A stretch of 64,000 nucleotides of DNA from Halosimplex halophilum (GTDB lineage Archaea > Halobacteriota > Halobacteria > Halobacteriales > Haloarculaceae), in assembly GCF_004698125.1 (NCBI RefSeq), contig NZ_ML214298.1:434001-498000 (forward strand). The letters run 5' to 3'. This document shows, one piece after another, positions 1 to 64,000 of this stretch. Position numbers and translations under genes: made by a program. The notes beneath the pieces are model-generated. The model did not search any database, was not told the origin of the DNA, and was given only the letters and a program-made list of their open reading frames with translations. Position 1 is the first letter of the stretch; every line of letters begins with the position of its first letter.

Positions 1-2
1 GG

Positions 3-1262
3 GAGATCGGGCTCGACGAGGAGTCCCACGTCGTCGTCCAGACCGTCCAGACGGTCGTCTCCGACCGCTTCGGCGAGCTCCAGCGCGAGTACGACGAACG
101 CACGTCCGACGAACACATCGCCCACGAGGAGATCCGGATGGTCGCGAAGGGGCTCGTCCCGGACAGGCTCACCTACGTCCTGCTGTCGGTCGCGAGCGCC
201 GTCGTCGCGACCGCCGGGCTGTTGCTCGACAGCGCGTCGATCGTCGTCGGGTCGATGGTGATCGCGCCGCTGATCGGGCCGGCCCTCTCGGCCAGCGTGG
301 GGACGGTCCTGGCCGACCGGGAGCTCACCAGGGAGGGGGTGACCTTCCAGGTCCTCGGGTTCGGGCTGGCCGTCGCGAGCGCGACCGCCTTCGCGCTGGT
401 CGTCCGGACGTTCTTCCTCGTCCCGCCGAACGTCGACGTGACCGCGATCGAGCAGATATCCGGGCGGCTCTCGCCGGACCTCCTCTCGCTGGTCGTCGCG
501 CTCGGGTCGGGCGCGGCCGGCGCCAGGAGCCTGACCGGGGACATCTCGACGCCGCTGGTCGGGGTCATGGTGGCGGCGGCGCTGATCCCGCCGACCGCCG
601 CCATCGGCATCGGCATCGCCTGGGGGCTGCCGGCGATCGTCCTCCGCGCCGGGCTGTTGGTGCTGGTCAACACGCTCTCGATCAACCTGATGGCGCTGGC
701 GACGCTGTGGCTCTCGGGCTACCGGGCCCACGGCGAGCGCGAGCGCCGGGGGGCGCGCCGCCGGGTACACAACTGGACCGTCGTCATCGCGGTCGCCGTG
801 CTCGTCCTCGCGGCGATCCTGGGCGCGTTCACCTACTCGGCGTACCGGGCCGGGGCGTCGACCGAGAGCGTCCGCGCCACCGCCCAGGAGGTCGTCGACA
901 GCGACCGGTACGCCGACCTGACGCTGACCGAGGTCACCGTCGAGTACGGCGACGAGCCGTTCAGCCGGACGCCGACCCGCGTCGTCGTGACGGTGACGGC
1001 GCCCGGCGGCGAGATCGACCCCGACCTCGACGACGACATCGAGACGGAACTGCGCCGGACGGCCGGCGTCACCGTCCCGGTCACCGTCCGGTTCATCCCG
1101 GTGTCGACGGCCGGCGGGAACGCGACGGCGACGCCCGCCGGGACCGGGACGGCGTCGACACCGCGGGCCGGGACGGGGGCGAGCGGTGTGCCGAACCCGC
1201 CGGGGGCGCGGCGTCTGACGCCTGACCGACTGGGGTTTATGGGTGAGGGACCCCTCCCGTAG
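3..1262 (+). CDS. DUF389 family membrane protein, 5'-truncated
   Basis: The reading frame is open from the first bases, so the true start lies before the window; 419 residues are visible. Several hydrophobic segments follow residue 45, starting with LTYVLLSVASAVVATAGLLL and including the conserved small-residue stretch around GSMVIAPLIGPALSASVGTV, which is typical of DUF389 (TIGR00341-type) proteins. After the last membrane segment comes a soluble domain of about 90 residues and a Thr/Ala/Gly/Pro-rich tail. Function of the family is unknown; transport has been suggested but not shown here. The gene ends 13 bases before the next start on the same strand. Confidence 0.8.
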   Translation, partial: EIGLDEESHVVVQTVQTVVSDRFGELQREYDERTSDEHIAHEEIRMVAKGLVPDRLTYVLLSVASAVVATAGLLLDSASIVVGSMVIAPLIGPALSASVGTVLADRELTREGVTFQVLGFGLAVASATAFALVVRTFFLVPPNVDVTAIEQISGRLSPDLLSLVVALGSGAAGARSLTGDISTPLVGVMVAAALIPPTAAIGIGIAWGLPAIVLRAGLLVLVNTLSINLMALATLWLSGYRAHGERERRGARRRVHNWTVVIAVAVLVLAAILGAFTYSAYRAGASTESVRATAQEVVDSDRYADLTLTEVTVEYGDEPFSRTPTRVVVTVTAPGGEIDPDLDDDIETELRRTAGVTVPVTVRFIPVSTAGGNATATPAGTGTASTPRAGTGASGVPNPPGARRLTPDRLGFMGEGPLP

Positions 1263-1275
1263 AACCGAGACGAGG

Positions 1276-1620
1276 ATGATCCCGACCACGGAACGCGGCG
1301 ACGAGAGCGGCGTCGGCGAGGCGAGCGGGGAGCGGTCGATCCCCATCGAGATCAGCGTCGCGACCGACGGCGACGAGCGGCCGCCGGTCGACGACGAGAC
1401 CCGCGTCGACGTGGAGGTCGACGGGCAGATGTACCCGACCGCGCGGCTGGCCGACGGCCGCTACGTCGCCTGGTGGTTCGAGACCGACGCGCCGGAGCTG
1501 TCGGACCCCGTGACCACCGAGTGGGTCGCCGCGCCCACCCGGTTCCTCGCCGCGGGCACCCTCCACGAGCTGTGGCAGGACCCCGCCGCCTTCGACCAGT
1601 TGCCCGACGGCGAGCTGTAG
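1276..1620 (+). CDS. Conserved hypothetical haloarchaeal protein
   Basis: A 114-residue acidic soluble protein with no signal peptide and no membrane segment. It contains an aromatic patch (YVAWWFETDAPELSDP) but no motif I can assign. I chose the ATG at 1276 because a TATA-like tttatggg lies at 1234-1241, giving a leader of about 12 nt. An in-frame ATG at 1243 would overlap the end of the preceding gene. Function unknown. Confidence 0.6.
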   Translation: MIPTTERGDESGVGEASGERSIPIEISVATDGDERPPVDDETRVDVEVDGQMYPTARLADGRYVAWWFETDAPELSDPVTTEWVAAPTRFLAAGTLHELWQDPAAFDQLPDGEL

Positions 1621-1743
1621 CGCGGCCGAACGGACGGCTCGAACGGCACTGACTTCCTCCCGACCGCCGCGACCTCTCCACAGCGGCGAGCCTTCCGCGG
1701 CCACCAGGCTGAATGGCGTCCCGTCCGTTGTGCGAGTGGACAG

Positions 1744-2031
1744 ATGCCCACCTACATCACGGAGGTCGACGTGAACGAGGCTGAGTACCAGAACCCGCAG
1801 GAACTCGTCTCGATCTGGGGGGCGATCCGCGAGGACATCAGGGACCTCGGCGGCGAGGTCGTCGACTCCCACGCCGTGCTCGGCGACTACGACTTCCTGG
1901 TCGTCTACGCCGTCGACGACCGGGAGCGGGCGTTCCAGGTGACGCAGGTCATCGAGCGCCACGGGCTCGACACGAAGACCATGCAGGGGCTCCCGATCGA
2001 CCGGATCGGCGAACTCGTCGAGGACGTGTGA
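1744..2031 (+). CDS. GYD domain protein
   Basis: A 95-residue protein matching the GYD family, a small ferredoxin-like alpha/beta fold related to Lrp/AsnC ligand-binding domains. The family-naming GDYDFLVVY-type motif sits at about residues 47-55, preceded by the helix IWGAIREDIRDLGGEVVDSH. It lacks any DNA-binding domain, so it probably senses a ligand or assembles as an oligomer; the ligand is unknown. It is followed convergently, 28 bp away, by the site-2 protease gene. Confidence 0.8.
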   Translation: MPTYITEVDVNEAEYQNPQELVSIWGAIREDIRDLGGEVVDSHAVLGDYDFLVVYAVDDRERAFQVTQVIERHGLDTKTMQGLPIDRIGELVEDV

Positions 2032-2059
2032 GCGTGCGGGAACCGCCGTCGGCCCCGGA

Positions 2060-3271
2060 TCAGGACTGGCGCGACTCCTCGGGTCGGAACACGTCGGGGC
2101 CCGTCGAGTCGGCGGGTTCCGACTGGTAGCGGCCGCTGGACTTGATGATCGACAGCGCGCTCATGATGTCCGTCCGGGTGATCAGCCCGACGAACTCGTC
2201 GTCGTCCATGACGAGCAGTCGGCCGACGGCGTGCGAATCCAGCTCCTCCAGCGCCGTCATCACGTCGTCGTCGGGCGCGACCGTGTAGAGGTCCGTCGAC
2301 ATGACTTCCTCGACCCGGTAGGCGTCCCGTTCGACCTCCCGCACCGCGCGGGCGTCCTCCAGCGTGACGAGGCCGACGATCTCCCCGTCGCGCTCGACGG
2401 GGTAACCGGTGTGGCGCTCGCGGAACATCGTCTCGATCAGCTCGGCGACCGACAGGTCGTCGTCGACGGCGGTCACGCGGTCGGCGGGGGTCATCACGTC
2501 CTCGACGGTGACGCCCTCGAAGGCCGCCCGCATCACCGTCTGCTGGGCCTCGCTGGCCGCGCCGATGTAGATGAAGAAGGCGATGGCGACCAGGAAGAGG
2601 CCGCCGCCGCCGAACAGGCCGAACAGGCCGAGGAGGATCGCGAACACCTTCCCGACCTCGGCGGCGATCTCGGTGGCGCGGGCGTAGGGCCGGGTGCGGT
2701 TGAGCAGCGCCCGGAGGACCCGGCCGCCGTCCATCGGGAAGCCGGGCAGGAGGTTGAACCCCGCGAGCACGACGTTCATCAGCGCCAGGTAGCCGAGGAC
2801 GAACGCCGCGGCCGCGAGCGCCAGGGACTCGCCCGCCGGCACCGCGAGGAAGGCGGCGTAGGAGACGGCGCCGAGCGCGACGCTGACGACCGGGCCGGCG
2901 ATGGCGATGAGGAACTCCTGGCGCCAGTCCTCGGGCATCTCGTCGAGCTGGGCGATGCCGCCGAAGATCCACAGCGTGATCGACGAGATGGGGAAGCCGT
3001 AGCGCATCGCGACCAGCGAGTGGCCCAGCTCGTGGAGGACGACGCCGACGAACAGCCCCAGCGCCGCGACCAGCCCCAGCGCCAGCGAGAGTTCGGTCGA
3101 GGCCGTCAGGGTGTCGACGGGGATCGACGACCCGAACAGGTCGTTGACGATCTCGACGTACCGGCCGATCTGCGACCCGATCGCCCAGGCGAACAGCGGC
3201 AGGACGAGCAGGAACGTCAGGTCCACGTCGATCGGGATACCGAACGCGCTCCCCAGCCGGAATCGTCGCAT
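2060..3271 (-). CDS. Site-2 protease (M50) with C-terminal CBS pair
   Basis: A 403-residue polytopic metalloprotease. The zinc motif HELGH is at residues 80-84 in a membrane segment, and the third ligand motif NLLPGFPMDGG is at about 173-183, as in M50B intramembrane proteases. Two CBS domains follow (about 255-310 and 320-375), each with a GLVT/GLIT core, and probably bind adenine nucleotides to control activity. Such proteins cleave substrates within the membrane; the substrate here is unknown. A TTAAGG box on the minus strand near 3295-3300 supports the ATG at 3271 as a leaderless start. Confidence 0.9.
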   Translation of the reverse strand: MRRFRLGSAFGIPIDVDLTFLLVLPLFAWAIGSQIGRYVEIVNDLFGSSIPVDTLTASTELSLALGLVAALGLFVGVVLHELGHSLVAMRYGFPISSITLWIFGGIAQLDEMPEDWRQEFLIAIAGPVVSVALGAVSYAAFLAVPAGESLALAAAAFVLGYLALMNVVLAGFNLLPGFPMDGGRVLRALLNRTRPYARATEIAAEVGKVFAILLGLFGLFGGGGLFLVAIAFFIYIGAASEAQQTVMRAAFEGVTVEDVMTPADRVTAVDDDLSVAELIETMFRERHTGYPVERDGEIVGLVTLEDARAVREVERDAYRVEEVMSTDLYTVAPDDDVMTALEELDSHAVGRLLVMDDDEFVGLITRTDIMSALSIIKSSGRYQSEPADSTGPDVFRPEESRQS

Positions 3272-3393
3272 ACCCGAGGGTAGTGCCGCCGCGCCCTTAA
3301 GCCCGTGTGCAAGTGCCGGGACCTGCCGCCCGCTCTCGCCCTGCCGTCAGCCGTTCGCGCGTTCGCCGTCTGCCGGACGGCTCTCCCGCCCGC

Positions 3394-5376
3394 TCAGTCG
3401 AACTTCTCCAGCAGTTCCACGTAGAAGCCGTCGCGCTCGTCGGCGAGTTTCTCGACGATGAGCTCCGGCGTCGAGCGGGCGAGCACGTCCTTGACCGGCG
3501 AGCGCTCGACGACGAGTTCGCCGTCGACCAGCCCCTTGGCCTCGATGCCGTCGACGGCCAGGTCGGTGCGGGCGGCGTCCCGGATCTCGCGTGCGAGGTG
3601 GGTGACGAAGACGGCGGTGGCGTCGGTAGCGTCGAACGCCTCGAGGATGCCGGCCATGATCTTCGCGCTCGCGCCGGGCTCGGTGATGCTCTCCAGCTCG
3701 TCGACGAGGACGACCACGTCGCCGGCCTCGCCCGACCGGACCGCCTCGACGAGGCTCCCGAACTCCCGGAGCGTGGACTCGAAGGCGCCCGCGTCCAGCG
3801 TCCCCTGGGTCTTGGCGTGGTAGTGCAGCTCCTCGACGTGCTCGACGCGGGCGCGGTCGGCCGGGACGGGCAGGCCCATGTGCGCGAGCGTGACCGTCAG
3901 CGCGACCAGGTCGAGCACGGAGGTCTTCCCGCCGCTGTTGACGCCCGTCAGGAGGGCGACGCCCTCGACCCGGTAGTCGACGGGGTCGACCGCCTCGTAG
4001 GGCACGTCCAGAAGCGGCGAGCGGCCGCCCTCGACGGCGACCCCCTCGCCGCCGATCTCGGGCAGCGTGGCGTCGTACGCCTCGGCGAAGCGGGCGATGG
4101 TCAGTTCCACGTCGAGTTCGAGCGCGGCCTCGGCGAGCCGTTCGGCGTCTTCGCGGGCGTCGGCCAGATCCGTCGCCACCTCGCGCTTGAGGCGGGTCGC
4201 CCGGCGGTCGCGGGCGGTGGTGAGCTCCTCGCGGAGCCGGGAGACGACCTCCTCGTCGCGCTCGACGGGGAAGGTCGGCTGGTCGGGGAACGCCCGGCGG
4301 GCCATGTCGGCGTAGTCGTCCAGCCCGAGGGCGTCGACGAGGTGGTCGCGGGCGTCGTCGACGGCTTCGGCGTACTCGTCGGCGAGTTCGCGCTGGAGCA
4401 GCGAGTCGACGCCGGCGCCCTGCTCGACCAGCGAGAGGAGGTCCGCGCCCTCGATGGTCACGTCTCGCTCCTCGATGGCCTCCCGGAGGCGGTCGTTGGC
4501 GACGCTCTCGGCGGTCGAGACGGCGGCGTCGAGGTCGTCGACGGCGGTCTGTAACTGCTGGAGGCGGTCGTCGTCCGCGACGTTGCCCTCGTCGTCGATG
4601 CGGGCGAGCGCGTCGGCCAGTTCGTCCAGGTCGCAGGGCGGGTCCAGGTCGGCGACGCGGTGGACCTCGATGGCCGCCCGCAGGCGGTTGCGGTTGTGGG
4701 CGAAGAAGGCGAGGGTGCGCTCGGGGACGACGGTCGCGGGGTCGTCCAGCGCGTCGGGTTCGACGCGCACGTCGCCCTCGACCTCGACGCCGGTGAACGC
4801 GTCGTCGAGCGCGACGACGGTGGCGTAGCCCCGCGCGAGGTCGGCCAGCCCGCGGGCGTCGTCGACGATCTCGACGCTGACCTCGGGCAGGGCCTCCTGG
4901 GCGCGGGCGTAGGTCTCGGCGTCGGTCGTGGCGAGACAGCGGTCACGGACCCGGACGCTCGGCGGCGACTCCAGCGGTTCGACCCCGGCCAGCGCGCCGC
5001 GGACCTCGTCGTCGGGGTCCCGCTCCATCGCCCGGGCGGCGAACTCGCGGGCCTCCTCGACCCGCGAACGGGAGGGCGAGGGGTAGAACGTCTCCAGGCG
5101 GCGCTCGGCGTAGCGGGTGACGGCGTGGTCGGCGACGAGATCGAGGGCGTCGCGGTAGATCTCCTGGGCGCGCGAGGTGGCGGCGAACCCGCCGGGGTCG
5201 CCGTGCTCGCGGCGGATGGCGGCGCGGGCGATGCGGGCGGCCCGGCCGTCGCTGATGCCCGGCGCGCGGGCCAGCGCGGCCACGTCCCCGTCGCGCAGCG
5301 CCCGCTCGGGGTCGTCGAGTTCCGCCAGCGCCTCGGCCGTCTTCTCGCCGACCCCAGGGATCGTCTCGATGTCCAT
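3394..5376 (-). CDS. MutS5-like ATPase with N-terminal helix-hairpin-helix
   Basis: A 660-residue protein. The N-terminus (IPGVGEKTAEAL, then APGISDGRAARIA) is a helix-hairpin-helix pair that should bind DNA. The middle is a charged, probably coiled-coil region. The C-terminal half is a MutS-type ABC ATPase with Walker A GVNSGGKTS at about residue 480 and Walker B VVVLVDELES at about 555. The mismatch-recognition domain of MutS1 is absent, which fits the archaeal MutS5/MutS2-like group rather than classical mismatch repair. The minus-strand sequence gggatttttctcc at 5398-5410 is a good TATA box for the ATG at 5376. Confidence 0.85.
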   Translation of the reverse strand: MDIETIPGVGEKTAEALAELDDPERALRDGDVAALARAPGISDGRAARIARAAIRREHGDPGGFAATSRAQEIYRDALDLVADHAVTRYAERRLETFYPSPSRSRVEEAREFAARAMERDPDDEVRGALAGVEPLESPPSVRVRDRCLATTDAETYARAQEALPEVSVEIVDDARGLADLARGYATVVALDDAFTGVEVEGDVRVEPDALDDPATVVPERTLAFFAHNRNRLRAAIEVHRVADLDPPCDLDELADALARIDDEGNVADDDRLQQLQTAVDDLDAAVSTAESVANDRLREAIEERDVTIEGADLLSLVEQGAGVDSLLQRELADEYAEAVDDARDHLVDALGLDDYADMARRAFPDQPTFPVERDEEVVSRLREELTTARDRRATRLKREVATDLADAREDAERLAEAALELDVELTIARFAEAYDATLPEIGGEGVAVEGGRSPLLDVPYEAVDPVDYRVEGVALLTGVNSGGKTSVLDLVALTVTLAHMGLPVPADRARVEHVEELHYHAKTQGTLDAGAFESTLREFGSLVEAVRSGEAGDVVVLVDELESITEPGASAKIMAGILEAFDATDATAVFVTHLAREIRDAARTDLAVDGIEAKGLVDGELVVERSPVKDVLARSTPELIVEKLADERDGFYVELLEKFD

Positions 5377-5442
5377 CTACCCGCCACATTACCACCGGCG
5401 GAGAAAAATCCCGCGCCTGTGTGGGGACGCGCCGGCGGCCCC

Positions 5443-6426
5443 TCACTCGTTCCACGGCCAGTCCTCCGGCGGCGCGAACGGGCCGGCCGAGACGGTGTAG
5501 CGCATCACCGTCGACACGCGCAGCAGTCGCACCACGAGGAGCACGAGCGGGGCGAACACCACCGCGACCGCGGCGCTGATCGCCCACGGCAGGGCCCACC
5601 CGGGGAGCGTCGCCCCGTTCGAGCGGTACAGCAGCGGGACGGCGAGCGCGACGAGCAGCGCCGGGAGGCTCACGTAGATGATCTCCCGCGAGAGCTTCGT
5701 GAGCTCCTGATGGAGCGCGAGCGTCTTGTAGTACTGGCGGGCCACCGAGAGGTGCCCGAGCAGCCTGTCGACCGCGTCGACGTCGTCGGCGACCGGGTCG
5801 GGCAGGTCCGCGCCGGCGGTGACCGCCCGGAGTCGGCGGTGGAACCGCGCGTAGTCCGACCCCGCGGTCAGCGAGATGACCCTGACCGGCTCCATCTCGC
5901 CGGAGACGCGCTCGATCGACTCGGCGTAGCCCGAGAGGTCGCCGGCGAGCGCGGCGAGGTCGTCCCCCGCGTCGGCTCCGGCGGCGGTCGCCCGTCGCGA
6001 GGCGCGCAGCGAGTCGGCCCGGTCGTCGATCGCCTCGCCGATCGCCCCGACGAACTCGGCGGCGTCGACCGGCACCGTCGTCCGGTCGCCCGCCTCGGCG
6101 ACCGCCTCCCGGAGGTCGACGCCCTTCTCGTAGCGCTCGCGCAGCGAGGGCGGCTTGCCGAACGCCTGCGAGGAGACGAGCTGGTTGACCGTCAGCGTCA
6201 GCGTGACGAGCGTGAACACGCCGGCGGTGACGCCGCTCCCGAACACCGTCGGCACGTTGCCGCTCGGCCCGACCGCGAGGACGCCCGCGGCGACGGCGAC
6301 GCGGACGACCGCGAAGACGACGGCGCAGACGACCGCCGCGATCAGCCAGCGGTTCCCGTCGAGAAACAGCCAGTGGCGGAGTCCGTTCCCGCCCGCGTCG
6401 CCGGCGGCGTCGTCGCCCTCACCCAT
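5443..6426 (-). CDS. Four-helix membrane protein, conserved hypothetical
   Basis: A 327-residue protein with two membrane segments near the N-terminus (WLIAAVVCAVVFAVVRVAV and the stretch around GVFTLVTLTLTVNQLV), a central soluble helical region of about 170 residues, and two more segments near the C-terminus. The open frame extends upstream to 6627, but that part is Arg/Pro-rich and looks non-coding, so I place the start at the ATG at 6426 (MGEGDD). I do not recognise the family. The layout resembles bestrophin-like or other four-helix channel proteins, but no signature supports that. Confidence 0.65.
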   Translation of the reverse strand: MGEGDDAAGDAGGNGLRHWLFLDGNRWLIAAVVCAVVFAVVRVAVAAGVLAVGPSGNVPTVFGSGVTAGVFTLVTLTLTVNQLVSSQAFGKPPSLRERYEKGVDLREAVAEAGDRTTVPVDAAEFVGAIGEAIDDRADSLRASRRATAAGADAGDDLAALAGDLSGYAESIERVSGEMEPVRVISLTAGSDYARFHRRLRAVTAGADLPDPVADDVDAVDRLLGHLSVARQYYKTLALHQELTKLSREIIYVSLPALLVALAVPLLYRSNGATLPGWALPWAISAAVAVVFAPLVLLVVRLLRVSTVMRYTVSAGPFAPPEDWPWNE

Positions 6427-6623
6427 GCCGGAGCGCGGCCCCGCGAGTTCGCCCGACCGCCCGCTGCGACGGCACCGCCGCCCCGGCGGCGTCGAGCCCG
6501 CGCCACCGGCTCGACGCCCGGAAGCGAGAAGCGCGTTCCATACCGGACGGTCGGCCGTCGCGCCCAAAGGGCTGAGGCAGGCACTCGCCGGCGGCGGACG
6601 GGACACGCTCCGCGCCGGTCCGC

Positions 6624-7277
6624 TCACTCGAAGGCCGCCCGGACGAGCGCCCGCTCGGCCTTCTGGAGGTGTTCGCTCGCCGTGGCGGGCGCGCAGTCGA
6701 GCGCGTCGGCGACGTCCTCGTGGGTCGCCTCTCGCGGCACGTCGTAGTAGCCCAGCTCCAGCGCCGTCTCGACGGCCTCCGCCTGGCGGTCGGTCAGCCC
6801 CGCGGCGACCCGTTCGGGCGGGCCGTCGTACTCGCCGACGCGCTCGACGGTCACCGACAGGAGGTCCCGCGCCTCGGAGACGGCCGCCCGCAGGTCGTCC
6901 GGTTCGCCCAGGACCCGGAACACCGCCTCCCCGTCCGGGTACAGGTCGACGGGCGTCGTCATCACGAGGCTGCCCTCGGTGAACACCCCGTGGAGCGCGA
7001 GTTCGAGGTCCGACGCCGCCGCGCGGACGTAGCAGAGCCCCCGATCGCCCTCGTCGGCGACGACCTCGTGGTCGAGGACCGCCGGCGTCGCTTCGAGCGC
7101 CTCGTCCATCGCCGCCACGTCGCCCGTCACGCCGGTCACGTAGGTCCGCGGCCCGCTCTCGGAGACGCCGCCGAACCGCAGTCGCAGGCGCTCGACCCCC
7201 TCGCAGCCGGCCATCGCCGCGTGGACCGGCAGCGGCGGCTCCGCGGGGAACCGGAGCCTGACACGCGCGAACTTCAT
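6624..7277 (-). CDS. Bat-type HTH_10 transcriptional regulator
   Basis: A 217-residue regulator. The first 155 residues form an alpha/beta sensor region of the kind found before HTH_10 domains. The last 55 residues (from LTDRQAEAVETALELGYYDV) are the HTH_10 winged helix, with the usual PREATHEDVADALDCAPATASEHLQKAE pattern read in parts. Its targets are unknown. A minus-strand TTTTAG box at 7303-7308 sits about 29 bp before the ATG at 7277, indicating a leaderless start and ruling out the longer frame. It is divergent from larE, and the two genes are 136 bp apart. Confidence 0.88.
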   Translation of the reverse strand: MKFARVRLRFPAEPPLPVHAAMAGCEGVERLRLRFGGVSESGPRTYVTGVTGDVAAMDEALEATPAVLDHEVVADEGDRGLCYVRAAASDLELALHGVFTEGSLVMTTPVDLYPDGEAVFRVLGEPDDLRAAVSEARDLLSVTVERVGEYDGPPERVAAGLTDRQAEAVETALELGYYDVPREATHEDVADALDCAPATASEHLQKAERALVRAAFE

Positions 7278-7413
7278 GCGCGAGTACTCCGCCGCCGGGT
7301 CGCTAAAACCACGGGATTGCCGCCGGCGGGCCGCGGCGGGGGGCCGAACCCGTTCGCCCGGCGCCGAGCGGTCGAACAACGGGCTTTTGGCCGTTCACTC
7401 CGAACTGCCGGCG

Positions 7414-8328
7414 ATGAGCACTCCGGTCGCCGACAAGCTCGCCGCCGCGCGCGCCGACCTGGCCGACCGCGACGGCGTCCTCGTCGCCTTCTCCGGCGGC
7501 GTGGACTCCAGCGCCGTCGCCGCCATCGCCCACGACGCGCTCGGCGACGACGCCGTCGCCTGCACGGCCAAAAGCGAGACCCTGCCCGACGCCGAACTCG
7601 ACGACGCCCGCCGCGTCGCCGAGGAGATCGGCATCCGCCACGAGATCGTCGAGTTCTCCGAGCTCGACAGCCAGGCGTTCGTCGAGAACGGCGACGACCG
7701 CTGTTACCACTGCCGCACCATGCGGCTCGGCGCGATGTTCGACCACGCCGCGGAACTGGGCATCGACGTGGTCTGCGACGGGACCAACGCCTCCGACCCC
7801 GGCGAGGGCCACCGCCCCGGCCTGCAGGCGGTCGAGGAACTCGACGCCTACTCCCCCCTGCTGGAGCACGGCATCGTCAAGTCCGAGGTCCGGGAGATCG
7901 CCGACGACTACGGCCTCTCGGTCGCGGACAAGCCCTCGATGGCCTGCCTGTCCTCGCGGATCCCCACGGGCCTCGAAGTGACCGAGGAGCGCCTCTCGCG
8001 CATCGAGCAGGCCGAGACCGTCCTGCGGACCTGGGGCTTCGAGCAGTTCCGCGTGCGCGACCACGACGGCATCGCCCGCATCGAGGTCGGCGAGGACGAG
8101 CTGGAGGACGCGCTGGACCCGGAGTTCGTCCGCGCCGCCCGCCAGTACATCGGCGAACTCGGCTTCGACCACGTCACGCTCGACCTCGACGGCTACCGCA
8201 CCGGCAGCGTCAGCCCCGCCGACGAAGCGGACGACAGCGAGGAGGGCGCCGACGAGTCCGCGGACAGCGGCGACCCCGTCGTCGAGGACGTGTTCGGCAC
8301 CGACTACCCCACCGCCGACGAGATCTGA
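7414..8328 (+). CDS. larE: LarE-type ATP-dependent sacrificial sulfur transferase
   Basis: A 304-residue PP-loop protein: FSGGVDSSAV at about residues 26-35 is the ATP pyrophosphatase loop. LarE adenylates and sulfurates the nickel-pincer nucleotide precursor of lactate racemase. Two cysteines occur in RCYHCR and a third in ACLSSRIPTG, which matches the three-cysteine variants that bind an iron-sulfur cluster rather than those sacrificing one cysteine. The last 35 residues are an acidic tail. The TATA-like cttttgg at 7384-7390 supports the ATG at 7414. No larA, larB or larC lies in this window, so the acceptor is uncertain. Confidence 0.85.
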   Translation: MSTPVADKLAAARADLADRDGVLVAFSGGVDSSAVAAIAHDALGDDAVACTAKSETLPDAELDDARRVAEEIGIRHEIVEFSELDSQAFVENGDDRCYHCRTMRLGAMFDHAAELGIDVVCDGTNASDPGEGHRPGLQAVEELDAYSPLLEHGIVKSEVREIADDYGLSVADKPSMACLSSRIPTGLEVTEERLSRIEQAETVLRTWGFEQFRVRDHDGIARIEVGEDELEDALDPEFVRAARQYIGELGFDHVTLDLDGYRTGSVSPADEADDSEEGADESADSGDPVVEDVFGTDYPTADEI

Positions 8329-8426
8329 GACCGGCTTTCTACGCGGCGCGCGCTGTCGCGCGCGTTCATGCGCGCGACGGAACTGCGCGAGGGATGAGCA
8401 TCGCAGGCCGGAGGCCGAGAAGCGCA

Positions 8427-8591
8427 ATCGGCTGGGGAGGTGTGTGGCCGTCTGCGGTGCTGTGCGGTCGCGGTGGCGGTGCTGTCCTGGCGGACTGAAA
8501 GGGCGAGGCGCGCTCGCGCTTGTTCAGTCGTCTGAGCGGGCCACTATCCGCGCGGGCGGTGCGGAGAGCGCGGATATCCCGCTCAGCGACC
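8427..8591 (+). ncRNA. Conserved two-hairpin element, copy A (candidate structured RNA)
   Basis: No protein gene lies here. Two stem-loops are visible. Hairpin 1 (8493-8529) pairs GACTGAA with TTCAGTC. Hairpin 2 (8533-8585) has an outer stem TGAGCGGG/CCCGCTCA and an inner stem TATCCGCGC/GCGCGGATA. The same sequence recurs on the minus strand at 28825-29028 with both stems intact. Expression as RNA is an inference; it could act as DNA instead. The 98 bases before it (8329-8426) hold GC-rich palindromes such as CGCGCG runs but no gene. Confidence 0.5.
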
Positions 8592-8834
8592 GCGAGCGGG
8601 CCGAGGGCTTTCAGCGCTCGCCGTCGAGTGCAGTCGATCCAACTCCGAGCGAGCGGGCCGAGGGCTTTCAGCGCTCACCGTCGAGTGCAGTCGATCCAAC
8701 TCCGAGCGAGCGGGCCGAGGGCTTTCATCGCCTGCTGTTCCCTGCGGTCAAACCAACCGCTAGCGAGCGTGTCGAGGGCTTTCAGCGCTCGCCGTTGCCG
8801 GCGGTCGAAACAATTCCGAGCGAGCGGCAGTCGT
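8592..8834 (+). repeat. 57-bp tandem repeat array, four and a quarter units
   Basis: Units begin at 8592, 8649, 8706, 8763 and 8820, an exact 57-bp period. Each starts GCGAGCGGGCCGAGGGCTTT or a close variant. Units 1 and 2 are nearly identical; 3 and 4 have diverged. The most variable part is a segment of about 12 bp before each new unit (atccaactccga, aaccaaccgcta, aacaattccga). The array directly follows the two-hairpin element and ends 46 bp before the GNAT gene. Because 57 is a multiple of three, one frame stays open and would encode a 19-residue repeat, but there is no sign of a gene. Confidence 0.85.
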
Positions 8835-8880
8835 TGCCGTCCCCAGTGACATTTTCCCGGACGCGACCCACCGACAGACC

Positions 8881-9390
8881 GTGTCAGACCTCACGGTCCG
8901 CCGGTACGAACCCGACGACGCCGAGGCGGTCTGGGACCTCCACGAGCGCGCGCTCCGGGACATCGGCGCCTACGACGAGGCGTACGCCCACCTCGACGCC
9001 GACCTCCGGGCGGTCGAATCCGCGTACCTCGACGCAGGCGGGGAGTTCCTGGTGGGGGAGATCGATGGGACCGACGGCTCCGGGAGCGAGATCGTCGCCA
9101 TGGGCGCGCTCCAGCCCTCGGCCGAGGTCGACCACCACGAGACGGACCCCGCCGCGGCGGTCGTCAGGCGGATGCGCGTCGACCCCGCTCACCAGCGACG
9201 GGGCTTCGGCAGCCGGACCCTCCGGGAACTCGAAGCTCGCGCCAAGGAATTGGGTTTCGACCGGCTGGTGCTGGACACGACGCCGGACCAGGAGAGCGCG
9301 GTCGCGCTGTACGAGTCGTTCGGCTACGCCGAGACGCGTCGGGAGTCGACGCCCGCGGGGGAGATGATCTTCTACGAGCGGGAGTTGTAG
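8881..9390 (+). CDS. GNAT family N-acetyltransferase
   Basis: A 169-residue acetyltransferase starting at GTG. The acetyl-CoA loop motif is RMRVDPAHQRRGFGSRTL at about residues 98-115, and the C-terminal strand ALYESFGYAE is typical of the fold. Substrate unknown. It is clearly related to the second GNAT at 27573-28115: both share the opening RRYEP...AVWDLH, the central YLD.GGEFLV and the EIVAMG/EVVAMG strand. Each paralogue's transcription unit is preceded by a copy of the hairpin and 57-bp repeat element in the same relative orientation. Confidence 0.88.
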   Translation: MSDLTVRRYEPDDAEAVWDLHERALRDIGAYDEAYAHLDADLRAVESAYLDAGGEFLVGEIDGTDGSGSEIVAMGALQPSAEVDHHETDPAAAVVRRMRVDPAHQRRGFGSRTLRELEARAKELGFDRLVLDTTPDQESAVALYESFGYAETRRESTPAGEMIFYEREL

Positions 9391-9447
9391 TCGGTCACTC
9401 ACCGCCCCGTAAATACTCGGGCGGGGACGAGGGCAAGCGGACGTACC

Positions 9448-10311
9448 ATGGGGAGAACGGAGCAGGAGTGTCTCGACGCACTCCGGAAGGCCGCGGAGCA
9501 GTTGGGGGAGTCGCCGTCGAAGGCGCAGTACGAGGACCTGGGGCTGACGCCCGCGGCGTCGACGATCCTTCGGGTCGTCGGCGGGTGGAACGAGGCGAAG
9601 GAACGGGCGGGACTATCGACGAACGCGTCGCGCGGGTCCCGGGTCGCGCCGAAACCCGAGGGGGTCGAGCTTCCCGACGGTGAGACGTGGGAAGAGCTCT
9701 CGCAGGATCAGCGATGGCACTACCGGAACGCGGAGCACAACACCGAGCGAACGTTGCGACGGCGGGCGCGACTCCGCGCGTGGGTCAACGAGCGGAAGCG
9801 CGAGCGGGGCTGCGCCGGGTGCGGCGAGTCCGACCCGGCCTGCCTGGACTTTCACCATCTGGACGGTGAGACGAAAGCGATGGCCGTCACCGATATGATA
9901 ACGCACGGCTACGGCCGGGAGGCACTCCGCGGGGAGTTCGAGAAGTGCGACGTGCTCTGTGCGAACTGTCACCGGAAGCGCCACGACCGACGGCCGGCGG
10001 TCGTCGACCGCGACGGCGGACCGCAGTCGAAACGCGAACGCCTGCGAGCGTGGTCGTACGAGTACCGCCGCGACCGCGGCTGTCGTCGCTGTTCCGAGGA
10101 CGACCCCTCGTGTCTCCAGTTCCACCATCCCGACCCGGACGAGAAGTCCGCGGGCGTCGGGCAACTGATCTCGGACGGCGCCGACGAGAGCGAAGTCCGC
10201 GCGGAAGTCGACCGATGTGTCGTTCTCTGTGCGAACTGCCACCGCCGGGAACACTTCGACCCCCCGACCGACGATGGGAGCGCCGGAGCGAAAGCGACTG
10301 AACCACGGTAA
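9448..10311 (+). CDS. Protein with two HNH-like zinc domains and a homing-endonuclease-associated repeat
   Basis: A 287-residue protein. Residues 1-55 match the short helical repeat found beside homing endonuclease HNH domains (GESPSKAQYEDLG, then VGGWNEAKERAGL). Two HNH-like zinc domains follow in tandem, at about 118-180 and 205-270. Each has CxxC, then FHH, then CANCHR and a final H. The two copies come from an internal duplication. It probably binds or cuts DNA, but the target is unknown. TATA-like gtaaatactc lies at 9410-9419. The tRNA-Gln gene is 56 bp downstream, though no tRNA-derived direct repeat marks an insertion. Confidence 0.8.
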   Translation: MGRTEQECLDALRKAAEQLGESPSKAQYEDLGLTPAASTILRVVGGWNEAKERAGLSTNASRGSRVAPKPEGVELPDGETWEELSQDQRWHYRNAEHNTERTLRRRARLRAWVNERKRERGCAGCGESDPACLDFHHLDGETKAMAVTDMITHGYGREALRGEFEKCDVLCANCHRKRHDRRPAVVDRDGGPQSKRERLRAWSYEYRRDRGCRRCSEDDPSCLQFHHPDPDEKSAGVGQLISDGADESEVRAEVDRCVVLCANCHRREHFDPPTDDGSAGAKATEPR

Positions 10312-10367
10312 CACGGTACGTTCGAGTCCGCAACACTGAAATACGGGACCGCAGTATACTCGGGTGA

Positions 10368-10440
10368 AGTCCTGTGGTGTAGTGGCCAATCATGTAGCCT
10401 TCTGGGGGCTACGACGGAGGTTCGAATCCTCCCAGGACTA
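10368..10440 (+). tRNA. tRNA-Gln (CTG anticodon)
   Basis: The 7-bp acceptor stem AGTCCTG pairs with CAGGACT and is followed by discriminator A. The anticodon stem TAGCC/GGCTA encloses the loop TTCTGGG, so the anticodon is CTG, reading CAG (Gln). The T arm contains GGTTCGAATCC. There is no intron, and CCA is not encoded. A TATA-like tgaaatacgg lies at about 10337-10346, roughly 27 bp upstream. Confidence 0.95.
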
Positions 10441-10483
10441 TACGTTCTGACACTCTGTTCGTGAGCGGCAGTTCCGTCCGCCG

Positions 10484-11491
10484 CTACGGGGTCACCACCA
10501 GCTTCCCGACGCTCTCGCGGTCCTGCATCGCGGCGAACGCCGCGCCGGTCTCAGCCAGCGGGTAGGTCTCGTCGATCACGGGCAAGAACGCCCCGTTGGC
10601 AACCAGTTCGACTAACCGTTCGAGGTCCGGCTGGGTGCCCATCGTGGAGCCGACGATCCGCTTGTGGGCCAGGAAGAGGTCGGCCACGTCGAACTCGGAG
10701 GTCCCGCCGGCAGTGCGGCCGCAGACGACCATCGTGCCGCCGCGCCGGAGGACGGACTGCCCCAGTTTCGAGTACTCGCCGCCGAGGTGGTTGACGACGG
10801 CGTCGACCGGCTCGTCGACGGCGGCCTCGATCTCCGATACGTCGGCGGACTCGATCCCCCGGTCCAGCCCGGACTCGCGGACGCGGTCGAGCTTGGCCGC
10901 CGAGCGGGAGGTGCCGACGGTCTCGACACCGAGGGCGTCGCACAGCTGGACGGTGGCGACGCCGACGCCGCCGGTCGCGCCGGGGACGAACACCCGGTCG
11001 CCGGCCGCCACGTCGGCGCGTTCTAGCATCCGGGAGGCGGTCATGTACGCCGTCGGGAGCGCCGCGGCCGTGGTCGCGTCGACCCCGTCGGGCAGGGCGA
11101 CGAGCCGGTCGGCCGTCACCCGCGCTCGCTCGGCCAGCCCGCCGTGGTACAGCGAGAAGTTCTCGCACAGGTTCTCGGGGCCCTCGCGGCAGAACCGGCA
11201 GGCCCCGCAGGTCTCGTTCGGGCAGAGGACGACCCGGTCGCCCGGTTCGACGGCCGACACGTCCGGGCCGACTTCGCGGACGCGGCCGGCCACGTCGAGC
11301 CCGGAGACGAACGGGAGGTCGTCGGCGTCGACCATCGCGGAGTCGCCCTCCAGGATCCACAGGTCGTGGCGGTTGATCGAGCAGGCCGCCACGTCGACGA
11401 CGGCCTCGCCCCGCCGGGGTTCGGGGTCGGGTCGGTCGACGACGCTCACGCCCTCGGGGCCGATCAGGTCGGTGAACGCAGCGGTTCGCAT
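10484..11491 (-). CDS. Zinc-binding alcohol dehydrogenase family protein
   Basis: A 335-residue medium-chain dehydrogenase/reductase. The catalytic zinc region is ACSINRHDLW at about residues 36-45. The structural zinc lobe CGACRFCREGPENLC at about 95-109 has the CxxCxxCx7C spacing. The nucleotide-binding GxGxxG-like motif is GATGGVGVA at about 170-178. It should reversibly oxidise an alcohol or reduce a quinone or enone with NAD(P); the substrate cannot be told. It stands alone, running convergent to tRNA-Gln. Confidence 0.9.
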   Translation of the reverse strand: MRTAAFTDLIGPEGVSVVDRPDPEPRRGEAVVDVAACSINRHDLWILEGDSAMVDADDLPFVSGLDVAGRVREVGPDVSAVEPGDRVVLCPNETCGACRFCREGPENLCENFSLYHGGLAERARVTADRLVALPDGVDATTAAALPTAYMTASRMLERADVAAGDRVFVPGATGGVGVATVQLCDALGVETVGTSRSAAKLDRVRESGLDRGIESADVSEIEAAVDEPVDAVVNHLGGEYSKLGQSVLRRGGTMVVCGRTAGGTSEFDVADLFLAHKRIVGSTMGTQPDLERLVELVANGAFLPVIDETYPLAETGAAFAAMQDRESVGKLVVTP

Positions 11492-11570
11492 GGGTCGCGA
11501 TCCGTGGCCGACGGCAAAGAGTGCGGCGTCGGCGGCGAACCCGGCGGCGGCTCCGCCCGGCGACGCACCC

Positions 11571-12236
11571 TCACAGCTCGAACCGCAACACGTCGCCGGT
11601 CTCGACGCCCCGTTCGGTGGTCCACCCCTTGTTCACCTCCAGCACGTACTGGCCGCGGCCGGGGTAGGTCTGGTCCTCGCCGTCCTCGTTCGGGCCGGGC
11701 TCGGGCGCGTGGTGGATCTCGGTGATCGCGCCCTCGCCGTCGGCGTAGACGATGTCGAGCCCGAAGTCCATCTCGCGCATCACGTAGGTATGGCTCCCCA
11801 CCGAGTCGTAGACGAACAGCATCCCCCAGTCCTCTGGCAGCGATTCGGTGTCGCTCAGGCCCGTAAAGCGCAGACCTCCGGTATCGGCGATCGCGGCCGT
11901 CACCGACCCCAGCCGTTCCCCGTCCGGGGTCGTCACCCGAACGTCCGTCGTCTCGTAGTCGGGGAACACCGCTTCCCGGGTCCCGGGTTCGAGCGGGGTC
12001 GGCGAGGCGGTCGCGGTGGGTGTCCCGGTCGGCGTCGCCGTCGGCGTCCCGGTGACCGTCGCGGCGGGCGTCCCCGTCGTCGGGTCCGCCTCCGTGGTCG
12101 GCGTCGCCGTCCCGTCCGTCGACGTGGTCGGTCCGCTCCCGCCGTCGTCGGTCCCCCCGTCGGTCGCGGTGCCGTCGCTCCGGCAGCCGGCCACGCCGGC
12201 GGCAGCCACCGCCGCGAGGAACGCTCGGCGTCGCAT
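11571..12236 (-). CDS. DUF192 family lipoprotein
   Basis: A 221-residue secreted protein. The N-terminus MRRRAFLAAVAAAGVAGC has a Tat-type twin arginine and a lipobox ending at Cys18. A low-complexity Thr/Pro/Asp/Gly linker of about 60 residues follows, then a DUF192 domain (about 105-221) with the typical GLRFTGLSDTESLPEDWGM, MREMDFGLDIVY and C-terminal VNKGWTTERGVETGD segments. The domain's role is unknown. The linker is encoded by a GC-rich six-base-like repeat (12000-12130), like those of two other lipoproteins in this window. Confidence 0.88.
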   Translation of the reverse strand: MRRRAFLAAVAAAGVAGCRSDGTATDGGTDDGGSGPTTSTDGTATPTTEADPTTGTPAATVTGTPTATPTGTPTATASPTPLEPGTREAVFPDYETTDVRVTTPDGERLGSVTAAIADTGGLRFTGLSDTESLPEDWGMLFVYDSVGSHTYVMREMDFGLDIVYADGEGAITEIHHAPEPGPNEDGEDQTYPGRGQYVLEVNKGWTTERGVETGDVLRFEL

Positions 12237-12272
12237 ACCCGCCCTTGGAGCTGTCGAGTGAAAAACACGCGG

Positions 12273-13487
12273 TCACCCCGCCCAGGACTCGGCGACGCCG
12301 CGGTAGATCCGGTAACAGCGGTCGAGGACGGGAAGCGAGACGCTCTCGTCCGCGGTGTGGGCCTCCCCCTGTTCGGCGGGGCCACAGACCACACAGGTCG
12401 TCCCGGCGTCGGCGAGCCAGCCGGCGTCGGTCGCGTGGGGCTTGACCACCTGCTCGGGCCGCCCGTCGCCCGGCGCGGTCGCACCCTCGTCCGGCGCCGC
12501 CCCGCTCCCGTCCGGCTCCGTTTCGCCCTCCGTTTCGTGTGCGTCGCGGGCCGCGGCCAGCACCGCGTCGGCGAAAGCGGGGTCGTCGCAGGCCATCGGC
12601 GGGAGGTCCTGGTCGACGGTCCAGCTGACGCCGTCGACCGTCTCCGCGCGCTCCAGGTCGGCGCGCTCGCCGGGCACCGTCCGCTCGTCGACGGTCACCT
12701 CGCAGCGCTCGGGGATGACGTTCCAGGCCGACCCGCCCTCGATCCCCGTGACCGCGATGCTCCCCGACAGTTCGCGGCCGAGTACCTGGGTGCTCGGGAA
12801 CGACAGGTCCCGGACGACGTCGACGGCGTCGGTCGCGCGGTAGACGGCGTTGACGCCGGACGCGACCTCGCTGGCGTGGGCGGCCGTCCCCTCGGCGACG
12901 AGCGTCGACCCGCGCCGGCCCTTGTGGGCGACGGCCACGTCGATGACCCCCGGCGCGGAGTAGCCGGTCGAGCCCTCGCCGACGACCGCGTAGTCCGGGG
13001 CGAACCCCTCGTCGATGGCCGCGCGGGCGCCGACGCCCCCGACCTCCTCGCCGACGAACGACGCGAAGACGAGTTCGATCCCCGGCGGCGCCTCGCTGTC
13101 GCGGAAGGCACACATGGCCGCCGCGACGGCCCCCTTCATGTCGGCGCTGCCCCGACCGTACAGCCGGCGGTCGCCATCGTCGTCGGCCCCACCGTCGCCG
13201 TCCGCCGGTTCCTCCCGGACGACGTACTCGCCGTCCTCGACCTGTGAGCCGTCCGGCGGGACCACGTCGTGGTGGCCGACCAGCGCCAGCGCGGTCTCGC
13301 CCGACCCCTTCCGGGCGATCACGTTACCGCCCCGCTCGGCGCCGCCGGCGTCGTCCCGGCGGACCGCGGCGTCGGTGTGCTCGCGCAGCCAGCCCTCGAT
13401 GCGGTCGCCCGCCGCCGCCTCCGACTCGTGACTCGGGACCGAGACCAGCTCCCGCGCGAGGTCCCGAACGTCATCCCGTCGTTCCAT
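12273..13487 (-). CDS. M20 family metallopeptidase (ArgE/DapE-like)
   Basis: A 404-residue amidohydrolase. The metal ligands are visible: HHDVVPPD (H and D), GRGSADMKGAVAA (bridging D), GEEVGG (general base E and ligand E), and a late H in GEAHTADESVSL. A dimerisation lid domain lies between. The acidic inserts after VREEPADGDGG and EPDGSGAAPDEG are haloarchaeal. It should deacylate or hydrolyse an N-acyl amino acid or small peptide. I prefer the ATG at 13487 to the one at 13517, because a TATA-like cttgaag sits about 27 bp upstream of it. Confidence 0.88.
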   Translation of the reverse strand: MERRDDVRDLARELVSVPSHESEAAAGDRIEGWLREHTDAAVRRDDAGGAERGGNVIARKGSGETALALVGHHDVVPPDGSQVEDGEYVVREEPADGDGGADDDGDRRLYGRGSADMKGAVAAAMCAFRDSEAPPGIELVFASFVGEEVGGVGARAAIDEGFAPDYAVVGEGSTGYSAPGVIDVAVAHKGRRGSTLVAEGTAAHASEVASGVNAVYRATDAVDVVRDLSFPSTQVLGRELSGSIAVTGIEGGSAWNVIPERCEVTVDERTVPGERADLERAETVDGVSWTVDQDLPPMACDDPAFADAVLAAARDAHETEGETEPDGSGAAPDEGATAPGDGRPEQVVKPHATDAGWLADAGTTCVVCGPAEQGEAHTADESVSLPVLDRCYRIYRGVAESWAG

Positions 13488-13602
13488 GGTCGTCCCCTCG
13501 GGCGCCGCCGTCTTCAAGCCCCGCGGCCGTGGTCCGGGGCGCGTTCGGGACCCGTCCCGCGGGCCGGCCGGACGGTCGTCCGAACGCGCCCGAACACGCC
13601 GC

Positions 13603-13806
13603 TCACTCGCGCTTCCAGGCGCTCGGCTCCATGTCGACGGCCTTGACGACCGGGCGATACAGCGCGACGATGACGACGACGACGGCGAGTTCGACCCAGA
13701 AGCCGATATCGCCGACGGCGGCGCGGACGACGCCGAGGACGACCGTGACGATCACGACGATGACGAGGTAGTGGGCGACGAGTTCGAGGATCTGGCCCCT
13801 GTCCAT
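13603..13806 (-). CDS. Small two-helix membrane protein
   Basis: A 67-residue protein with two hydrophobic segments (YLVIVVIVTVVLGVV and WVELAVVVVIVALY) joined by a short polar turn, and a charged C-terminus ending WKRE. The minus-strand gtttttgtcc at 13827-13836 is a good TATA box for the ATG at 13806, so the longer open frame to 13881 is unlikely. Function unknown. Confidence 0.7.
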   Translation of the reverse strand: MDRGQILELVAHYLVIVVIVTVVLGVVRAAVGDIGFWVELAVVVVIVALYRPVVKAVDMEPSAWKRE

Positions 13807-13947
13807 GGGAGCGATACGGCCCGGGGGGACAAAAACGACGGTATCGCGGACGACGCGTCCCCTCGGCCCGGCCGTCCGCATCGCGCCGGCTGTTCCCGTC
13901 GACCCCGACCGTCCCCGTCGACTCCGGCCCGCACCTCGTTCGCGCGC

Positions 13948-14481
13948 TCACACGAGCGTATCGGGGCGGGTCGAGAGGTACTCGAAGACGGCGCCGAGGC
14001 CGAGCCCGTAGACCCAGTGGGCGACGAGCGTGACGAACAGGTAGCCGGCCAGCGCGAGGCCGGCGTAGCCGTCGTAGAAGGCGAACACGAACCCGGTCCA
14101 CAGGGCCGTCCCGAAGTAGAGGCCGTGGACGGGGTCCCGGCCGCCGGGCAGGTAGTCCTTCAGCGAGGCGAAAAGCAGCGGCCAGGGGAACATCCCAGCG
14201 AGGACGAACAGGACGTACCCGGCGGTCACCGGCGGGAACAGCCCTTCGAGGCCGACCATCTCGGTGACGGTCGCGAACGACGCGCGGGTGAACACGCCGA
14301 AGCTCTCGCCGATGAGCAGGACCACGGTCATCAGCGCCGTCCCGACGAGCCCCCCGGCCGCGCCGACGACGCCGTCCGCGACGATCCCGAACAGCCGGTC
14401 GAACTCGTCGTCGACCACCGTCGGGTCGTCGAACTCCTCCCCCTCCACGGCGCTCTCCTCCAGTTCGCGCGTGTCTGCCAT
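13948..14481 (-). CDS. Haloarchaeal membrane protein next to cytochrome oxidase (DUF6789-like)
   Basis: A 177-residue protein with an acidic N-terminal tail of about 25 residues and four to five membrane segments (FGIVADGVVGAAGGLVGTAL and GYVLFVLAGMFPWPLLFASL are clear). I associate this pattern with DUF6789, but from memory only. It diverges from coxB, with starts 135 bp apart, so a role in oxidase assembly or the membrane environment is possible but unproven. Minus-strand tttttgtcc at about 14501-14509 supports the ATG at 14481. Confidence 0.65.
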   Translation of the reverse strand: MADTRELEESAVEGEEFDDPTVVDDEFDRLFGIVADGVVGAAGGLVGTALMTVVLLIGESFGVFTRASFATVTEMVGLEGLFPPVTAGYVLFVLAGMFPWPLLFASLKDYLPGGRDPVHGLYFGTALWTGFVFAFYDGYAGLALAGYLFVTLVAHWVYGLGLGAVFEYLSTRPDTLV

Positions 14482-14616
14482 GCCATCACGTACCATCCGA
14501 GCGGACAAAAACCTCCCGAAAAATAGGGCGGGATACGAATCGGTTCGGTTCGTTGATAAGGACGGGTGTCAACACGCCCCAAACAATAAGACCGGGTGTA
14601 TCGTTGGTGATCGAAT

Positions 14617-15438
14617 ATGGTAGAAGCTGGTGGCGCGGTGGTCGGCGACACCGTCTTGGCGGGGACCAGCGGGGTCCGGGCGCCGGCGGAGGTGTTCAAC
14701 AGCATCTTCGTCGCCTTCCTCGGGCTGGGGACGCTGGTCGGGGTCGTCGTCATCTCCTACACGCTGTACAACGCCTACAGGTACCGCTACCGCGAGGACG
14801 AGGACCCCGCTCCCGACGCGGACCGGCCGGAGGTCGGCGAGCTGCCCGAGGGCGGGGGCAAGGGCAAGAAGCTGTTCCTCTCCTTTGGCATCAGCGCGTT
14901 CATCGTCCTCTCGCTGGTGATCTGGACGTACGCGTCGCTGTTGTACGTCGAGGGCAAGCCCACGGAGGTCCAGCAGAACGGGGGTGACGTGATGACGGTG
15001 GAGGTCGACGGGTTCCGCTTCGGCTGGCAGTTCACCTACCCCAACGGCGCCGAGGCCAGCACGCTCCGCGTCCCGACGGACACGGTGATCAACCTCTCGG
15101 TGACATCGCGGGACGTGTTCCACAACTTCGGGATCCCGGAGTTGCGCGCGAAGGCCGACGCGATCCCGGGCCAGACCACGAACGCCTGGTTCGTCGCCGA
15201 GGAGCCCGGCACCTACCAGGCCAACTGCTACGAGATCTGCGGCGACGGCCACTCCGGCATGACCGCCCAGGTCGAGGTGATGAACGAGTCGGCGTTCGAC
15301 GAGTGGTACGCGACCACGGAGCCGGCGAACGCCAGCGCCGCGAACGGCACCGCGAGTAACGGCACCGAAGCGGCCGTGAGCGGCCCCGATGGTCCGGGTT
15401 CGATAGCACCCGCACGCGCGGGAGGTGCTGCGCCGTGA
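14617..15438 (+). CDS. coxB: Cytochrome c oxidase subunit II
   Basis: A 273-residue subunit with two N-terminal membrane helices (about 25-50 and 85-110) and an exterior cupredoxin domain. The binuclear CuA ligands are present: an early H in DVFHNF and then CYEICGDGHSGM with C, C, H and M. It accepts electrons from a blue copper donor (halocyanin in haloarchaea) or cytochrome c and passes them to heme a. The Ala/Asn/Gly-rich C-terminal tail is unusual. Its TGA overlaps the GTG start of the next gene, showing one operon. TATA-like acaataag lies at 14583-14590. Confidence 0.95.
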   Translation: MVEAGGAVVGDTVLAGTSGVRAPAEVFNSIFVAFLGLGTLVGVVVISYTLYNAYRYRYREDEDPAPDADRPEVGELPEGGGKGKKLFLSFGISAFIVLSLVIWTYASLLYVEGKPTEVQQNGGDVMTVEVDGFRFGWQFTYPNGAEASTLRVPTDTVINLSVTSRDVFHNFGIPELRAKADAIPGQTTNAWFVAEEPGTYQANCYEICGDGHSGMTAQVEVMNESAFDEWYATTEPANASAANGTASNGTEAAVSGPDGPGSIAPARAGGAAP

Positions 15439-18014
15439 GCCACGGCGAGGCCGGCGGCCACGAGTTCCCGCCGATGAGTTCGGTCAAGCGCTGGTTCGTC
15501 ACGACCAACCACAAGGACATCGGCATCCTCTACACGATCACCGCCCTCTTCTTCCTCGTCCTCGGGGGCGTGCTCGCGATGCTGATGCGCGTCCAGCTGT
15601 GGTCGCCCGGCGCGGGCATCCTCAGCGCCGGCGCGTACAACCAGGCCGTCTCCGCCCACGGCCTGCTGATGGTCTTCTGGTTCATCTCCCCCTTTGCCTT
15701 CGGGTTCGCCAACTACCTCGTCCCGCTGCAGATCGGCGCCGACGACCTCGCCTTCCCGCGGCTCAACGCGATGAGCTACTGGGCGTACCTCTTCTCGGGG
15801 CTCCTGTTCATCGCGTCGTTCTTCCAGGGCGGCACGTTCGACGGCGGCTGGACGATGTACGCGCCCCTGAACCTCCCGACGTACATGCCCAACATCGGCG
15901 GGACAACCGTCGTCCTCGCGCTCATCATGTTCATCGCGGCGGTGACGATGGGGTCGGTCAACTTCCTGACGACGATGTACCGCATGCGCGCCGAGGGCCT
16001 GCGGATGCGCGACCTGCCGATGTTCTCGATGTCGATCCTGCTGACGGTGTGGATGATGCTCTTTGCCTTCGCCGCCCTGCTGGCGGCGCTGATGATCCTC
16101 GCCGCCGAGCACCTCTTCGGGGTGACCTACTTCTCGGCGGAGGGCGGGACGCTGCTGTGGACCCACCTGTTCTGGTTCTTCGGCCACCCCGAGGTGTACA
16201 TCGTCTTCTTCCCGGCGCTGGGCATCATGGCCGAGTGCTTCCAGACGTTCACCGGCCAGCGCATCGTCGGCCGCAAGTGGTTCGTCCTCGCGATGGTGCT
16301 CGTCGCGCTCCAGAGCTTCGTCGTCTGGATGCATCACATGTTCCTCACCGGGATCAACCTGGAGATAAAGACCCTCTTCATGATCACGACCATCGGCATC
16401 TCGCTCCCCTTCGACCTCATGGTCTTCTCGCTGATCTACACGATGATCAAGGGACGCATCCGCTTCACCACCCCCTTCCTGTTCTCGCTGGGCGCGCTGA
16501 TCCTGTTCATCATCGGCGGGATCACGGGCGTCTTCCTCGGCGCGGTCGTCCTCGACTACGAGTTCCGGGGCACCTACTGGGTCGTCGCGCACTTCCACTA
16601 CGTGATGGTCGGCGGCGCGACCGGGCTGTTCGCCGGGCTCTACTACTGGTTCCCGAAGATGACCGGCCGGATGTACGACGAGTACCTCGGCAAGGTCCAC
16701 TTCGCGCTGTACTTCGTCGGGTTCAACCTCCTGTACTTCCCGCTGTTCGTCGCCTGGGAGACCCCGCGGCGGGTGTTCGACTACGCGCCCGGGCTGACGA
16801 GCTGGCACCAGGTCGCCTCTATCGGCGGGTTCATCCTCGGGGCCTCCTTCCTCGTCATGTTCTACAACCTGTTCAAGAGCATGGCCGTCGGCGAGGAGGT
16901 CGGCGACAACCCCTGGGAGTACTCCACCACCGCCGAGTGGGCGGTCTCCTCGCCCCCGCCGCTGGAGAACTTCCCCGGCAAACCCAGCTACGCGGGCGGG
17001 AAGCTCTCCTTCCGCGACGAGCCCGAGTTGACCGCCGACGGGAGCGGCGACGGCGAGCCCGCGGGCGACCCCGCAGCGGACGCCGCGTCGACCGACGGCG
17101 GGACCACGACGCCCGACGGCGGGAACGTCCGCGCCGAGAGCGCCACCGCGGGCGGGACGGGACTCGTCAGCGGCCCGACGAGTGCGACGCCGGCGGCGGC
17201 CGGGACCGGCGCCGCCCACGGGGACGATCGTCATCCGGACCACGCGAGCTTCTGGCCGTTCGTCGTCTGCTTCGCCGGCTTCCTCACCTTCCTCGGGGTC
17301 TCGGGGATCCGCAGCGGCGGCCCGTACCTCTGGCTGACCGCGGTCGGCGGCCTGTTGAGCGCGGTCGGGTTCGTCGGGTTCGCCAACGAGTCCTTCTACG
17401 TCCCCGAGCCGACGGTCGCCGAGCAGTGGCCGTTCGGCGGCGTCGAGAACATGAAGCTGGGGATGTGGACGTTCCTGGCCTCCGACGTGGTCCTGTTCGG
17501 CGGCTTCGTCGGCTCGTACCTGTTCCTGCGGGTCGCCAACGGCTGGATGCACTGGCACCACGCGTTCATCCCCGAGGCCCACGTCACGTTCCCCGGGCTG
17601 GTCAACACGTACCTGCTGCTGGCGAGCAGTTTCGCGGTCGTCCTCTCGCTGGTCGCCGCCCACAGGAACAGCAGCCGGGGCGTCGTCGCCAGCCTCACCG
17701 TGACGTGGCTGCTCGGCGTCGGCTTCCTGATCAACAAGGGCCTGGAGTGGCAGCACCTGTTCCACATCTCGACCGAGGCGTTCCCGAACGGCTGGAACGT
17801 GGGGACGAACGTCGCCTCGTCGACGTTCTACCTGACCACCGGGCTCCACGGCGCCCACGTCATCGTCGGGCTGATCATGCTCCTGTACATGATCCCGCGG
17901 GCCTGGAAGGGCGCGTACTTAGACGACGACTCCAGCCTGGAGTACTTCGGCCTGTACTGGCACTTCGTGGACATCGTCTGGCTGTTCCTGTTCCCCCTCT
18001 TCTACATCCTGTAA
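15435..18014 (+). CDS. coxAC: Fused cytochrome c oxidase subunits I and III
   Basis: An 859-residue fusion. Residues 1 to about 510 are subunit I. HPEVYI carries the Tyr cross-linked to a CuB histidine and the Glu of type A1 oxidases. HHMFLTG supplies the two other CuB histidines, and AHFHYVMVGG the heme histidines. A linker rich in Gly, Ala, Thr and Asp (about 525-595) leads to a subunit III domain of seven helices. It reduces oxygen to water while pumping protons. It starts at GTG, overlapping coxB by four bases. Fusion of I and III is known in haloarchaea. Confidence 0.95.
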   Translation: MSHGEAGGHEFPPMSSVKRWFVTTNHKDIGILYTITALFFLVLGGVLAMLMRVQLWSPGAGILSAGAYNQAVSAHGLLMVFWFISPFAFGFANYLVPLQIGADDLAFPRLNAMSYWAYLFSGLLFIASFFQGGTFDGGWTMYAPLNLPTYMPNIGGTTVVLALIMFIAAVTMGSVNFLTTMYRMRAEGLRMRDLPMFSMSILLTVWMMLFAFAALLAALMILAAEHLFGVTYFSAEGGTLLWTHLFWFFGHPEVYIVFFPALGIMAECFQTFTGQRIVGRKWFVLAMVLVALQSFVVWMHHMFLTGINLEIKTLFMITTIGISLPFDLMVFSLIYTMIKGRIRFTTPFLFSLGALILFIIGGITGVFLGAVVLDYEFRGTYWVVAHFHYVMVGGATGLFAGLYYWFPKMTGRMYDEYLGKVHFALYFVGFNLLYFPLFVAWETPRRVFDYAPGLTSWHQVASIGGFILGASFLVMFYNLFKSMAVGEEVGDNPWEYSTTAEWAVSSPPPLENFPGKPSYAGGKLSFRDEPELTADGSGDGEPAGDPAADAASTDGGTTTPDGGNVRAESATAGGTGLVSGPTSATPAAAGTGAAHGDDRHPDHASFWPFVVCFAGFLTFLGVSGIRSGGPYLWLTAVGGLLSAVGFVGFANESFYVPEPTVAEQWPFGGVENMKLGMWTFLASDVVLFGGFVGSYLFLRVANGWMHWHHAFIPEAHVTFPGLVNTYLLLASSFAVVLSLVAAHRNSSRGVVASLTVTWLLGVGFLINKGLEWQHLFHISTEAFPNGWNVGTNVASSTFYLTTGLHGAHVIVGLIMLLYMIPRAWKGAYLDDDSSLEYFGLYWHFVDIVWLFLFPLFYIL

Positions 18015-18018
18015 AACC

Positions 18019-18300
18019 ATGGCACGATTCAAACTCTACACCGCGATATTCGTGGTACTGATGGCGCTGTCGACGACGCAGGCGCTCGTCGAGCAGACGG
18101 GTCTGGTCGACTTCGACGCGCCGGGGACCTACTGGACGGCGTTCGGGATCATCCTCGTCCTGTCGTTCGTCAAGGCGACGTTCGTCGCCACCTACTACAT
18201 GCACCTCCGCTGGGAGCCCCGGTCGGTCACCTACCTGTTCCTCGGCGGCCTGTTCGTCGCGCTCGCGCTGACGACCGCCGCCGCCTACTCGATCCTGTAG
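18019..18300 (+). CDS. Cytochrome c oxidase subunit IV
   Basis: A 93-residue protein with three hydrophobic segments and the signature FVKATFVATYYMHLRWE of prokaryotic subunit IV. It packs around the catalytic core and aids assembly. It starts four bases after the coxAC stop, so the three genes form one operon. Confidence 0.9.
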   Translation: MARFKLYTAIFVVLMALSTTQALVEQTGLVDFDAPGTYWTAFGIILVLSFVKATFVATYYMHLRWEPRSVTYLFLGGLFVALALTTAAAYSIL

Positions 18301-18305
18301 CCGGC

Positions 18306-18324
18306 AGGCGGTTTCCCACCGCCT
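18306..18324 (+). terminator. Hairpin after the cox operon
   Basis: A perfect 7-bp stem AGGCGGT/ACCGCCT with a 5-base loop starts six bases after the last cox stop codon. There is no T tract, so it may be an mRNA 3' end stabiliser rather than a true terminator. Confidence 0.35.
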
Positions 18325-18430
18325 CGGGGGCGCCGACTCGCGGCCTTCTCCGCCCGGCGCGACCCCGTCCGAACGGGTTCGGTCCCGATCGCCAGCGTTT
18401 ATTCGATCGATGGCGACTGTCCGCGCAGTC

Positions 18431-19609
18431 ATGTCAGAGGCTGGTTCGGCAGATCGCGGAGGGGAGACCGCTGCGGGCGACGACGGGTCGCGGCTGACCG
18501 CGCTCGTCGCGACCTGGCCGCGGCGGATCGGGGTCGCGCTCGGAGGGCTGGTCGGCGTGCTGGTCGTCCTGTACCTGGTCGGCGTCATCGGCGCGCCGGC
18601 CGCGGGGCTCGAAGACCGCGGCGACTGGGGAGAGGTCACCGACGAGCGCACGGAGATCGTGACGACCGTCTGGATCGACAACCCCAACCCAATCGGGGTC
18701 TCGCTGGGCAACACCGTCACCGCGGAGTACGACATCGTCCTCAACGACGTGTTGCTGGCCGAGGGGTCGAAGTCCGGCATCGAGGTCCCGAAGGGCAACA
18801 GCACCGAGCAGCTGCGGACGGACGTGAGAAACGAACACCTCGCCGACTGGTGGGTCGCGTTCGTCCGCGCGAACGAGACGGTCCACGTGGACGCCAACGC
18901 GACGCTGCAGGTGAACACACTGTTCAGCGCGAGCCACGACGTACACCGCAACCGGACGATGCTCAACGAGTCGACGCCGGTGATCGGCGCGCTGTCGGCG
19001 TCGGTCAACGAGACCAGCGGTACCTACACCGAGTCGGTGAGCGCGAGCGAGGTCGGCGAGGACCTCCTGGGTGAGAGCCCGCTGGGCGGGAGCGACAGCG
19101 TCACCGTCGGCTACGAAGTCCAGCGGGGCTGGGCGACCTGGGGCGAGGTCTCCGAGTCGGAGACGACCGTCCGGTTCCACCTGCTCGTCCACAACCCCGG
19201 CGACGTGCCGGTGCCCGCGTCGCCCGACGGCCTCGGCGTCAGCGTCGACATGAACGACGTGCGCACCTTCGAGGCCGAGAGCGGCGACCTCTCGGCGGAG
19301 AGCCTCGGCCCCGACGCCGTCATCGCGCCGGGCGAGACCCGCGAGATCACCTACCGCGTGACGATGGACAACGACCGCGTCGACGACTGGTTCACCAGCC
19401 ACGTCCGCGAGGACAGGGGCCCGGGCACCGAGGCGACCGCCGTCGAGGCCCAGTTCCAGATCGTCTTCGAGAACCCCGCCACCGGCGGCCAGTTCCGCTT
19501 CCCGGGCGAGTCGCCGGTCGGCTACGACTGTGAGTTCCAGACGGCCATCCTCGTTGACGGCCAGAACAGCACGTCGACCTGCGAGCCGCCGACCGTCCCC
19601 GGGAACTGA
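18431..19609 (+). CDS. Membrane-anchored protein with two LEA14-like domains
   Basis: A 392-residue protein. After about 30 cytoplasmic residues comes one membrane helix (VALGGLVGVLVVLYLVGVI), then two extracellular beta domains of about 150 residues each. Both have the LEA14/WHy pattern of a conserved N-P (IDNPNPIGVSL and LLVHNPGDVPVP), a strand pair and a WW/DDWF motif. Two cysteines near the C-terminus may form a disulfide. Function unknown. The next gene is a paralogue, sharing DWGEVT/EWGEVT, NPNPIG and RNRTML. TATA-like gtttattc is at about 18397-18404. Confidence 0.8.
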   Translation: MSEAGSADRGGETAAGDDGSRLTALVATWPRRIGVALGGLVGVLVVLYLVGVIGAPAAGLEDRGDWGEVTDERTEIVTTVWIDNPNPIGVSLGNTVTAEYDIVLNDVLLAEGSKSGIEVPKGNSTEQLRTDVRNEHLADWWVAFVRANETVHVDANATLQVNTLFSASHDVHRNRTMLNESTPVIGALSASVNETSGTYTESVSASEVGEDLLGESPLGGSDSVTVGYEVQRGWATWGEVSESETTVRFHLLVHNPGDVPVPASPDGLGVSVDMNDVRTFEAESGDLSAESLGPDAVIAPGETREITYRVTMDNDRVDDWFTSHVREDRGPGTEATAVEAQFQIVFENPATGGQFRFPGESPVGYDCEFQTAILVDGQNSTSTCEPPTVPGN

Positions 19610-19714
19610 GCGGCGACGGCGGATCGCCGCGTTCGGATTCGCTCGCGGCCGAAGCGCCCCGCTTGCTGTTTCCCGCTCGCTCCTTTTTCGCGTCGGTCGA
19701 CAAGCCACCACGAG

Positions 19715-21010
19715 ATGTTCGACGGCGATTCGGCGGACGGATCGGACGACGGGGGCGGACGCCGCTGGCTCGCCGCCGTCCCGCTCGCGATGGTCGCGGC
19801 GCTCGTCGCAGTCGTCGCGCTGTACCTGCTGGGCGTCGTCGGGGCGCCCTCGGTCGGCGTCGTCGACGCGGGCGAGTGGGGGGAAGTCACCGAGGATCGG
19901 ACCGAGGTGGTCACGACCGTCTGGGTCCGCAACCCGAACCCGATCGGGACGGCGTTCGGGCCCGGACTGACCGCCGAGTACGACATCGCGTTCAACGGCG
20001 TCACGGTCGCGGTCGGCGACGAGTCGGGGCTGGCGGTGCCGCCGGGCAACACGACGATGCGCTTCCGGACGGCGCTCCGGAACGAGCGGATCCCCGAGTG
20101 GTGGGTGGCGTACGTCCGCGCGAACGAGACGCTGCGGGTCGCCGCCGACGCGACCGTGCGCGCCGATGTCGGGCCGTCGCCGGCCGTCTCGCGGACGTTC
20201 GAGCGCAACCGGACGATGCTGACCGAGTCGCGGCCGGTCGTCGACGCCGTCTCGGGGGCGGTCGACCGGACCCGCGGGCGGTACACAAGACGGGTCGACT
20301 TCGGCGAGCGCGCGCCGCGGCTGGCCCGCTCGCTCGGACTGGGCGGCGAGTCGCTGACCGTCGGGTACGAGGTCGAACGCGGCCGGGCGACGTGGGGGAC
20401 CGTGACGGAGAACCGGACGACGCTCCTGCTGCACCTCCGGGTCCGCAACCCCGGCGACGTGCCGGTCCCGGCCGCGCCCGCGGCCGTCCGCGCGTCGGTC
20501 GACGCCAACGGCGTCCGCCTGTTCGAGACCGACGCGGAGGCCCTCTCCGTCCGGAACCTCGGCCCCGAGGAGGTGCTCCGCCCGGGCGAGACGCGGACGC
20601 TGACCGTCGCCGCGAGGATGGACAACGACAACATCGACGAGTGGTTCACCCGCCACGTCCGCCGGGGCGAGCGCTCGACGGTCACCGCGCGGATCCGGCT
20701 GCTGGTCGACCACCCGCTGACGAACGCGACGCTCCGCCTCCCCGCCGACGGCCCGGCCACCCGGGCGTGTTCGGTCCGCACCGCGCTGCTCGTCGACAAC
20801 CGGACCGCCGGGGCGACCTGCGGTGCGGACGGATCCGCCAACGCGCGGGAACGGGTCCGGGCGACTGCTCGGTCCCTCTCGACTGCTCAGTCCGGCCCGG
20901 TCGCTAACCCGGTTCCGTTACCGTCACGTCCCAGCGACGGGAACCCCGGTCGCCAGTACAACAGCGCGACCGACGCGAGGAAGGCGACCGTCGAGATGTC
21001 GACCGAGTAG
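19715..21010 (+). CDS. Second membrane-anchored LEA14-like paralogue
   Basis: A 431-residue paralogue of the preceding gene with the same order: short cytoplasmic tail, one helix (PLAMVAALVAVVALYLLGVV), and two LEA14-like domains with VRNPNPIGTA and VRNPGDVPVP. It lacks an equivalent end. Homology to its twin stops near residue 380 (ALLVDNRTAGATC), and about 45 further residues run 124 bp into the oppositely oriented gene that ends at 20887. This tail is low-complexity and may reflect loss of the original stop codon. Function unknown. Confidence 0.75.
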   Translation: MFDGDSADGSDDGGGRRWLAAVPLAMVAALVAVVALYLLGVVGAPSVGVVDAGEWGEVTEDRTEVVTTVWVRNPNPIGTAFGPGLTAEYDIAFNGVTVAVGDESGLAVPPGNTTMRFRTALRNERIPEWWVAYVRANETLRVAADATVRADVGPSPAVSRTFERNRTMLTESRPVVDAVSGAVDRTRGRYTRRVDFGERAPRLARSLGLGGESLTVGYEVERGRATWGTVTENRTTLLLHLRVRNPGDVPVPAAPAAVRASVDANGVRLFETDAEALSVRNLGPEEVLRPGETRTLTVAARMDNDNIDEWFTRHVRRGERSTVTARIRLLVDHPLTNATLRLPADGPATRACSVRTALLVDNRTAGATCGADGSANARERVRATARSLSTAQSGPVANPVPLPSRPSDGNPGRQYNSATDARKATVEMSTE

Positions 21011-21603
21011 GCGATGGCGGTCGACATGAGGGTGACCCAGCCGCCGAGGACGCCCGTGACCGCGGAGGCGAAGATGGGGGCCGAACAGCTCAGACAGGAG
21101 ACGAAGCCCAGGGTTCCCGAGGCGACGACGCCGCTGGCGTCGACGACGGCGGCGTAGACGAGGTACGTGAGCCCGAGGTAGCCGATCACGCGATAGGGGA
21201 CGACGGAGACGTAGAACGACCGGGTGATCAGTCGGACGCGGGCCCAGCCCGGCGAGCCGGAGCCGACGCTCACACCGAGGATCCCCTCGGGGATCGGGTG
21301 GTGGCCGCCGACGGTCAACCCGATCAGGCCGGCCCAGTTGGCGAGGACGAGGAAGTAGCCGGCCGCGAGCGCGCCGGCGAGGAGGTGCCGGCGCGGCGGG
21401 GCCGAGGGGATCGGGGTGCGGTAGGCGGCGACGAGGACGGCGTTGATCCAGACGAACGGGTAGAGGACGTAGCGCGGGACCGTGACGGTCCCCGGCGTGG
21501 CGAGGAAGTAGCCGGCGAGGAGGACCCCCTCCAGCGCGACGGCCGCGGCCAGCAGTCCCGCGCCGGTCGGCCAGGGGCGCGCTCGGCGGGTCGAGTGGGC
21601 CAT
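20887..21603 (-). CDS. Polytopic membrane protein with CxxC motif
   Basis: A 238-residue protein with about six or seven membrane segments. The motif SCLSCSAPIFA near residue 170 puts two cysteines at the edge of a helix, which could bind metal or be redox active. Translation is coupled to the upstream gene: its ATG shares an A with that gene's TGA. The final 124 bases overlap the end of the opposite-strand LEA14-like gene. Family not recognised; its place near the cox operon hints at a respiratory link, which is only inference. Confidence 0.7.
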   Translation of the reverse strand: MAHSTRRARPWPTGAGLLAAAVALEGVLLAGYFLATPGTVTVPRYVLYPFVWINAVLVAAYRTPIPSAPPRRHLLAGALAAGYFLVLANWAGLIGLTVGGHHPIPEGILGVSVGSGSPGWARVRLITRSFYVSVVPYRVIGYLGLTYLVYAAVVDASGVVASGTLGFVSCLSCSAPIFASAVTGVLGGWVTLMSTAIAYSVDISTVAFLASVALLYWRPGFPSLGRDGNGTGLATGPD

Positions 21604-22034
21604 CAGCCGGTCGTGACGAGTACGATCGTGATCGCGACGACGGCGAGCATCCCCGTCGCCACGGCGCCGCCGGCGGCCGCCTGCGCGCTCGGGCGGCCGT
21701 TCTCCCGCATCGCGAAGTAGACGCCCGCGACGAGGAAACCCGCGACCAGGGCGACGACCGCGCCGATGATCGCCGGTCCGGTGATCGCGCCGCTCGCGTA
21801 GGCCATCGCGCCGAACATGAACCCGACGACGAGCACGACGTACGCGGCCGTCCACGTGCTCGTGCGCCCGGCGAGGCCCGCTAGCCCCGAGGCCGGCCGC
21901 TCGCCGTCCGCCACGTCCCGGGCGACCCGGGGGACGTAGTGGCGCCACCGCCGCGACCGGAGGACGAACAGGACGACCCCGACCCCGAGCAGCCCCATCA
22001 ACACCATGCTCGCGAGATAGGTCGTGTTGGCCAT
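21603..22034 (-). CDS. Four-helix membrane protein, first gene of a two-gene operon
   Basis: A 143-residue protein with four hydrophobic segments: at the N-terminus (ASMVLMGLLGVGVVLFVL), near residues 62-82 and 85-107, and at the C-terminus. A basic stretch RSRRWRHYVPRVARD follows helix 1. Function unknown. An AT-rich box on the minus strand (aataattataaacc, about 22066-22079) lies upstream and implies a leader of roughly 10 nt. Confidence 0.65.
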   Translation of the reverse strand: MANTTYLASMVLMGLLGVGVVLFVLRSRRWRHYVPRVARDVADGERPASGLAGLAGRTSTWTAAYVVLVVGFMFGAMAYASGAITGPAIIGAVVALVAGFLVAGVYFAMRENGRPSAQAAAGGAVATGMLAVVAITIVLVTTG

Positions 22035-22165
22035 GGTACGTGTCTACACACCACTTCCCCGCCGAGGTTTATAATTATTCTTGTACCGGGACCGAGAGGA
22101 CGGCGCTCCTTCGGTGTGACGGCGACGCCGACACGCTTTTTCGGGGCGGCGACACAGAAGGGACC

Positions 22166-22930
22166 ATGACCGACGGACCCGAAACGGGCGAGGGCGACGG
22201 GGGCGACGCGGACGCGGCGTCGACCGAGGGGGTCGACGAGTCGCCGGACCGGGCCGCCGACGCACAGCCGACCGACGACCCCGAACCCGACGACGTGAAC
22301 GCGTCCGGAGAGGGCGACGCCGACGACATCGACACACCGGACGCGGGCGACGCCGGACCGGCGGACGCGCCCGACCCGGATCTGCCGCCGGACGTGGCCA
22401 AGTACGACCGCTTCAAGAAGATCGACGGCGGCACCTACGACCGCGCCAACGACTTCCTGCGCGAGCGCACCTACATCACGGCCCGCGAGTGGGCAATCGC
22501 CCGGCTCTGTGCCGACTTCCGCACCGAGACCGGCGTCGAGATGACGAAGATCGGCGAGAACCTCCCGGAACTCGTCCCGTTCATGACCGACACCTACACC
22601 CCCCAGGCGGTCAATCAAGCGAGAGCGTCCTTCGAGGAGAAGGTCCGCAAGGCCGGCGCGACCTTCCTCTACGGGGCGATGTGCGACTTCTTCACCGCCG
22701 AGGAGCTCGACGACGTGATGTACGAGGCCACCGAGGTCGCGAAGTTCCTGCTGGAGGTGGAGGGCGTCGAACTCTCCGTCGAGGAGGAACTGGAAGCGGA
22801 AGACGAGATATCGGAGGTGATGCGCGAAGTCCGAGAGCACTCCGCGGCGCTGCGCCACGACGAGGTGGAGTGTCCCGACTGCGGCCACCACTTCGAGGCG
22901 ACCGCCGCCGACGCCGTCGACGACGACTGA
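22166..22930 (+). CDS. DUF5806 family protein
   Basis: A 254-residue protein. The first 80 residues are a highly acidic, disordered haloarchaeal tail. The conserved domain (about 80-225) begins DVAKYDRFKKIDGGTYDRAN and is predicted to be helical, with no transmembrane part. A short C-terminal segment has CPDCGHHFE, two cysteines and two histidines that could bind zinc. I match it to DUF5806 from memory. Role unknown. A ctttttcgg box at 22136-22144 supports the ATG at 22166 over the longer frame. Confidence 0.78.
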   Translation: MTDGPETGEGDGGDADAASTEGVDESPDRAADAQPTDDPEPDDVNASGEGDADDIDTPDAGDAGPADAPDPDLPPDVAKYDRFKKIDGGTYDRANDFLRERTYITAREWAIARLCADFRTETGVEMTKIGENLPELVPFMTDTYTPQAVNQARASFEEKVRKAGATFLYGAMCDFFTAEELDDVMYEATEVAKFLLEVEGVELSVEEELEAEDEISEVMREVREHSAALRHDEVECPDCGHHFEATAADAVDDD

Positions 22931-22963
22931 ACGTTTTTCACTCGGCCGGACGGATCGCCGGAT

Positions 22964-23359
22964 ATGGACGCCGCCCGACGTGTGGTCCTCCTCGAGTGCG
23001 GACTGGGCGTGCTGTGGCTCGGGTACGGCTTCGGCACGACCGGGTTCGCGGGGCTGCGGAGCGGCTGGTGGCTCGCGGCCCTCGCCGCCGTGGTGACGGT
23101 CGCGCTCATGTACGCCGAGGAGCACCGCGTGGCCGACTGGGACCCCTACTACCGCGGCGGGCTCGCGATCGCGCTCGTCGTCGGGTTCGCGGCCGTCGTC
23201 GGCGTAGCGGGCGCGCTGACGGCGCTGTCGGTCGTCGACGCGGTCGCGGTCGCGATGACCGGGATCGGCGCCGGCCTGCTCCCCTACCGCGTCGTCTACG
23301 GCGTCGTCCGGCCCGTGCCGGAGTCGCGGCTCGACGCCGCGCGTGAGCGGGCGGTCTGA
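22964..23359 (+). CDS. Small four-helix membrane protein
   Basis: A 131-residue protein with about four hydrophobic helices separated by short loops and a charged C-terminus. It follows the DUF5806 gene by 33 bp, but a short T run (gtttttcac) near 22933-22941 suggests its own promoter or the end of the upstream transcript. No family recognised. Confidence 0.65.
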   Translation: MDAARRVVLLECGLGVLWLGYGFGTTGFAGLRSGWWLAALAAVVTVALMYAEEHRVADWDPYYRGGLAIALVVGFAAVVGVAGALTALSVVDAVAVAMTGIGAGLLPYRVVYGVVRPVPESRLDAARERAV

Positions 23360-23392
23360 GCGGCGGCCCGGGGAGAGGGGCGTTCGAAGCGG

Positions 23393-24799
23393 TCAGCGCT
23401 CGTCGTCGGGGCGCTCCTCGACGACCTCGGCGGCCAGGTCGGCGATGGACTCCGTCTCGCCGCTACGCGCGGCCGGACCCCGGCTGTCGCCGGTGGCCTC
23501 GCCGGCGCTCCGGACGTTCCGCCCGACGGCGTCACCGAAGGTCTCGCTCTCGCCGCCGGGGCGGTCGTCCTCGCGCTCGTAGACGACGGTCCCCCGAACG
23601 AGCGTCAGCTCGGGGAAGACCGCCTCGCGGTCCTCGAAGGGGGTCCAGTCGCACTTCGTGTGCAGGCGGTCGGCGCGGATCGGGTGGGTCTTGCCGGGGT
23701 CGACCAGCACGAGGTCGGCGTCCATCCCCTCCGCGATTCGACCCTTCGAGGGCAGGTCGAACACGTCGGCGGGGTTGGCGGCGGTCAGGTCCCGGACGCG
23801 CTCGTAGGTCAGGTCGCCGGTGCGGGCGTCGGCCAGCAGGAGCGGGAGGGCGGTCTCGACGCCGGGGACGCCCGACGGGGCGTCCCAGATGTCGGCGTCC
23901 TTCTCGTCGGCGGTGTGGGGGGCGTGGTCGGTCGCGATCATGTCCACGGTCCCGTCGACGACGCGGTCGTAGACGCGCTGGCGGCGCTTCTCGCGGCGCA
24001 GCGGCGGGTTCATCCGCCCGTGGGTGCCCAGCTCGCGCAGGTCGCTGCGGGAGAGGTACATGTGGTGGGGCGTGACCTCGCAGGTCATGCCCGTCTCCTT
24101 CGCGATGTCGATGCCCTTCGGCGTGGAGGTGTGGGCGACGTGGATGGTGGTGTCGCGCTCGGCGGCGACCTCGCAGGCCCGCTCGACGGCGGCGGCCTCG
24201 GCGCGGGCGGTGCGGTAGGCGCTCCAGGCGTCGGCGTCCTCGCGTTCCCTCGCGGAGACGTTGAACAGCCCCGCGTCCTCGGCGTGGACGGTGACGGTCA
24301 CGTCGCGGGCGTCGGCCTCGGCGAGCGCGTCGAGGAACAGGGGCTCCTCGATGCCCATGTTGCCCGTCGAGTCGGCGAGGAAGACCTCCCCGAGCGCGAA
24401 CAGCGGACGGTCGAGCAGCGAGTCGGGGTCCCAGTCGGCGGTGACGCCGCCGTTGAGGCCGTAGTCGACCAGCGAGTCGGCCGCGATGCCGGCCTTCTCG
24501 TCGAAGGCGGCGCCGTCGACGGTCGGCGGCGAGGTGTTGGGCTGGTCGACGACGGTCGTCACGCCGCCGGCGGCGGCGCTGCGCGAGCCCGTCGTCCAGT
24601 CCTCCTTGTGCGAGTCGCCGGGCTCGCGGAAGTGGACGTGCGCGTCGATCATCCCCGGGAGCAGGCGCTTGCCGGTCGCGTCGACCGTCCGCTCGCCCTC
24701 CCGGCCGCCCAGGTCCTCCCCGACCGCCGCAATGGTCTCGCCCGACACGCGGACGTCCCGCCGGCGGCCGTCCGCGAGCGTCGCGTTCCGGAACAGCAT
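23393..24799 (-). CDS. pyrC: Dihydroorotase
   Basis: A 468-residue amidohydrolase of the class I dihydroorotase/allantoinase group. Metal and substrate motifs are visible: DAHVHFREPG at about 52-61, the strand VVDQPNTSPPT, HAEDAGLF, VAHTSTPKG and the catalytic ATDHAPH at about 290. It closes N-carbamoyl-L-aspartate to dihydroorotate in pyrimidine synthesis. About 35 acidic residues after VVYEREDDRPG extend beyond the usual length. Allantoinase cannot be excluded by eye, but the FREPG motif favours dihydroorotase. Confidence 0.88.
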   Translation of the reverse strand: MLFRNATLADGRRRDVRVSGETIAAVGEDLGGREGERTVDATGKRLLPGMIDAHVHFREPGDSHKEDWTTGSRSAAAGGVTTVVDQPNTSPPTVDGAAFDEKAGIAADSLVDYGLNGGVTADWDPDSLLDRPLFALGEVFLADSTGNMGIEEPLFLDALAEADARDVTVTVHAEDAGLFNVSAREREDADAWSAYRTARAEAAAVERACEVAAERDTTIHVAHTSTPKGIDIAKETGMTCEVTPHHMYLSRSDLRELGTHGRMNPPLRREKRRQRVYDRVVDGTVDMIATDHAPHTADEKDADIWDAPSGVPGVETALPLLLADARTGDLTYERVRDLTAANPADVFDLPSKGRIAEGMDADLVLVDPGKTHPIRADRLHTKCDWTPFEDREAVFPELTLVRGTVVYEREDDRPGGESETFGDAVGRNVRSAGEATGDSRGPAARSGETESIADLAAEVVEERPDDER

Positions 24800-24877
24800 A
24801 CCTCACCTCGAACGTCCGGTACCCTAAGTCCCGCGGTTTCCCACAACTCGCTGGCACGTATTCGACGGGGAGCGGGC

Positions 24878-25576
24878 TCAGCCGACCCGTTCTACCGACG
24901 CCGGGGCCGGCTCGCCGCCGACCAGCGCCCGCTCGACCGCTCGGACGACCGCGTCCGGGTCGGCCTCGCCCCCCGCCCGCGCGACGCTCCCGACCGTCTC
25001 CGGGTCGAAGGGAACGTCCAGCGCCGCATAGACCGGGTCGAGCACCGACGCGATAGCTTCGTGGTCGCGGACGACGAGCACGCCCGCGACGACGGCCGCG
25101 TCGGCGCGCACCCGCTGGGCCAGGCCGGCGAGTTTCCGCGCCCGACCGCCGCAGTCGGCCTGGACCGAGTGAGTGCCCGGGCAAAAGGAGTCGGCGGGTT
25201 CGCCCTCGCGGGCGTCGACGCCCAGCGAGTCGAGGGCGTCGAGCAGGTCGGCCGTCGCCGCGTCGTAGCGCTCGGTCAACCCCGAACGCGGGTCCGCGAC
25301 CGGCTGCACCCGCGCGAACGCGACCGTCGACCCGGTGTAGGCGACGGCGCGGCCGCCCACCTCGCGCTCGACCGCCGGGAAACCCCGTTCCGCGGCGACC
25401 GCGCGGGCCTCGTCGTACCCCTCCGCCCGGGCGTCGCGGCGACCGAACGCGACCTGTCGGTGGGGCCGCCATACCCGGACCGCGGGTTCGCGCTCGTCGG
25501 CGACCCGTTCGACCAGCCGCTCCGAGACCGCGCGGTCGGCCTCTATGGTGTCGGCGCGGTCGCAGTAGACGCGCAT
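24878..25576 (-). CDS. Lipoate-protein ligase A family protein
   Basis: A 232-residue protein with the biotin/lipoate ligase fold. VEREVGGRAVAYTGSTVAFA matches the conserved RR/GG..Y region, and the lysine in ARKLAGLAQRV fits the catalytic Lys that contacts lipoyl-AMP. It should attach lipoate or octanoate to E2 or GcvH domains. The start at 25576 (MRVYCDRAD) is supported by a minus-strand ggtttttcc box about 27 bp upstream; the longer frame to 25696 looks non-coding. Confidence 0.82.
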   Translation of the reverse strand: MRVYCDRADTIEADRAVSERLVERVADEREPAVRVWRPHRQVAFGRRDARAEGYDEARAVAAERGFPAVEREVGGRAVAYTGSTVAFARVQPVADPRSGLTERYDAATADLLDALDSLGVDAREGEPADSFCPGTHSVQADCGGRARKLAGLAQRVRADAAVVAGVLVVRDHEAIASVLDPVYAALDVPFDPETVGSVARAGGEADPDAVVRAVERALVGGEPAPASVERVG

Positions 25577-25619
25577 GGCGGCATCTGGGGGCGGTCGCGG
25601 AAAAACCATCACGGTCCTC

Positions 25620-26084
25620 TCAGTCCCCGCCGAAGACGCCGTACCACCCGCCGAGAGCGGTGACCACGAGTCCGGCGAAGAAACTGACACCTCCAAGAAT
25701 CAGCGGAGCGTCGACGAAGCCGCCGGTGCCCCGGATCCGGCTGAGACGGTACCACGTCGGGCCGTCGCGCACGTAGACCGCCTCGGGCGAGGACTCCAGC
25801 GCCGGGTACAGCGTCTCGTCGATCGCCGCCGTGCGGGTCTGAACGGCCTCGCCTCCGTCTCCGGCGCCGGCCTCCCGGATCTCCGCGACGACGGCGTCGG
25901 GGACCGCCGAGGCGTTCACCGTCGTCGGACTGTCCCACGACGCGTTCTCCGGCGGCGGCTCGTCGGTCCAGACCTGGAAGCTGACCGGGTCGCCGTCGGG
26001 CGCCCGGAACTGGGCGAGCGCCGGGACCGCCATCAGTCCCACGCCGAGGAGGACCGCCACGAGGGCGGTGGTGCGCCGGTCCAT
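25620..26084 (-). CDS. Secreted protein with C-terminal membrane anchor
   Basis: A 154-residue protein with a Sec-type signal peptide (ALVAVLLGVGLMAVPALA), an extracellular acidic domain of about 95 residues and a C-terminal membrane helix (LILGGVSFFAGLVVTALGGW). No cysteine and no known motif. A second in-frame ATG lies at 26111, so the start is uncertain by nine residues. Function unknown. It diverges from the M23-like gene, with starts 53 bp apart. Confidence 0.65.
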   Translation of the reverse strand: MDRRTTALVAVLLGVGLMAVPALAQFRAPDGDPVSFQVWTDEPPPENASWDSPTTVNASAVPDAVVAEIREAGAGDGGEAVQTRTAAIDETLYPALESSPEAVYVRDGPTWYRLSRIRGTGGFVDAPLILGGVSFFAGLVVTALGGWYGVFGGD

Positions 26085-26136
26085 TGCCGAGTGTGGAAGC
26101 GCGACTGTCATGTGTCTTCTCCCCTAACCGCCGCCG

Positions 26137-27057
26137 ATGCCCGTCACGCTGTCCGCCGGGTCGCTCGCGCCCTTCCGGCGGGTCACCCTCTACAACTCCC
26201 CGTTCGCCGCCCACGACCGCGGCTGCGCCGTCGACCTCTACCCCGGCGACGCCGACGGCGACGCCCTCCGGCCGAACCCCGAGGATGGCCCCGCCGTTGA
26301 CGCGCCCTCGCCCGTGGCCGGCGAGGTGGTCGAGACGCGGACCGTGCGGGCGCCCTCGCAGCCCTACGCGGCCGACGATGACCACCTGATCCTCGTCGAC
26401 ACCGGGGAGCGCGTCGCCCGACTCCTGCACGTCGAGCCCGCGGTGTCGGCGGGCGACTCCGTCGCGGTGGGCGACTCGCTCGGGCGGCTCGTCCGCGCCG
26501 GCTTCTTCGCGCCGTGGGTCGCCAACCACCTCCACCTCGGCTTCCGCGAGTACGGCGCGGACCACCACCGCGCCGCGGGGTCGCTTCCCCTGGAACTCGG
26601 CCCCGACGTGGCGGTCGACGCGCTCCGGTGGGACGGGACCGGGACCGTGGTCGCCGCCGGGGAGACCTACGCCGTCCTCGACCGGCCCGCCCATCCGGCG
26701 CCCGGCGAGCGCTTCGCCGGGTTCGTCGCGACCGACGCCGCGGGCGAGCCGCTGGGCGTCCTCGACGGCGGCCTCCCCCACTACGACTGCGGCGGGCTGC
26801 TCCGCGCTCTCGACGCGACCGGCGAGGCCGGGCGTGGTGATACCACCGACGCGTTCCTCTGCGGCAAGCGCGTCGGGCACGCCGACGGCCGGGACGTGAC
26901 CTGGACCGACCCGACAGTGCTGGCGAACGGCGAGCCGGTCCGGGGGATCGCGCTCGCGCTCGGTCGCGACCACGCGGGCGTCAAACTCGTCGGCGAGGGG
27001 ATCGACCTGCCGGTCGGGACCGAGGTGACAGTCGAGATCCGGACGGACAGCCGGTGA
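26137..27057 (+). CDS. M23-like (lysostaphin-fold) protein of unknown role
   Basis: A 306-residue soluble protein. The first 150 residues resemble the M23/LytM beta fold. HDRGCAVDLYPGD supplies a His and Asp like the first zinc ligands, the core has SPVAGEVVET and HVEPAVSAGDSVAVGDSLG, and NHLHLGFRE matches the HxH motif. The second half is a different beta domain. There is no signal peptide. Archaea lack murein, so a peptidoglycan role is excluded; it may bind metal or process another peptide. The assignment rests on motif spacing only. Confidence 0.6.
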   Translation: MPVTLSAGSLAPFRRVTLYNSPFAAHDRGCAVDLYPGDADGDALRPNPEDGPAVDAPSPVAGEVVETRTVRAPSQPYAADDDHLILVDTGERVARLLHVEPAVSAGDSVAVGDSLGRLVRAGFFAPWVANHLHLGFREYGADHHRAAGSLPLELGPDVAVDALRWDGTGTVVAAGETYAVLDRPAHPAPGERFAGFVATDAAGEPLGVLDGGLPHYDCGGLLRALDATGEAGRGDTTDAFLCGKRVGHADGRDVTWTDPTVLANGEPVRGIALALGRDHAGVKLVGEGIDLPVGTEVTVEIRTDSR

Positions 27058-27084
27058 TCGACCCCGCTGGTCAGTCCTCGTCGG

Positions 27085-27576
27085 TCAGTCCCCGTATCGC
27101 TCGCGGTGCTCCCGCTTCGCCCGCTCGTAGGCCTCGTCGTCGCGGACGCGGTCGAGGTACTCCCGGTAGACCAGCGCTATCTCGCGTTTCTCCGCGTCGT
27201 ACCACTCCTCGGGCTCCCGCTCGACGCGTTCGCCGTCGTCGGTGGTCCGGTACTTGTTCCCGCCGGGGTACTTCGCGTAGCGCATCGCCCGCGTCCACCC
27301 CATCTGGAGGTACTTGCGAGCCATGTCCATCCCGACGAACTCGTCTGTCTCGCGGTACTCCCGGTATCGTTCGTAGATCGCTTCGGCGCCGTCCTCGGCC
27401 TCTTCCAGCGTCGCGATCCCCCACTCGGGCAGGAGTTCGCTCTTGTACGGCTCGATCTTGAACGCGCCGCGCTCGTCGGGCGTGTGGCGGTACCGCTCGG
27501 GGTGGGCCCGGAAGTCGAGGTCGTACTCCGGGCCGTCCGCCACTTCGGAGACCTCGCCGCGGACGGGGTCGCTCAT
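27085..27576 (-). CDS. DUF4385 family protein
   Basis: A 163-residue protein matching DUF4385, with the characteristic YDLDFRAHPERYR, IEPYKSELLPEW and FVGMDMARKYLQMGWTRAMR segments. It is soluble, rich in aromatic and charged residues, and of unknown function. Its ATG overlaps the TGA of the upstream GNAT by four bases, so it is the last gene of a three-gene operon. Confidence 0.82.
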   Translation of the reverse strand: MSDPVRGEVSEVADGPEYDLDFRAHPERYRHTPDERGAFKIEPYKSELLPEWGIATLEEAEDGAEAIYERYREYRETDEFVGMDMARKYLQMGWTRAMRYAKYPGGNKYRTTDDGERVEREPEEWYDAEKREIALVYREYLDRVRDDEAYERAKREHRERYGD

Positions 27577-28115
27577 CGGGTCTCCCCCAGCGCCTTCTCG
27601 AACCGGAGCAGTTCGTACTCGCCCTCGGTCCGGTGGTCGGTGCCCTGGTAGCCCCGCGCCCGGTAGAACCGGACCGCCGACCGCTGGCGCTGGGCGGTCC
27701 ACAGGAAGACGCGGTCCAGCCCGCGCTCGCGGGCGGCGTCCTCCAGCCCCGCGACGATCTGGCCGCCGAACCCCTCGCGCTGGCGGTCCGGGGCGACCGC
27801 GATCCGCAGGAGTTCGCCCGCACCCTCGGGGATCTCTTCCCCGTCGACGGCGAGTCCGCCCATCGCGACGACCTCGCCGCCGGCGTCGCCGCCCGGATCT
27901 CGTCCGCCGACCTCGACCACGAGGAACTCCCCGCCGGTGTCGAGGTAGTTCCCCCTCACGTCACGGATGTCGTCGCTGTGGGGCACGTCCTCGGGATCCG
28001 AGCCGGCCGCCCGGAGCGCCGTCCGGTGGAGGTCCCAGACCGCGTCGCGGTCGCGGGGCTCGTAGCGGCGGAGCGTCGCCGACGACGCGTCGCCGGCGGG
28101 ACGGTCCCCGTCCAT
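27573..28115 (-). CDS. GNAT family N-acetyltransferase
   Basis: A 180-residue acetyltransferase. The acetyl-CoA motif is LLRIAVAPDRQREGFGGQIV at about residues 108-127, followed by the helix GLEDAARERGL and the strand AVRFYRARGY. It is a paralogue of the GNAT at 8881-9390, with shared LRRYEP, AVWDLH, YLDTGGEFLV and VVAMGG segments. Its ATG overlaps the upstream isochorismatase stop by one base, and its stop overlaps the downstream start, so translation is coupled. Substrate unknown. Confidence 0.88.
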   Translation of the reverse strand: MDGDRPAGDASSATLRRYEPRDRDAVWDLHRTALRAAGSDPEDVPHSDDIRDVRGNYLDTGGEFLVVEVGGRDPGGDAGGEVVAMGGLAVDGEEIPEGAGELLRIAVAPDRQREGFGGQIVAGLEDAARERGLDRVFLWTAQRQRSAVRFYRARGYQGTDHRTEGEYELLRFEKALGETR

Positions 28116-28687
28116 CAGACGAACTCGACGTCGTCGAGCGGCGTCACCTCGCCGAACAGGAAGTCGGCGTGCTCCAGCGCGTACTCGCGGTGGTCCTCCT
28201 CGATGCAGCCCACCGCGTCCTCCAGGAGGACGGGCCGGTAGTCCCGGAGCCCGGCGCTGGAGGCGGTGTGGAGCACGCAGACGTTCGCCAGCGTCCCGCA
28301 GATCACCAGGTCGTCGATGTCGTGGGCGTCCAGCCACCCTTCCAGTTGCGTCTCGTAGAAGGCGTCGTACGTGTGTTTCACGACGATCAGGTCCTCGTCG
28401 GCGGGGTCGAGTTCCTCGACGATCTCCGCCTCCCAGGAGTCTTCGAGGACGTGCTCGCCCCAGCGCTCGAACTCGTCGTAGTAGTGGGCGTCCTCGAACT
28501 GCTCGGGCGGGTGTACGTCGCGGGTCCAGACGACCGCGGCGCCCGCCTCGCGGGCCTTCGCGACCGCCTCGCCCACGGGGTCGATGGCCGCCTCGCTGCC
28601 CGGTGCGTAGAGGCTGCCGTCGGGGTGGCAGAAGCCGTTCTGCATGTCCACCACGACGACCGCCGCGCTGTCGGCGTCGACTCGCAT
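28115..28687 (-). CDS. Isochorismatase-family cysteine hydrolase
   Basis: A 190-residue hydrolase with the catalytic triad of the nicotinamidase/isochorismatase group: Asp in VVVDMQNGF, Lys in VVKHTYDAF, and Cys in GTLANVCVLHTA after the usual cis-peptide region. It may be a nicotinamidase, an N-carbamoyl hydrolase or an isochorismatase; the metal-binding pattern DVHPPEQF is of the nicotinamidase type. It is the first gene of an operon with a GNAT and a DUF4385 protein. Minus-strand gcttttgc at about 28710-28717 supports the ATG at 28687. Confidence 0.85.
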   Translation of the reverse strand: MRVDADSAAVVVVDMQNGFCHPDGSLYAPGSEAAIDPVGEAVAKAREAGAAVVWTRDVHPPEQFEDAHYYDEFERWGEHVLEDSWEAEIVEELDPADEDLIVVKHTYDAFYETQLEGWLDAHDIDDLVICGTLANVCVLHTASSAGLRDYRPVLLEDAVGCIEEDHREYALEHADFLFGEVTPLDDVEFV

Positions 28688-28766
28688 GAGCGGTCGTTGG
28701 GACGGCCGAAGCAAAAGCCCTGCTGGGTGGACCGCGATACCGGGCGGACCGCAACCGCGCCCGATT

Positions 28767-29028
28767 CGACCACACTCGACGGTGTGCGCTGAAAGCCCTC
28801 GGCGCGCTCGCTAGCAGTGATCACGACCGCACTCGACGGTGAGCGGTGAAAGCCCTCGGCGCGCTCGCGGTCGCTGAGCGGGATATCCGCGCTCTCCGCA
28901 CCGCCCGCGCGGATAGTGCCCGCTCAGGCGACTGAAGTGAACGCGAGCGCGCCTCGCCCGTTCAGTCCGCCAGGGACAGCACCGCCCCGCACAGCACCGC
29001 AGACAGCCACGAGCCTCCCCAGCCGATT
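28767..29028 (-). repeat. Two-hairpin element with 57-bp repeats, copy B
   Basis: Read on the minus strand, this matches copy A at 8427-8710 closely, with only scattered substitutions in the hairpin part. Hairpin 2 lies at 28875-28926 (outer TGAGCGGG/CCCGCTCA, inner TATCCGCGC/GCGCGGATA) and hairpin 1 follows with GACTGAA/TTCAGTC. The tandem part has one full 57-bp unit and one partial unit. It is oriented towards the isochorismatase-GNAT operon, as copy A is towards its GNAT gene. Homology begins at the sequence AATCGGCTGGGGAGG, as in copy A. Confidence 0.8.
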
Positions 29029-29048
29029 CGCTCACTCGCTCATCCACC

Positions 29049-29131
29049 GTCAGAACGCTCTGACGAGCCTTCGATCGCAGGCTCGCGAAGACCTCGTGCG
29101 GCTACGGTCGCGCGCTCCAGCGCGCGCCGAC
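29049..29131 (-). repeat. Cluster of short perfect hairpins beside copy B
   Basis: Three small inverted repeats lie in a row: GTCAGA/TCTGAC at 29049-29064, GAGCCT/AGGCTC at 29065-29084, and CGCGCGCT/AGCGCGCG at about 29109-29126. No gene is seen between 29029 and 29222. The hairpins abut the outer edge of copy B and may belong to the same unit; the flank of copy A has different GC-rich palindromes. Confidence 0.45.
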
Positions 29132-29222
29132 CGCACCGCGACCGCGCCGGCAGCTACTGCGCGAAACTCGGGGAGCGGTCGCTACGGGCGGGAGAAACGC
29201 GGAGAAGTGTGTTTCGCGGGCG

Positions 29223-29399
29223 TTACGCCGGCGACCAGCCGCATACCGAGCACTCTGTGGCGGCCGAGTCGTGTAGTCCCCCGCAGTCGGGGCACTGCTT
29301 CTTGTTGTAGTTCTCCTCCCAGCCCGCCTCCTCGACGTCGTGTCCGCGGTCGGTCAGGAACTCGTCGAACATGTCGTCGGTGCTCGGTGCGGACGCCAT
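29223..29399 (-). CDS. HVO_0416-family zinc finger protein
   Basis: A 58-residue protein with two zinc knuckles, CPDCGG and CSVCGW, in the C-terminal half (CxxC-x10-CxxC) and an acidic N-terminus MFDEFLTDRGHDVEE. This matches the haloarchaeal HVO_0416-type small zinc finger family. Partner unknown. The minus-strand box acctatatgg at 29424-29433 is centred 28-29 bp before the ATG at 29399, so the nine extra N-terminal residues of the longer frame are unlikely. Confidence 0.85.
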   Translation of the reverse strand: MASAPSTDDMFDEFLTDRGHDVEEAGWEENYNKKQCPDCGGLHDSAATECSVCGWSPA

Positions 29400-29594
29400 A
29401 CATGCTACGGTATACCACACCACCATATAGGTCTATTGGTATGCGAAACCTTTGCACACGAACTGCGGGACGGACCCGGGATCGCGCGGCCGGACGGTTC
29501 CGGGGGAGAAACGCTCTCTGGGGCGATATCCGGTCGTGGGACGGGGATCGAACGAACCCAAGGACATATACCACCGTTGACCGATACACCGGCC

Positions 29595-30923
29595 ATGGCA
29601 CGGAACCGGGCGAGCCGCCGTCGGTTCCTGGCGGCCGTGCTGGGCGCGTCGACGGTCGGGCTCAGCGGCTGCGGATCCGACGGCGGCGGGACGCCGACAC
29701 CGGGGGACTCGGCCACGGAGACGCCGAGTGACGCACTGCTGGAGACGACGACACCGAGCGAGACGCCGACGCCGAGCGACACGCCGACCGCGACGCCGGA
29801 GGCGACCGCGACGCCGACCGAGACGCCGGCGTCGACGGGGACGGCGACGGCGACGCCGGGCGGGTCCGACCTCGCGTCGTGGCCGGCGTTCATGCGCAAC
29901 GGCGAGCACTGGGGCCACCACCCCGACGCCGCGGGGCCCCACGAGGGCGTCACGGTCGACTGGCAGAAAGAGTTCGACCAGGACTCCGTGAACGCGACGC
30001 CGGTCCTGGCCGACGGGACGCTGTACGTCGGCGCGGGCGGAGCCGGCGACAACACCGGGTCGTTCCACGCGCTGGACCCCGTGACGGGCGAGACGAAGTG
30101 GTCGCGGGACACGGCCCGGCCGGTCACCAGCGCCGCGGCGGTCGACCGCGGACTGGTCTACGTCGGGACGACCGGCGGCGTGTTCTACGCCCTGCACGTC
30201 GACGACGGCTCGGTGTTCTGGGAGTGGGACCCCGGGTCGACGGAGGACTACACCGCGCCGGTCGTCGACGGCCGGGCCGTCTACGTCGGGTCGACCGGCA
30301 GCCGCGCCTACCGGTTCGACGCCCTCGACGGCGGCCAGGAGTGGAACCAGGACACCTACGGCGCGATCACCGCCTCGCCCGTCTACGCCGACGGCGTGGT
30401 CTACGCGCCCAGCGCCGACCACGAGCTGTACGCGGTCACCGCCTCGGGGAGCCTGGAGTGGACGGTGGACCTCGGCGGGAGCGTCAACGGCGTCGCCCAC
30501 CGGCGGCGCCGGCTGTTCGTCACCAGCGAGAGCAACACCATCGCGCAGGTCAACGTCCGCGGCGACACCGTGTGGGAGACCTCGCGGGGCGACGCGTTCG
30601 CCGCGACGCCGGCGGTGACCGGCGAGCGGGTGTTCGCGGGCACCCGCGGCGGGACGCTGTTCGCCTTCGACGCGGACGACGGCCGGGAGCTGTGGCGGTT
30701 CACCGACCCGGACGACGGCGTCACCGCCCCGCCGGTCGTCGCCGACGGCACCGTCTACGTCGGCTCCCGCGACGACAGCGTCTACGCCCTCAGCGCCGAC
30801 ACCGGCGACCTGGAGTGGTCGTTCGCCACGGGCAACAACATCGAGACGGCCGCGCCGATCGTCGCCGGCGGCCGCGTCTACATCGCCAGCCAGGACGGCG
30901 TCCTCTACGCGCTGAGCGAGTAG
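29595..30923 (+). CDS. PQQ-type beta-propeller lipoprotein (BamB-like)
   Basis: A 442-residue secreted protein. SRRRFLAAVLGASTVGLSGC gives a Tat twin arginine and a lipobox Cys at about residue 27. A Thr/Pro/Glu linker of about 60 residues, encoded by a six-base-like repeat, leads to an eight-bladed-type propeller. Its repeated blades are of the form DGTLYVGAG, GLVYVGTTGG, RAVYVGSTGS and GTVYVGSRDDSVYAL. No PQQ-dehydrogenase catalytic residues are evident, so it is probably a scaffold or binding protein at the cell surface. TATA-like acatatacc lies at 29565-29573. Confidence 0.88.
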   Translation: MARNRASRRRFLAAVLGASTVGLSGCGSDGGGTPTPGDSATETPSDALLETTTPSETPTPSDTPTATPEATATPTETPASTGTATATPGGSDLASWPAFMRNGEHWGHHPDAAGPHEGVTVDWQKEFDQDSVNATPVLADGTLYVGAGGAGDNTGSFHALDPVTGETKWSRDTARPVTSAAAVDRGLVYVGTTGGVFYALHVDDGSVFWEWDPGSTEDYTAPVVDGRAVYVGSTGSRAYRFDALDGGQEWNQDTYGAITASPVYADGVVYAPSADHELYAVTASGSLEWTVDLGGSVNGVAHRRRRLFVTSESNTIAQVNVRGDTVWETSRGDAFAATPAVTGERVFAGTRGGTLFAFDADDGRELWRFTDPDDGVTAPPVVADGTVYVGSRDDSVYALSADTGDLEWSFATGNNIETAAPIVAGGRVYIASQDGVLYALSE

Positions 30924-30964
30924 CTCGTGGCGGTCCGGGAATTCTTCGGTCCCGCTTCGACCGG

Positions 30965-31312
30965 TCACCACACCGCCGCCGCGACGGTCGACCCGACCCA
31001 GACGGCCGCGAGCGCGCCGCCCAGGTTGACCGCCGCGCTGGCCAGCGCCCGGCGGCGCTCGCCGGTCTCGAACAGCCGCACCGTCTCGAAGGCGAACGTC
31101 GAGAACGTCGTGAACGCCCCGCAGAAACCGGTCCCGAGCGCGAGCGCCGCGCCCTCGCCGACCGGGGCCGCCAGCACCGCGCCGAGCGCGAGGCTCCCGA
31201 GGACGTTCACCGCCAGCGTGTCGCCGGTGCGGGCGTCGACCCGCTCGCCGAGCAGGTGACGGGCGAGCGCGCCGGCGACCCCGCCGAGACCGACGAACAG
31301 GAGGGGAGTCAC
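30965..31312 (-). CDS. crcB: CrcB/FluC fluoride channel subunit
   Basis: A 115-residue four-helix protein with the family motifs GALARHLLG, NVLGSLALG and GFCGAFTTFSTF. FluC dimers export fluoride. I take the GTG at 31312 as the start because it overlaps the upstream gene's TGA in a GTGA quartet; another GTG at 31321 would add three residues. With the next gene it probably forms a heterodimeric channel, as in organisms that have paired short CrcB genes. Confidence 0.88.
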   Translation of the reverse strand: MTPLLFVGLGGVAGALARHLLGERVDARTGDTLAVNVLGSLALGAVLAAPVGEGAALALGTGFCGAFTTFSTFAFETVRLFETGERRRALASAAVNLGGALAAVWVGSTVAAAVW

Positions 31313-31701
31313 GACACCCACCTCGCGACCCGGCGACCGCAGAGCACGCCCGCGATCCCGACCGCGTAGTTCGCGGCGACGTTCGCCGCCGCCAGCGTCG
31401 GCCCGCCCGTCCCGGCCAGCGCCGTCGTCTCGGCGGCGAAGGCGCTGTAGGTCGTGAACGACGAGAGGAAGCCGGTGCCGACGACCAGCCGCGTCTCCGC
31501 GCTCACGGCGTCGGCGAAGCGGCGCTCGTACAGCAGGACGCCCAGCGCGAGACTCCCCAGCCCGTTCGCGGCCAGGGTCCCCCAGGGGAAGGCGCCGGGG
31601 AGCGCGAGCGCCACCGCGTACCGCAGCGCCGCGCCCGCGAATCCGCCGACGGCGACGAGCGCGAGCGGCTCCAGCCGGGTCGGCGCGCGGTCCTCTGCCA
31701 T
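31309..31701 (-). CDS. crcB: CrcB/FluC fluoride channel subunit
   Basis: A 130-residue four-helix protein with GGFAGAALRYAVA, AANGLGSLALGVLL and GTGFLSSFTTYSAF, matching CrcB/FluC. It differs from its partner, for example GFLSSFTTYSAF against GFCGAFTTFSTF, so the two are not recent duplicates. It is the upstream gene of the pair and probably carries the operon's promoter. No fluoride riboswitch is visible upstream. Confidence 0.88.
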   Translation of the reverse strand: MAEDRAPTRLEPLALVAVGGFAGAALRYAVALALPGAFPWGTLAANGLGSLALGVLLYERRFADAVSAETRLVVGTGFLSSFTTYSAFAAETTALAGTGGPTLAAANVAANYAVGIAGVLCGRRVARWVS

Positions 31702-31756
31702 TCGCCCGGACCGACCCGCCGCTCGTACTCGTGTGTTTCCGTTCGGGCCGCGCCGG

Positions 31757-32857
31757 TCAGTCGTCCTCCGCCGGGGCCCCGATGTCGGCGCCGTCGGCCT
31801 CGATGGCCCCCATGTCGGGGGCGGTCCGCTCGCCGCGGGCCGACTGGAGCTTGCCGACGGCGACGGCGCAGACGTAGATCGCCACGGCGAAGAGGACGAT
31901 GACTCCGCCGGCCGTGACGCCGCCGTAGTAGGCGGCGGCGATGCCCAGCAACACCGCCAGCTCCGCGAGGACGACCGAGACCACGAGCGACTCCGAGAAG
32001 CTCCGGGACACCTGGGTCGCGCCCGCGACCGGCACCACGAGCATCGCCGCGACGAGGATGACGCCCATGATCTGCATCGCGCCGACGACGACCATCGCCG
32101 TCAGCATCACCATCACGCGGTTGTACCAGTTGACGGGGATGCCCGAGACCTCGGCCGCGGTCTCGTCGAAGGTGACGTACAGCAGCTGGTTGCGCGTGAC
32201 GGCCACCGTGCCGACGATGACGGCGAACAGCACGAGGAGGATCGCCGCGCTCTGGGGCGAGACCGTCGAGAGGTTGCCGAAGAGGAACTGGTCGACGCCG
32301 ACGGCGAGCCCGCCCGCGTTGAGGCTGATCAGCGTTGTCCCCAGCGCGAACCCCGTCGAGAGGACGATGGCCATCGACACGTCGTTGTAGGCGTCGGTGA
32401 CCTCCGAGATGAGTTCGATGCAGAGCGCGGCGATCATCGCCACGACGACCGCGGTGAGGTAGGGCGACACCCCCAGGTCGATGACGGCGTTGAGGAACAG
32501 CCCGACGGCGACGCCGGCGAACCCGGTGTGGGCCAGCGCGTCGCCGATGAGCGCGAGCTGGCGGTGGACGAGGAAGGTGCCGATGAGCGGCGCCATCACG
32601 CCGACGCAGAGCCCGACGAGGACCGCCCGGTGCATGAACCGGTAGCGCGGGTTCAGCATCTCCAGCCCCGTGAAGTAGTACACCCAGTCCATCAGCCAGT
32701 ACCACTGTTCCAGGACCCACAGGAGGACGGCGAAGACGAGCTCGCCGACTGCACCCAGGCCGCTCTGGAGCGGGAGGGCCACCGACGGGATCACCACCGA
32801 CGGGTCCGCGGCGGCGAGGACGGCCGTCAGGAGCGTGGCCGCCACGTCCGCGCTCAT
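31757..32857 (-). CDS. Metal ABC transporter permease (ZnuB/MntB family)
   Basis: A 366-residue permease with about nine membrane helices and the family segments GTFLVHRQLALIGDALAHTG and MQIMGVILVAAMLVVPVA. It forms the membrane channel of a manganese or zinc importer. Its ATG overlaps the ATPase stop codon by four bases. The N-terminal extension of about 70 residues, with PSVALPLQSGLGAVGELVFA, is longer than in bacterial homologues. In Halobacterium the related zurM takes part in Mn(II) uptake, so manganese is as likely as zinc. Confidence 0.9.
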   Translation of the reverse strand: MSADVAATLLTAVLAAADPSVVIPSVALPLQSGLGAVGELVFAVLLWVLEQWYWLMDWVYYFTGLEMLNPRYRFMHRAVLVGLCVGVMAPLIGTFLVHRQLALIGDALAHTGFAGVAVGLFLNAVIDLGVSPYLTAVVVAMIAALCIELISEVTDAYNDVSMAIVLSTGFALGTTLISLNAGGLAVGVDQFLFGNLSTVSPQSAAILLVLFAVIVGTVAVTRNQLLYVTFDETAAEVSGIPVNWYNRVMVMLTAMVVVGAMQIMGVILVAAMLVVPVAGATQVSRSFSESLVVSVVLAELAVLLGIAAAYYGGVTAGGVIVLFAVAIYVCAVAVGKLQSARGERTAPDMGAIEADGADIGAPAEDD

Positions 32858-33762
32858 TCGGACACCCCCGCGAGCGACCGCGCGCCGGCGCCGAACGCCC
32901 GGGCCAGCGCGTCGCTGTCGACGAACTCGTCGGTCGGACCGTCGAAGTACACCTCGCGGTTGAGGCAGACGACGCGGTCGGCGTGCTCGACGACCGCTCC
33001 GAGGTCGTGCTCGATGAGGAGGACGGTGATCCCCTCGGCGTTCAGCGCCGCCAGCAGGTCGTAGAAGGCGTCGACCGACTCGGCGTCGACGCCGACGGTC
33101 GGCTCGTCTAAGACGAGCAGGTCGGCCTCGCCCGCCAGCGCCCGCGCGATGAACGCGCGCTGGCGCTGGCCGCCCGACAGCTCGGTGATGCGGCGGTCGG
33201 CGAACCCGCTCATCCCGACGGTCGCGAGCGCGTCGTCGACGACGGCCCAGTCCTCCCCGGACAGCCGGCCGGAGACGGCGTTCGCGACATCCCGGGCCGT
33301 GTCCAGCGGGCCCTCTCGCAGCCCGTCGAGCAGTTCCCGGTTGTCCTCCGGGAGCCGGTCGAACCCGACGTGGGGGAACCGGCCCATCTTCACCACCTCG
33401 CGGACGGTGATGGGCATCCCGGTCGCGGCGCTGGCCTGCTGGGCGACGTACCCGATCCGCTCGCCGTCGTCGAAGCGGTCGGCGCGGTCGCCGAACAGCC
33501 GGGCCCGGCCCGCGTCCGGTTCGAGCAGCCCGAGCATCAGCCCCATCAGCGTCGACTTGCCCGAGCCGTTCGGTCCCACGACCGCGACGTACTCGCCCGC
33601 CTCGACGGTCAGCGACACGTCCTCGACTACGGGCGTCGCCGTGTAGCCGAAGGTGACGTTCGCGAGGTCGACGACCGGCTCGCCGGCCGCGTCGTCGGTC
33701 CCGGGGGTCGTTCGTTCGTCCGCGTCGGTCCCGCTCCCGGAACCGGTGTCCTGTGCGTTCAT
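32854..33762 (-). CDS. Metal ABC transporter ATP-binding protein
   Basis: A 302-residue ATPase with Walker A GPNGSGKSTL, signature ELSGGQRQRAFIARAL, Walker B LLVLDEPTVGVD and the switch His in LLIEHDLG. An acidic N-terminal extension of about 35 residues precedes the domain. Start and stop both overlap the neighbouring genes in ATGA quartets, so it is translationally coupled to the binding protein and permease. It powers the Mn/Zn importer. Confidence 0.92.
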   Translation of the reverse strand: MNAQDTGSGSGTDADERTTPGTDDAAGEPVVDLANVTFGYTATPVVEDVSLTVEAGEYVAVVGPNGSGKSTLMGLMLGLLEPDAGRARLFGDRADRFDDGERIGYVAQQASAATGMPITVREVVKMGRFPHVGFDRLPEDNRELLDGLREGPLDTARDVANAVSGRLSGEDWAVVDDALATVGMSGFADRRITELSGGQRQRAFIARALAGEADLLVLDEPTVGVDAESVDAFYDLLAALNAEGITVLLIEHDLGAVVEHADRVVCLNREVYFDGPTDEFVDSDALARAFGAGARSLAGVSE

Positions 33763-34838
33763 ATCGGTTCGAAGTTCCGCCACTGTTCGAGCCACTCGGC
33801 CGACGGCGCCGCGTCCTCCGGCGTCTCGTTGCCGAGGACGATCTCGAAGGTGGGCATGTTGATGTTGTACGCGATCTCCTCGTAGCCCCAGTTCTCCGCG
33901 ACCCACTCCTCGCGGACGCCGGCGTACGGCGTCACGGGGAAGTACGCCGCCACCGCCGTCTCGCGGACGAGCTGCCGTGCGGGGCGCTGGGACTCGAAGA
34001 CGCCGTTGGCGACGTAGCGGATGTCGTTCTCGCGGATGACCCGCTCGGCCTCGCGGATGTCGGCCGGCTTCACGTCGCCGCTGGCCGCGAGGTTCGTCAC
34101 CAGCGGCCGCATCTGGACGCCGTAGCGCACACCGAGGTACTGGAAGGCGTTGTGCGCGGCCAGCTGGACGATGTCGCGGTCGGACCGGTCGAAGATGGCC
34201 TCGTAGTCCGCGTCGATGCGGTCGAGCACCTCGGACTTGTACGTCTCCGCGTTCTCGCGGAAGGCGTCGGCGTGCTCCGGGACGATCTCCGCGAACCCCT
34301 CGGCGATGTTGTCGACGGACTGCTTCGCGCGCCGCGGGTCCAGCCAGAAGTGGGGGTCCTTCCCGCGCTGGGCGCCGACGCCCTCCTCGTCGCGGTCCAG
34401 CGACGCCGCGAGGTCCACCAGCTCGATCCCCTCCCGGACGTTGATCAGCGCCGTGTCAACGTCGTCGCCCTCGATGGTCTCGATGGCGCGGTCGGCCCAC
34501 GGCTGGAACTCCGCGCCGACGTGGACGAACGCGTCCGCCTCGATGATGCGCCGGGTGATGCTGGCGTTTGGCTCCCAGCCGTGACCGTGCAGCCCCGCCG
34601 GGACGAGGTTCTCCACCGTCAGCGGGGTCCCCTCTGCGATCTGCCGGCCGAAGTCGAAGAAGCTGAAGAAAGACGCCACGGCGACCGGGTCGCCCCCGTC
34701 GTCGCCGTCGCTCCCGGCTTCGACCGGCGCGCTCGGCAAGGCCGTGCAGCCGCCCAGCCCCGCCAGCGCCGCCGCACCGCCGGCGCGGAGCGCGTCCCGC
34801 CGCGTCATCGTCCGTCCGTCGTCTGTATCGAATGACAT
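33759..34838 (-). CDS. Metal ABC transporter substrate-binding lipoprotein (ZnuA/MntA family)
   Basis: A 359-residue cluster A-I binding protein. TRRDALRAGGAAALAGLGGC gives a Tat signal and lipobox. Metal ligands are likely in LHGHGWEPN (HxH), DPHFWLDP (His) and the C-terminal Glu/Asp. The acidic, His-rich loop of zinc-specific ZnuA is missing, which favours manganese. The related Halobacterium ycdH/zurA/zurM genes are under the Mn-responsive SirR. Starts at 34838 (MSFDTDD) and 34808 (MTRRDA) are both possible; I chose the first because of the promoter upstream. Confidence 0.88.
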   Translation of the reverse strand: MSFDTDDGRTMTRRDALRAGGAAALAGLGGCTALPSAPVEAGSDGDDGGDPVAVASFFSFFDFGRQIAEGTPLTVENLVPAGLHGHGWEPNASITRRIIEADAFVHVGAEFQPWADRAIETIEGDDVDTALINVREGIELVDLAASLDRDEEGVGAQRGKDPHFWLDPRRAKQSVDNIAEGFAEIVPEHADAFRENAETYKSEVLDRIDADYEAIFDRSDRDIVQLAAHNAFQYLGVRYGVQMRPLVTNLAASGDVKPADIREAERVIRENDIRYVANGVFESQRPARQLVRETAVAAYFPVTPYAGVREEWVAENWGYEEIAYNINMPTFEIVLGNETPEDAAPSAEWLEQWRNFEPI

Positions 34839-34859
34839 AGCTTGACACCAAATCCGAAT

Positions 34860-34875
34860 ATTAGACCCGTCTAAT
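34860..34875. promoter_or_regulatory. Palindromic operator over the metal-importer TATA box
   Basis: ATTAGACCCGTCTAAT is a perfect 7-bp inverted repeat with a 2-bp centre. It overlaps the minus-strand sequence tctaatatt, which lies about 22-30 bp before the start at 34838 and is the likely TATA box. DtxR/MntR/SirR-type metalloregulators bind TTAG..CTAA-like palindromes, so a Mn-dependent repressor is the natural candidate. On the other side, gtttatagg at 34896-34904 is a second TATA-like box facing the opposite way. Confidence 0.65.
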
Positions 34876-35099
34876 CCATAGTTTAGCGACCGAGCGTTTA
34901 TAGGTTGTGGTCGGGGGAACGGCGGCAGACAGGGATGCGACTGCGAGGAGGACGGAGGGTACGTACCGGACACGACCCGTCCGCACGGAACGGTTCGTCG
35001 GACCGACAGCTCGGTGGGCCGTGCTGTTCGAAACGCCTCGCCGGGGCCGCCCGGTCGGAGAACGTCGCCGGGGCGCCCGACCCGAGGATCGCCGGCCCG

Positions 35100-36227
35100 C
35101 TACAGCCGTTCGAGGACCGCGTCGGCGTCGTAGTTGAGGGTCAGCTCCCGCGAGCGGCCCCGGCCGTCCACGTCGGCGTAGCTGGCGGTGATGATCCCCA
35201 GCTGGTCGAGCTTGTTGGTCACCTCGGAGTAGCGGGTGTACCCGAGGCCGGTCTCGTCGTTGAACACGTCGTAGATGTCGCCCGCCCGCTTGCCGTCGTG
35301 TTCGGCGATCACCTCCAGTAGGGCGCTCTCGGCCTCCGAGAGTTCCTGCAGCCGCCGCGAGAGGTGGACGTACTTCGACTTGTCGTAGGCCTTCTCGACG
35401 TCCTCCATCTCGATCTCCTTGCTCGCGCGCATCTCGGCGTTGAGTCCCGCCCGGCGCAGCAGGTCGATGCCGACGCGCAGGTCGCCGCCCTGCTCCTCGG
35501 TGCACTCGGCGACCCGGTCGAGGACGGGCGCGGCCATGACGCCCTCGTGGAACCCCCGGTCGACCCGCTCCTCGAGGATGTCGACGATCTCCGACTGGTC
35601 GTACTTCGGGAAGTACACGTCCTCCGGGCGGAAGACGCTCTGGACCCGGGTGTCCAGCGCGTCGATCACGTCCAGATCGAGGTCCGAGGAGATGCAGGTG
35701 ACGCCGATCTTCGCGCCCCCCTGCTCCTCGTGGGCGCGCAGCAGCGAGTACAGCGTGTCCGAGGCCTCGTCCTCGTAGAAGAGGTAGTTCACGTCGTCGA
35801 GCGCCACCGCCAGCACGCGGTCGTCGGCGACCAGCTGGTCGGTGATCTGCGAGAACAGCTTCTTGAACGAGATCCCAGAGGAGGGCGGCTCGTAGTCGAA
35901 CACCCCTTCGAACAGCCGCGAGAACACCGAGTACCGCGTGGAGTTGACCTGGCAGTTCACGCGGACGGTCTTCACGTCGGTCTGGGCCTGCAGCTCGCCG
36001 AACAGCTTCTGGACGGCGGTGGTCTTGCCGGTGCCGGGCGGGCCGCGCGCGACGACGTTCAGCGGCCGCGACCCCCGGACCGCGGGCCGGAGCGCGTACT
36101 TCAGCGTCTCCATCTGCGTGTCGCGGTGGAGAAACGTCTCCGGCAGGTAGTCGATCTCGAAGACGTGTTCGTCGCGGAACACCGACTCGTCCCACGACAG
36201 CATCCCCTCCTCGGGGTCCTCCGTCAT
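35100..36227 (-). CDS. Orc1/Cdc6-type replication initiator
   Basis: A 375-residue AAA+ ATPase. Walker A is GPPGTGKTTAVQK at about residues 65-77, Walker B is LAVALDDVNYLF at about 140, and sensor 1 lies near GVTCISSDL. The last 85 residues are a winged helix (TRYSEVTNKLDQLGIITASY). It would bind origin repeats and load MCM. Haloarchaea have many such paralogues, and only some fire origins. Minus-strand ggttaag at about 36254-36260 supports the ATG at 36227. Confidence 0.9.
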   Translation of the reverse strand: MTEDPEEGMLSWDESVFRDEHVFEIDYLPETFLHRDTQMETLKYALRPAVRGSRPLNVVARGPPGTGKTTAVQKLFGELQAQTDVKTVRVNCQVNSTRYSVFSRLFEGVFDYEPPSSGISFKKLFSQITDQLVADDRVLAVALDDVNYLFYEDEASDTLYSLLRAHEEQGGAKIGVTCISSDLDLDVIDALDTRVQSVFRPEDVYFPKYDQSEIVDILEERVDRGFHEGVMAAPVLDRVAECTEEQGGDLRVGIDLLRRAGLNAEMRASKEIEMEDVEKAYDKSKYVHLSRRLQELSEAESALLEVIAEHDGKRAGDIYDVFNDETGLGYTRYSEVTNKLDQLGIITASYADVDGRGRSRELTLNYDADAVLERL

Positions 36228-36278
36228 TACTTTCACCACGCTCCCCGCGCCACTTAACCGTTTGCCAGTCGGGGCGAA

Positions 36279-36387
36279 AGTGGAACGCACGCCGAACGAA
36301 CCGGTATCTTTCCGCGACATCCCGGCCGAAATCTGGCCGGCGTCCGGGAGTACGACGGCCGGCTCGCCGGAAGTGAAACGGGGTGTG
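36279..36387 (+). other. Two weak origin-recognition-box-like sequences upstream of orc1/cdc6
   Basis: AGTGGAACG (36279-36287) and AGTGAAACGGGGTG (36372-36385) resemble the archaeal ORB core (TGGAAAC then a G run), both in the same direction. They sit in the 225-bp divergent region between the initiator and the Nudix gene. Only two degenerate copies and no AT-rich unwinding element are visible, so this is a tentative call. Confidence 0.2.
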
Positions 36388-36452
36388 GGCGACCCGATGG
36401 TCCGCTCGCGCGGCGATGGATTGAAGCCGGTCCGACGGGTGCGTCTCCCGGT

Positions 36453-36935
36453 ATGGAGGCGACCGAGGCGACGCTCTGCCACCCCGTCGTCGACGGCGAG
36501 TTGCTGCTCATCCGGAAACGGCGCGGGCTCGGCGCCGGCAAACTGGTGGGCCCCGGCGGGAAGGTCGAGGACGGCGAGACGCCGCGGGAAGCGGCCCGGC
36601 GGGAAGTCCGCGAGGAGCTGCGGGTCGACCCCGTCGGGCTGGAGAAATGCGGTAAGTTCGACTTTCACTTCCGCGACGGGAGCGTCGACGACGACTCGAT
36701 GCACGTCCACGTGTTCGCTGCGGATGGGATCGAGGGCGATCCCGAAGCGACCGAGGAAGCGGTGCCGGAGTGGCACCCGGCGGACGCGGTGCCCTACGAC
36801 GAGATGTGGGTCGACGACCGGGTGTGGCTCCCGCACCTGCTCGACGGCGAGACCTTCCGCGGCGAGTTCGTGCTGAACGACGACGGCGAGTCGCTGGTGC
36901 GCTACGAGATGGAGATCGGCGTGGCCGTGGAGTGA
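36453..36935 (+). CDS. Nudix hydrolase (8-oxo-dGTP diphosphatase-like)
   Basis: A 160-residue protein with a Nudix box GPGGKVEDGETPREAARREV continuing REELRVDP; the usual Gly after EE is Leu. The arrangement, with ATLCHPVVDGELLLIRKRRG before it and VPEWHPADAVPYDEMW after it, resembles MutT/MTH1 enzymes. It may clean oxidised nucleotides, though the substrate cannot be told from the sequence. It is divergent from orc1/cdc6. Confidence 0.88.
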   Translation: MEATEATLCHPVVDGELLLIRKRRGLGAGKLVGPGGKVEDGETPREAARREVREELRVDPVGLEKCGKFDFHFRDGSVDDDSMHVHVFAADGIEGDPEATEEAVPEWHPADAVPYDEMWVDDRVWLPHLLDGETFRGEFVLNDDGESLVRYEMEIGVAVE

Positions 36936-36965
36936 GAGCGTCGCAGGGGTGTTTTCGTGTCGGCT

Positions 36966-37309
36966 TCACCCGCCGGCGGCGTTTAGTGCGCTGTCGAACT
37001 CGAACCGCTCCCGAACGGCGTCGCTCTCGGCGACTCGGTAGCGGCGCGGGGACGTGTTCGGGACTTCCTCGACGGCGTCGAGTTCCAGAAGGGGGCCGAT
37101 GTAGTTACCGACGGTCTGGCGGGTGACGCCGGGTGGTCGGCGAGTTCGCTCTCGCTGAACTCCCTCCCCGGCGGGAGACCGAGAAGCGCGTCGACGAGTG
37201 TCGGGACGCTCTCGTGTCTCGTCAGTCGGAGGGATCCGCTGGGACGGGCGAGACGGGCTTCCTTCGTGTCCCGCCCGGACGCAGCGTGTCCCGGCGTTGA
37301 CCCGCTCAT
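36966..37309 (-). pseudogene. Frameshifted winged-helix regulator
   Basis: From the ATG at 37309 one frame encodes a haloarchaeal winged-helix start (LTRHESVPTLVDALLGLPPG, then REFSESELADH). At about 37130-37136 the match jumps to another frame (GVTRQTVGNYIGPLLELDAV, then EEVPNTSPRRYRV) that runs to the TGA at 36966. Restoring one missing base would join them into a protein of about 114 residues with an intact recognition helix. It is either a recent pseudogene or a sequencing error. It is divergent from ileS. Confidence 0.7.
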
Positions 37310-37449
37310 AGTGCCCACGTGCCCGTGAACGCACACACAACTTTGCGACACACTGGGCCTGAGTCCCGGTGCTGTTCCCCTCCCCGACCGTCCTCACCTT
37401 CGACCGCGTAATCGAAGTTTCCAAGAGCGTCGGGCGGGTCCGTGAACGT

Positions 37450-40400
37450 ATGAGCACGGACGACGCCGACGGAGACGGGGAACCCGCGGCCCGCACGGAG
37501 CGGTTCGCGGACGTGCCCGACCAGTACGACCCCGACGCGGTCGAGGACCGGGTGTTCGACTACTGGGACGCCGTCGACGCCTACGAGCGGACGAAAGAGC
37601 ACCGCGCCGACGGCGAGGACTACTTCTTCGTCGACGGCCCGCCCTACACCTCCGGGTCGGCCCACATGGGCACCACCTGGAACAAGACCCTGAAGGACTG
37701 CTACATCCGCTATCTCCGGATGCAGGGCTACGACGTGACCGACCGGCCGGGCTACGACATGCACGGCCTGCCCATCGAGACCCGCGTCGAGGAGCGGCTG
37801 GACTTCGAGAACAAGAAGGACATCGAGGAGTTCGGCGAGCAGAACTTCATCGACGAGTGCAAGGCCTACGCCAATGAGCAACTGGAGGGGCTGCAGGAGG
37901 ACTTCAAGTCGTTCGGCGTCTGGATGGACTGGGACGACCCGTACAAGACGGTCGAGCCCGAGTACATGGAGGCGGCGTGGTGGGGCTTCGAGAAGGCCCA
38001 CCAGCGCGGCCTCGTCGAGCAGGGACAGCGCTCCATCTCCCAGTGTCCGCGCTGCGAGACCGCCATCGCCAACAACGAGGTCGAGTACGAGGACGTGGAG
38101 GACCCCTCGATCTACGTCAAGTTCGACCTCGAAGACAGGGAGGGCTCGCTGGTCATCTGGACGACGACGCCGTGGACCATCCCCGCCAACACGTTCGTCG
38201 CGGTCGACGGCGAGGGGGAGTACGTCGGCGTCGACGCGACGAAGGACGGCGAGACCGAGCGGCTCTACGTCGCCGCGCCGAAGGTCGAGTCGGTCCTCTC
38301 GGCGGGTCGCTACGACGACTACGAGGTCGTCGAGGAACTGACCGGCGAGGACCTCGTGGGCTGGACCTACGAGCACCCGCTGCGCGAGGAGGTCCCCGAC
38401 GCCCCGAGCGGCGAGGGCGCCCTCGAAGTGTACACCGGCGAGTACGTCGACACCGAGGGCGACGGCACGGGGCTCGTCCACTCCGCGCCCGGCCACGGCG
38501 AGGAGGACTTCGAGCGCGGCACGGAGCTCGGGCTGGACATCTTCTGTCCGGTCGGCGCCGACGGCGTCTACGACGAGTCGGCCGGCGAGTACGCCGGCGA
38601 GTTCGTCAAGGACGCCGACCGCGACATCATCGCGGATCTGGACGACAACGGCGCGCTCCTCGCGGAGGAGACGACGACTCACAGCTACGGTCACTGCTGG
38701 CGCTGCGACACCGGGATCATCCAGATCGTCACCGACCAGTGGTTCATCACGATCACCGACATCAAAGACGAACTCCTCGAAAATATCGAGGACTCGGAGT
38801 GGTACCCACAGTGGGCGCGCGACAACCGCTTCCGGGACTTCGTCGAGGACGCCCCCGACTGGAACGTCTCCCGCCAGCGCTACTGGGGCATCCCGATCCC
38901 GATCTGGATCCCCGAAGACTGGTCCGGGGAGATGAGCGACGCCATCGTCGTCGGCGACCGCGCGGAACTCGCCGAGCGAGTCGACCAGGACATCGATCCC
39001 GACGAGGTGGACCTGCACAAGGACACCGTCGACGACCTGACGATCACCGAGGACGGCACCACGTACGAGCGCGTCCCGGACGTCTTCGACGTGTGGCTGG
39101 ACTCCTCGGTCGCGACGTGGGGCACCCTCGATTACCCCGAGGACGACAGCCGCTTCGACGAGTTGTGGCCCGCCGACCTCATCATGGAGGCCCACGACCA
39201 GACCCGCGGGTGGTTCTGGTCGCAGCTCGGCATGGCCACCGCCGCGATGGGTGAAATTCCGTACAAGCAGGTCCTCATGCACGGCTACGCCAACATGCCG
39301 GACGGCCGCGGCATGTCCAAGTCGAAGGGCATCTTCGTGGACCCCCACGAGGTCATCGACGAGTACGGCGTCGACCCGATGCGCCTCTTCTTGCTGTCGG
39401 TCACGGCCCAGGGCGAGGACATGAACTTCTCGTGGGACGAGACCCAGGAGATGCAGCGCCGGCTCAACATCCTCTGGAACGTCGCGCGGTTCCCGCTGCC
39501 GTACATGCGGGCCGACGACTTCGACCCGGAGGCGACGACGCTCGCCGACGTGGCCGACGACCTCGAACTCGTCGACGAGTGGGTGCTCTCGCGCCTGCAG
39601 AGCGTCGAGGCGGAGATGACCGACGCGATGGACGACTTCGAGAACGACCGCGCCGTGAACGCCCTCCTCGACTTCGTCGTCGAGGACGTCTCGCGGTTCT
39701 ACATCCAGGTCGTCCGCGAGCGCATGTGGGACGAGTCCGACTCGCCGAGCAAGCGGGCCGCCTACGCGACGCTGTACACCGTCCTGGAGGAGGTCGCGGC
39801 GCTGTTCGCCCCGTTCGCCCCCTTCGTCGCCGAGGAGGTCTACGGCTCGCTCACCGGCGACGCCGGCCACCCGACGGTCCACATGTGCGACTGGCCCGAA
39901 CCGGACGACGAGTACCGCGACGTGGGCCTGGAGGGGGACATCGAGGTCGTCCGCGAGATCGAGGAAGCCGGGTCGAACGCCCGCCAGCAGGCCGAACGCA
40001 AGCTCCGCTGGCCGGTCAAGCGCGTCGTCGTCGACGTGGACGACACGGGCGACGAGGCCGACGCGACCGACGTGGCCGGCACCGTCGAACTCCGCGCGGA
40101 TCTCCTGGCCGACCGCCTCAACGCCCGCGCCGTCGAAGTGGTCGACCCCGAGGCGGACTGGGGCGAGCTGTCCTACTCCGCCGAGGCCGACATGAGCCTG
40201 CTCGGTCCCGAGTTCGGCGACGACGCCGGCCGCGTGATGGGCGCGCTCAACGACGCCCGCGTGGCCGAACCGACCGTCGCGGCGCTGGAGTCGGCGGTCT
40301 CGGCCGACCTCGACGAGCCGGTCGACCTCGACCCGGAGATGGTCGAGTTCGTCCGCCACACCCCCGAGGGCGTCGCCGGCGCCGAGTTCGAGGCGCTCGG

Positions 40401-40722
40401 CGCGGAGGGCGTCGTCTACGTCGACACCACGCTGACCGAGGACATCGAGTCCGAGGGCTACGCCCGCGAGGTCGTCCGCCGCGTCCAGGAGATGCGCAAG
40501 GAACTCGACCTCGACATGGAGGCGCCGATCCGCCTGGAGTACGACGTGCAGGACGACCGCGTCGCGGATCTGGTCGCACCCCACGAGGACCTGATCGCCG
40601 AGGAGGTCCGCGCCGAGGAGGTCGGTGCCGTCGCCGACGGCCACCGTAGGACCTGGGACGTGGAGGACATCGAGGTGGAGATCGCGATCGAACCGCTGGC
40701 GGCCGCCGAGGCGTCGGACTGA
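37450..40722 (+). CDS. ileS: Isoleucyl-tRNA synthetase
   Basis: A 1090-residue class Ia synthetase. The HIGH-equivalent is SGSAHMGT at about residue 68-75, the CP1 editing domain contains WTTTPWTIPAN, and KMSKS appears as GMSKSKGI at about 620. The anticodon-binding domain and a C-terminal extension of the archaeal/eukaryal type follow. It charges tRNA-Ile and edits mischarged valine. I chose the ATG at 37450 (MSTDDADGDG); the open frame extends upstream to 37369 but lacks similarity. Confidence 0.95.
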   Translation: MSTDDADGDGEPAARTERFADVPDQYDPDAVEDRVFDYWDAVDAYERTKEHRADGEDYFFVDGPPYTSGSAHMGTTWNKTLKDCYIRYLRMQGYDVTDRPGYDMHGLPIETRVEERLDFENKKDIEEFGEQNFIDECKAYANEQLEGLQEDFKSFGVWMDWDDPYKTVEPEYMEAAWWGFEKAHQRGLVEQGQRSISQCPRCETAIANNEVEYEDVEDPSIYVKFDLEDREGSLVIWTTTPWTIPANTFVAVDGEGEYVGVDATKDGETERLYVAAPKVESVLSAGRYDDYEVVEELTGEDLVGWTYEHPLREEVPDAPSGEGALEVYTGEYVDTEGDGTGLVHSAPGHGEEDFERGTELGLDIFCPVGADGVYDESAGEYAGEFVKDADRDIIADLDDNGALLAEETTTHSYGHCWRCDTGIIQIVTDQWFITITDIKDELLENIEDSEWYPQWARDNRFRDFVEDAPDWNVSRQRYWGIPIPIWIPEDWSGEMSDAIVVGDRAELAERVDQDIDPDEVDLHKDTVDDLTITEDGTTYERVPDVFDVWLDSSVATWGTLDYPEDDSRFDELWPADLIMEAHDQTRGWFWSQLGMATAAMGEIPYKQVLMHGYANMPDGRGMSKSKGIFVDPHEVIDEYGVDPMRLFLLSVTAQGEDMNFSWDETQEMQRRLNILWNVARFPLPYMRADDFDPEATTLADVADDLELVDEWVLSRLQSVEAEMTDAMDDFENDRAVNALLDFVVEDVSRFYIQVVRERMWDESDSPSKRAAYATLYTVLEEVAALFAPFAPFVAEEVYGSLTGDAGHPTVHMCDWPEPDDEYRDVGLEGDIEVVREIEEAGSNARQQAERKLRWPVKRVVVDVDDTGDEADATDVAGTVELRADLLADRLNARAVEVVDPEADWGELSYSAEADMSLLGPEFGDDAGRVMGALNDARVAEPTVAALESAVSADLDEPVDLDPEMVEFVRHTPEGVAGAEFEALGAEGVVYVDTTLTEDIESEGYAREVVRRVQEMRKELDLDMEAPIRLEYDVQDDRVADLVAPHEDLIAEEVRAEEVGAVADGHRRTWDVEDIEVEIAIEPLAAAEASD

Positions 40723-40760
40723 GGGTCGGAATCGTCGAGGCGTCGGACTGAGCGAACCCT

Positions 40761-41138
40761 CTATTCCGGCGTCTCGGGCAGCGTGACGGCGGCGGGGTCG
40801 GTCCACCGGCGCACCTCGCCGCTCGGGTGGTACGCCACGGCGACCGAGCCCGCGTCGTGCGAGCGGGCGAACCGCCTGACGACGGCCGTGTTCGCGAAGT
40901 CGTCGGGGGCGTCGACGTTCACCCGGTCGGTCATCCCGTCGTGCTGGAGCGAGGCCCACCCGGCCAGCGCGAGGTCGACCTTCGGGTCCCCCGCTCGCTC
41001 GCCGTCGTCGGACACGACCGCGTCTCGCAGTCGCTCGTGCATCCCCGAGGGGACGACGTAGGCCGTCCCGTCTGGCGCCACCGAGACGTGTCCGGCCCGG
41101 ATCCGACCCGGGGGGAGCTCCGGGAAGGGGACGGTCAC
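40761..41138 (-). CDS. Conserved hypothetical haloarchaeal protein
   Basis: A 125-residue soluble protein starting at GTG, one base after the upstream aldehyde dehydrogenase stop, so probably cotranscribed with it. It begins VPFPELPPGRIRAGHVSV and contains VAYHPSGEVRRW, but no known motif. Function unknown. Confidence 0.6.
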   Translation of the reverse strand: MTVPFPELPPGRIRAGHVSVAPDGTAYVVPSGMHERLRDAVVSDDGERAGDPKVDLALAGWASLQHDGMTDRVNVDAPDDFANTAVVRRFARSHDAGSVAVAYHPSGEVRRWTDPAAVTLPETPE

Positions 41139-41139
41139 G

Positions 41140-42666
41140 CTACCGCAGCGAGATGTTGGCGGTCTTCGTCTGCGTGTAGTGTTCGACGGCCTCCTGGGCG
41201 GTCTCCCGGCCCATCCCGGACTGCTTGTACCCGCCGAAGGGCTGGCCCGCCGGGAAGTCGTTGTAGGTGTTGACCCAGACGTTGCCGGCCTCGATGTCCC
41301 TGATCGCCCGGTGGGCCTTCGTCAGGTCCTCGGTGAGGACGCCCGCCGCGAGCCCGTAGTCCACGTCGTTGGCCAGTTCGATCATCTCGTCGTAGTCGCT
41401 CCAGGTGAACACCTCCTGGACCGGCCCGAAGATCTCCTCCTGGACGGCCCTGTTGTCGTGGTCGATGTCGTCGATGAGCGTCGGCGCGACGAAACAGCCG
41501 TCCGAGAGGGCCTCGTCGTCGGGCTGGCTCCCGCCGGTGACGAACGCCGCCCCCGCCTCCTCGGCCTCCTGGATGTAGCTCATCGTCCGCTCGACCTGCT
41601 CGGCGGTCACCTTCGGCCCGAGGTCCGTCGACTCCAGCAGCGGGTCGTCCACCGTCAGGTCCTCCGCCGCGGCCGCCAGCTCGTCGAGGAACTCGTCTTT
41701 CACGTCCTCGTGGACGAACAGCCGCGACCCGGCGCAGCAGCACTCCCCGGTGTTGAAGAAGATGGCCGTGATGGTCGTCTCGACGGCCCGTTCCAGGTCC
41801 GCGTCCGGGAAGACGATCAGCGGGCTCTTCCCGCCCAGTTCCAGCGTGAGGTCGGTGATGTTGTCCGCGGCGCTTTTCATCACCTCCCGGCCGACCTCGG
41901 TCGACCCGGTGAACGCGAGTTTGCGGACGTCCGGGTGTTCCGAGAGGGGCGCGCCCGCCTCCGGGCCGAAGCCGGTGACGACGTTCACCACGCCGTCCGG
42001 GATCACGTCCTCGGTGACCTCCATCAGTTTCAGGACGCTCAGCGGGGTCTCCTCGGCGGGTTTGAGTACGACCGTGTTGCCGGCCGCCAGCGCGGGGCCG
42101 AGCTTCCAGGCCGCCATCAGCAGCGGGAAGTTCCACGGGATGATCTGTCCGACGACGCCGTAGGGCTCCCGGAGCGTCTGGACGTGCCTGCTGTCGTCGG
42201 TATCGACGGTCACTCCCTCGTGGGCGCGGGCGATGCCGGCGAAGTACCGGAAGTGGTCGACGACGAGCGCCATGTCGATGCGCGCCTCGGTGATCGGTTT
42301 GCCGTTGTCCAGGCTCTCGAGGCGCGCGAACTCCTCTCTGTGCTCCTCGACGGCGTCGGCGATGGACTCGAGCATCGCCTGCCGCTCGGCCGTCGACGTC
42401 TCGCTGTACCGCTCGTCGTAGGCCTCCCACGCCGCCTCGACGGCACGGTCGATGTCCTCGGCGTCGCCGGCCTGTACCTCCGCGAGCGTCTCGCCGGTCG
42501 TCGGGTCGGTCGTCTCGAAGGTCTCTCCGGAGGCGCTCGGCACCCACTCGCCGCCGACGAACAGCTCCCGATGCTCCGGGAGCACCTCGTTCGCCGCCTG
42601 CTCGTGGCGCTTCCTGATCGCCGACTTGCGCTCCGCCGCGTCTCGGGATCCGCTCTCTGTAGACAT
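41140..42666 (-). CDS. Aldehyde dehydrogenase family protein
   Basis: A 508-residue NAD(P)-dependent dehydrogenase. The catalytic Cys lies in NTGECCCAGSRLFV, the general base Glu in TLELGGKSPL, and the nucleotide-binding segment is FTGSTEVGREV. IPWNFPLLMAAWKLGPAL is the family's usual active-site entrance. Substrate unknown, perhaps a betaine-aldehyde or similar. A quasi-palindrome (ACATnATnnATnATGT, 42667-42682) sits directly before the start codon and may be a regulator site. Confidence 0.92.
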   Translation of the reverse strand: MSTESGSRDAAERKSAIRKRHEQAANEVLPEHRELFVGGEWVPSASGETFETTDPTTGETLAEVQAGDAEDIDRAVEAAWEAYDERYSETSTAERQAMLESIADAVEEHREEFARLESLDNGKPITEARIDMALVVDHFRYFAGIARAHEGVTVDTDDSRHVQTLREPYGVVGQIIPWNFPLLMAAWKLGPALAAGNTVVLKPAEETPLSVLKLMEVTEDVIPDGVVNVVTGFGPEAGAPLSEHPDVRKLAFTGSTEVGREVMKSAADNITDLTLELGGKSPLIVFPDADLERAVETTITAIFFNTGECCCAGSRLFVHEDVKDEFLDELAAAAEDLTVDDPLLESTDLGPKVTAEQVERTMSYIQEAEEAGAAFVTGGSQPDDEALSDGCFVAPTLIDDIDHDNRAVQEEIFGPVQEVFTWSDYDEMIELANDVDYGLAAGVLTEDLTKAHRAIRDIEAGNVWVNTYNDFPAGQPFGGYKQSGMGRETAQEAVEHYTQTKTANISLR

Positions 42667-42682
42667 ACATCATCTATTATGT
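42667..42682. promoter_or_regulatory. Quasi-palindrome at the aldehyde dehydrogenase start
   Basis: ACATCATCTATTATGT is symmetric at 12 of 16 positions and lies immediately upstream of the ATG at 42666, in an AT-rich patch (42666-42684) that stands out from the GC-rich surroundings. A repressor site between the TATA box and the start is plausible. It may be chance in AT-rich sequence. Confidence 0.3.
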
Positions 42683-42842
42683 AGTACGCCGGCTTAGTGG
42701 TTTCCGTATTGAACATTTCAAGTCAAATGACGGACATTGTCGGCGGTGGCTGCGAAGAATTCGGCCGGGTCGAGCGACCCGTGGTGGCACCGGTTCACGT
42801 CCGCCCCCGCCACTTTTGGCCCGTCTGCGCGAAACCGCGTCC

Positions 42843-44102
42843 ATGAGACGCGACGACGTCGCGGCCGCCCTCCGTGACGAGCACGAACGCGACGGCTACC
42901 TCCGTCCCGACTACGACGGCTACTGCTTCGCCGGTGTCGGCCCGACAGTGACGGATCTGTTCGGCGTCGACGCCGGACGGACGCTGCCCGACGACGTGTT
43001 CGCGGGCGTCGACACCGACGTTTCCCACGTCGTCCTCGTCCTCGTGGACGGGTTCGGCCTCGACCGCTGGCGGGCCGACGCCGACCGCTACGAACTCTTC
43101 GACGCGCTCGACACCCGCGGGACGGTCACGCCGCTGACCTCGGTGTACCCCTCCGAGACGGGGTCGGCGATCCCGACGCTACACACCGGTCGGACGCCGG
43201 CCGAACACGGGATGCTCGGCTGGGAGTGGTACGACCCCGAGGTCGGCGCGGTCGTCCAGGGCCTCCCGTTCGTCCGGAAGGGCAGCGGCGACTCGGCCGC
43301 CGACGTGATGGACCCCGCCGAGCTGTTCGCCGGCGACCCGATATACGACGCGCTCGTTGCGGACGGCGTCGACGCCCACGCCGTCCAACCGGAGTCCATC
43401 GCCGGCAGCCCCTCCTCGGAGGCGATGCTCGGCGCCGCCGAGGACCACCCCGCCGCCAACGCCGCCGAGCTGGCGCTGACGGTCCGCCAGACGCTCGAGT
43501 CGGCCGACGGCCCGACGTGCTGTTACGCCTACTTCGGGATGGCCGACGCCCTCGCCCACTTCGCCGGCACCGACTCGGCGGACTACCGGGCGCAACTTGG
43601 CGCCGTCGCCGACGCCCTCCAGCGCCAGCTCGTCGAGGGGTTGGACCCCGAGACGGCCGCCGAGACGCTCCTGGTCGTGACCGCCGACCACGGCCTCGTC
43701 GACACGGACCCCGACGACTACGTCGACCTCGTGGCCGTCGACGGCGTGGCCGACGCGCTGCGGACCGGTCCCGGCGGCGACCCCCTCCCGCCGGTCGGGA
43801 GCCCCCGGTCGGCCCACCTCCACCTCGACGACGGCGCGACCGACCGCGTCGCCGCCGCGCTCGACGACCGACTGGACGCGTTCGTGACGACCGGCGAGGA
43901 CGCCCTCGCGGACGGTCTGTTCGGGCCGGACCCCTGCGAGCGGGCGCGCCGCCGGGCGGGCGACGTGGTCCTCAGCCACCGCGAGCGCACCGCCTGGTGC
44001 GACGACGAGGACCACCTGGGCCACGTCGGCAACCACGGCGGGCTCCACCCCGAGGAGATGCTCGTCCCCTTCGCCGCCGCCAGCGTCGACGCCCTCCGGT
44101 GA
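42843..44102 (+). CDS. Alkaline phosphatase superfamily nucleotide phosphodiesterase-like protein
   Basis: A 419-residue enzyme of the autotaxin/NPP-like group. The first metal ligand is in VLVLVDGFGLDRW. The nucleophile is probably the Thr/Ser in SVYPSETGSAIPTLHTG. Further ligands occur in MADALAHFAGTDS, VTADHGLVD and the late GNHGGLHPEE. It should hydrolyse a phosphate monoester or diester. The TATA-like acttttggc at 42810-42818 supports the ATG at 42843. Confidence 0.85.
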   Translation: MRRDDVAAALRDEHERDGYLRPDYDGYCFAGVGPTVTDLFGVDAGRTLPDDVFAGVDTDVSHVVLVLVDGFGLDRWRADADRYELFDALDTRGTVTPLTSVYPSETGSAIPTLHTGRTPAEHGMLGWEWYDPEVGAVVQGLPFVRKGSGDSAADVMDPAELFAGDPIYDALVADGVDAHAVQPESIAGSPSSEAMLGAAEDHPAANAAELALTVRQTLESADGPTCCYAYFGMADALAHFAGTDSADYRAQLGAVADALQRQLVEGLDPETAAETLLVVTADHGLVDTDPDDYVDLVAVDGVADALRTGPGGDPLPPVGSPRSAHLHLDDGATDRVAAALDDRLDAFVTTGEDALADGLFGPDPCERARRRAGDVVLSHRERTAWCDDEDHLGHVGNHGGLHPEEMLVPFAAASVDALR

Positions 44103-44204
44103 CCGTCCCGAGGACCGACCGACTGCGGCGCGACCTGTCGCCGCTTGAAGAGAACTCTTCGAGTATCGCAATCGCTTTTGGCCAGTATCGCAGACGCTCG
44201 ACCA

Positions 44205-45449
44205 GTGACAGACACCGGGAAGCAGTTGCGCGCGCTCTACTTCACGCGGTTCGCGAGCGCGTTCGGGCTCATCACGCTACTGACGCTGCTGTCGGACTTC
44301 ATCGAACAGCTCGGCGCCGAGGGGTTCGTCCTCGGGCTGTTCGCGACGGGACTGACCTTCGCACAGGCGGTCGGGATCGTCCCCATCTCGTGGGCGGCCG
44401 ACCGCTACGACAAGCGGACGGTCCTGCTGGGCGGGGTCGGGCTGGCGTCGGTCGTCTACTTCGCGTTCGCGTTCGTCGAGACGAGCTGGCAGTTCATCGG
44501 CGTCCGCGCGTTCCAGGGCATCGCGGCGACCGCCGGCGGGCTGATCGCGCTCGCGCTGGTCGGCGACCTGGCCCGGGAGTCCGAGCGGGCCAACACCATC
44601 GGGACCTCCAACTCCTGGCGGTTCGCGGCGGCCATCGGCGGGACGTTCTCGGCCGGCGCGCTCTACGACGCCTTCGGCTTCGACGCCGTCTTCGCCCTGC
44701 TGACGGCCATCTCCGCGACGGCGTTCGTCGTCGTCTGGCTCTGGGTCGAACCCGACGACACGCGGATCCGCGGGTTCCCGTTCAGCGACCTGGCGTTCAA
44801 CAGGCGGATCCTCACGATGACGAGCTTCCGGGCGCAGTACGCCGTGGCGGTGACGCTCGTCCGGACGTGGGTGCCCATCTACGCCGGCCTGGAGGCCGCC
44901 TCGGGCGGCCTGGGGTTCGAGGCGACCGTCGGCATCTCGGTCGTCATCGCCGCCGAGAAGTTCACCAACATGATCAGCCAGCCGTTCACGGGCAGCCTCT
45001 CGGACCGCTTCGGTCGGGCGCGGTTCGTCTTCGTCGGCGGGCTCTTCTACGGGACCGTCGCGCTGGTCGTCCCGTTCACCCCGGCGATCGGCGGCGCGCT
45101 CGGGCTCCCGTCGGTCTACCCCGTCCTCGGTCACCTCTCGACCGGCTTCCTGCCGCTCGTGGCGCTGAACGCCCTGCTGGGCTTCGCGGACTCGATCCGC
45201 GAGCCCGCCAGCATGGCGCTGTTCGCCGACGAGGGGAAGGGTCAGGGCGTCGCCTCCAGTTTCGGCGTCCGCGACCTCGTGTGGCGACCCGGCTCCGTGC
45301 TCGCGCCGCTCGCCGGCGGCTGGCTGACGAGCAACGTCGGCATCGACTGGGTGTTCTTCCTCGGCGGCGCCTTCGCGTTCACCGGCGTCTTCGCCTTCCT
45401 CGGCATCCTCTCGTACAACCACGGCCGCGACGCGCTCGCCGCGTGGTGA
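44205..45449 (+). CDS. Major facilitator superfamily transporter
   Basis: A 414-residue transporter with about 12 hydrophobic segments. Family features are SWAADRYDKRTVLLGG (loop 2-3 motif) and GSLSDRFGRARFVFVGG in the second half. Direction and substrate are unknown; a drug-efflux type is possible. I chose the GTG at 44205 (MTDTGKQLRAL) because a gcttttggc TATA box lies about 27 bp upstream at 44174-44182; an ATG at 44145 would place the promoter inside the gene. Confidence 0.85.
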   Translation: MTDTGKQLRALYFTRFASAFGLITLLTLLSDFIEQLGAEGFVLGLFATGLTFAQAVGIVPISWAADRYDKRTVLLGGVGLASVVYFAFAFVETSWQFIGVRAFQGIAATAGGLIALALVGDLARESERANTIGTSNSWRFAAAIGGTFSAGALYDAFGFDAVFALLTAISATAFVVVWLWVEPDDTRIRGFPFSDLAFNRRILTMTSFRAQYAVAVTLVRTWVPIYAGLEAASGGLGFEATVGISVVIAAEKFTNMISQPFTGSLSDRFGRARFVFVGGLFYGTVALVVPFTPAIGGALGLPSVYPVLGHLSTGFLPLVALNALLGFADSIREPASMALFADEGKGQGVASSFGVRDLVWRPGSVLAPLAGGWLTSNVGIDWVFFLGGAFAFTGVFAFLGILSYNHGRDALAAW

Positions 45450-45519
45450 GAACGAGAGGGGGATACAGCGGTCCGCGTCGTCACCGCCTCCGCGACAACA
45501 GACTCGATCGGTACGACAG

Positions 45520-45788
45520 ACAGCGTGAAAGCCCCCGGTCGCTCCGGGAAGCACGACGAAGCAGGCACTGGAACGAGCGAAGCGAGTGAAGCGCGCAGCG
45601 AGGCGCGCGACCGGAGCGACCGGCCCCTTTCATTCCCACCCGTTTCGGCTGGTGATCAGTCTATGCGGGTGGGAATGAAAGGGGCGACTCGTTCGGCGAA
45701 GGCGGACGACGCAAGCACCGCAGGGAGTGGAACGACCGAGGAGCGCAGCGAGACCCCCGAGCCGAACGAGTCGGGGCTTTCACGCTGT
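45520..45788. repeat. MITE-like element of nested inverted repeats
   Basis: The outer ends are a perfect 16-bp inverted repeat, ACAGCGTGAAAGCCCC (45520-45535) and GGGGCTTTCACGCTGT (45773-45788). It contains two units, each bounded by its own inverted repeat. Unit A uses CGGTCGCTCCGG/CCGGAGCGACCG, and unit B uses CGACTCGTTCGG/CCGAACGAGTCG. Between the units is the hairpin at 45623-45685. The interiors share GAACGA..GA and GCGCAGCGAG. No gene fits. No target-site duplication is evident at the ends. Confidence 0.8.
45623..45685. repeat. Perfect 20-bp stem-loop at the centre of the element
   Basis: GCCCCTTTCATTCCCACCCG (45623-45642) is exactly complementary to 45666-45685, with a 23-base loop. 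As RNA this is a very stable hairpin from either strand; as DNA it could extrude a cruciform. It joins units A and B of the larger element. Confidence 0.9.
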
Positions 45789-45894
45789 TTGCGGTTACGG
45801 GACCGGTTCACCGGAGCGCAGCGACGATCCCACCGACAGATCAGACTCATCGACCACAACGTACACGACGGACCCCGACCACGACCACACCATG

Positions 45895-46170
45895 TCACCG
45901 ACAGTCCACGCCCTGCGAAACGAGATCCGGGTCTCGGTCGGCCGGTTCGAACGCGAGGTCTCCAGCGCCTTCACCAAGGAGGCGCTGGCGGCGATCTGCG
46001 ACGCCGTCGACGCCGACATCGACACGGACAGCCAGCCCTCGAAGCCGGCGATGCGGACGGCGATCCGCGGGGCCGTCGAGGGGCTGGACGGCGACGGCGC
46101 GGACAGCGGCGACAGCTTCCGGAAGGCGGACCTGCAGGCGATAGCGGAGGAGTTGCGGGACGAGCAGTAA
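45895..46170 (+). CDS. Small acidic hypothetical protein
   Basis: A 91-residue soluble protein with two similar helical stretches, FTKEALAAICDAVDAD and FRKADLQAIAEELRDE, around MRTAIRGAVEGLDGD. This suggests an internal duplication or a helical bundle. Function unknown. The start at 45895 (MSPTVHALRNEIR) is preceded by the repeat element, which ends 106 bp upstream. Confidence 0.6.
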   Translation, partial: SPTVHALRNEIRVSVGRFEREVSSAFTKEALAAICDAVDADIDTDSQPSKPAMRTAIRGAVEGLDGDGADSGDSFRKADLQAIAEELRDEQ

Positions 46171-46191
46171 CCCCGCGACGGCGACGGTCGC

Positions 46192-46710
46192 TCAGAACTC
46201 CCGGACCATCACGAGCGCGTCCTCGCCGTTGGAGTAGTAGCGGGGGAGCCGACCCCGGCGCTCGAAGCCGAAGCCACGGTAGAGCCGCCTGGCCGTCTCG
46301 TTGGACTCCCGGACTTCGAGTTTCACCGAGCCGACGCTCTCGGTCGCGAGGACGGTCAGCGCCCGCTGGAGCAGGCGGCGGCCGACGCCCTGGCCGCGAC
46401 ACTCCTCGGCGACGGCGATGTCCTTGACGTGGCCGAGCGAGTCGCCGTGCTCGGGGACCACGTCGGCGACGACGTAGCCGACGACGCGGCCGTCGTCGCC
46501 GATCGTCGCTGTCTCCCGGGAGTCCTCGTCGTCGCGGACCTGCGCGACGAGGAAGCCGGGCTCGTCGAGGAAGCGTTCGAACGCCGAGAAGGGCCACGGC
46601 TGGGGGAACGCCTCCTGCTCGATGTGGAAGACCGCGAGCAGGTCGGCCCGCTCGGCCTCCCGGACGTGCACGTCCGAGCCCGACTCCTCGTCCGCTGGGA
46701 CGGTCGTCAC
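46192..46710 (-). CDS. rimI: Ribosomal-protein-alanine N-acetyltransferase RimI-like
   Basis: A 172-residue GNAT with HVKDIAVAEECRGQGVGRRL as acetyl-CoA motif and the RimI-type EVRESNETARRLYRGFGFE followed by RRGRLPRYYSNGEDALVM. Archaeal RimI/Ard1 homologues acetylate protein N-termini. An acidic N-terminal extension of 14 residues is haloarchaeal. It runs convergent to the small gene ending at 46170. Confidence 0.88.
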   Translation of the reverse strand: MTTVPADEESGSDVHVREAERADLLAVFHIEQEAFPQPWPFSAFERFLDEPGFLVAQVRDDEDSRETATIGDDGRVVGYVVADVVPEHGDSLGHVKDIAVAEECRGQGVGRRLLQRALTVLATESVGSVKLEVRESNETARRLYRGFGFERRGRLPRYYSNGEDALVMVREF

Positions 46711-46892
46711 TACCGCCGGGTAGGCGACGGCCCTACAAATGTCTACTGCCGGCGGACGGGTCCGGTGGCGAGATACAGCCCGGGCGGGAGGCCGACCGCC
46801 GATCCCTCACGAAAAACCACGCGACGACGCGGTGATCAGAAAATTCATAATCGCGACCCACCCACCGGCGAACGCACCCGCGATGGGTGCCA

Positions 46893-46914
46893 CCCCACCC
46901 TCCCCACCCCACCC
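46893..46914 (-). other. G-quadruplex-forming tract downstream of aconitase
   Basis: On the minus strand five G runs of three or four are separated by single bases (GGGTGGGGTGGGGAGGGTGG, then GG). The aconitase transcript, made from the same strand, would carry it about 90 nt after its stop codon. The region 46711-47003 holds no convincing gene. The tract may act as a transcription end or stability element. Confidence 0.6.
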
Positions 46915-47003
46915 ACTCTCTTTCCGTTTCCGTGACTCGACGGCTCCGCGACGCCGCCGCTCGCCGGACAGCGCACGAAAAATGCGAAGGTGTGACGAGC
47001 CGG

Positions 47004-48980
47004 TCAGTCGTCGGCGGGCGCGGCGCCGTCGCCGGACTCGTACTGCTGTTTGACGTGGGTGAGCTTGCCGCCGTCGGCGAGGATCTCGCGTTCGCGCTCG
47101 GAGGCGTCGAGGTTGGCGGTCGCCTCCCAGTCGTCGTTGATCCGGACCGTGATCTCCTCCTGGCCGGAGCGGACGGCGTCGGCGACGTCGTCGACGATCT
47201 CGACGGAGTCGCCCTGGTCGATGTCCTCGTAGGTGTCCTCGTCGATCGTCAGCGGGACGATGCCGAAGTTGAAGAGGTTCGCCTTGTGGATGCGGGCGAA
47301 GCTCTGGGCGAGGACGGCGTCGATGCCGAGGTACATCGGGCACAGCGCCGCGTGTTCACGGGAGGAGCCCTGCCCGTAGTTCTCGCCGGCGAGCAGGACG
47401 CCGCCGTCGGCCTCCAGCGCGCGCTCGGGGAAGGTCTCGTCGACGCGCGTGAGCGTGAACTCCGAGAGCTTCGGGATGTTCGACCGGTACATCAGCACGT
47501 CGGCGTTGGCCGGGCTGATGTGGTCCGTCGTGATGTTGTCCGGCATCTTCAGGAGGACCTCGCCCTCCAGGTCGGCCGGGAGCGGGTCCTTCAGCGGCAC
47601 GTCGCCGATGTTGGGGCCCTTGATGAGCTCGTCGTCGACGGCCTCGTCGGGCGCGATGAGGTCCGAGCCGCTGACGCCGACGTAGTTGTCGCCGAGCTCG
47701 AAGCCGGGGTCCTCCAGGTCGCCGAGTTCGTCGGCCAGGTCGCGCGGGTCGACGATCTCGCCCTTGAGGGCGGCCGCCGTGGCGACCTCCGGCGAGCAGA
47801 GGTAGACGGAGTCGTCCTCGATGCCCGACCGGCCCTCGAAGTTGCGGTTGAAGGTGCGCAGCGAGACCGAGTCCGAAGCGGGCACGTGGCCGTTGCCGAT
47901 ACACGCGCCGCAGGTCGCCTCGGAGAAGTTGACGCCGGCGGCCATCATCTCCGCGGTCCAGCCCTCGCGGGCCAGCATCTCGGAGGCCTGCTTGGAACCG
48001 GGCGCGACGATCATCTCGGTCGTCTTGTTGATCTCGCGGCCCTCCAGCATCTTCGCGGCCGGGAGGATGTCCTCGTAGGCGCCGTTCGTACAGGAGCCGA
48101 TCATGACCTGGTCGACGTCGGTGCCCTCGACCTCGCGGACGGGCACGACGTTGTCGGGCATCGACGGCTCGGCGATCAGCGGTTCGAGCTCCGAGAGGTC
48201 GACCACGATCTCGTCGTGGTACTCGGCGTCCTCGTCGGGCTCGACCTGCTCGAAGTCCTCGGGGCGGCCGACCGCCTCGAGGTACTCCTCGGTCTTCTCG
48301 TCGGTCGGGAAGATCGAGGAGGTGGCGCCCAGCTCCGTGCCCATGTTGGTGATGGTCGTCCGCTCGGGCACCGAGAGGCTCTCGACGCCGGGGCCGGTGT
48401 ACTCGAAGATCTTGCCGACGCCGCCCTTCACGGACAGCCGCCGGAGCAGCTCGAGGATGACGTCCTTGGCGGTGGCCCACTCGGGGAGCTCACCCTCCAG
48501 GCGGACGTTGACGACCTCGGGCATGTCGATGTAGTAGGCGCCCCCGCCCATCGCGACGGCCACGTCGAGGCCGCCGGCGCCGATGGCGAGTTCGCCCAGA
48601 CCGCCGGGGGTCGGCGTGTGGGAGTCCGACCCGAGCATCGTCTTGCCCGGCGCGGCGAAGTTCTCCTTGTGGACGTTGTGGCAGATGCCGTTGCCCGGCC
48701 GCGAGAAGTGCGCGCCGAACTTGCCCGCCGCCGACCGCAGGAAGCGGTGGTCGTCCGTGTTCTTGAAGTCGAACTGGTAGGTCTGGTGGTCACAGTACTG
48801 CGCGGCGACCTCCGTCTGGACGTCGTCGAGTTCGAGCGCCTCGAACTGCAGCCAGACGAGCGTGCCGGTCGTGTCCTGGGTGAGGACCTGGTCGACCTCG
48901 ATCCCGATCTCCTCGCCGGGCTCGAGTTCGCCCTCGACGAGGTGGTCGTCGAGGATCTTCTCGGTGAGTGTCTGTCCCAT
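47004..48980 (-). CDS. acn: Aconitate hydratase
   Basis: A 658-residue enzyme with [4Fe-4S] cysteines in GSCTNG and CGACIGNGH and substrate motifs GSDSHTPTPGGLG and GENYGQGSSREH. It interconverts citrate and isocitrate in the TCA cycle. The length and domain order match the shorter archaeal-type (AcnA-like) group rather than the 890-residue bacterial form. A strong minus-strand TATA box, ggttttatatcc (49001-49012), is centred about 26 bp before the ATG at 48980, and the six extra upstream residues are therefore unlikely. Confidence 0.95.
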   Translation of the reverse strand: MGQTLTEKILDDHLVEGELEPGEEIGIEVDQVLTQDTTGTLVWLQFEALELDDVQTEVAAQYCDHQTYQFDFKNTDDHRFLRSAAGKFGAHFSRPGNGICHNVHKENFAAPGKTMLGSDSHTPTPGGLGELAIGAGGLDVAVAMGGGAYYIDMPEVVNVRLEGELPEWATAKDVILELLRRLSVKGGVGKIFEYTGPGVESLSVPERTTITNMGTELGATSSIFPTDEKTEEYLEAVGRPEDFEQVEPDEDAEYHDEIVVDLSELEPLIAEPSMPDNVVPVREVEGTDVDQVMIGSCTNGAYEDILPAAKMLEGREINKTTEMIVAPGSKQASEMLAREGWTAEMMAAGVNFSEATCGACIGNGHVPASDSVSLRTFNRNFEGRSGIEDDSVYLCSPEVATAAALKGEIVDPRDLADELGDLEDPGFELGDNYVGVSGSDLIAPDEAVDDELIKGPNIGDVPLKDPLPADLEGEVLLKMPDNITTDHISPANADVLMYRSNIPKLSEFTLTRVDETFPERALEADGGVLLAGENYGQGSSREHAALCPMYLGIDAVLAQSFARIHKANLFNFGIVPLTIDEDTYEDIDQGDSVEIVDDVADAVRSGQEEITVRINDDWEATANLDASEREREILADGGKLTHVKQQYESGDGAAPADD

Positions 48981-49261
48981 AACGTCCCACAATGGCACAC
49001 GAGCGGATATAAAACCCGCGAGTCGCCGCGAGTGTTGTCAGGTGTCACAGCCGCGCAGTCCTGCGATTTCGACCATCGTCGTTCGCGGTCACGACTAACG
49101 TCGCCGTCGGACGTTCGGCTTCGGTGAACGCGTTCGGTCGGCGGGGCGGTGTGCGCGGTCACCGGACGAGCGGTCGCACGGGCGCTCTGGGGGAGAGACG
49201 GGGGGTCCGCGGACGCTTTCCGGAACGAAACGGCTATGCGGGCGAGGGGTCCACGGCCGGT

Positions 49262-49735
49262 ATGTTCAGGAGCGGGCGGTTCGTCGCCGACGCCCTCGGC
49301 GACGTGGACGACGAGCAGGTACAGCCCAACGGCGTCGACCTGCGGCTCGGCGCCGTCTACGAGCAGGTCGAACCCGGACGGGTCGGTACGGACGGCAAGA
49401 CCGTCGGCGAGCGCCGCGAGCTCGACCCCGACGAGGCGGACGGGACCGCGGTCTACCGGCTCGACGCTGGGGGGTACGTCGTCGGCTACGCCGACACCGT
49501 CCGCATCCCCGAGGGCCACGTCGGCTTCCTCTACCCGCGGTCGTCGCTGCTGCGCAACTCCTGTATGCTCGACACCGCCGTCTGGGACGCCGGCTACGAG
49601 GGCCGCGGCGAGGGGCTGCTGGAGGTGTACCACCCCGTCGAACTCGAAGCCGACGCCCGGATCGCACAGCTGGTCCTCGCCGAGGCGAACCACGCCGACA
49701 CCTACGACGGCGCCTACCAGCGCGAGGGTATCTGA
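49262..49735 (+). CDS. dUTPase / dCTP deaminase family protein
   Basis: A 157-residue trimeric-fold protein. FLYPRSSLLRNSCMLDT is the phosphate-binding PRSS region, and VWDAGYEGRGEG corresponds to the motif holding the catalytic residue. QPNGVDLRLG at the N-terminus is typical of dCTP deaminase-like enzymes. It keeps dUTP low by hydrolysing dUTP or deaminating dCTP; I favour dUTP diphosphatase for the haloarchaeal group but cannot decide from motifs. The start at 49262 (MFRSGRFVAD) fits family length. Confidence 0.82.
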   Translation: MFRSGRFVADALGDVDDEQVQPNGVDLRLGAVYEQVEPGRVGTDGKTVGERRELDPDEADGTAVYRLDAGGYVVGYADTVRIPEGHVGFLYPRSSLLRNSCMLDTAVWDAGYEGRGEGLLEVYHPVELEADARIAQLVLAEANHADTYDGAYQREGI

Positions 49736-50252
49736 CCCGCGGGTTCGGCGGTCCGTCAGAGGGTCCGGTCCGAAACCCGGTTCCTACCGCCGCCGGTCCC
49801 GGACCGGACCCGACCCCGGTCCGCCATCTCCCACCCCCTCGCAGTGTCGGTCGCCGGCACCGCGGCGGCTGTATTTAAATACACTTGTTCCACCATGCCA
49901 AAAGGTTAATCGAGGTTGTGGTGAATGATACGAACGGTGTTGGGGGGAGTGAGCCGGACCGTGCCTCTGACATCCGACTTCCGGACGACGCCTCCAACAC
50001 CGGTGTATCGGGGCATCCCCGATTTTGCTCGCGGCCGTCCCGCGAGCGCGCAGCCGTCTCAGCGTGTCCCCGACAGCGGCGACTCCGGTCGGTCCCGGGG
50101 GCGGACAGGGGTCGTCGGGAGGACGGAGCGGAAAAAGCGCCGGTTCCGGCGGCCGGGGGGTCGCCCGGAGTCGGCGGACGGGCCGGGGCAGTTCTTTCAG
50201 AGCGTGAAATCGCAGTCGTAGTACTATATAGCGCTCTGGCGACGTACAGGGT
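49736..50252. other. Gene-free stretch with a palindromic TATA box
   Basis: No convincing gene lies here. GTATTTAAATAC at 49871-49882 is a perfect palindrome and a strong TATA-like box in both directions; downstream on the plus strand there is only a 4-codon ORF (ATGCCAAAAGGTTAA) and non-coding sequence. It may drive an RNA of about 300 nt towards the HalOD1 gene. A second TATA box, tactatatagc at 50222-50232, serves the HalOD1 gene at 50253. Confidence 0.45.
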
Positions 50253-50537
50253 ATGCCAGCCAGCGAGGACCTGTACGTCCTCGCCCCAGGGGAGGGCGAG
50301 GGCGAGAGCGACGGGTGGGTAAGTCCGCAACCGATCGACGAGGCCGTACGGACGGCGGTCGCCGACGCGACAGACGCCGACCCCGACGAGATAGCCGGGG
50401 CCGAGTCGTACGTCGACCTCGACGCGGTCGCGGCGCTGCTCGACGGCGACGGCGAGGAGGAGTCGCTGACATTCACCGTGGAGGGCCACGAGGTCACCAT
50501 CGACGGCGGCGGCCACGTCGCCGTCGACCCCGAGTAG
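50253..50537 (+). CDS. HalOD1 domain protein
   Basis: A 94-residue protein with the HalOD1 pattern: a helix (IDEAVRTAVADATDADPDEI), a short helix (VDLDAVAALLD), and a beta hairpin (LTFTVEGHEVTIDGGGHVAV). HalOD1 is a haloarchaeal domain often acting as output of signalling proteins; here it stands alone. The TATA box at 50222-50232, centred 26 bp upstream, indicates a leaderless start. Confidence 0.85.
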   Translation: MPASEDLYVLAPGEGEGESDGWVSPQPIDEAVRTAVADATDADPDEIAGAESYVDLDAVAALLDGDGEEESLTFTVEGHEVTIDGGGHVAVDPE

Positions 50538-50643
50538 CGGTCGACCCCGAGTGGCGACCGCGCCGTCCCGACTCGACGCACCGGGTAGCCGACCGCGCCG
50601 CGAGCGGCGGGACAGCTAACCCCCCGGAGCGAGAACCCCCGGT

Positions 50644-51030
50644 ATGACGCGCCTGGCGCTGATCGCCCACGACGACGAGAAGCCCGAGATGATCGACCTC
50701 GCGGAGACCTACGAGTCGCTGCTCTCGACGTTCGACCTGGTCGGGACCGGAACCACGGGCAAGCGGGTCGCCGAGGCGACGGGGCTGACGGTCGAACGCA
50801 AGGAGTCGGGGCCGATCGGCGGCGACGCGCAGATCGCCGCGGAGGTCGCCGAGGAGCGCCTCGACGGGATCATCTTCCTGCGGGACCCGCTGACCGCCCA
50901 GCCCCACGAGCCGGACATCAGCGCGCTCCTGCGGATCTGTGACGTGCACGACACGCCGCTGGCGACGACCCGGACCACCGCCGAGTACCTCCTCGACGGG
51001 CTGGCGGCCGACGCGGACCCCGACGCCTGA
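50644..51030 (+). CDS. mgsA: Methylglyoxal synthase
   Basis: A 128-residue protein matching methylglyoxal synthase. [20 protein letters not shown] (phosphate loop), [14 protein letters not shown] with the catalytic Asp, and [15 protein letters not shown] are all present. It converts dihydroxyacetone phosphate to methylglyoxal and phosphate, bypassing lower glycolysis. The protein is shorter than the E. coli enzyme by about 20 residues. Confidence 0.92.
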
Positions 51031-51057
51031 CCGGCGGCCGTCGACGACGGGAGTGCA

Positions 51058-52572
51058 CTACACCGAGAAGACGTAGACCGCGCCCGCGTTGGGTCCGCTC
51101 GCCTCGGTCTCGCCGTCGATCGCCCCGACGAACCCCCGGTCGGCCGACAGCCCCACCGACGTACCGAACAGGTCGTGCGGGTCGCCGTCCCCGGGGAGCA
51201 GTTTCGCGTCCTGGCGCCACTCGCCGTCGCCGTCGCGGCCGAACAGGTACGCCGAGCCGGCGTCCGCGCCGGTCGAGTCGTCGTGTTCGGCGCCGACCAG
51301 CGCCCGGTCGCCCGACAGCGCCACGTCGCTGCCGAACACGTCCCGGCGGTCGCCGTCGGCGGCGGCGAGTTTCGTCTCCGGGATCCAGTCGCCGTCGACC
51401 CGCTCGAACGCGTAGACCGCGCCGCCGTAGAACCCGTTGGGCTCGTCGGCTCCCCAGGCGGCGACCAGCGCCGTCGACCCGTCGAGCGCGACCGAACTGC
51501 CGACGTGGTCCCCGTTGTCGGGGTCGTGGTTCACCGCGGGCGCCAGCGTCGCCCGGCGGCGCCACCCGCTGCTCCCGCGCTCGAACAGGTGGGCCCGCCC
51601 GACGGCGTCGCCGTCCGCCCTCTCGTAGTCCGGCGCCCCGACGAGGGCCGCGTCGCCGTCGAGCGCGACCGCGCGCCCGAAGTAACTGCCGTCCGCGCCG
51701 GTCGGGACGAGCCGCGCGGTCTGGCCCCACTCGCCGGCCGGTCGATCGGTCCCGGTCGAGCCGCCGCCCCCGCCGGTCTCCGCCGCTCCGCCGCGAGTGA
51801 ACACGTACGTCGCTCCCGGCCGCTCGTCGCCGTCGGCACCCCAGGGCGCGCCGACCAGGACGGTTCCGCCGTCGACCGCGACTGCCCGTCCGAACGCCTC
51901 CTCGACCTCCGGGGACGAGCGGTCGGCACGCAGCGTTGCGGTCTGCTCCCACCCCTCGTCGCCGTCGGCGAAGACGACGGCCCCACCTCTCGGGATGCCG
52001 TGGGGTCCGATCCGCTCCACCGCGCCGACGACGAGCGTCCCGTCGGACACCGCGATGTCGGTCCCGAACCTGTAGTCGAAGGGGAGCGACTCCGGGTCGG
52101 GACGGAGCGTCGACCGCTGGCGCCACTCGCCGCCGGCCCGCTCGAACACGTACACCGACCCTTCCGGACCGCTGGTCCCGGAGTGGGCGTCGCCCGGCGC
52201 GGCGACGAGGAGGGCGTCCTCCGCCACGGCCAGTGTCGCCCCGAAGTGGTCGTACTCCCGCGAGTCCGCGCCCGTGAACGCCGCCACCTGGTCGCCCCGT
52301 CCGGGCGTCGCAGTCGGTGCTGGGGTCGGCGTCGGCGTTTCGGTCGGTGTGGGCGTCCGGGTCGGCGTCGCGGTCGGGGTCGGCGTCACCGTCGCCGTCG
52401 GTGTCGCCGATCCGGTCGCCGGCGGTCGCTCGCTCGCGGTCGGTCCGCCCGTCGGGTCTCCGTCGACCGTCGTCCCGTCTCCCGGCCCGTCGTCGGGGCC
52501 GAGGTTGCACCCGACGAGCGGGACGGTCGCTCCCGCGGCCAGCCGGCGGAGGAGGGCTCGGCGGCTTCGCAT
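51058..52572 (-). CDS. FG-GAP repeat lipoprotein
   Basis: A 504-residue surface protein. SRRALLRRLAAGATVPLVGC gives a Tat-like twin arginine and a lipobox. A Thr/Pro/Ala linker of about 70 residues follows, then about seven FG-GAP-type blades such as HFGATLAVAEDALLVAAPGD, FGRAVAVDGGTVLVGAPWG and FGSDVALSGDRALVGAEHD. This forms an integrin-like beta-propeller, probably calcium-binding through Asp-rich loops. Ligand unknown. The linker is encoded by a six-base-like repeat (52310-52440). Confidence 0.88.
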   Translation of the reverse strand: MRSRRALLRRLAAGATVPLVGCNLGPDDGPGDGTTVDGDPTGGPTASERPPATGSATPTATVTPTPTATPTRTPTPTETPTPTPAPTATPGRGDQVAAFTGADSREYDHFGATLAVAEDALLVAAPGDAHSGTSGPEGSVYVFERAGGEWRQRSTLRPDPESLPFDYRFGTDIAVSDGTLVVGAVERIGPHGIPRGGAVVFADGDEGWEQTATLRADRSSPEVEEAFGRAVAVDGGTVLVGAPWGADGDERPGATYVFTRGGAAETGGGGGSTGTDRPAGEWGQTARLVPTGADGSYFGRAVALDGDAALVGAPDYERADGDAVGRAHLFERGSSGWRRRATLAPAVNHDPDNGDHVGSSVALDGSTALVAAWGADEPNGFYGGAVYAFERVDGDWIPETKLAAADGDRRDVFGSDVALSGDRALVGAEHDDSTGADAGSAYLFGRDGDGEWRQDAKLLPGDGDPHDLFGTSVGLSADRGFVGAIDGETEASGPNAGAVYVFSV

Positions 52573-52718
52573 ACGTCACCGGTCGCAACCGTGTTACTAA
52601 AGAGTCAGGTGCCGCCGCACGACTCACGGCGGACGGGGCGGAACGGAGTGGAGCGGTGCGGAGGCGGTCGGGCGCGGCGGCCGCGACCGGGAGACGGGGC
52701 GGAGACCACCCGGAGATC

Positions 52719-52750
52719 GGGTGGGGGGACGGGGCGGGACGGGTGGAGGG
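52719..52750 (+). other. G-quadruplex-forming tract
   Basis: Runs GGG, GGGGGG, GGGG, GGG, GGG and GGG with loops of 1-4 bases occur in 32 bases of the plus strand. It lies between the start of the FG-GAP gene and a strong TATA box. The wider stretch 52617-52790 is unusually purine-rich (GGAG/GGGGC). No gene lies between 52573 and 52927. Confidence 0.55.
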
Positions 52751-52803
52751 CCGACAGCGGGCAGGGGCAGGTGGGTGGGAAGGCGTCCCGTACTACGGCC
52801 CCC

Positions 52804-52812
52804 CTATATAAA
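52804..52812 (+). promoter_or_regulatory. Strong TATA box with no adjacent start codon
   Basis: CTATATAAA is an excellent archaeal TATA box, flanked by C-rich sequence. Transcription should begin near 52835, but the next start codon (aminopeptidase, 52928) is about 93 nt further on. This implies either a long 5' leader, rare in haloarchaea, or a short RNA. Just before 52928 a weaker box (gacctaacc, about 52896-52904) could serve the gene itself. Confidence 0.55.
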
Positions 52813-52927
52813 CCCCTTCGCGAAACTCAAAGAGCCGTTGTACCTATCGACCGTCGACCGGTGCTCGCCGGTGGGCCCCTTCTGCCCGAGGACAAGACCT
52901 AACCGCCGGCCGCGCTTCGGGTCGGGC

Positions 52928-53884
52928 ATGAGCGATTCGTCCCTGCGAGCGCCAGCCGAGACCGCCGTGAAGCAGTGCATGGACCTCGGGAGCGACGAGT
53001 CCTGTACCGTCGTCACCGACGACGAGCGCCGGCCGATCGGCGAGGCGCTGTACGGCGTCGCGAGCGGGATCACCGACGACGCTGCTATCGTCCGCTACCC
53101 GCCGGGCGACCAGCACGGCGAGGAGCCGCCCGAGCCCGTCGCGGCCGCGATGGCCGGCGCCGACGTGGTGCTCGCGCCCACCACGAAGAGCCTCACCCAC
53201 ACCGAGGCCCGCACCGACGCCACCGGGGCGGGCGCCCGGGTCGCCACCCTCCCGGGGATCACCGAGGACGTCTTCCGGGCGGGACTGGACGCCGACTACG
53301 ACTCCATCGCCGCCGAGTCCGAGCGCCTGCTCGACCAGGTCGCGGGCTGCGAGCAGGTCCGCGTGACGACCGAGCGCGGCACCGACATCGCCTTCGATCT
53401 CGGCGACCGGGCGTGGCAGCTCGACACCGGGATCGTCCACGAGCCCGGCGAGATGTCGAACCTCCCGGCCGGCGAGATCTTCGTCAGCCCCGAGGACGCG
53501 AACGGGCGCTTCGTCGTCGACGGGACGATGATGCCCCACGGCAGGCTCGACGAGGGGCAGACCCTGGCGTTCGAGGTCGAGGACGGCTACGTCACCGAGG
53601 TCTCCGACGACGCCGTCCGCGAGGAGCTCGAGACCGCGGCCGACGAGGTGGGGCGGGACGCCTACAACCTCGCGGAGCTGGGGATCGGGTCGAACCTCGC
53701 CGTCGAGGAGCTCGTGGGGTCGGTCCTGCTCGACGAGAAGGCCGCAGGCACCGTCCACATCGCCGTCGGCGACGACCACGGCATCGGCGGCGACACCACG
53801 GCGCCCGTCCACCTCGACGGGATCATCACCGGCCCCACGGTGTACGCCGACGGGGCGGAGGTCGAGCTGCCGTCGGCAGAATAA
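52928..53884 (+). CDS. M29-like aminopeptidase
   Basis: A 318-residue protein with the leucyl aminopeptidase M29 features NLPAGEIFVSPEDANGRFVV and AELGIGSN, and a later DDHGIGG segment carrying likely metal ligands. It is shorter than thermophilic M29 enzymes (about 410 residues), mainly at the N-terminus. It should release N-terminal residues from peptides. It runs convergent with the CPBP protease gene, with four bases between. Confidence 0.8.
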   Translation: MSDSSLRAPAETAVKQCMDLGSDESCTVVTDDERRPIGEALYGVASGITDDAAIVRYPPGDQHGEEPPEPVAAAMAGADVVLAPTTKSLTHTEARTDATGAGARVATLPGITEDVFRAGLDADYDSIAAESERLLDQVAGCEQVRVTTERGTDIAFDLGDRAWQLDTGIVHEPGEMSNLPAGEIFVSPEDANGRFVVDGTMMPHGRLDEGQTLAFEVEDGYVTEVSDDAVREELETAADEVGRDAYNLAELGIGSNLAVEELVGSVLLDEKAAGTVHIAVGDDHGIGGDTTAPVHLDGIITGPTVYADGAEVELPSAE

Positions 53885-53888
53885 GGGT

Positions 53889-54890
53889 TCAGACGCTCTC
53901 GGGACCACTCTCGGCCTGTCCGCGCTCGTCGGGGTAGAGCCAGTCCGTCCGGACGAACAGGACGGCGGCGACGGCGAGCCACGGGACGACGCCGACCAGG
54001 CCGACCGGCGTCGGTCCGAACACGGGGTTGGGGACGGCCGTGGCAAAGAGCGTCGCGAGGCCGGCGCTGCCGTTTATCATCGCGTGGCCGACGACCGCCG
54101 GGAAGACGCTCCCGCTCCGGAGCGTGACCCAGCCGAGGAACACGCCGAGTCCGACGGTCGCAACGGTCATCGCCGCCAGGCCGAGCCACGGCGCGCCCGT
54201 ATACGCCAGGCCGTAGTTGTACCCCATCGCGATGACCGGCCAGTGCCAGACGCCCCAGACGACGCCGTGGGTGACCAGCGCCCGCCGCCAGCCCAGCGGC
54301 GCGAGCTTCGGCAGCAGGTACGCGCGCCAGCCGAACTCCTCGCCGAACGTGGCGACGCTGTTCAGCAGGGGCGCGGCCACGAGCGCCTGGACGAACTGGA
54401 CGGCGAGAAACGCCGTCGGCGAGAGGGGGATCTCCTGGCCCGTCTCCGCCTCGACCGTCGCGAGCAGGTCCGCGACCGCCGCCGTCCCGCCGAACAGGTC
54501 CGGATACACCAGGAAGTACAGCCCCGCACCGGCGAGGATCAGGACGAGGGGACCGACCCACCCGACGAGCCACGGGCGCGAGCGCGTCCGCACGCGGAGG
54601 TGCATCTCGCCGCGGTCGAACCCCTCGTCGGTCAGCCACCGGGCCGCGACGTGACCGATGGCCGGTCCCCACATGTAGGGGCCGGCGAGCAGGACCAGCC
54701 ACAGCGGGATCCCCAGCGCCAGCGTCGGCCCCGCACCGACGCCGCCCAGCCCGTAGATAACGGCCGCCGTCGCCCACGACACCGCGAACGTGACGCCGAG
54801 GAAGACCGCGACCCGGCGGCGCTGCAGCCGTTCCCCCGTTGCCGGTCGGTCCCCCCACTCGCCCCCCGGTCGCTCGGATCCGGTGTGCAT
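53889..54890 (-). CDS. CPBP family intramembrane metalloprotease
   Basis: A 333-residue membrane protein with about eight helices. The CPBP (Abi/Rce1) motifs are visible: FGEEFGWRAYLLP (EExxxR), HGVVWGVWHWP and GHAMINGS. Members cleave prenylated proteins or bacteriocin precursors, or confer bacteriocin immunity; the substrate here is unknown. The minus-strand box agaatattcac (about 54914-54924) supports the ATG at 54890. It lies 1.6 kb from the halocin-like cluster, with three intervening starts. Confidence 0.88.
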   Translation of the reverse strand: MHTGSERPGGEWGDRPATGERLQRRRVAVFLGVTFAVSWATAAVIYGLGGVGAGPTLALGIPLWLVLLAGPYMWGPAIGHVAARWLTDEGFDRGEMHLRVRTRSRPWLVGWVGPLVLILAGAGLYFLVYPDLFGGTAAVADLLATVEAETGQEIPLSPTAFLAVQFVQALVAAPLLNSVATFGEEFGWRAYLLPKLAPLGWRRALVTHGVVWGVWHWPVIAMGYNYGLAYTGAPWLGLAAMTVATVGLGVFLGWVTLRSGSVFPAVVGHAMINGSAGLATLFATAVPNPVFGPTPVGLVGVVPWLAVAAVLFVRTDWLYPDERGQAESGPESV

Positions 54891-55050
54891 GCCGCGTTCG
54901 TTCGGCGCGGGCCCACGTGAATATTCTCCCCGTACCGGGATCTCCGGGGTCGAACACGGCCCCCTCGTCGACCGGTCGGTCCGCCGCCGGCTCACGGCCC
55001 CGGCGGGCCGACTCAGCGGACTTTTACGCGTTCGGGGGCAACACGGGGGT

Positions 55051-55704
55051 ATGACCGAGTCCGCCGAGCGGGTCGCCGTCGCCTGCCCCTCGTGTTCGCC
55101 CTCGCTGGAGACCGTCCACGAGGTGCTCGCGACGGGCGGCGGCCACGCCACGATCCGCTGTACCGAATGCGGCCACACGCACAAAGACCAGCTCCCCTCG
55201 ACCACGGAGTACGAGCGCGACGTGGTCGTCTCCCAGGACGGCGAGTCCTTTACCGCCACCGCCGACGTGCCGGAGGGCGAACAGCTCGCCGTCGGCGAGG
55301 AGTTCCTGCTGGAGACCGAGGAGGCGATCATGACCGTCCGGATCACCAGCCTCGAACTCGGCGACGAGCAGCGCGCCGAGGAGACGACCGCCGAGGAGGT
55401 CCGGACCATCTGGACCCGCGCGGTCGGCAACGTCAGCGTCGACCTGACACTCCACCCCAAGGACGGCACGCACGACGAGACGGAGTCGCTGACCGTCCAG
55501 GTGCCCGGCGACTACGAGTTCGTCGTCGGCGAGACCGAGGAACTGGGCGACGAGGAGTTCACCGTCGAGGGCATCCACGTCCGCGACGACGCCGTCGGCT
55601 ACGAGCACGCCAAGCTCGACTTCGACGGGGACAGCGCCTTCGCGAAGGACATCAACCGGGTGTACGCGCGCGACGAGTCCTCGTCGGCCTGGTCCGCGTG
55701 GTAG
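55051..55704 (+). CDS. HVO_0476-family zinc finger protein
   Basis: A 217-residue protein with an N-terminal zinc ribbon (CPSC and CTECGH) and two beta-rich domains. It matches the haloarchaeal HVO_0476-type family, whose function is unknown. It ends one base before the pcm gene, so the two form an operon. TATA-like gactttta lies at 55018-55025. Confidence 0.82.
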   Translation: MTESAERVAVACPSCSPSLETVHEVLATGGGHATIRCTECGHTHKDQLPSTTEYERDVVVSQDGESFTATADVPEGEQLAVGEEFLLETEEAIMTVRITSLELGDEQRAEETTAEEVRTIWTRAVGNVSVDLTLHPKDGTHDETESLTVQVPGDYEFVVGETEELGDEEFTVEGIHVRDDAVGYEHAKLDFDGDSAFAKDINRVYARDESSSAWSAW

Positions 55705-55705
55705 C

Positions 55706-56332
55706 ATGGACTTCGCGGCCGCCCGCGAGCGGTTAGTCGAGCGACTCGACGACCGCGGCCGGATCGACGACGAGCGCGTCCGCGAGGCGATGGCGACCGT
55801 CCCCCGTCACGAGTTCGTCCCCGAAGACCGTCGCGAGGACGCCTACCGCGACACCCCGCTGCCCATCGGCGAGGGCCAGACCATCAGCGCCCCGCACATG
55901 GTCGCGGTCATGGCCGACCTGCTCGACCTCTCGGCGGGCGACGACGTGCTGGAGGTCGGCACCGGCTGTGGCTACCACGCCGCCGTCACCGCCGAAGTCG
56001 TCGGCGCCGAGCACGTCTACTCCGTCGAGTACCACGACTCGCTGGCCGAGGAGGCCCGCGAGCGACTGGACCGCCTCGGCTACGGCGCGGTGTCGGTCCG
56101 CGCGGGCGACGGCAAGGAGGGGTGGGCCGAGCACGCCCCCTACGACCGCGCGTACCTGACCTGCGCCGCCCCCGAGTTCCCCGAGCCCGTCGTCGAGCAG
56201 GTCCGCCCCGGCGGGTACGTGCTCGCGCCGATCGGCCGCCGCCAGCAGACGCTCGTCCGCGCCCGCCGGCGCGCCGACGGGTCGCTGGACCGGGACGAGT
56301 ACGGCGGCGTCCGGTTCGTCGAGCTGCAGTAG
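55706..56332 (+). CDS. pcm: Protein-L-isoaspartate O-methyltransferase
   Basis: A 208-residue SAM-dependent methyltransferase. GQTISAPHMVAVM holds the catalytic Ser/Thr region, LEVGTGCGYHAAV is the SAM-binding motif I, and RAYLTCAAPEFP is motif II. It repairs isoaspartyl damage in aged proteins. In relatives I recall the two haloarchaeal PCMT genes being adjacent; here the second is 2.6 kb away, with the halocin-like cluster in between. Confidence 0.92.
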   Translation: MDFAAARERLVERLDDRGRIDDERVREAMATVPRHEFVPEDRREDAYRDTPLPIGEGQTISAPHMVAVMADLLDLSAGDDVLEVGTGCGYHAAVTAEVVGAEHVYSVEYHDSLAEEARERLDRLGYGAVSVRAGDGKEGWAEHAPYDRAYLTCAAPEFPEPVVEQVRPGGYVLAPIGRRQQTLVRARRRADGSLDRDEYGGVRFVELQ

Positions 56333-56417
56333 CCCGGCGTTTCTTCGGCGACGGTTTTCGACCGCCGACGAGCGCGTCACGCTCGACCCGACCCCCGTTC
56401 GTATCTCCCAGTAGTGT

Positions 56418-56427
56418 ATTCTAGAAT
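56418..56427. promoter_or_regulatory. AT-rich promoter region with palindrome
   Basis: ATTCTAGAAT is a perfect 10-bp palindrome within an AT-rich stretch (56411-56483) very unlike the surrounding GC-rich DNA. A TATA-like acaattatg at 56445-56453 lies about 35 bp before the peptide gene's ATG at 56484. The palindrome lies just upstream of this box and could bind an activator or repressor. Confidence 0.5.
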
Positions 56428-56483
56428 AAATTAGGATTGACGAAACAATTATGTAGCAACCAAATGTAACCGAAACTGGAGTT

Positions 56484-56798
56484 ATGGAGTACAAAACCGC
56501 AGGCCGATTCCTGGCATCGCTGGTAGTACTGTCGATGATCGCGACCAGTTTCACGGCGGGGACCGTCGCCGCCGACACGACGGCGGCGGCGGACGCGTCC
56601 GTCAGCGGCGCGGAGGGCGCGACTGCGGAGTTCGGGTCCATCCTCGTCGGCGAGGCGTGTGAGAAGGCCGACTCCTCACAGGCGGAACTCGCCTGTCAGG
56701 TCCTGCTCGGCGCGTCCACGGTCACGAAGTACACGACGCTCGCCAGTCTGGTCGGTGGTCCGTACGGGTGGGCCGCCTCCATCCTGATCGGACTCTGA
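56484..56798 (+). CDS. Small secreted hydrophobic peptide, candidate halocin precursor
   Basis: A 104-residue precursor. Residues 1-32 are a Sec-type signal peptide (GRFLASLVVLSMIATSFTAG, cleavage probably after AGTVAA). The rest begins with an Ala/Thr/Glu-rich propeptide-like stretch and ends with about 50 hydrophobic, Gly/Ala/Ser-rich residues, with cysteines in GEACEKAD and LACQVLL and a final segment LVGGPYGWAASILIGL. Small size, secretion, a hydrophobic helical end and two cysteines fit a bacteriocin-like peptide. It is followed by small membrane proteins, including a DUF95/SpoIIM protein. Activity is inferred, not shown. Confidence 0.6.
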   Translation: MEYKTAGRFLASLVVLSMIATSFTAGTVAADTTAAADASVSGAEGATAEFGSILVGEACEKADSSQAELACQVLLGASTVTKYTTLASLVGGPYGWAASILIGL

Positions 56799-56844
56799 CC
56801 GCCGGGCGACCCACACTTTTTTATCCGTCACACGACAACCGATA

Positions 56845-57285
56845 ATGACGTTAAACCAATCAGAAAAACATATGAATTCGAAAGAGACAGTCCGCTCGTC
56901 GTCGGATCCGGACAACGCGCGCGGTGACCTGGTACAGTTGCTCGTCGTCGTCGTGCTCGCGACGCTACCGCTCGACGCGCTCGGGCTCTCCGTCGCGGGC
57001 GTCCTCCCCGAGAGCGTGTCGCTGCTCGCGCTGGAGCCGGTCTGGGCCGGCGTCGTCGCGGTGCTGGGCCTCGCCTTCGGGGCCGTCGTCGCCCACAACC
57101 ACAGCCTCCCGGCCGAAAACCAGCGCGCGGGCCGAGTCGCGGCCGCCGGCATCGCGCTGGCCGTTCCGGCGCTGGCCGCGAACGTGTTGCTCGCCGCCAA
57201 CGGATACCTGTTCGCGTACGTCCTGTGCAACGGCACCGGCTACGGGGTCGGGTACCTGTACCACCAGTACGGTCCCGGAGCCTAG
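56845..57285 (+). CDS. Small membrane protein, possible immunity protein
   Basis: A 146-residue protein with a polar N-terminus encoded by unusually AT-rich codons and about four hydrophobic helices (VQLLVVVVLATLPLDALGLS and AAGIALAVPALAANVLLAAN are clear). Small hydrophobic proteins beside a bacteriocin gene commonly give producer immunity, but no similarity supports that here. Its own promoter is likely: acttttttatcc (56812-56823) sits about 27 bp upstream, between this gene and the peptide gene. Confidence 0.55.
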   Translation: MTLNQSEKHMNSKETVRSSSDPDNARGDLVQLLVVVVLATLPLDALGLSVAGVLPESVSLLALEPVWAGVVAVLGLAFGAVVAHNHSLPAENQRAGRVAAAGIALAVPALAANVLLAANGYLFAYVLCNGTGYGVGYLYHQYGPGA

Positions 57286-57299
57286 CCCGGTATCAGCGG

Positions 57300-57914
57300 A
57301 TGACGGTCACTGACGGTCCGGTCGTCGCGGGGGCGCTGACGCGTCGGTTCGCCGTGCTCCGGTCGGCGGTCCGAGCCAACGGACGGCTGATCGGCGCCGC
57401 GGCGGCCGTCTATCTGTCCGGTGCGGTGCTGGGGCTGGGCGTCGGCTCGACGCTCGACTACGCGCGACTGGCACGGGCCAGCGGCGGCACCGCGGTCGCC
57501 GGGGCCGGAGCGGGCGCTTCCTTCGCCGACCTGCTGGCGATCAACCTCGCAGTGGCCGTCGCGCTGCTCGCCGGCACCGTGACGTTCGGCACCGTGCCGC
57601 TCGTGTTACTGTTCTCCAACGGGGTGTTCCACTTCTACTTCGTCGGGCTGGTCCCGGCCGGCCCCCTCGAGGTCGCCGCGTTGCTGGTCCCACACGGGCT
57701 GTTCGAACTCCCCGCCCTGTGGATCGCGGGGGCGGCGGGGTTCCGGCTCCCCGTCAACTTCCTGTCGTACCTGCGCGAGCGGCGCGACACCGTGGTCGAC
57801 CGGTCCGAACTGCGCGAACTCGGCGTGCTCGCGGCGCTCGCGCTCTCGCTGATCGTCGTCGGCGCGGTCGTCGAAGCCACGGTCACGACCTGGCTGGCGG
57901 GTCACGTCCTGTGA
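57300..57914 (+). CDS. SpoIIM/DUF95 family membrane protein
   Basis: A 204-residue protein with about five helices and the family signature VPHGLFELPALWIAGAAGFR near residue 125. DUF95 proteins are regular members of circular bacteriocin clusters in Bacillota, where they act in maturation, export or immunity; others occur beside ABC or RDD genes. It begins 15 bp after the preceding membrane protein, so they are cotranscribed. No ATPase partner is seen nearby, unlike in typical circular bacteriocin clusters. Confidence 0.82.
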   Translation: MTVTDGPVVAGALTRRFAVLRSAVRANGRLIGAAAAVYLSGAVLGLGVGSTLDYARLARASGGTAVAGAGAGASFADLLAINLAVAVALLAGTVTFGTVPLVLLFSNGVFHFYFVGLVPAGPLEVAALLVPHGLFELPALWIAGAAGFRLPVNFLSYLRERRDTVVDRSELRELGVLAALALSLIVVGAVVEATVTTWLAGHVL

Positions 57915-57983
57915 CTCGCTGTCGACCGCGTCCGGCGGCACCCGCGCGGAGGCCCGGACCCGCGGCGCGGGGTCGCGGCGGCG

Positions 57984-58640
57984 TCAGAGTCCGAGCAGCC
58001 GGGCGTTGAACACGAGGACCGTCAGGAGGACGCTACAGAGCGTCGGGACCGCCGCGATCGCCGCCGCCGTCCGGAGCTCGATGTCGTAGGTGTGTTTGAC
58101 CGCGAACGCCCAGATGAACCCCCGCCAGAGCAGGATCACCGTCGTGACGGCGACGGTCATCCGCATCGCGGTCGCGCCCTGCAGCGACGCCGCCAGCACG
58201 CTCGCGTCCAGCTCCGACGGCTCCGTCCCGGCGAAGGCGGTTCGCACCGTGAGAAACGTGGCGACCGCCTTGTTGATCCCGGCCAGCACGTCCGGGAGGA
58301 ACCCGCATCCGACGAACAGACTGAGCCGTCTGAACGACCCCTCCGGAACGGACAGCATCGACCCCTCGGTGATCCCCATGGCGAGGAGGTGGATCACGAC
58401 GGCGTACACGAACCAGAACGCGAACACCGAGAGGACGTTCGCGAGGAGCGTGACCACCCCTCCGGTCAGCAACAGCGTCGTCGCCGCTCCGGGCACGATC
58501 TGCAGCTGGTAGTAGAGGAGCACGATCCCCGACAGGGAACTGGCCACGCCCGCCAGCGCGACGATCCCGAGCACGTACCGCACGCTCAGGCCGCTCTTTC
58601 CCCGTTCGTAGAACCCGTTCGGATCGCTCACGACCGACAC
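57984..58640 (-). CDS. Yip1-like membrane protein
   Basis: A 218-residue protein with about five helices and a FWFVYAVVIHLLAMGITEGS segment that resembles the YIP1 membrane domain. It starts at GTG (58640), or at another GTG at 58631 (MSDPNGFYERGKSG). The only strong promoter upstream is minus-strand gttttttatcc at about 58820-58830, implying a leader of roughly 160 nt. It runs convergent to the SpoIIM gene and may belong to the same cluster. Function unknown. Confidence 0.65.
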   Translation of the reverse strand: MSVVSDPNGFYERGKSGLSVRYVLGIVALAGVASSLSGIVLLYYQLQIVPGAATTLLLTGGVVTLLANVLSVFAFWFVYAVVIHLLAMGITEGSMLSVPEGSFRRLSLFVGCGFLPDVLAGINKAVATFLTVRTAFAGTEPSELDASVLAASLQGATAMRMTVAVTTVILLWRGFIWAFAVKHTYDIELRTAAAIAAVPTLCSVLLTVLVFNARLLGL

Positions 58641-58933
58641 GGTCGGTCCCCCCCGTTCGACGGCGTGCGCTGTCTTCGAACGTCGCCGCCCCCGTCGAGT
58701 GCGGCCGTCGGTTCGTCCGGGCGACCCGGCGGCCTCGGGACCGGACCGCGGGTCGCTCGACGCTGTCGAACCCCTGTCGTTCCGTCGACCATGTGTCCGG
58801 CCGAATGATATTCCTCAAAGGATAAAAAACTAACAGTAACTGGGGCGGTCCGACCGAGCCCGTCCCTCGCGCACACGGGGCGGCAGGGACCGGAGCCGCG
58901 CCATTCATTACCGTCGAGGGCGGACGGGCGGGC

Positions 58934-59680
58934 ATGGATCCGGCGGTGGTGCGCGACGATATGGTCGACAGCCTGGAACACGAGAGCAAGGGCTGTCTCC
59001 GCAGCGAGGCCCTCTCCGTCGCGATGCGCGAGGTGCCCCGCGAGGCGTTCGTCGCGGAGGACCGCGGCGCCTACGCCGACCGACCGTTCGAGCGGCTGGG
59101 GACGCGCGTGCTCGCGCCGAGCACCGTCGCGCGGCTGCTCGAAGCGCTCGACGTCCGCGAGGGCGACTCGGTCCTCGTCGTCGGCGCGGGCGTCGGCTAC
59201 ACCGCCGCGGTCGTCGCGGAACTGGCCGGCGCCGAACGCGTCCACGCCATCGACATCACGCGCCGGCTGGTGGTCGAGGCCAGGGAGAACCTCGCCGAGG
59301 CGGGCTACGAGGGCGTGCTCGTCGACCGCCGCGACGGCGCCGACGGGCTCCCCGAGTACGCGCCGTTCGACCGCATCCTGCTGGAGGCGGCGGCGGTCAG
59401 CCCGCCCGCGGCGCTGGTCGACCAGCTCGCCGAAGGCGGCCGGCTGGTCATGCCCCACGGCGCCGGCGAGCAGCACCTCGCGGTCGTCGAGGGCGGCGAG
59501 GTGGTCGAGCGGCTCGGCGGCGTCGCCTTCCGGCCGATGCTCGTCGAGGGCGAGCAGGCCGACACGGTCGAGCGCAACCGCACTCGCCGCGAGGACCGCG
59601 AGTTCGCCCGCCGCAACGCCGAGGGCCGGACCGGCTGGGAACAGGAGTGGATCGACTGGGACGACGCGGTCGGGCGCTGA
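58934..59680 (+). CDS. Divergent protein-L-isoaspartate methyltransferase paralogue
   Basis: A 248-residue SAM-dependent methyltransferase related to the pcm product. Motif I is altered to LVVGAGVGYTAAV, and the catalytic TISAPHMV segment is replaced by VLAPSTVARL, lacking the usual Ser/Thr-xx-Pro-His. A C-terminal extension of about 40 charged residues ends in EWIDWDDAVGR. It may methylate another target or have lost the isoaspartyl activity. Haloarchaeal genomes usually carry such a pair. Confidence 0.8.
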   Translation: MDPAVVRDDMVDSLEHESKGCLRSEALSVAMREVPREAFVAEDRGAYADRPFERLGTRVLAPSTVARLLEALDVREGDSVLVVGAGVGYTAAVVAELAGAERVHAIDITRRLVVEARENLAEAGYEGVLVDRRDGADGLPEYAPFDRILLEAAAVSPPAALVDQLAEGGRLVMPHGAGEQHLAVVEGGEVVERLGGVAFRPMLVEGEQADTVERNRTRREDREFARRNAEGRTGWEQEWIDWDDAVGR

Positions 59681-59692
59681 ACCGACCGGGCC

Positions 59693-60142
59693 CTATCCGT
59701 CCGCGACCACCAGTACCTCCGTGTTCCCGCGCTCGTCGGCGTACTGCCCGCCGGCGGGCGGTTTCACGTCGAACTGTATCGTCCCCTCCTGCTGGTTCGG
59801 GCCGAGCGACGGCGACAGCGACAGCGTCGCGGTGCCGTTGGCGTTCGTCCGCGCGGTCGCAACCGAGTCCAGCGTCGCGGTACCGCCGGTGGCGACGACG
59901 GTCGCGTTGGCGACGCGGCCGCCCTGCGGTTCGACGACCGCGACGCTGATCTCGGTGCTGGTCTCGTCGACGACTTCGGGCGAGGGCTTCACGTCGAGTT
60001 CGGTGACCCCGAGCGTCTGGACGCCGCCGAGCGTGTTCATCATCACGCTGAGGCTGGCGACCCCGACGACCAGGGCGATGACGAGTCTGATGGGCAGTCC
60101 CTCGATGGCGCGTTCGTCGCGCCCGAGCGCTCGTGGCTCCAT
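59693..60142 (-). CDS. Single-pass membrane protein with Ig-like domain
   Basis: A 149-residue protein with an N-terminal helix (LPIRLVIALVVGVASLSVMM) after GRDERAIEGLPIR, resembling a type IV pilin-like start, and a beta-sandwich domain with ARTNANGTATLSLSPSLG, typical of carboxypeptidase-regulatory/Ig-like folds. It may be a minor pilin or an anchored surface protein; no prepilin peptidase site can be confirmed. Minus-strand gtttatcc at about 60168-60175 supports the ATG at 60142. Confidence 0.68.
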   Translation of the reverse strand: MEPRALGRDERAIEGLPIRLVIALVVGVASLSVMMNTLGGVQTLGVTELDVKPSPEVVDETSTEISVAVVEPQGGRVANATVVATGGTATLDSVATARTNANGTATLSLSPSLGPNQQEGTIQFDVKPPAGGQYADERGNTEVLVVADG

Positions 60143-60234
60143 GGCCGGCCCTGGTCCCATCCCCCGGGATAAACGCTCGTGCGAAGGCTTTCCACGGGTC
60201 GGGAACCAGTCCGACGGCCGAGGGTCCGCGGCCG

Positions 60235-60702
60235 TCAGGCGGACCCGGACAGCGCCGGTACCGGCACGACCACGACCGGCACGGCCACGTCCCCCAGTAG
60301 CGCGCGGACCGTCGAGCCGGGCGCCTCGTGGTCGGTCGAGTCCCCGCCCTCGCCGCTGGCCTCCGGGTCGCCCCGCCGCGGCCCGAGGAGGAGCACGTCC
60401 GCGTCCCGGTCGGCGAGGACGGTCCGGATCTCCTCGGCTACGAGGTCGGCGCTGCCGACCTCGTCGTTCCGCGGCGGCTGCGCCGACGCGTGTTCGCCCT
60501 CGCGTTCGAGCACCTCGACCGTCGCGGGCAAGAGTCGAGAACGGGCGACGTTGGCGGCGTCGCCGGCGTCACGGCCGTCGAGGTCGGGTTCGGCGACGGT
60601 CAGGACGACGACCTCGTCGTCGGCGGCGAGCCGGTCGCCGAGGTAGTCGGCGGCCGCGGCGGTCGTGTGGACCGACGCGGTCGCGAGCAGGTAGCGGGTC
60701 AC
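60235..60702 (-). CDS. Universal stress protein (UspA) family
   Basis: A 155-residue protein with the UspA outline: a first strand MTRYLLATASVHTTAAA, ADVLLLGPRRGD in the middle, and VPVVVVPVPA at the end. The glycine-rich ATP loop (GxxGxGx9S/T) is degenerate, so nucleotide binding is doubtful. Partner unknown. It lies 21 bp after the zinc-binding gene on the same strand, probably one transcript. Confidence 0.78.
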   Translation of the reverse strand: MTRYLLATASVHTTAAAADYLGDRLAADDEVVVLTVAEPDLDGRDAGDAANVARSRLLPATVEVLEREGEHASAQPPRNDEVGSADLVAEEIRTVLADRDADVLLLGPRRGDPEASGEGGDSTDHEAPGSTVRALLGDVAVPVVVVPVPALSGSA

Positions 60703-60723
60703 GCCCGACGAGTGGCGCCGCGC

Positions 60724-61344
60724 CTACTCGAAGGCGGCGAACTGCGTCCGGCAGTCGGGACAGACCAGGGCCCGCAGCGGGTGGCCCTCGGCGTCGGTGC
60801 GGGGCGGGCCGCAGCAGCCGCCGGCCTTGCGGGCGTCGAGGTCGGTCTCACAGATCGGGCAGGCGTCGAGGAATACCGACAGGCCGTGAGCGGCGACGGC
60901 GCGTCGCTCGGGGGCGAGGTCGGTGGTCGCGGCCAGCGCCCGCGCGGCGGCCGTCTCGGCGACCGCCACCGGCCGGCGGATCCACACTTCGCCCGCCGGC
61001 TCGTCGGCCCCGTCCGAGAGGACGACGTAGGTCCGGTCGCGGTCGATCGTCGCCTCGACCGCCGACGCGGCCGGCGCCGCCGCGAGCGTCGCGGCCGCCA
61101 GGTCGGCCGGATCGGCGTCCCGAAGCGCCTCGATCTCCGCCTGCCACCGCCGCCCGAAGTCGGCCGCGAGGGCCACGTCGTCGCCGCTCGCGTCGACGGC
61201 GCCCGCCTCGATCAGGTCGGCGAGGACCGCCTCCCCGTCGGCCGCCGTCGCGTCGGCGAGCGTGGCCGGCGCCGGCCGGTCGGTCTCCGCGTCGTCGCCG
61301 CCGGAGCGCGACTCGCCGTCCGGGCGGCCGCCGTTTCGCTGCAT
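60724..61344 (-). CDS. Hypothetical protein with C-terminal zinc ribbon
   Basis: A 206-residue soluble protein. The N-terminal 70 residues form an Ala/Asp-rich helix region. The C-terminus has CPICETDLDARKAGGCCGPP and VCPDCRTQF, six cysteines that can form one zinc ribbon with extra Cys. The family is not recognised. I chose the ATG at 61344 (MQRNGGRPDG); an in-frame start at 61353 adds three residues. Confidence 0.65.
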   Translation of the reverse strand: MQRNGGRPDGESRSGGDDAETDRPAPATLADATAADGEAVLADLIEAGAVDASGDDVALAADFGRRWQAEIEALRDADPADLAAATLAAAPAASAVEATIDRDRTYVVLSDGADEPAGEVWIRRPVAVAETAAARALAATTDLAPERRAVAAHGLSVFLDACPICETDLDARKAGGCCGPPRTDAEGHPLRALVCPDCRTQFAAFE

Positions 61345-61425
61345 GACCGCCACTGCGGCGCTCGCCCGTTTGAGGGTGTCGTCGGTTTCGACCGATACGG
61401 TCGCCTTATCGGGCGTAAGCGGGTA

Positions 61426-62163
61426 CTACGGGCGCGGGAGGTCCCAGGTATCGGTCGTCACGCCGTCGACGCCCCGGTCGGCCAGCGCCCGGACCGTCGC
61501 CCCGCGCCGCTCGCGCTCGTCGGCCGCAGAGTCCGCTCCGCCGCCGGCACGCTCGTCGGCCGCCGCTTCGAGCCCCCACGCGTAGACGCCGAACCCGGCC
61601 TCGTGGGCCCGCTCGACGAGCGCGCGGCCGCCGGGATCGAGACACAGTCGCGCGTGCGGGTGGACGTTCGCGCAGTCCAGGAGCGCCGCCAGGTCGAGGT
61701 TCGCTGTCGGCGATTCGCCGAACAGCAGGCCCGTCTCGGGGTCCCACTCGGAGCGTGCGATCTCGGCCAGCGCCGGCGCCGAGAACGACGAGAGCCGGAC
61801 GTTCGAGCGGCCGTCCGCCGCCAGCGCCGCCCGCACGTCTCGCCACAGCCCGGGCTCCTTGAGCTCGACCTGCAGCGTCACCGCGGCGGGGACGGCGTCG
61901 AGGACCTCGGCGAAGGTGGCGACGGGCTCGTCGGACCCGCCGACGCGTAGCTCGCGCAGCCCGTCCAGGTCGAGGTCGGCGACGCGGCCCTGGCCGTCGG
62001 TGAAGCCGTCGACGCGCTCGTCGTGGGCGGCGACGAGCTCGCCCGACCCGCAGCGCCGGAGGTCGACCTCGACGGCGGGGAGGTGTCGGGCGGCCGCCGC
62101 GACCGCCCGGGCGGTGTTCTCCGGGCCGTGGTCGGGACAGCCGCGGTGGCCGACGAGTTCCAT
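61426..62163 (-). CDS. Glycerophosphodiester phosphodiesterase family protein
   Basis: A 245-residue TIM-barrel enzyme. GHRGCPDHGPENTARAV gives the catalytic His-Arg and Glu-Asn, VEVDLRRC the metal Glu and Asp, and VAAHDERVDG the second catalytic His. It hydrolyses glycerophosphodiesters to an alcohol and glycerol phosphate. The acidic insert RAGGGADSAADERERRG near the C-terminus is haloarchaeal. It diverges from the sugar importer, with starts 137 bp apart. Confidence 0.9.
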   Translation of the reverse strand: MELVGHRGCPDHGPENTARAVAAAARHLPAVEVDLRRCGSGELVAAHDERVDGFTDGQGRVADLDLDGLRELRVGGSDEPVATFAEVLDAVPAAVTLQVELKEPGLWRDVRAALAADGRSNVRLSSFSAPALAEIARSEWDPETGLLFGESPTANLDLAALLDCANVHPHARLCLDPGGRALVERAHEAGFGVYAWGLEAAADERAGGGADSAADERERRGATVRALADRGVDGVTTDTWDLPRP

Positions 62164-62299
62164 GGGGTGTGTCGGACTGCCGTCATCAAGTCGGCGGCGA
62201 CCGTTTCGACAGCGGGGCCGGCGGTAACCCCGGATTATTCCGAGCGTGTCAGCGGATGCCGGACTATACCTTAGTCTCGCAGGATCGATCGTGGGAGGT

Positions 62300-63874
62300 A
62301 TGTCGCACGACTCATCGTCGGGAGCGGAGAGCGGGGCCGGGCCGCCGAGTTCGCGGCGGCGCTTCGTCAAGGCCGTCGGCGTGGCCGGCGCGGTCGGGCT
62401 CGCCGGCTGTCAGGACGGCGCGGGGCCCGGCGGGGGAAACGGGACGAACGGCACCGGCGACGGCGGGGACGGCGGGGACGGCGCGACCGTCGAGATGGCG
62501 ATGCCGTCGAACGTCACCGACCGCGCGGAGGACACCCGCCAGGCGCTGTACGACGCCGGCCTCTCCGAGGACATCGAAGTGACCTTCCTCTCGACCTCGG
62601 AGATCTCCGGCGACGTGCAGGCCCAGTACCGTAGCTGGCTCAACGCCGGCCGCGAGACGCCCGACATCTTCCGGATGGACAGCGGGTGGACGATCCCGTT
62701 CATCGTCCGCGACCAGCTGGTCAACCTCAGCGAGCGGCTCTCCCAGGAGGCCCAGTCGACCCTCGACGAGTACTACTTCGAGGCGCCGCTGGAGAGCGCG
62801 CGCGCGCCGGCCCAGGCGGTCGGCGGCGGCGCGACCGACACCGACACCGCGACCGGCGGGGGCGGCGGCCCGCGGGGCGAACTGTACGGCGTCCCCTGGC
62901 AGGTCGGCTTCCCCACGATCCAGTACCGGAAGGACCTGGTGACCGACGCCGGCTTCGACCCCGAGGGCGAGAGCTGGGCGACCGAGCCGATGACCTGGCA
63001 GCGCTTCTCGGAGGTCGTCGCCGAGACCCACGGCAACGCCGACGTGGAGTACGGCTTCAACTGGCAGGGGACCGACTACGTCGGCCTCTCGTGCTGTACG
63101 TTCAACGAGTTCATGTCCACCTGGGGCGGCGCCTACTTCGGCGGCCGCGACACGCTGTTCGGCCCGGTCGGCGACCGTCCGATCACCGTCAACGAGGAGC
63201 CCGTCCACCAGGCGCTGCGGATGGTCCGGACGCTCATCCACGGCTCCGACGACGAGCAGGCGCTCGACGGCTACCAGCAGATCTCGCCCAACGCGGTCCT
63301 GGAGTGGACGGAGGGGCCGTCGCTGTCCCCGTTCACGAACGGCAACGCCGTCGCCCTGCGCTACTGGCCCAGCGGCATCTTCGAGGCGGCGACCGCCTTC
63401 GAGGAGTCCGAGAACCTCTCGCCCGACGACCTCGGGACGATGCCGATCCCCTACGCGGTCAGCGAGGACGAGTCCGAATACGAGGGCATCGGCGGCACCG
63501 CCTCGGCGCTGGGCGGGTGGCACCTCACGGTCAACCCCAACTCGGCGAACGTCGACGCCGCGGTCCAGGTGATCGAGGCGACGATGCAGCAGAGCTTCCG
63601 GACCTTCCAGTTCAGCGAGCTGGGCTATCTCACCGGCGACCGGCGGCTGTTCGACCCGGAGAACGTCGGCGACGTGGACCCGTGGGGCCCGCACCTGGAG
63701 ACGCTCCGGGTGGCCGGCGAGAACGCCATCCCGCGGCCGGTGACGGTCGTCTGGCCGGACCAGTCGTCGCAGATCGCCAGCCGCGTCAACGCCGTGATCG
63801 CCCAGCAGCAGGAGCCCGAGTCCGCGATGTCCGCGCTCGCGGAGAGCCTCCGGGAACTCGAAGAGAGCGTCTAA
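62300..63874 (+). CDS. Sugar ABC transporter substrate-binding lipoprotein
   Basis: A 524-residue family 1 solute-binding protein. SSRRRFVKAVGVAGAVGLAGC gives a Tat signal and a lipobox Cys at about residue 40. A Gly/Asn/Asp linker follows, then a long two-lobed binding domain with DIFRMDSGWTIPFIVRDQLV and PMTWQRFSEVVAETHG. It should deliver a sugar or oligosaccharide to the permease encoded just downstream. An insert rich in Gly and Thr (ATDTDTATGGGGGPRGE) is unusual. TATA-like taccttag lies at about 62267-62274. Confidence 0.9.
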   Translation: MSHDSSSGAESGAGPPSSRRRFVKAVGVAGAVGLAGCQDGAGPGGGNGTNGTGDGGDGGDGATVEMAMPSNVTDRAEDTRQALYDAGLSEDIEVTFLSTSEISGDVQAQYRSWLNAGRETPDIFRMDSGWTIPFIVRDQLVNLSERLSQEAQSTLDEYYFEAPLESARAPAQAVGGGATDTDTATGGGGGPRGELYGVPWQVGFPTIQYRKDLVTDAGFDPEGESWATEPMTWQRFSEVVAETHGNADVEYGFNWQGTDYVGLSCCTFNEFMSTWGGAYFGGRDTLFGPVGDRPITVNEEPVHQALRMVRTLIHGSDDEQALDGYQQISPNAVLEWTEGPSLSPFTNGNAVALRYWPSGIFEAATAFEESENLSPDDLGTMPIPYAVSEDESEYEGIGGTASALGGWHLTVNPNSANVDAAVQVIEATMQQSFRTFQFSELGYLTGDRRLFDPENVGDVDPWGPHLETLRVAGENAIPRPVTVVWPDQSSQIASRVNAVIAQQQEPESAMSALAESLRELEESV

Positions 63875-63875
63875 C

Positions 63876-64000
63876 ATGGCGACCAGCGACGACCACTCGC
63901 GGGGCCGCCTGCGGTCGGCGGCCGTCGCGCCGGCCAACTGGACCGAGCGGCTCTCCGAGCAGGGGTTCGCGTACGTCCTGCTGGTCCCGACGCTGCTGCT
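63876..64000 (+). CDS. Sugar ABC transporter permease, 3'-truncated
   Basis: Only the first 41 residues are inside the window: an acidic and basic N-terminus, then SEQGFAYVLLVPTLLL, the usual first helix of MalF/UgpA-type permeases. It begins one base after the stop codon of the binding protein, so it is the second gene of the operon. Confidence 0.75.
   Translation, partial: MATSDDHSRGRLRSAAVAPANWTERLSEQGFAYVLLVPTLL

Follow-up and report, generated by a model that had tools for sequence, protein, structure and literature searches.

A candidate archaeal bacteriocin cassette with SpoIIM and Yip1-like genes, resembling circular-bacteriocin clusters, in Halosimplex halophilum

According to one paper, the archaeocins described up to then comprised only halocins and sulfolobicins (PMC10105419). 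A full-text literature search for circular-bacteriocin-like clusters in Archaea returned no description of any. Archaeal antimicrobial peptides were treated earlier chiefly by Makarova et al. (mBio, 2019), whose paper may already list some of the loci considered here.

In Bacteria, a SpoIIM protein is encoded in all circular-bacteriocin clusters (PMC6131525), and SpoIIM has been called class-defining for circular bacteriocins (PMC11580447, PMC13289728). Yip1 proteins occur commonly there as well, above all alongside a three-gene ABC set (PMC8659200), and in one cluster of B. cereus SpoIIM and Yip1 are found together (PMC8534725). Small cationic immunity proteins also typify the class (PMC6131525), and, as summarised there, cells that lose the DUF95 protein LcyD retain the mature circular peptide (Mu et al., 2014, cited in PMC6131525).

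The locus described here shares with the circular-bacteriocin clusters of Bacillota (enterocin AS-48, leucocyclicin Q, cerecyclin) a hydrophobic precursor with a leader, a SpoIIM/DUF95 protein, a small hydrophobic membrane protein, and the frequent presence of Yip1. Unlike those clusters, it has no ABC ATPase in the cassette, it and its relatives have archaeal hosts, and cyclisation is presumed by analogy. Leaderless bacteriocin clusters with Yip1, such as that of bawcin, also combine a small membrane-active peptide, a small multi-transmembrane (TM) protein and Yip1 (PMC10707071), but differ in having an ABC transporter, no leader peptide and no SpoIIM among the listed genes. Halocins are likewise secreted peptide antimicrobials of haloarchaea; they differ in that no halocin model matches the precursor described below, a distinction drawn from library models rather than from cluster layouts.

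A cassette inserted between two PCMT genes

The window is the whole stretch of DNA that was analysed, 64,000 nucleotides of the H. halophilum genome; it is haloarchaeal in character, with a G+C content of about 71%. The features of the cassette are as follows, with TM counts derived from our own hydropathy rule.

56332..58895 (no strand): insert of 2,564 bp that separates two PCMT paralogues; four congeners lack it at this site
56441..56453, plus: cgaaacaattatg, a possible BRE/TATA-like element of the precursor gene, proposed from sequence only
56484..56798, plus: precursor gene, 104 aa, with a signal-like leader (about residues 1-30) and a hydrophobic C-terminal region
56757..56768, plus: codons of a GPxG motif (G92-P93-Y94-G95) near the precursor C-terminus, common to seven other cassette precursors
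56817..56824, plus: T-run TTTTTTAT, which from its sequence may be a TATA box of the second gene or a terminator of the first
56845..57285, plus: protein of 146 aa and pI 5.7, predicted to have four TM segments and a candidate for immunity
57300..57914, plus: SpoIIM/DUF95 membrane protein, 204 aa (PF01944, E 4.6e-19)
57984..58640, minus: Yip1-like five-TM membrane protein, 218 aa, convergent (PF04893)

The flanking PCMT genes lie at 55706-56332 and 58934-59680. The second PCMT protein served as the query against seven other genomes of the genus. Four of these (G089, G092, G093, and G094) keep both PCMT genes and have no insert at this site; in them, the counterparts of window position 56331 and of a position at about 58890-58896 align 8 to 63 bp apart, and the junction in G093 was confirmed by aligning a wider stretch. 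In two others (G090 and G091) the alignment spans a point about 500 bp earlier, which would fit loss of the first PCMT gene, and the last (G095) is represented by a short contig with a longer spacer. None of the compared genomes of the genus other than that of the window contains 56332-58895. Because the spacers of the four congeners are short, gain of the insert in the window genome is favoured over its loss elsewhere, a preference that this comparison alone does not settle. Neither terminal inverted repeats nor a target duplication beyond 7-mers was found at the insert ends. The G+C content at third codon positions is 0.84-0.93 in the four cassette genes, compared with 0.95-0.96 in the PCMT genes. 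A preliminary description of this DNA had correctly placed the unit between PCMT paralogues, but the unit is larger than it had proposed, with limits of 56332-58895 provided by the congener comparison and with the Yip1-like gene inside them. Outside the insert, a six-TM protein that by eye resembles a CPBP-type intramembrane protease is encoded at 53889-54890 on the minus strand, and this gene is also present in the aligned stretch of G093.

All four reading frames of the cassette were located where the preliminary description had placed them, and the AT-rich stretch that it had noted at 56411-56483 is real in the sequence. The first three genes are co-directional, with gaps of 46 and 14 bases. 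The last 58 residues of the precursor are hydrophobic and contain two cysteines (C59 and C71), as had been proposed, whereas their characterisation as Gly/Ala-rich is only moderately true (28% Gly+Ala). The precursor would comprise a leader and a hydrophobic core of about 58-70 residues; its start yields a weak match to the haloarchaeal signal model TIGR04207 (16.9 bits, below the cut-off of 24.6).

No homolog of this precursor was detected in 146 genomes of its own family, in a sample of 170 genomes of its order (weak matches only, E 0.003 and worse), or among the GTDB contigs, viral contigs, and plasmids searched, and comparison to Pfam, NCBIfam, and PDB sequences gave no convincing match. 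Neither a circular-bacteriocin profile nor a halocin family model in Pfam or NCBIfam matched it, and the same was true of the precursors of the other cassettes described below, such that the earlier label of 'halocin-like' is not supported by the libraries scanned. A single-sequence structure model (mean pLDDT 52) was too poor for a fold search. The window precursor is placed in the class by its layout, its composition, and the GPxG motif rather than by homology.

Among the partner proteins, the domain match upholds the SpoIIM/DUF95 assignment made earlier; the structure model of this protein (pLDDT 45) was also too poor for a fold search, and the SpoIIM alignment contained no stretch conserved enough to build a pattern for scanning. 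The proposal of a convergent Yip1-like protein is likewise borne out, with a match to PF04893 (E 4.2e-5) that falls below the gathering score. A far stronger match of this protein to our profile A2 (E 9e-65) carries the qualification that A2 includes that very protein; profiles A1, A2, and A5 all include window proteins. One homolog of the 146-aa protein was found elsewhere (43% identity), which stands alone in G099 (contig C45, locus L039, 5070-5468, minus strand) with neither SpoIIM nor a precursor, and which sits in DNA of about 45-52% G+C beside a region of 61-66%. This homolog is a candidate immunity-only gene.

No ABC ATPase is encoded within the insert. Elsewhere in the window genome, an operon-like run (L105, 1170-5643; G000 contig 1, about 304.7-309.1 kb) encodes a related Yip1 protein (PF04893, E 4.5e-24), followed by a 600-aa CARDB protein, an ABC ATPase, and a permease-like protein. 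It contains no precursor, and a counterpart (L106) is found in G093. That this operon serves the window cassette is a guess.

Recurrence of the layout in other archaea

SpoIIM relatives were gathered from the family, and their neighborhoods were read by listing open reading frames. SpoIIM is present in 246 of 382 genomes at E 1e-6, and many of the genes stand alone. A recurrent layout emerged in three haloarchaeal families, consisting of a small secreted precursor, a small multi-TM protein, SpoIIM, and usually a Yip1-like gene (L040, L041, L042, L043, L044 (twice), L048, L049, L055, L089, L090, and L108). In all of these except L108, the neighbors of SpoIIM include a Yip1-like gene and a short reading frame whose product begins hydrophobic and ends in a hydrophobic, mostly Gly/Ala-rich region. 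L108, from another family, encodes a precursor, a 64-aa two-TM protein, and SpoIIM, and no Yip1-like gene was seen close by; the precursor shares 68% identity with that of L049, a cassette carried by the congener G093, and the 64-aa protein also shows a resemblance by eye. The precursors of L041 and L090 are 50% identical and conserve two cysteines. SpoIIM-Yip1 pairs with no obvious precursor were also identified (L045, L091, L092, and L093). The best-scoring SpoIIM and Yip1 genes guided the choice of loci, and counting these loci therefore does not yield a frequency.

When a fixed precursor rule was applied, a precursor-like reading frame was found upstream of SpoIIM in 11 of 18 loci with a Yip1-like gene within 3 kb of SpoIIM, compared with 1 of 17 loci that lacked such linkage (Fisher p 9e-4, a value that is only descriptive because the rule was shaped on the first loci seen). 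The single unlinked locus with such a reading frame was L108, and L055, a cassette by eye, fails the rule. The cassette of L089 (in G213) lies between two genes that by eye resemble those for ATP synthase subunits, and the same neighborhood in G114 (L107) contains only a Yip1-like gene. Beside the cassette of L042 there is a second SpoIIM gene (4935-5752), preceded by an 81-aa three-TM reading frame, with no precursor seen.

A sample of the phylum pointed to family f21, which we take to be the Archaeoglobaceae, where genomes encode several high-scoring SpoIIM genes each. In about 20 loci of this family the layout is repeatedly a Yip1-like gene, a precursor, a small multi-TM protein, and SpoIIM. 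The small TM proteins of these loci have a pI of 8.8-10.4, in which they resemble the small cationic immunity proteins of circular bacteriocins (PMC6131525), compared with 5.7 in the window. A profile of 13 f21 precursors (A7) was searched in 28 f21 genomes, and 23 of its 28 matches sit 225-794 bp upstream of a SpoIIM match on the same strand; excluding the 13 that are the profile's own rows, the figure is 10 of 15 independent matches. The preliminary description had suggested a search for precursor homologs adjacent to DUF95, and in this family such synteny was indeed found. The five remaining matches are in G544 (contig 1, at 130,973 and 452,027), G520 (contig 6, at 69,625), G475 (at 1,688,670), and G587 (near a contig end); those in G544 and G520 have no listed SpoIIM nearby.

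A variant of the layout is found on pMETHO01, a plasmid of the methanogen Methanomethylovorans hollandica (METHO_RS12245-12290). Like the window cassette, it encodes SpoIIM (matching that of the window with a tblastn E of 3e-11) and YIP1, together with an 80-aa two-TM reading frame, a regulator, and two near-identical 66-aa hydrophobic peptides that are listed as hypothetical proteins. We count it as a variant because the peptides have no long leader, and it further differs from the window in having an ABC ATPase and permease near YIP1. The gene order there resembles that of the ABC operon found elsewhere in the window genome.

Leaders, cores, and the SpoIIM phylogeny

Among ten f21 precursors, mean pairwise identity is 60% over the first 30 positions and 22% over the remainder, a contrast that comes from one family and hinges on an alignment whose core part is uncertain. 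The partner SpoIIMs of these precursors have a mean pairwise identity of 51%. To compare cores, the last 58 residues were aligned locally and the scores set against those of shuffled sequences. The cores of L049 and L108 scored z 11.2 and 10.4, respectively, against an f21 precursor (L138b) with a different leader, indicating from these alignments that certain cores are shared by different clades although the leaders in front of them differ. The best scores of the window core (z 4.2 with L136a and 4.1 with L142b) are only suggestive because several hundred pairs were compared.

A C-terminal GPxG motif is present in 8 of 32 precursors, including that of the window, when 0.86 would be expected, and none of 2,000 shuffles reached this count. 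The exact significance is not reliable, since the motif was noticed before it was tested and since L041 and L090 are related. Two core cysteines were found in the window, L041, and L090, while most cores have none, and disulfide maturation, which had been suggested from the window alone, is therefore not general. Net charge is zero or below in 28 of the 32 cores, and in this the mostly neutral or acidic archaeal cores are unlike bacterial circular bacteriocins, which are usually cationic.

In a phylogenetic reconstruction of SpoIIM with 56 rows, the 20 rows from f21 grouped together (support 85/93). Of the 14 cassette rows from elsewhere, 11, including those of the window and M. hollandica, sided with f21 on a weak branch (67/57), and L049, L108, and L089 grouped with solitary SpoIIMs. 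The labels on the tree require 5 changes, compared with a mean of 28.5 when shuffled. This suggests that cassette SpoIIMs are clustered rather than forming one proven clade.

Proposed function and alternative explanations

Given that SpoIIM has been called class-defining for circular bacteriocins and that Yip1 recurs in their clusters, the window insert is probably an archaeal bacteriocin cassette, acquired horizontally and functioning in the manner of the bacterial circular (SpoIIM-type) clusters. The 104-aa precursor would be inserted into the membrane or exported through its signal-like leader, and removal of the leader would release a hydrophobic C-terminal core of roughly 58-70 residues, which could plausibly be closed head to tail. 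By analogy, SpoIIM and perhaps the Yip1-like protein would carry out maturation and export in the membrane. The producer may be protected by the 146-aa four-TM protein, possibly aided by Yip1, and the mature peptide would be expected to kill related strains. The preliminary description had proposed a secreted-peptide system related to SpoIIM/DUF95 clusters; synteny, the divergence of leader and core in f21, and the Yip1-like gene speak for this relation, with secretion and activity as its conjectural part. It had also raised two objections. The first, that no ABC ATPase is nearby, stands for the cassette itself but is weakened by the ABC operon elsewhere in the genome. The second, the classical signal peptide, is weakened as well, since a signal-like leader is not unusual for the class, that of AS-48 being an example.

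It is unlikely that the cassette instead makes a secreted signalling peptide of pheromone or quorum type, with sensor and transport proteins, and is not antimicrobial. A small, processed-looking peptide encoded with membrane proteins would fit such a role, as would the helix-turn-helix regulators beside some cassettes (L040, L042, L089, and pMETHO01). Yet known peptide pheromones are unlike the very hydrophobic 58-residue cores, several different cassettes can occur in a single genome (G005, G475, G532, and G520), and the solitary homolog of the small TM gene fits immunity better. SpoIIM, moreover, marks bacteriocin clusters (PMC11580447).

We consider it rather improbable that the locus is a cell-envelope or membrane-homeostasis operon in which SpoIIM and Yip1 are housekeeping proteins and the small protein is structural. 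SpoIIM is widespread without precursors, and since SpoIIM-Yip1 pairs that lack a precursor exist, the two proteins may have another membrane role. However, most cassette SpoIIMs are separated from solitary or paired ones in the tree, if with weak support and exceptions, and a patchy distribution, presence or absence at one site between congeners, and hypervariable cores are a poor fit to housekeeping. An intracellular toxin-immunity or lysis module, with a holin-like peptide in the producer membrane controlled by neighboring membrane proteins, would agree with the hydrophobic Gly-rich helices and with a compact unit that is present or absent between congeners, but is also improbable given that signal-like leaders are conserved separately from cores, that no relative was found among the viral contigs scanned, and that SpoIIM and Yip1 recur, being otherwise known together from bacteriocin clusters (PMC8534725, PMC8659200).

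More tentatively, the bacteriocin reading may extend to a whole class of ribosomal bacteriocins of SpoIIM/Yip1 type that is widespread in Archaea and possibly circular. Its members would be borne on mobile and hypervariable cassettes, in Archaeoglobaceae and a methanogen as well as in Halobacteria, and would be matured and exported without a cassette-borne ABC transporter. If so, genes now annotated as hypothetical or as 'sporulation protein M' would become a testable class of archaeal bacteriocins, and the compact, ABC-free cassette would allow the part of SpoIIM in maturation and export, which reviews call unresolved, to be addressed.

Plasmids provided two minor observations. On pMETHO01, a gene annotated as a viperin family antiviral radical SAM protein (L132, 18049-18885) lies about 2 kb past the ABC permease, and a SpoIIM match was also found on a small Staphylococcus plasmid.
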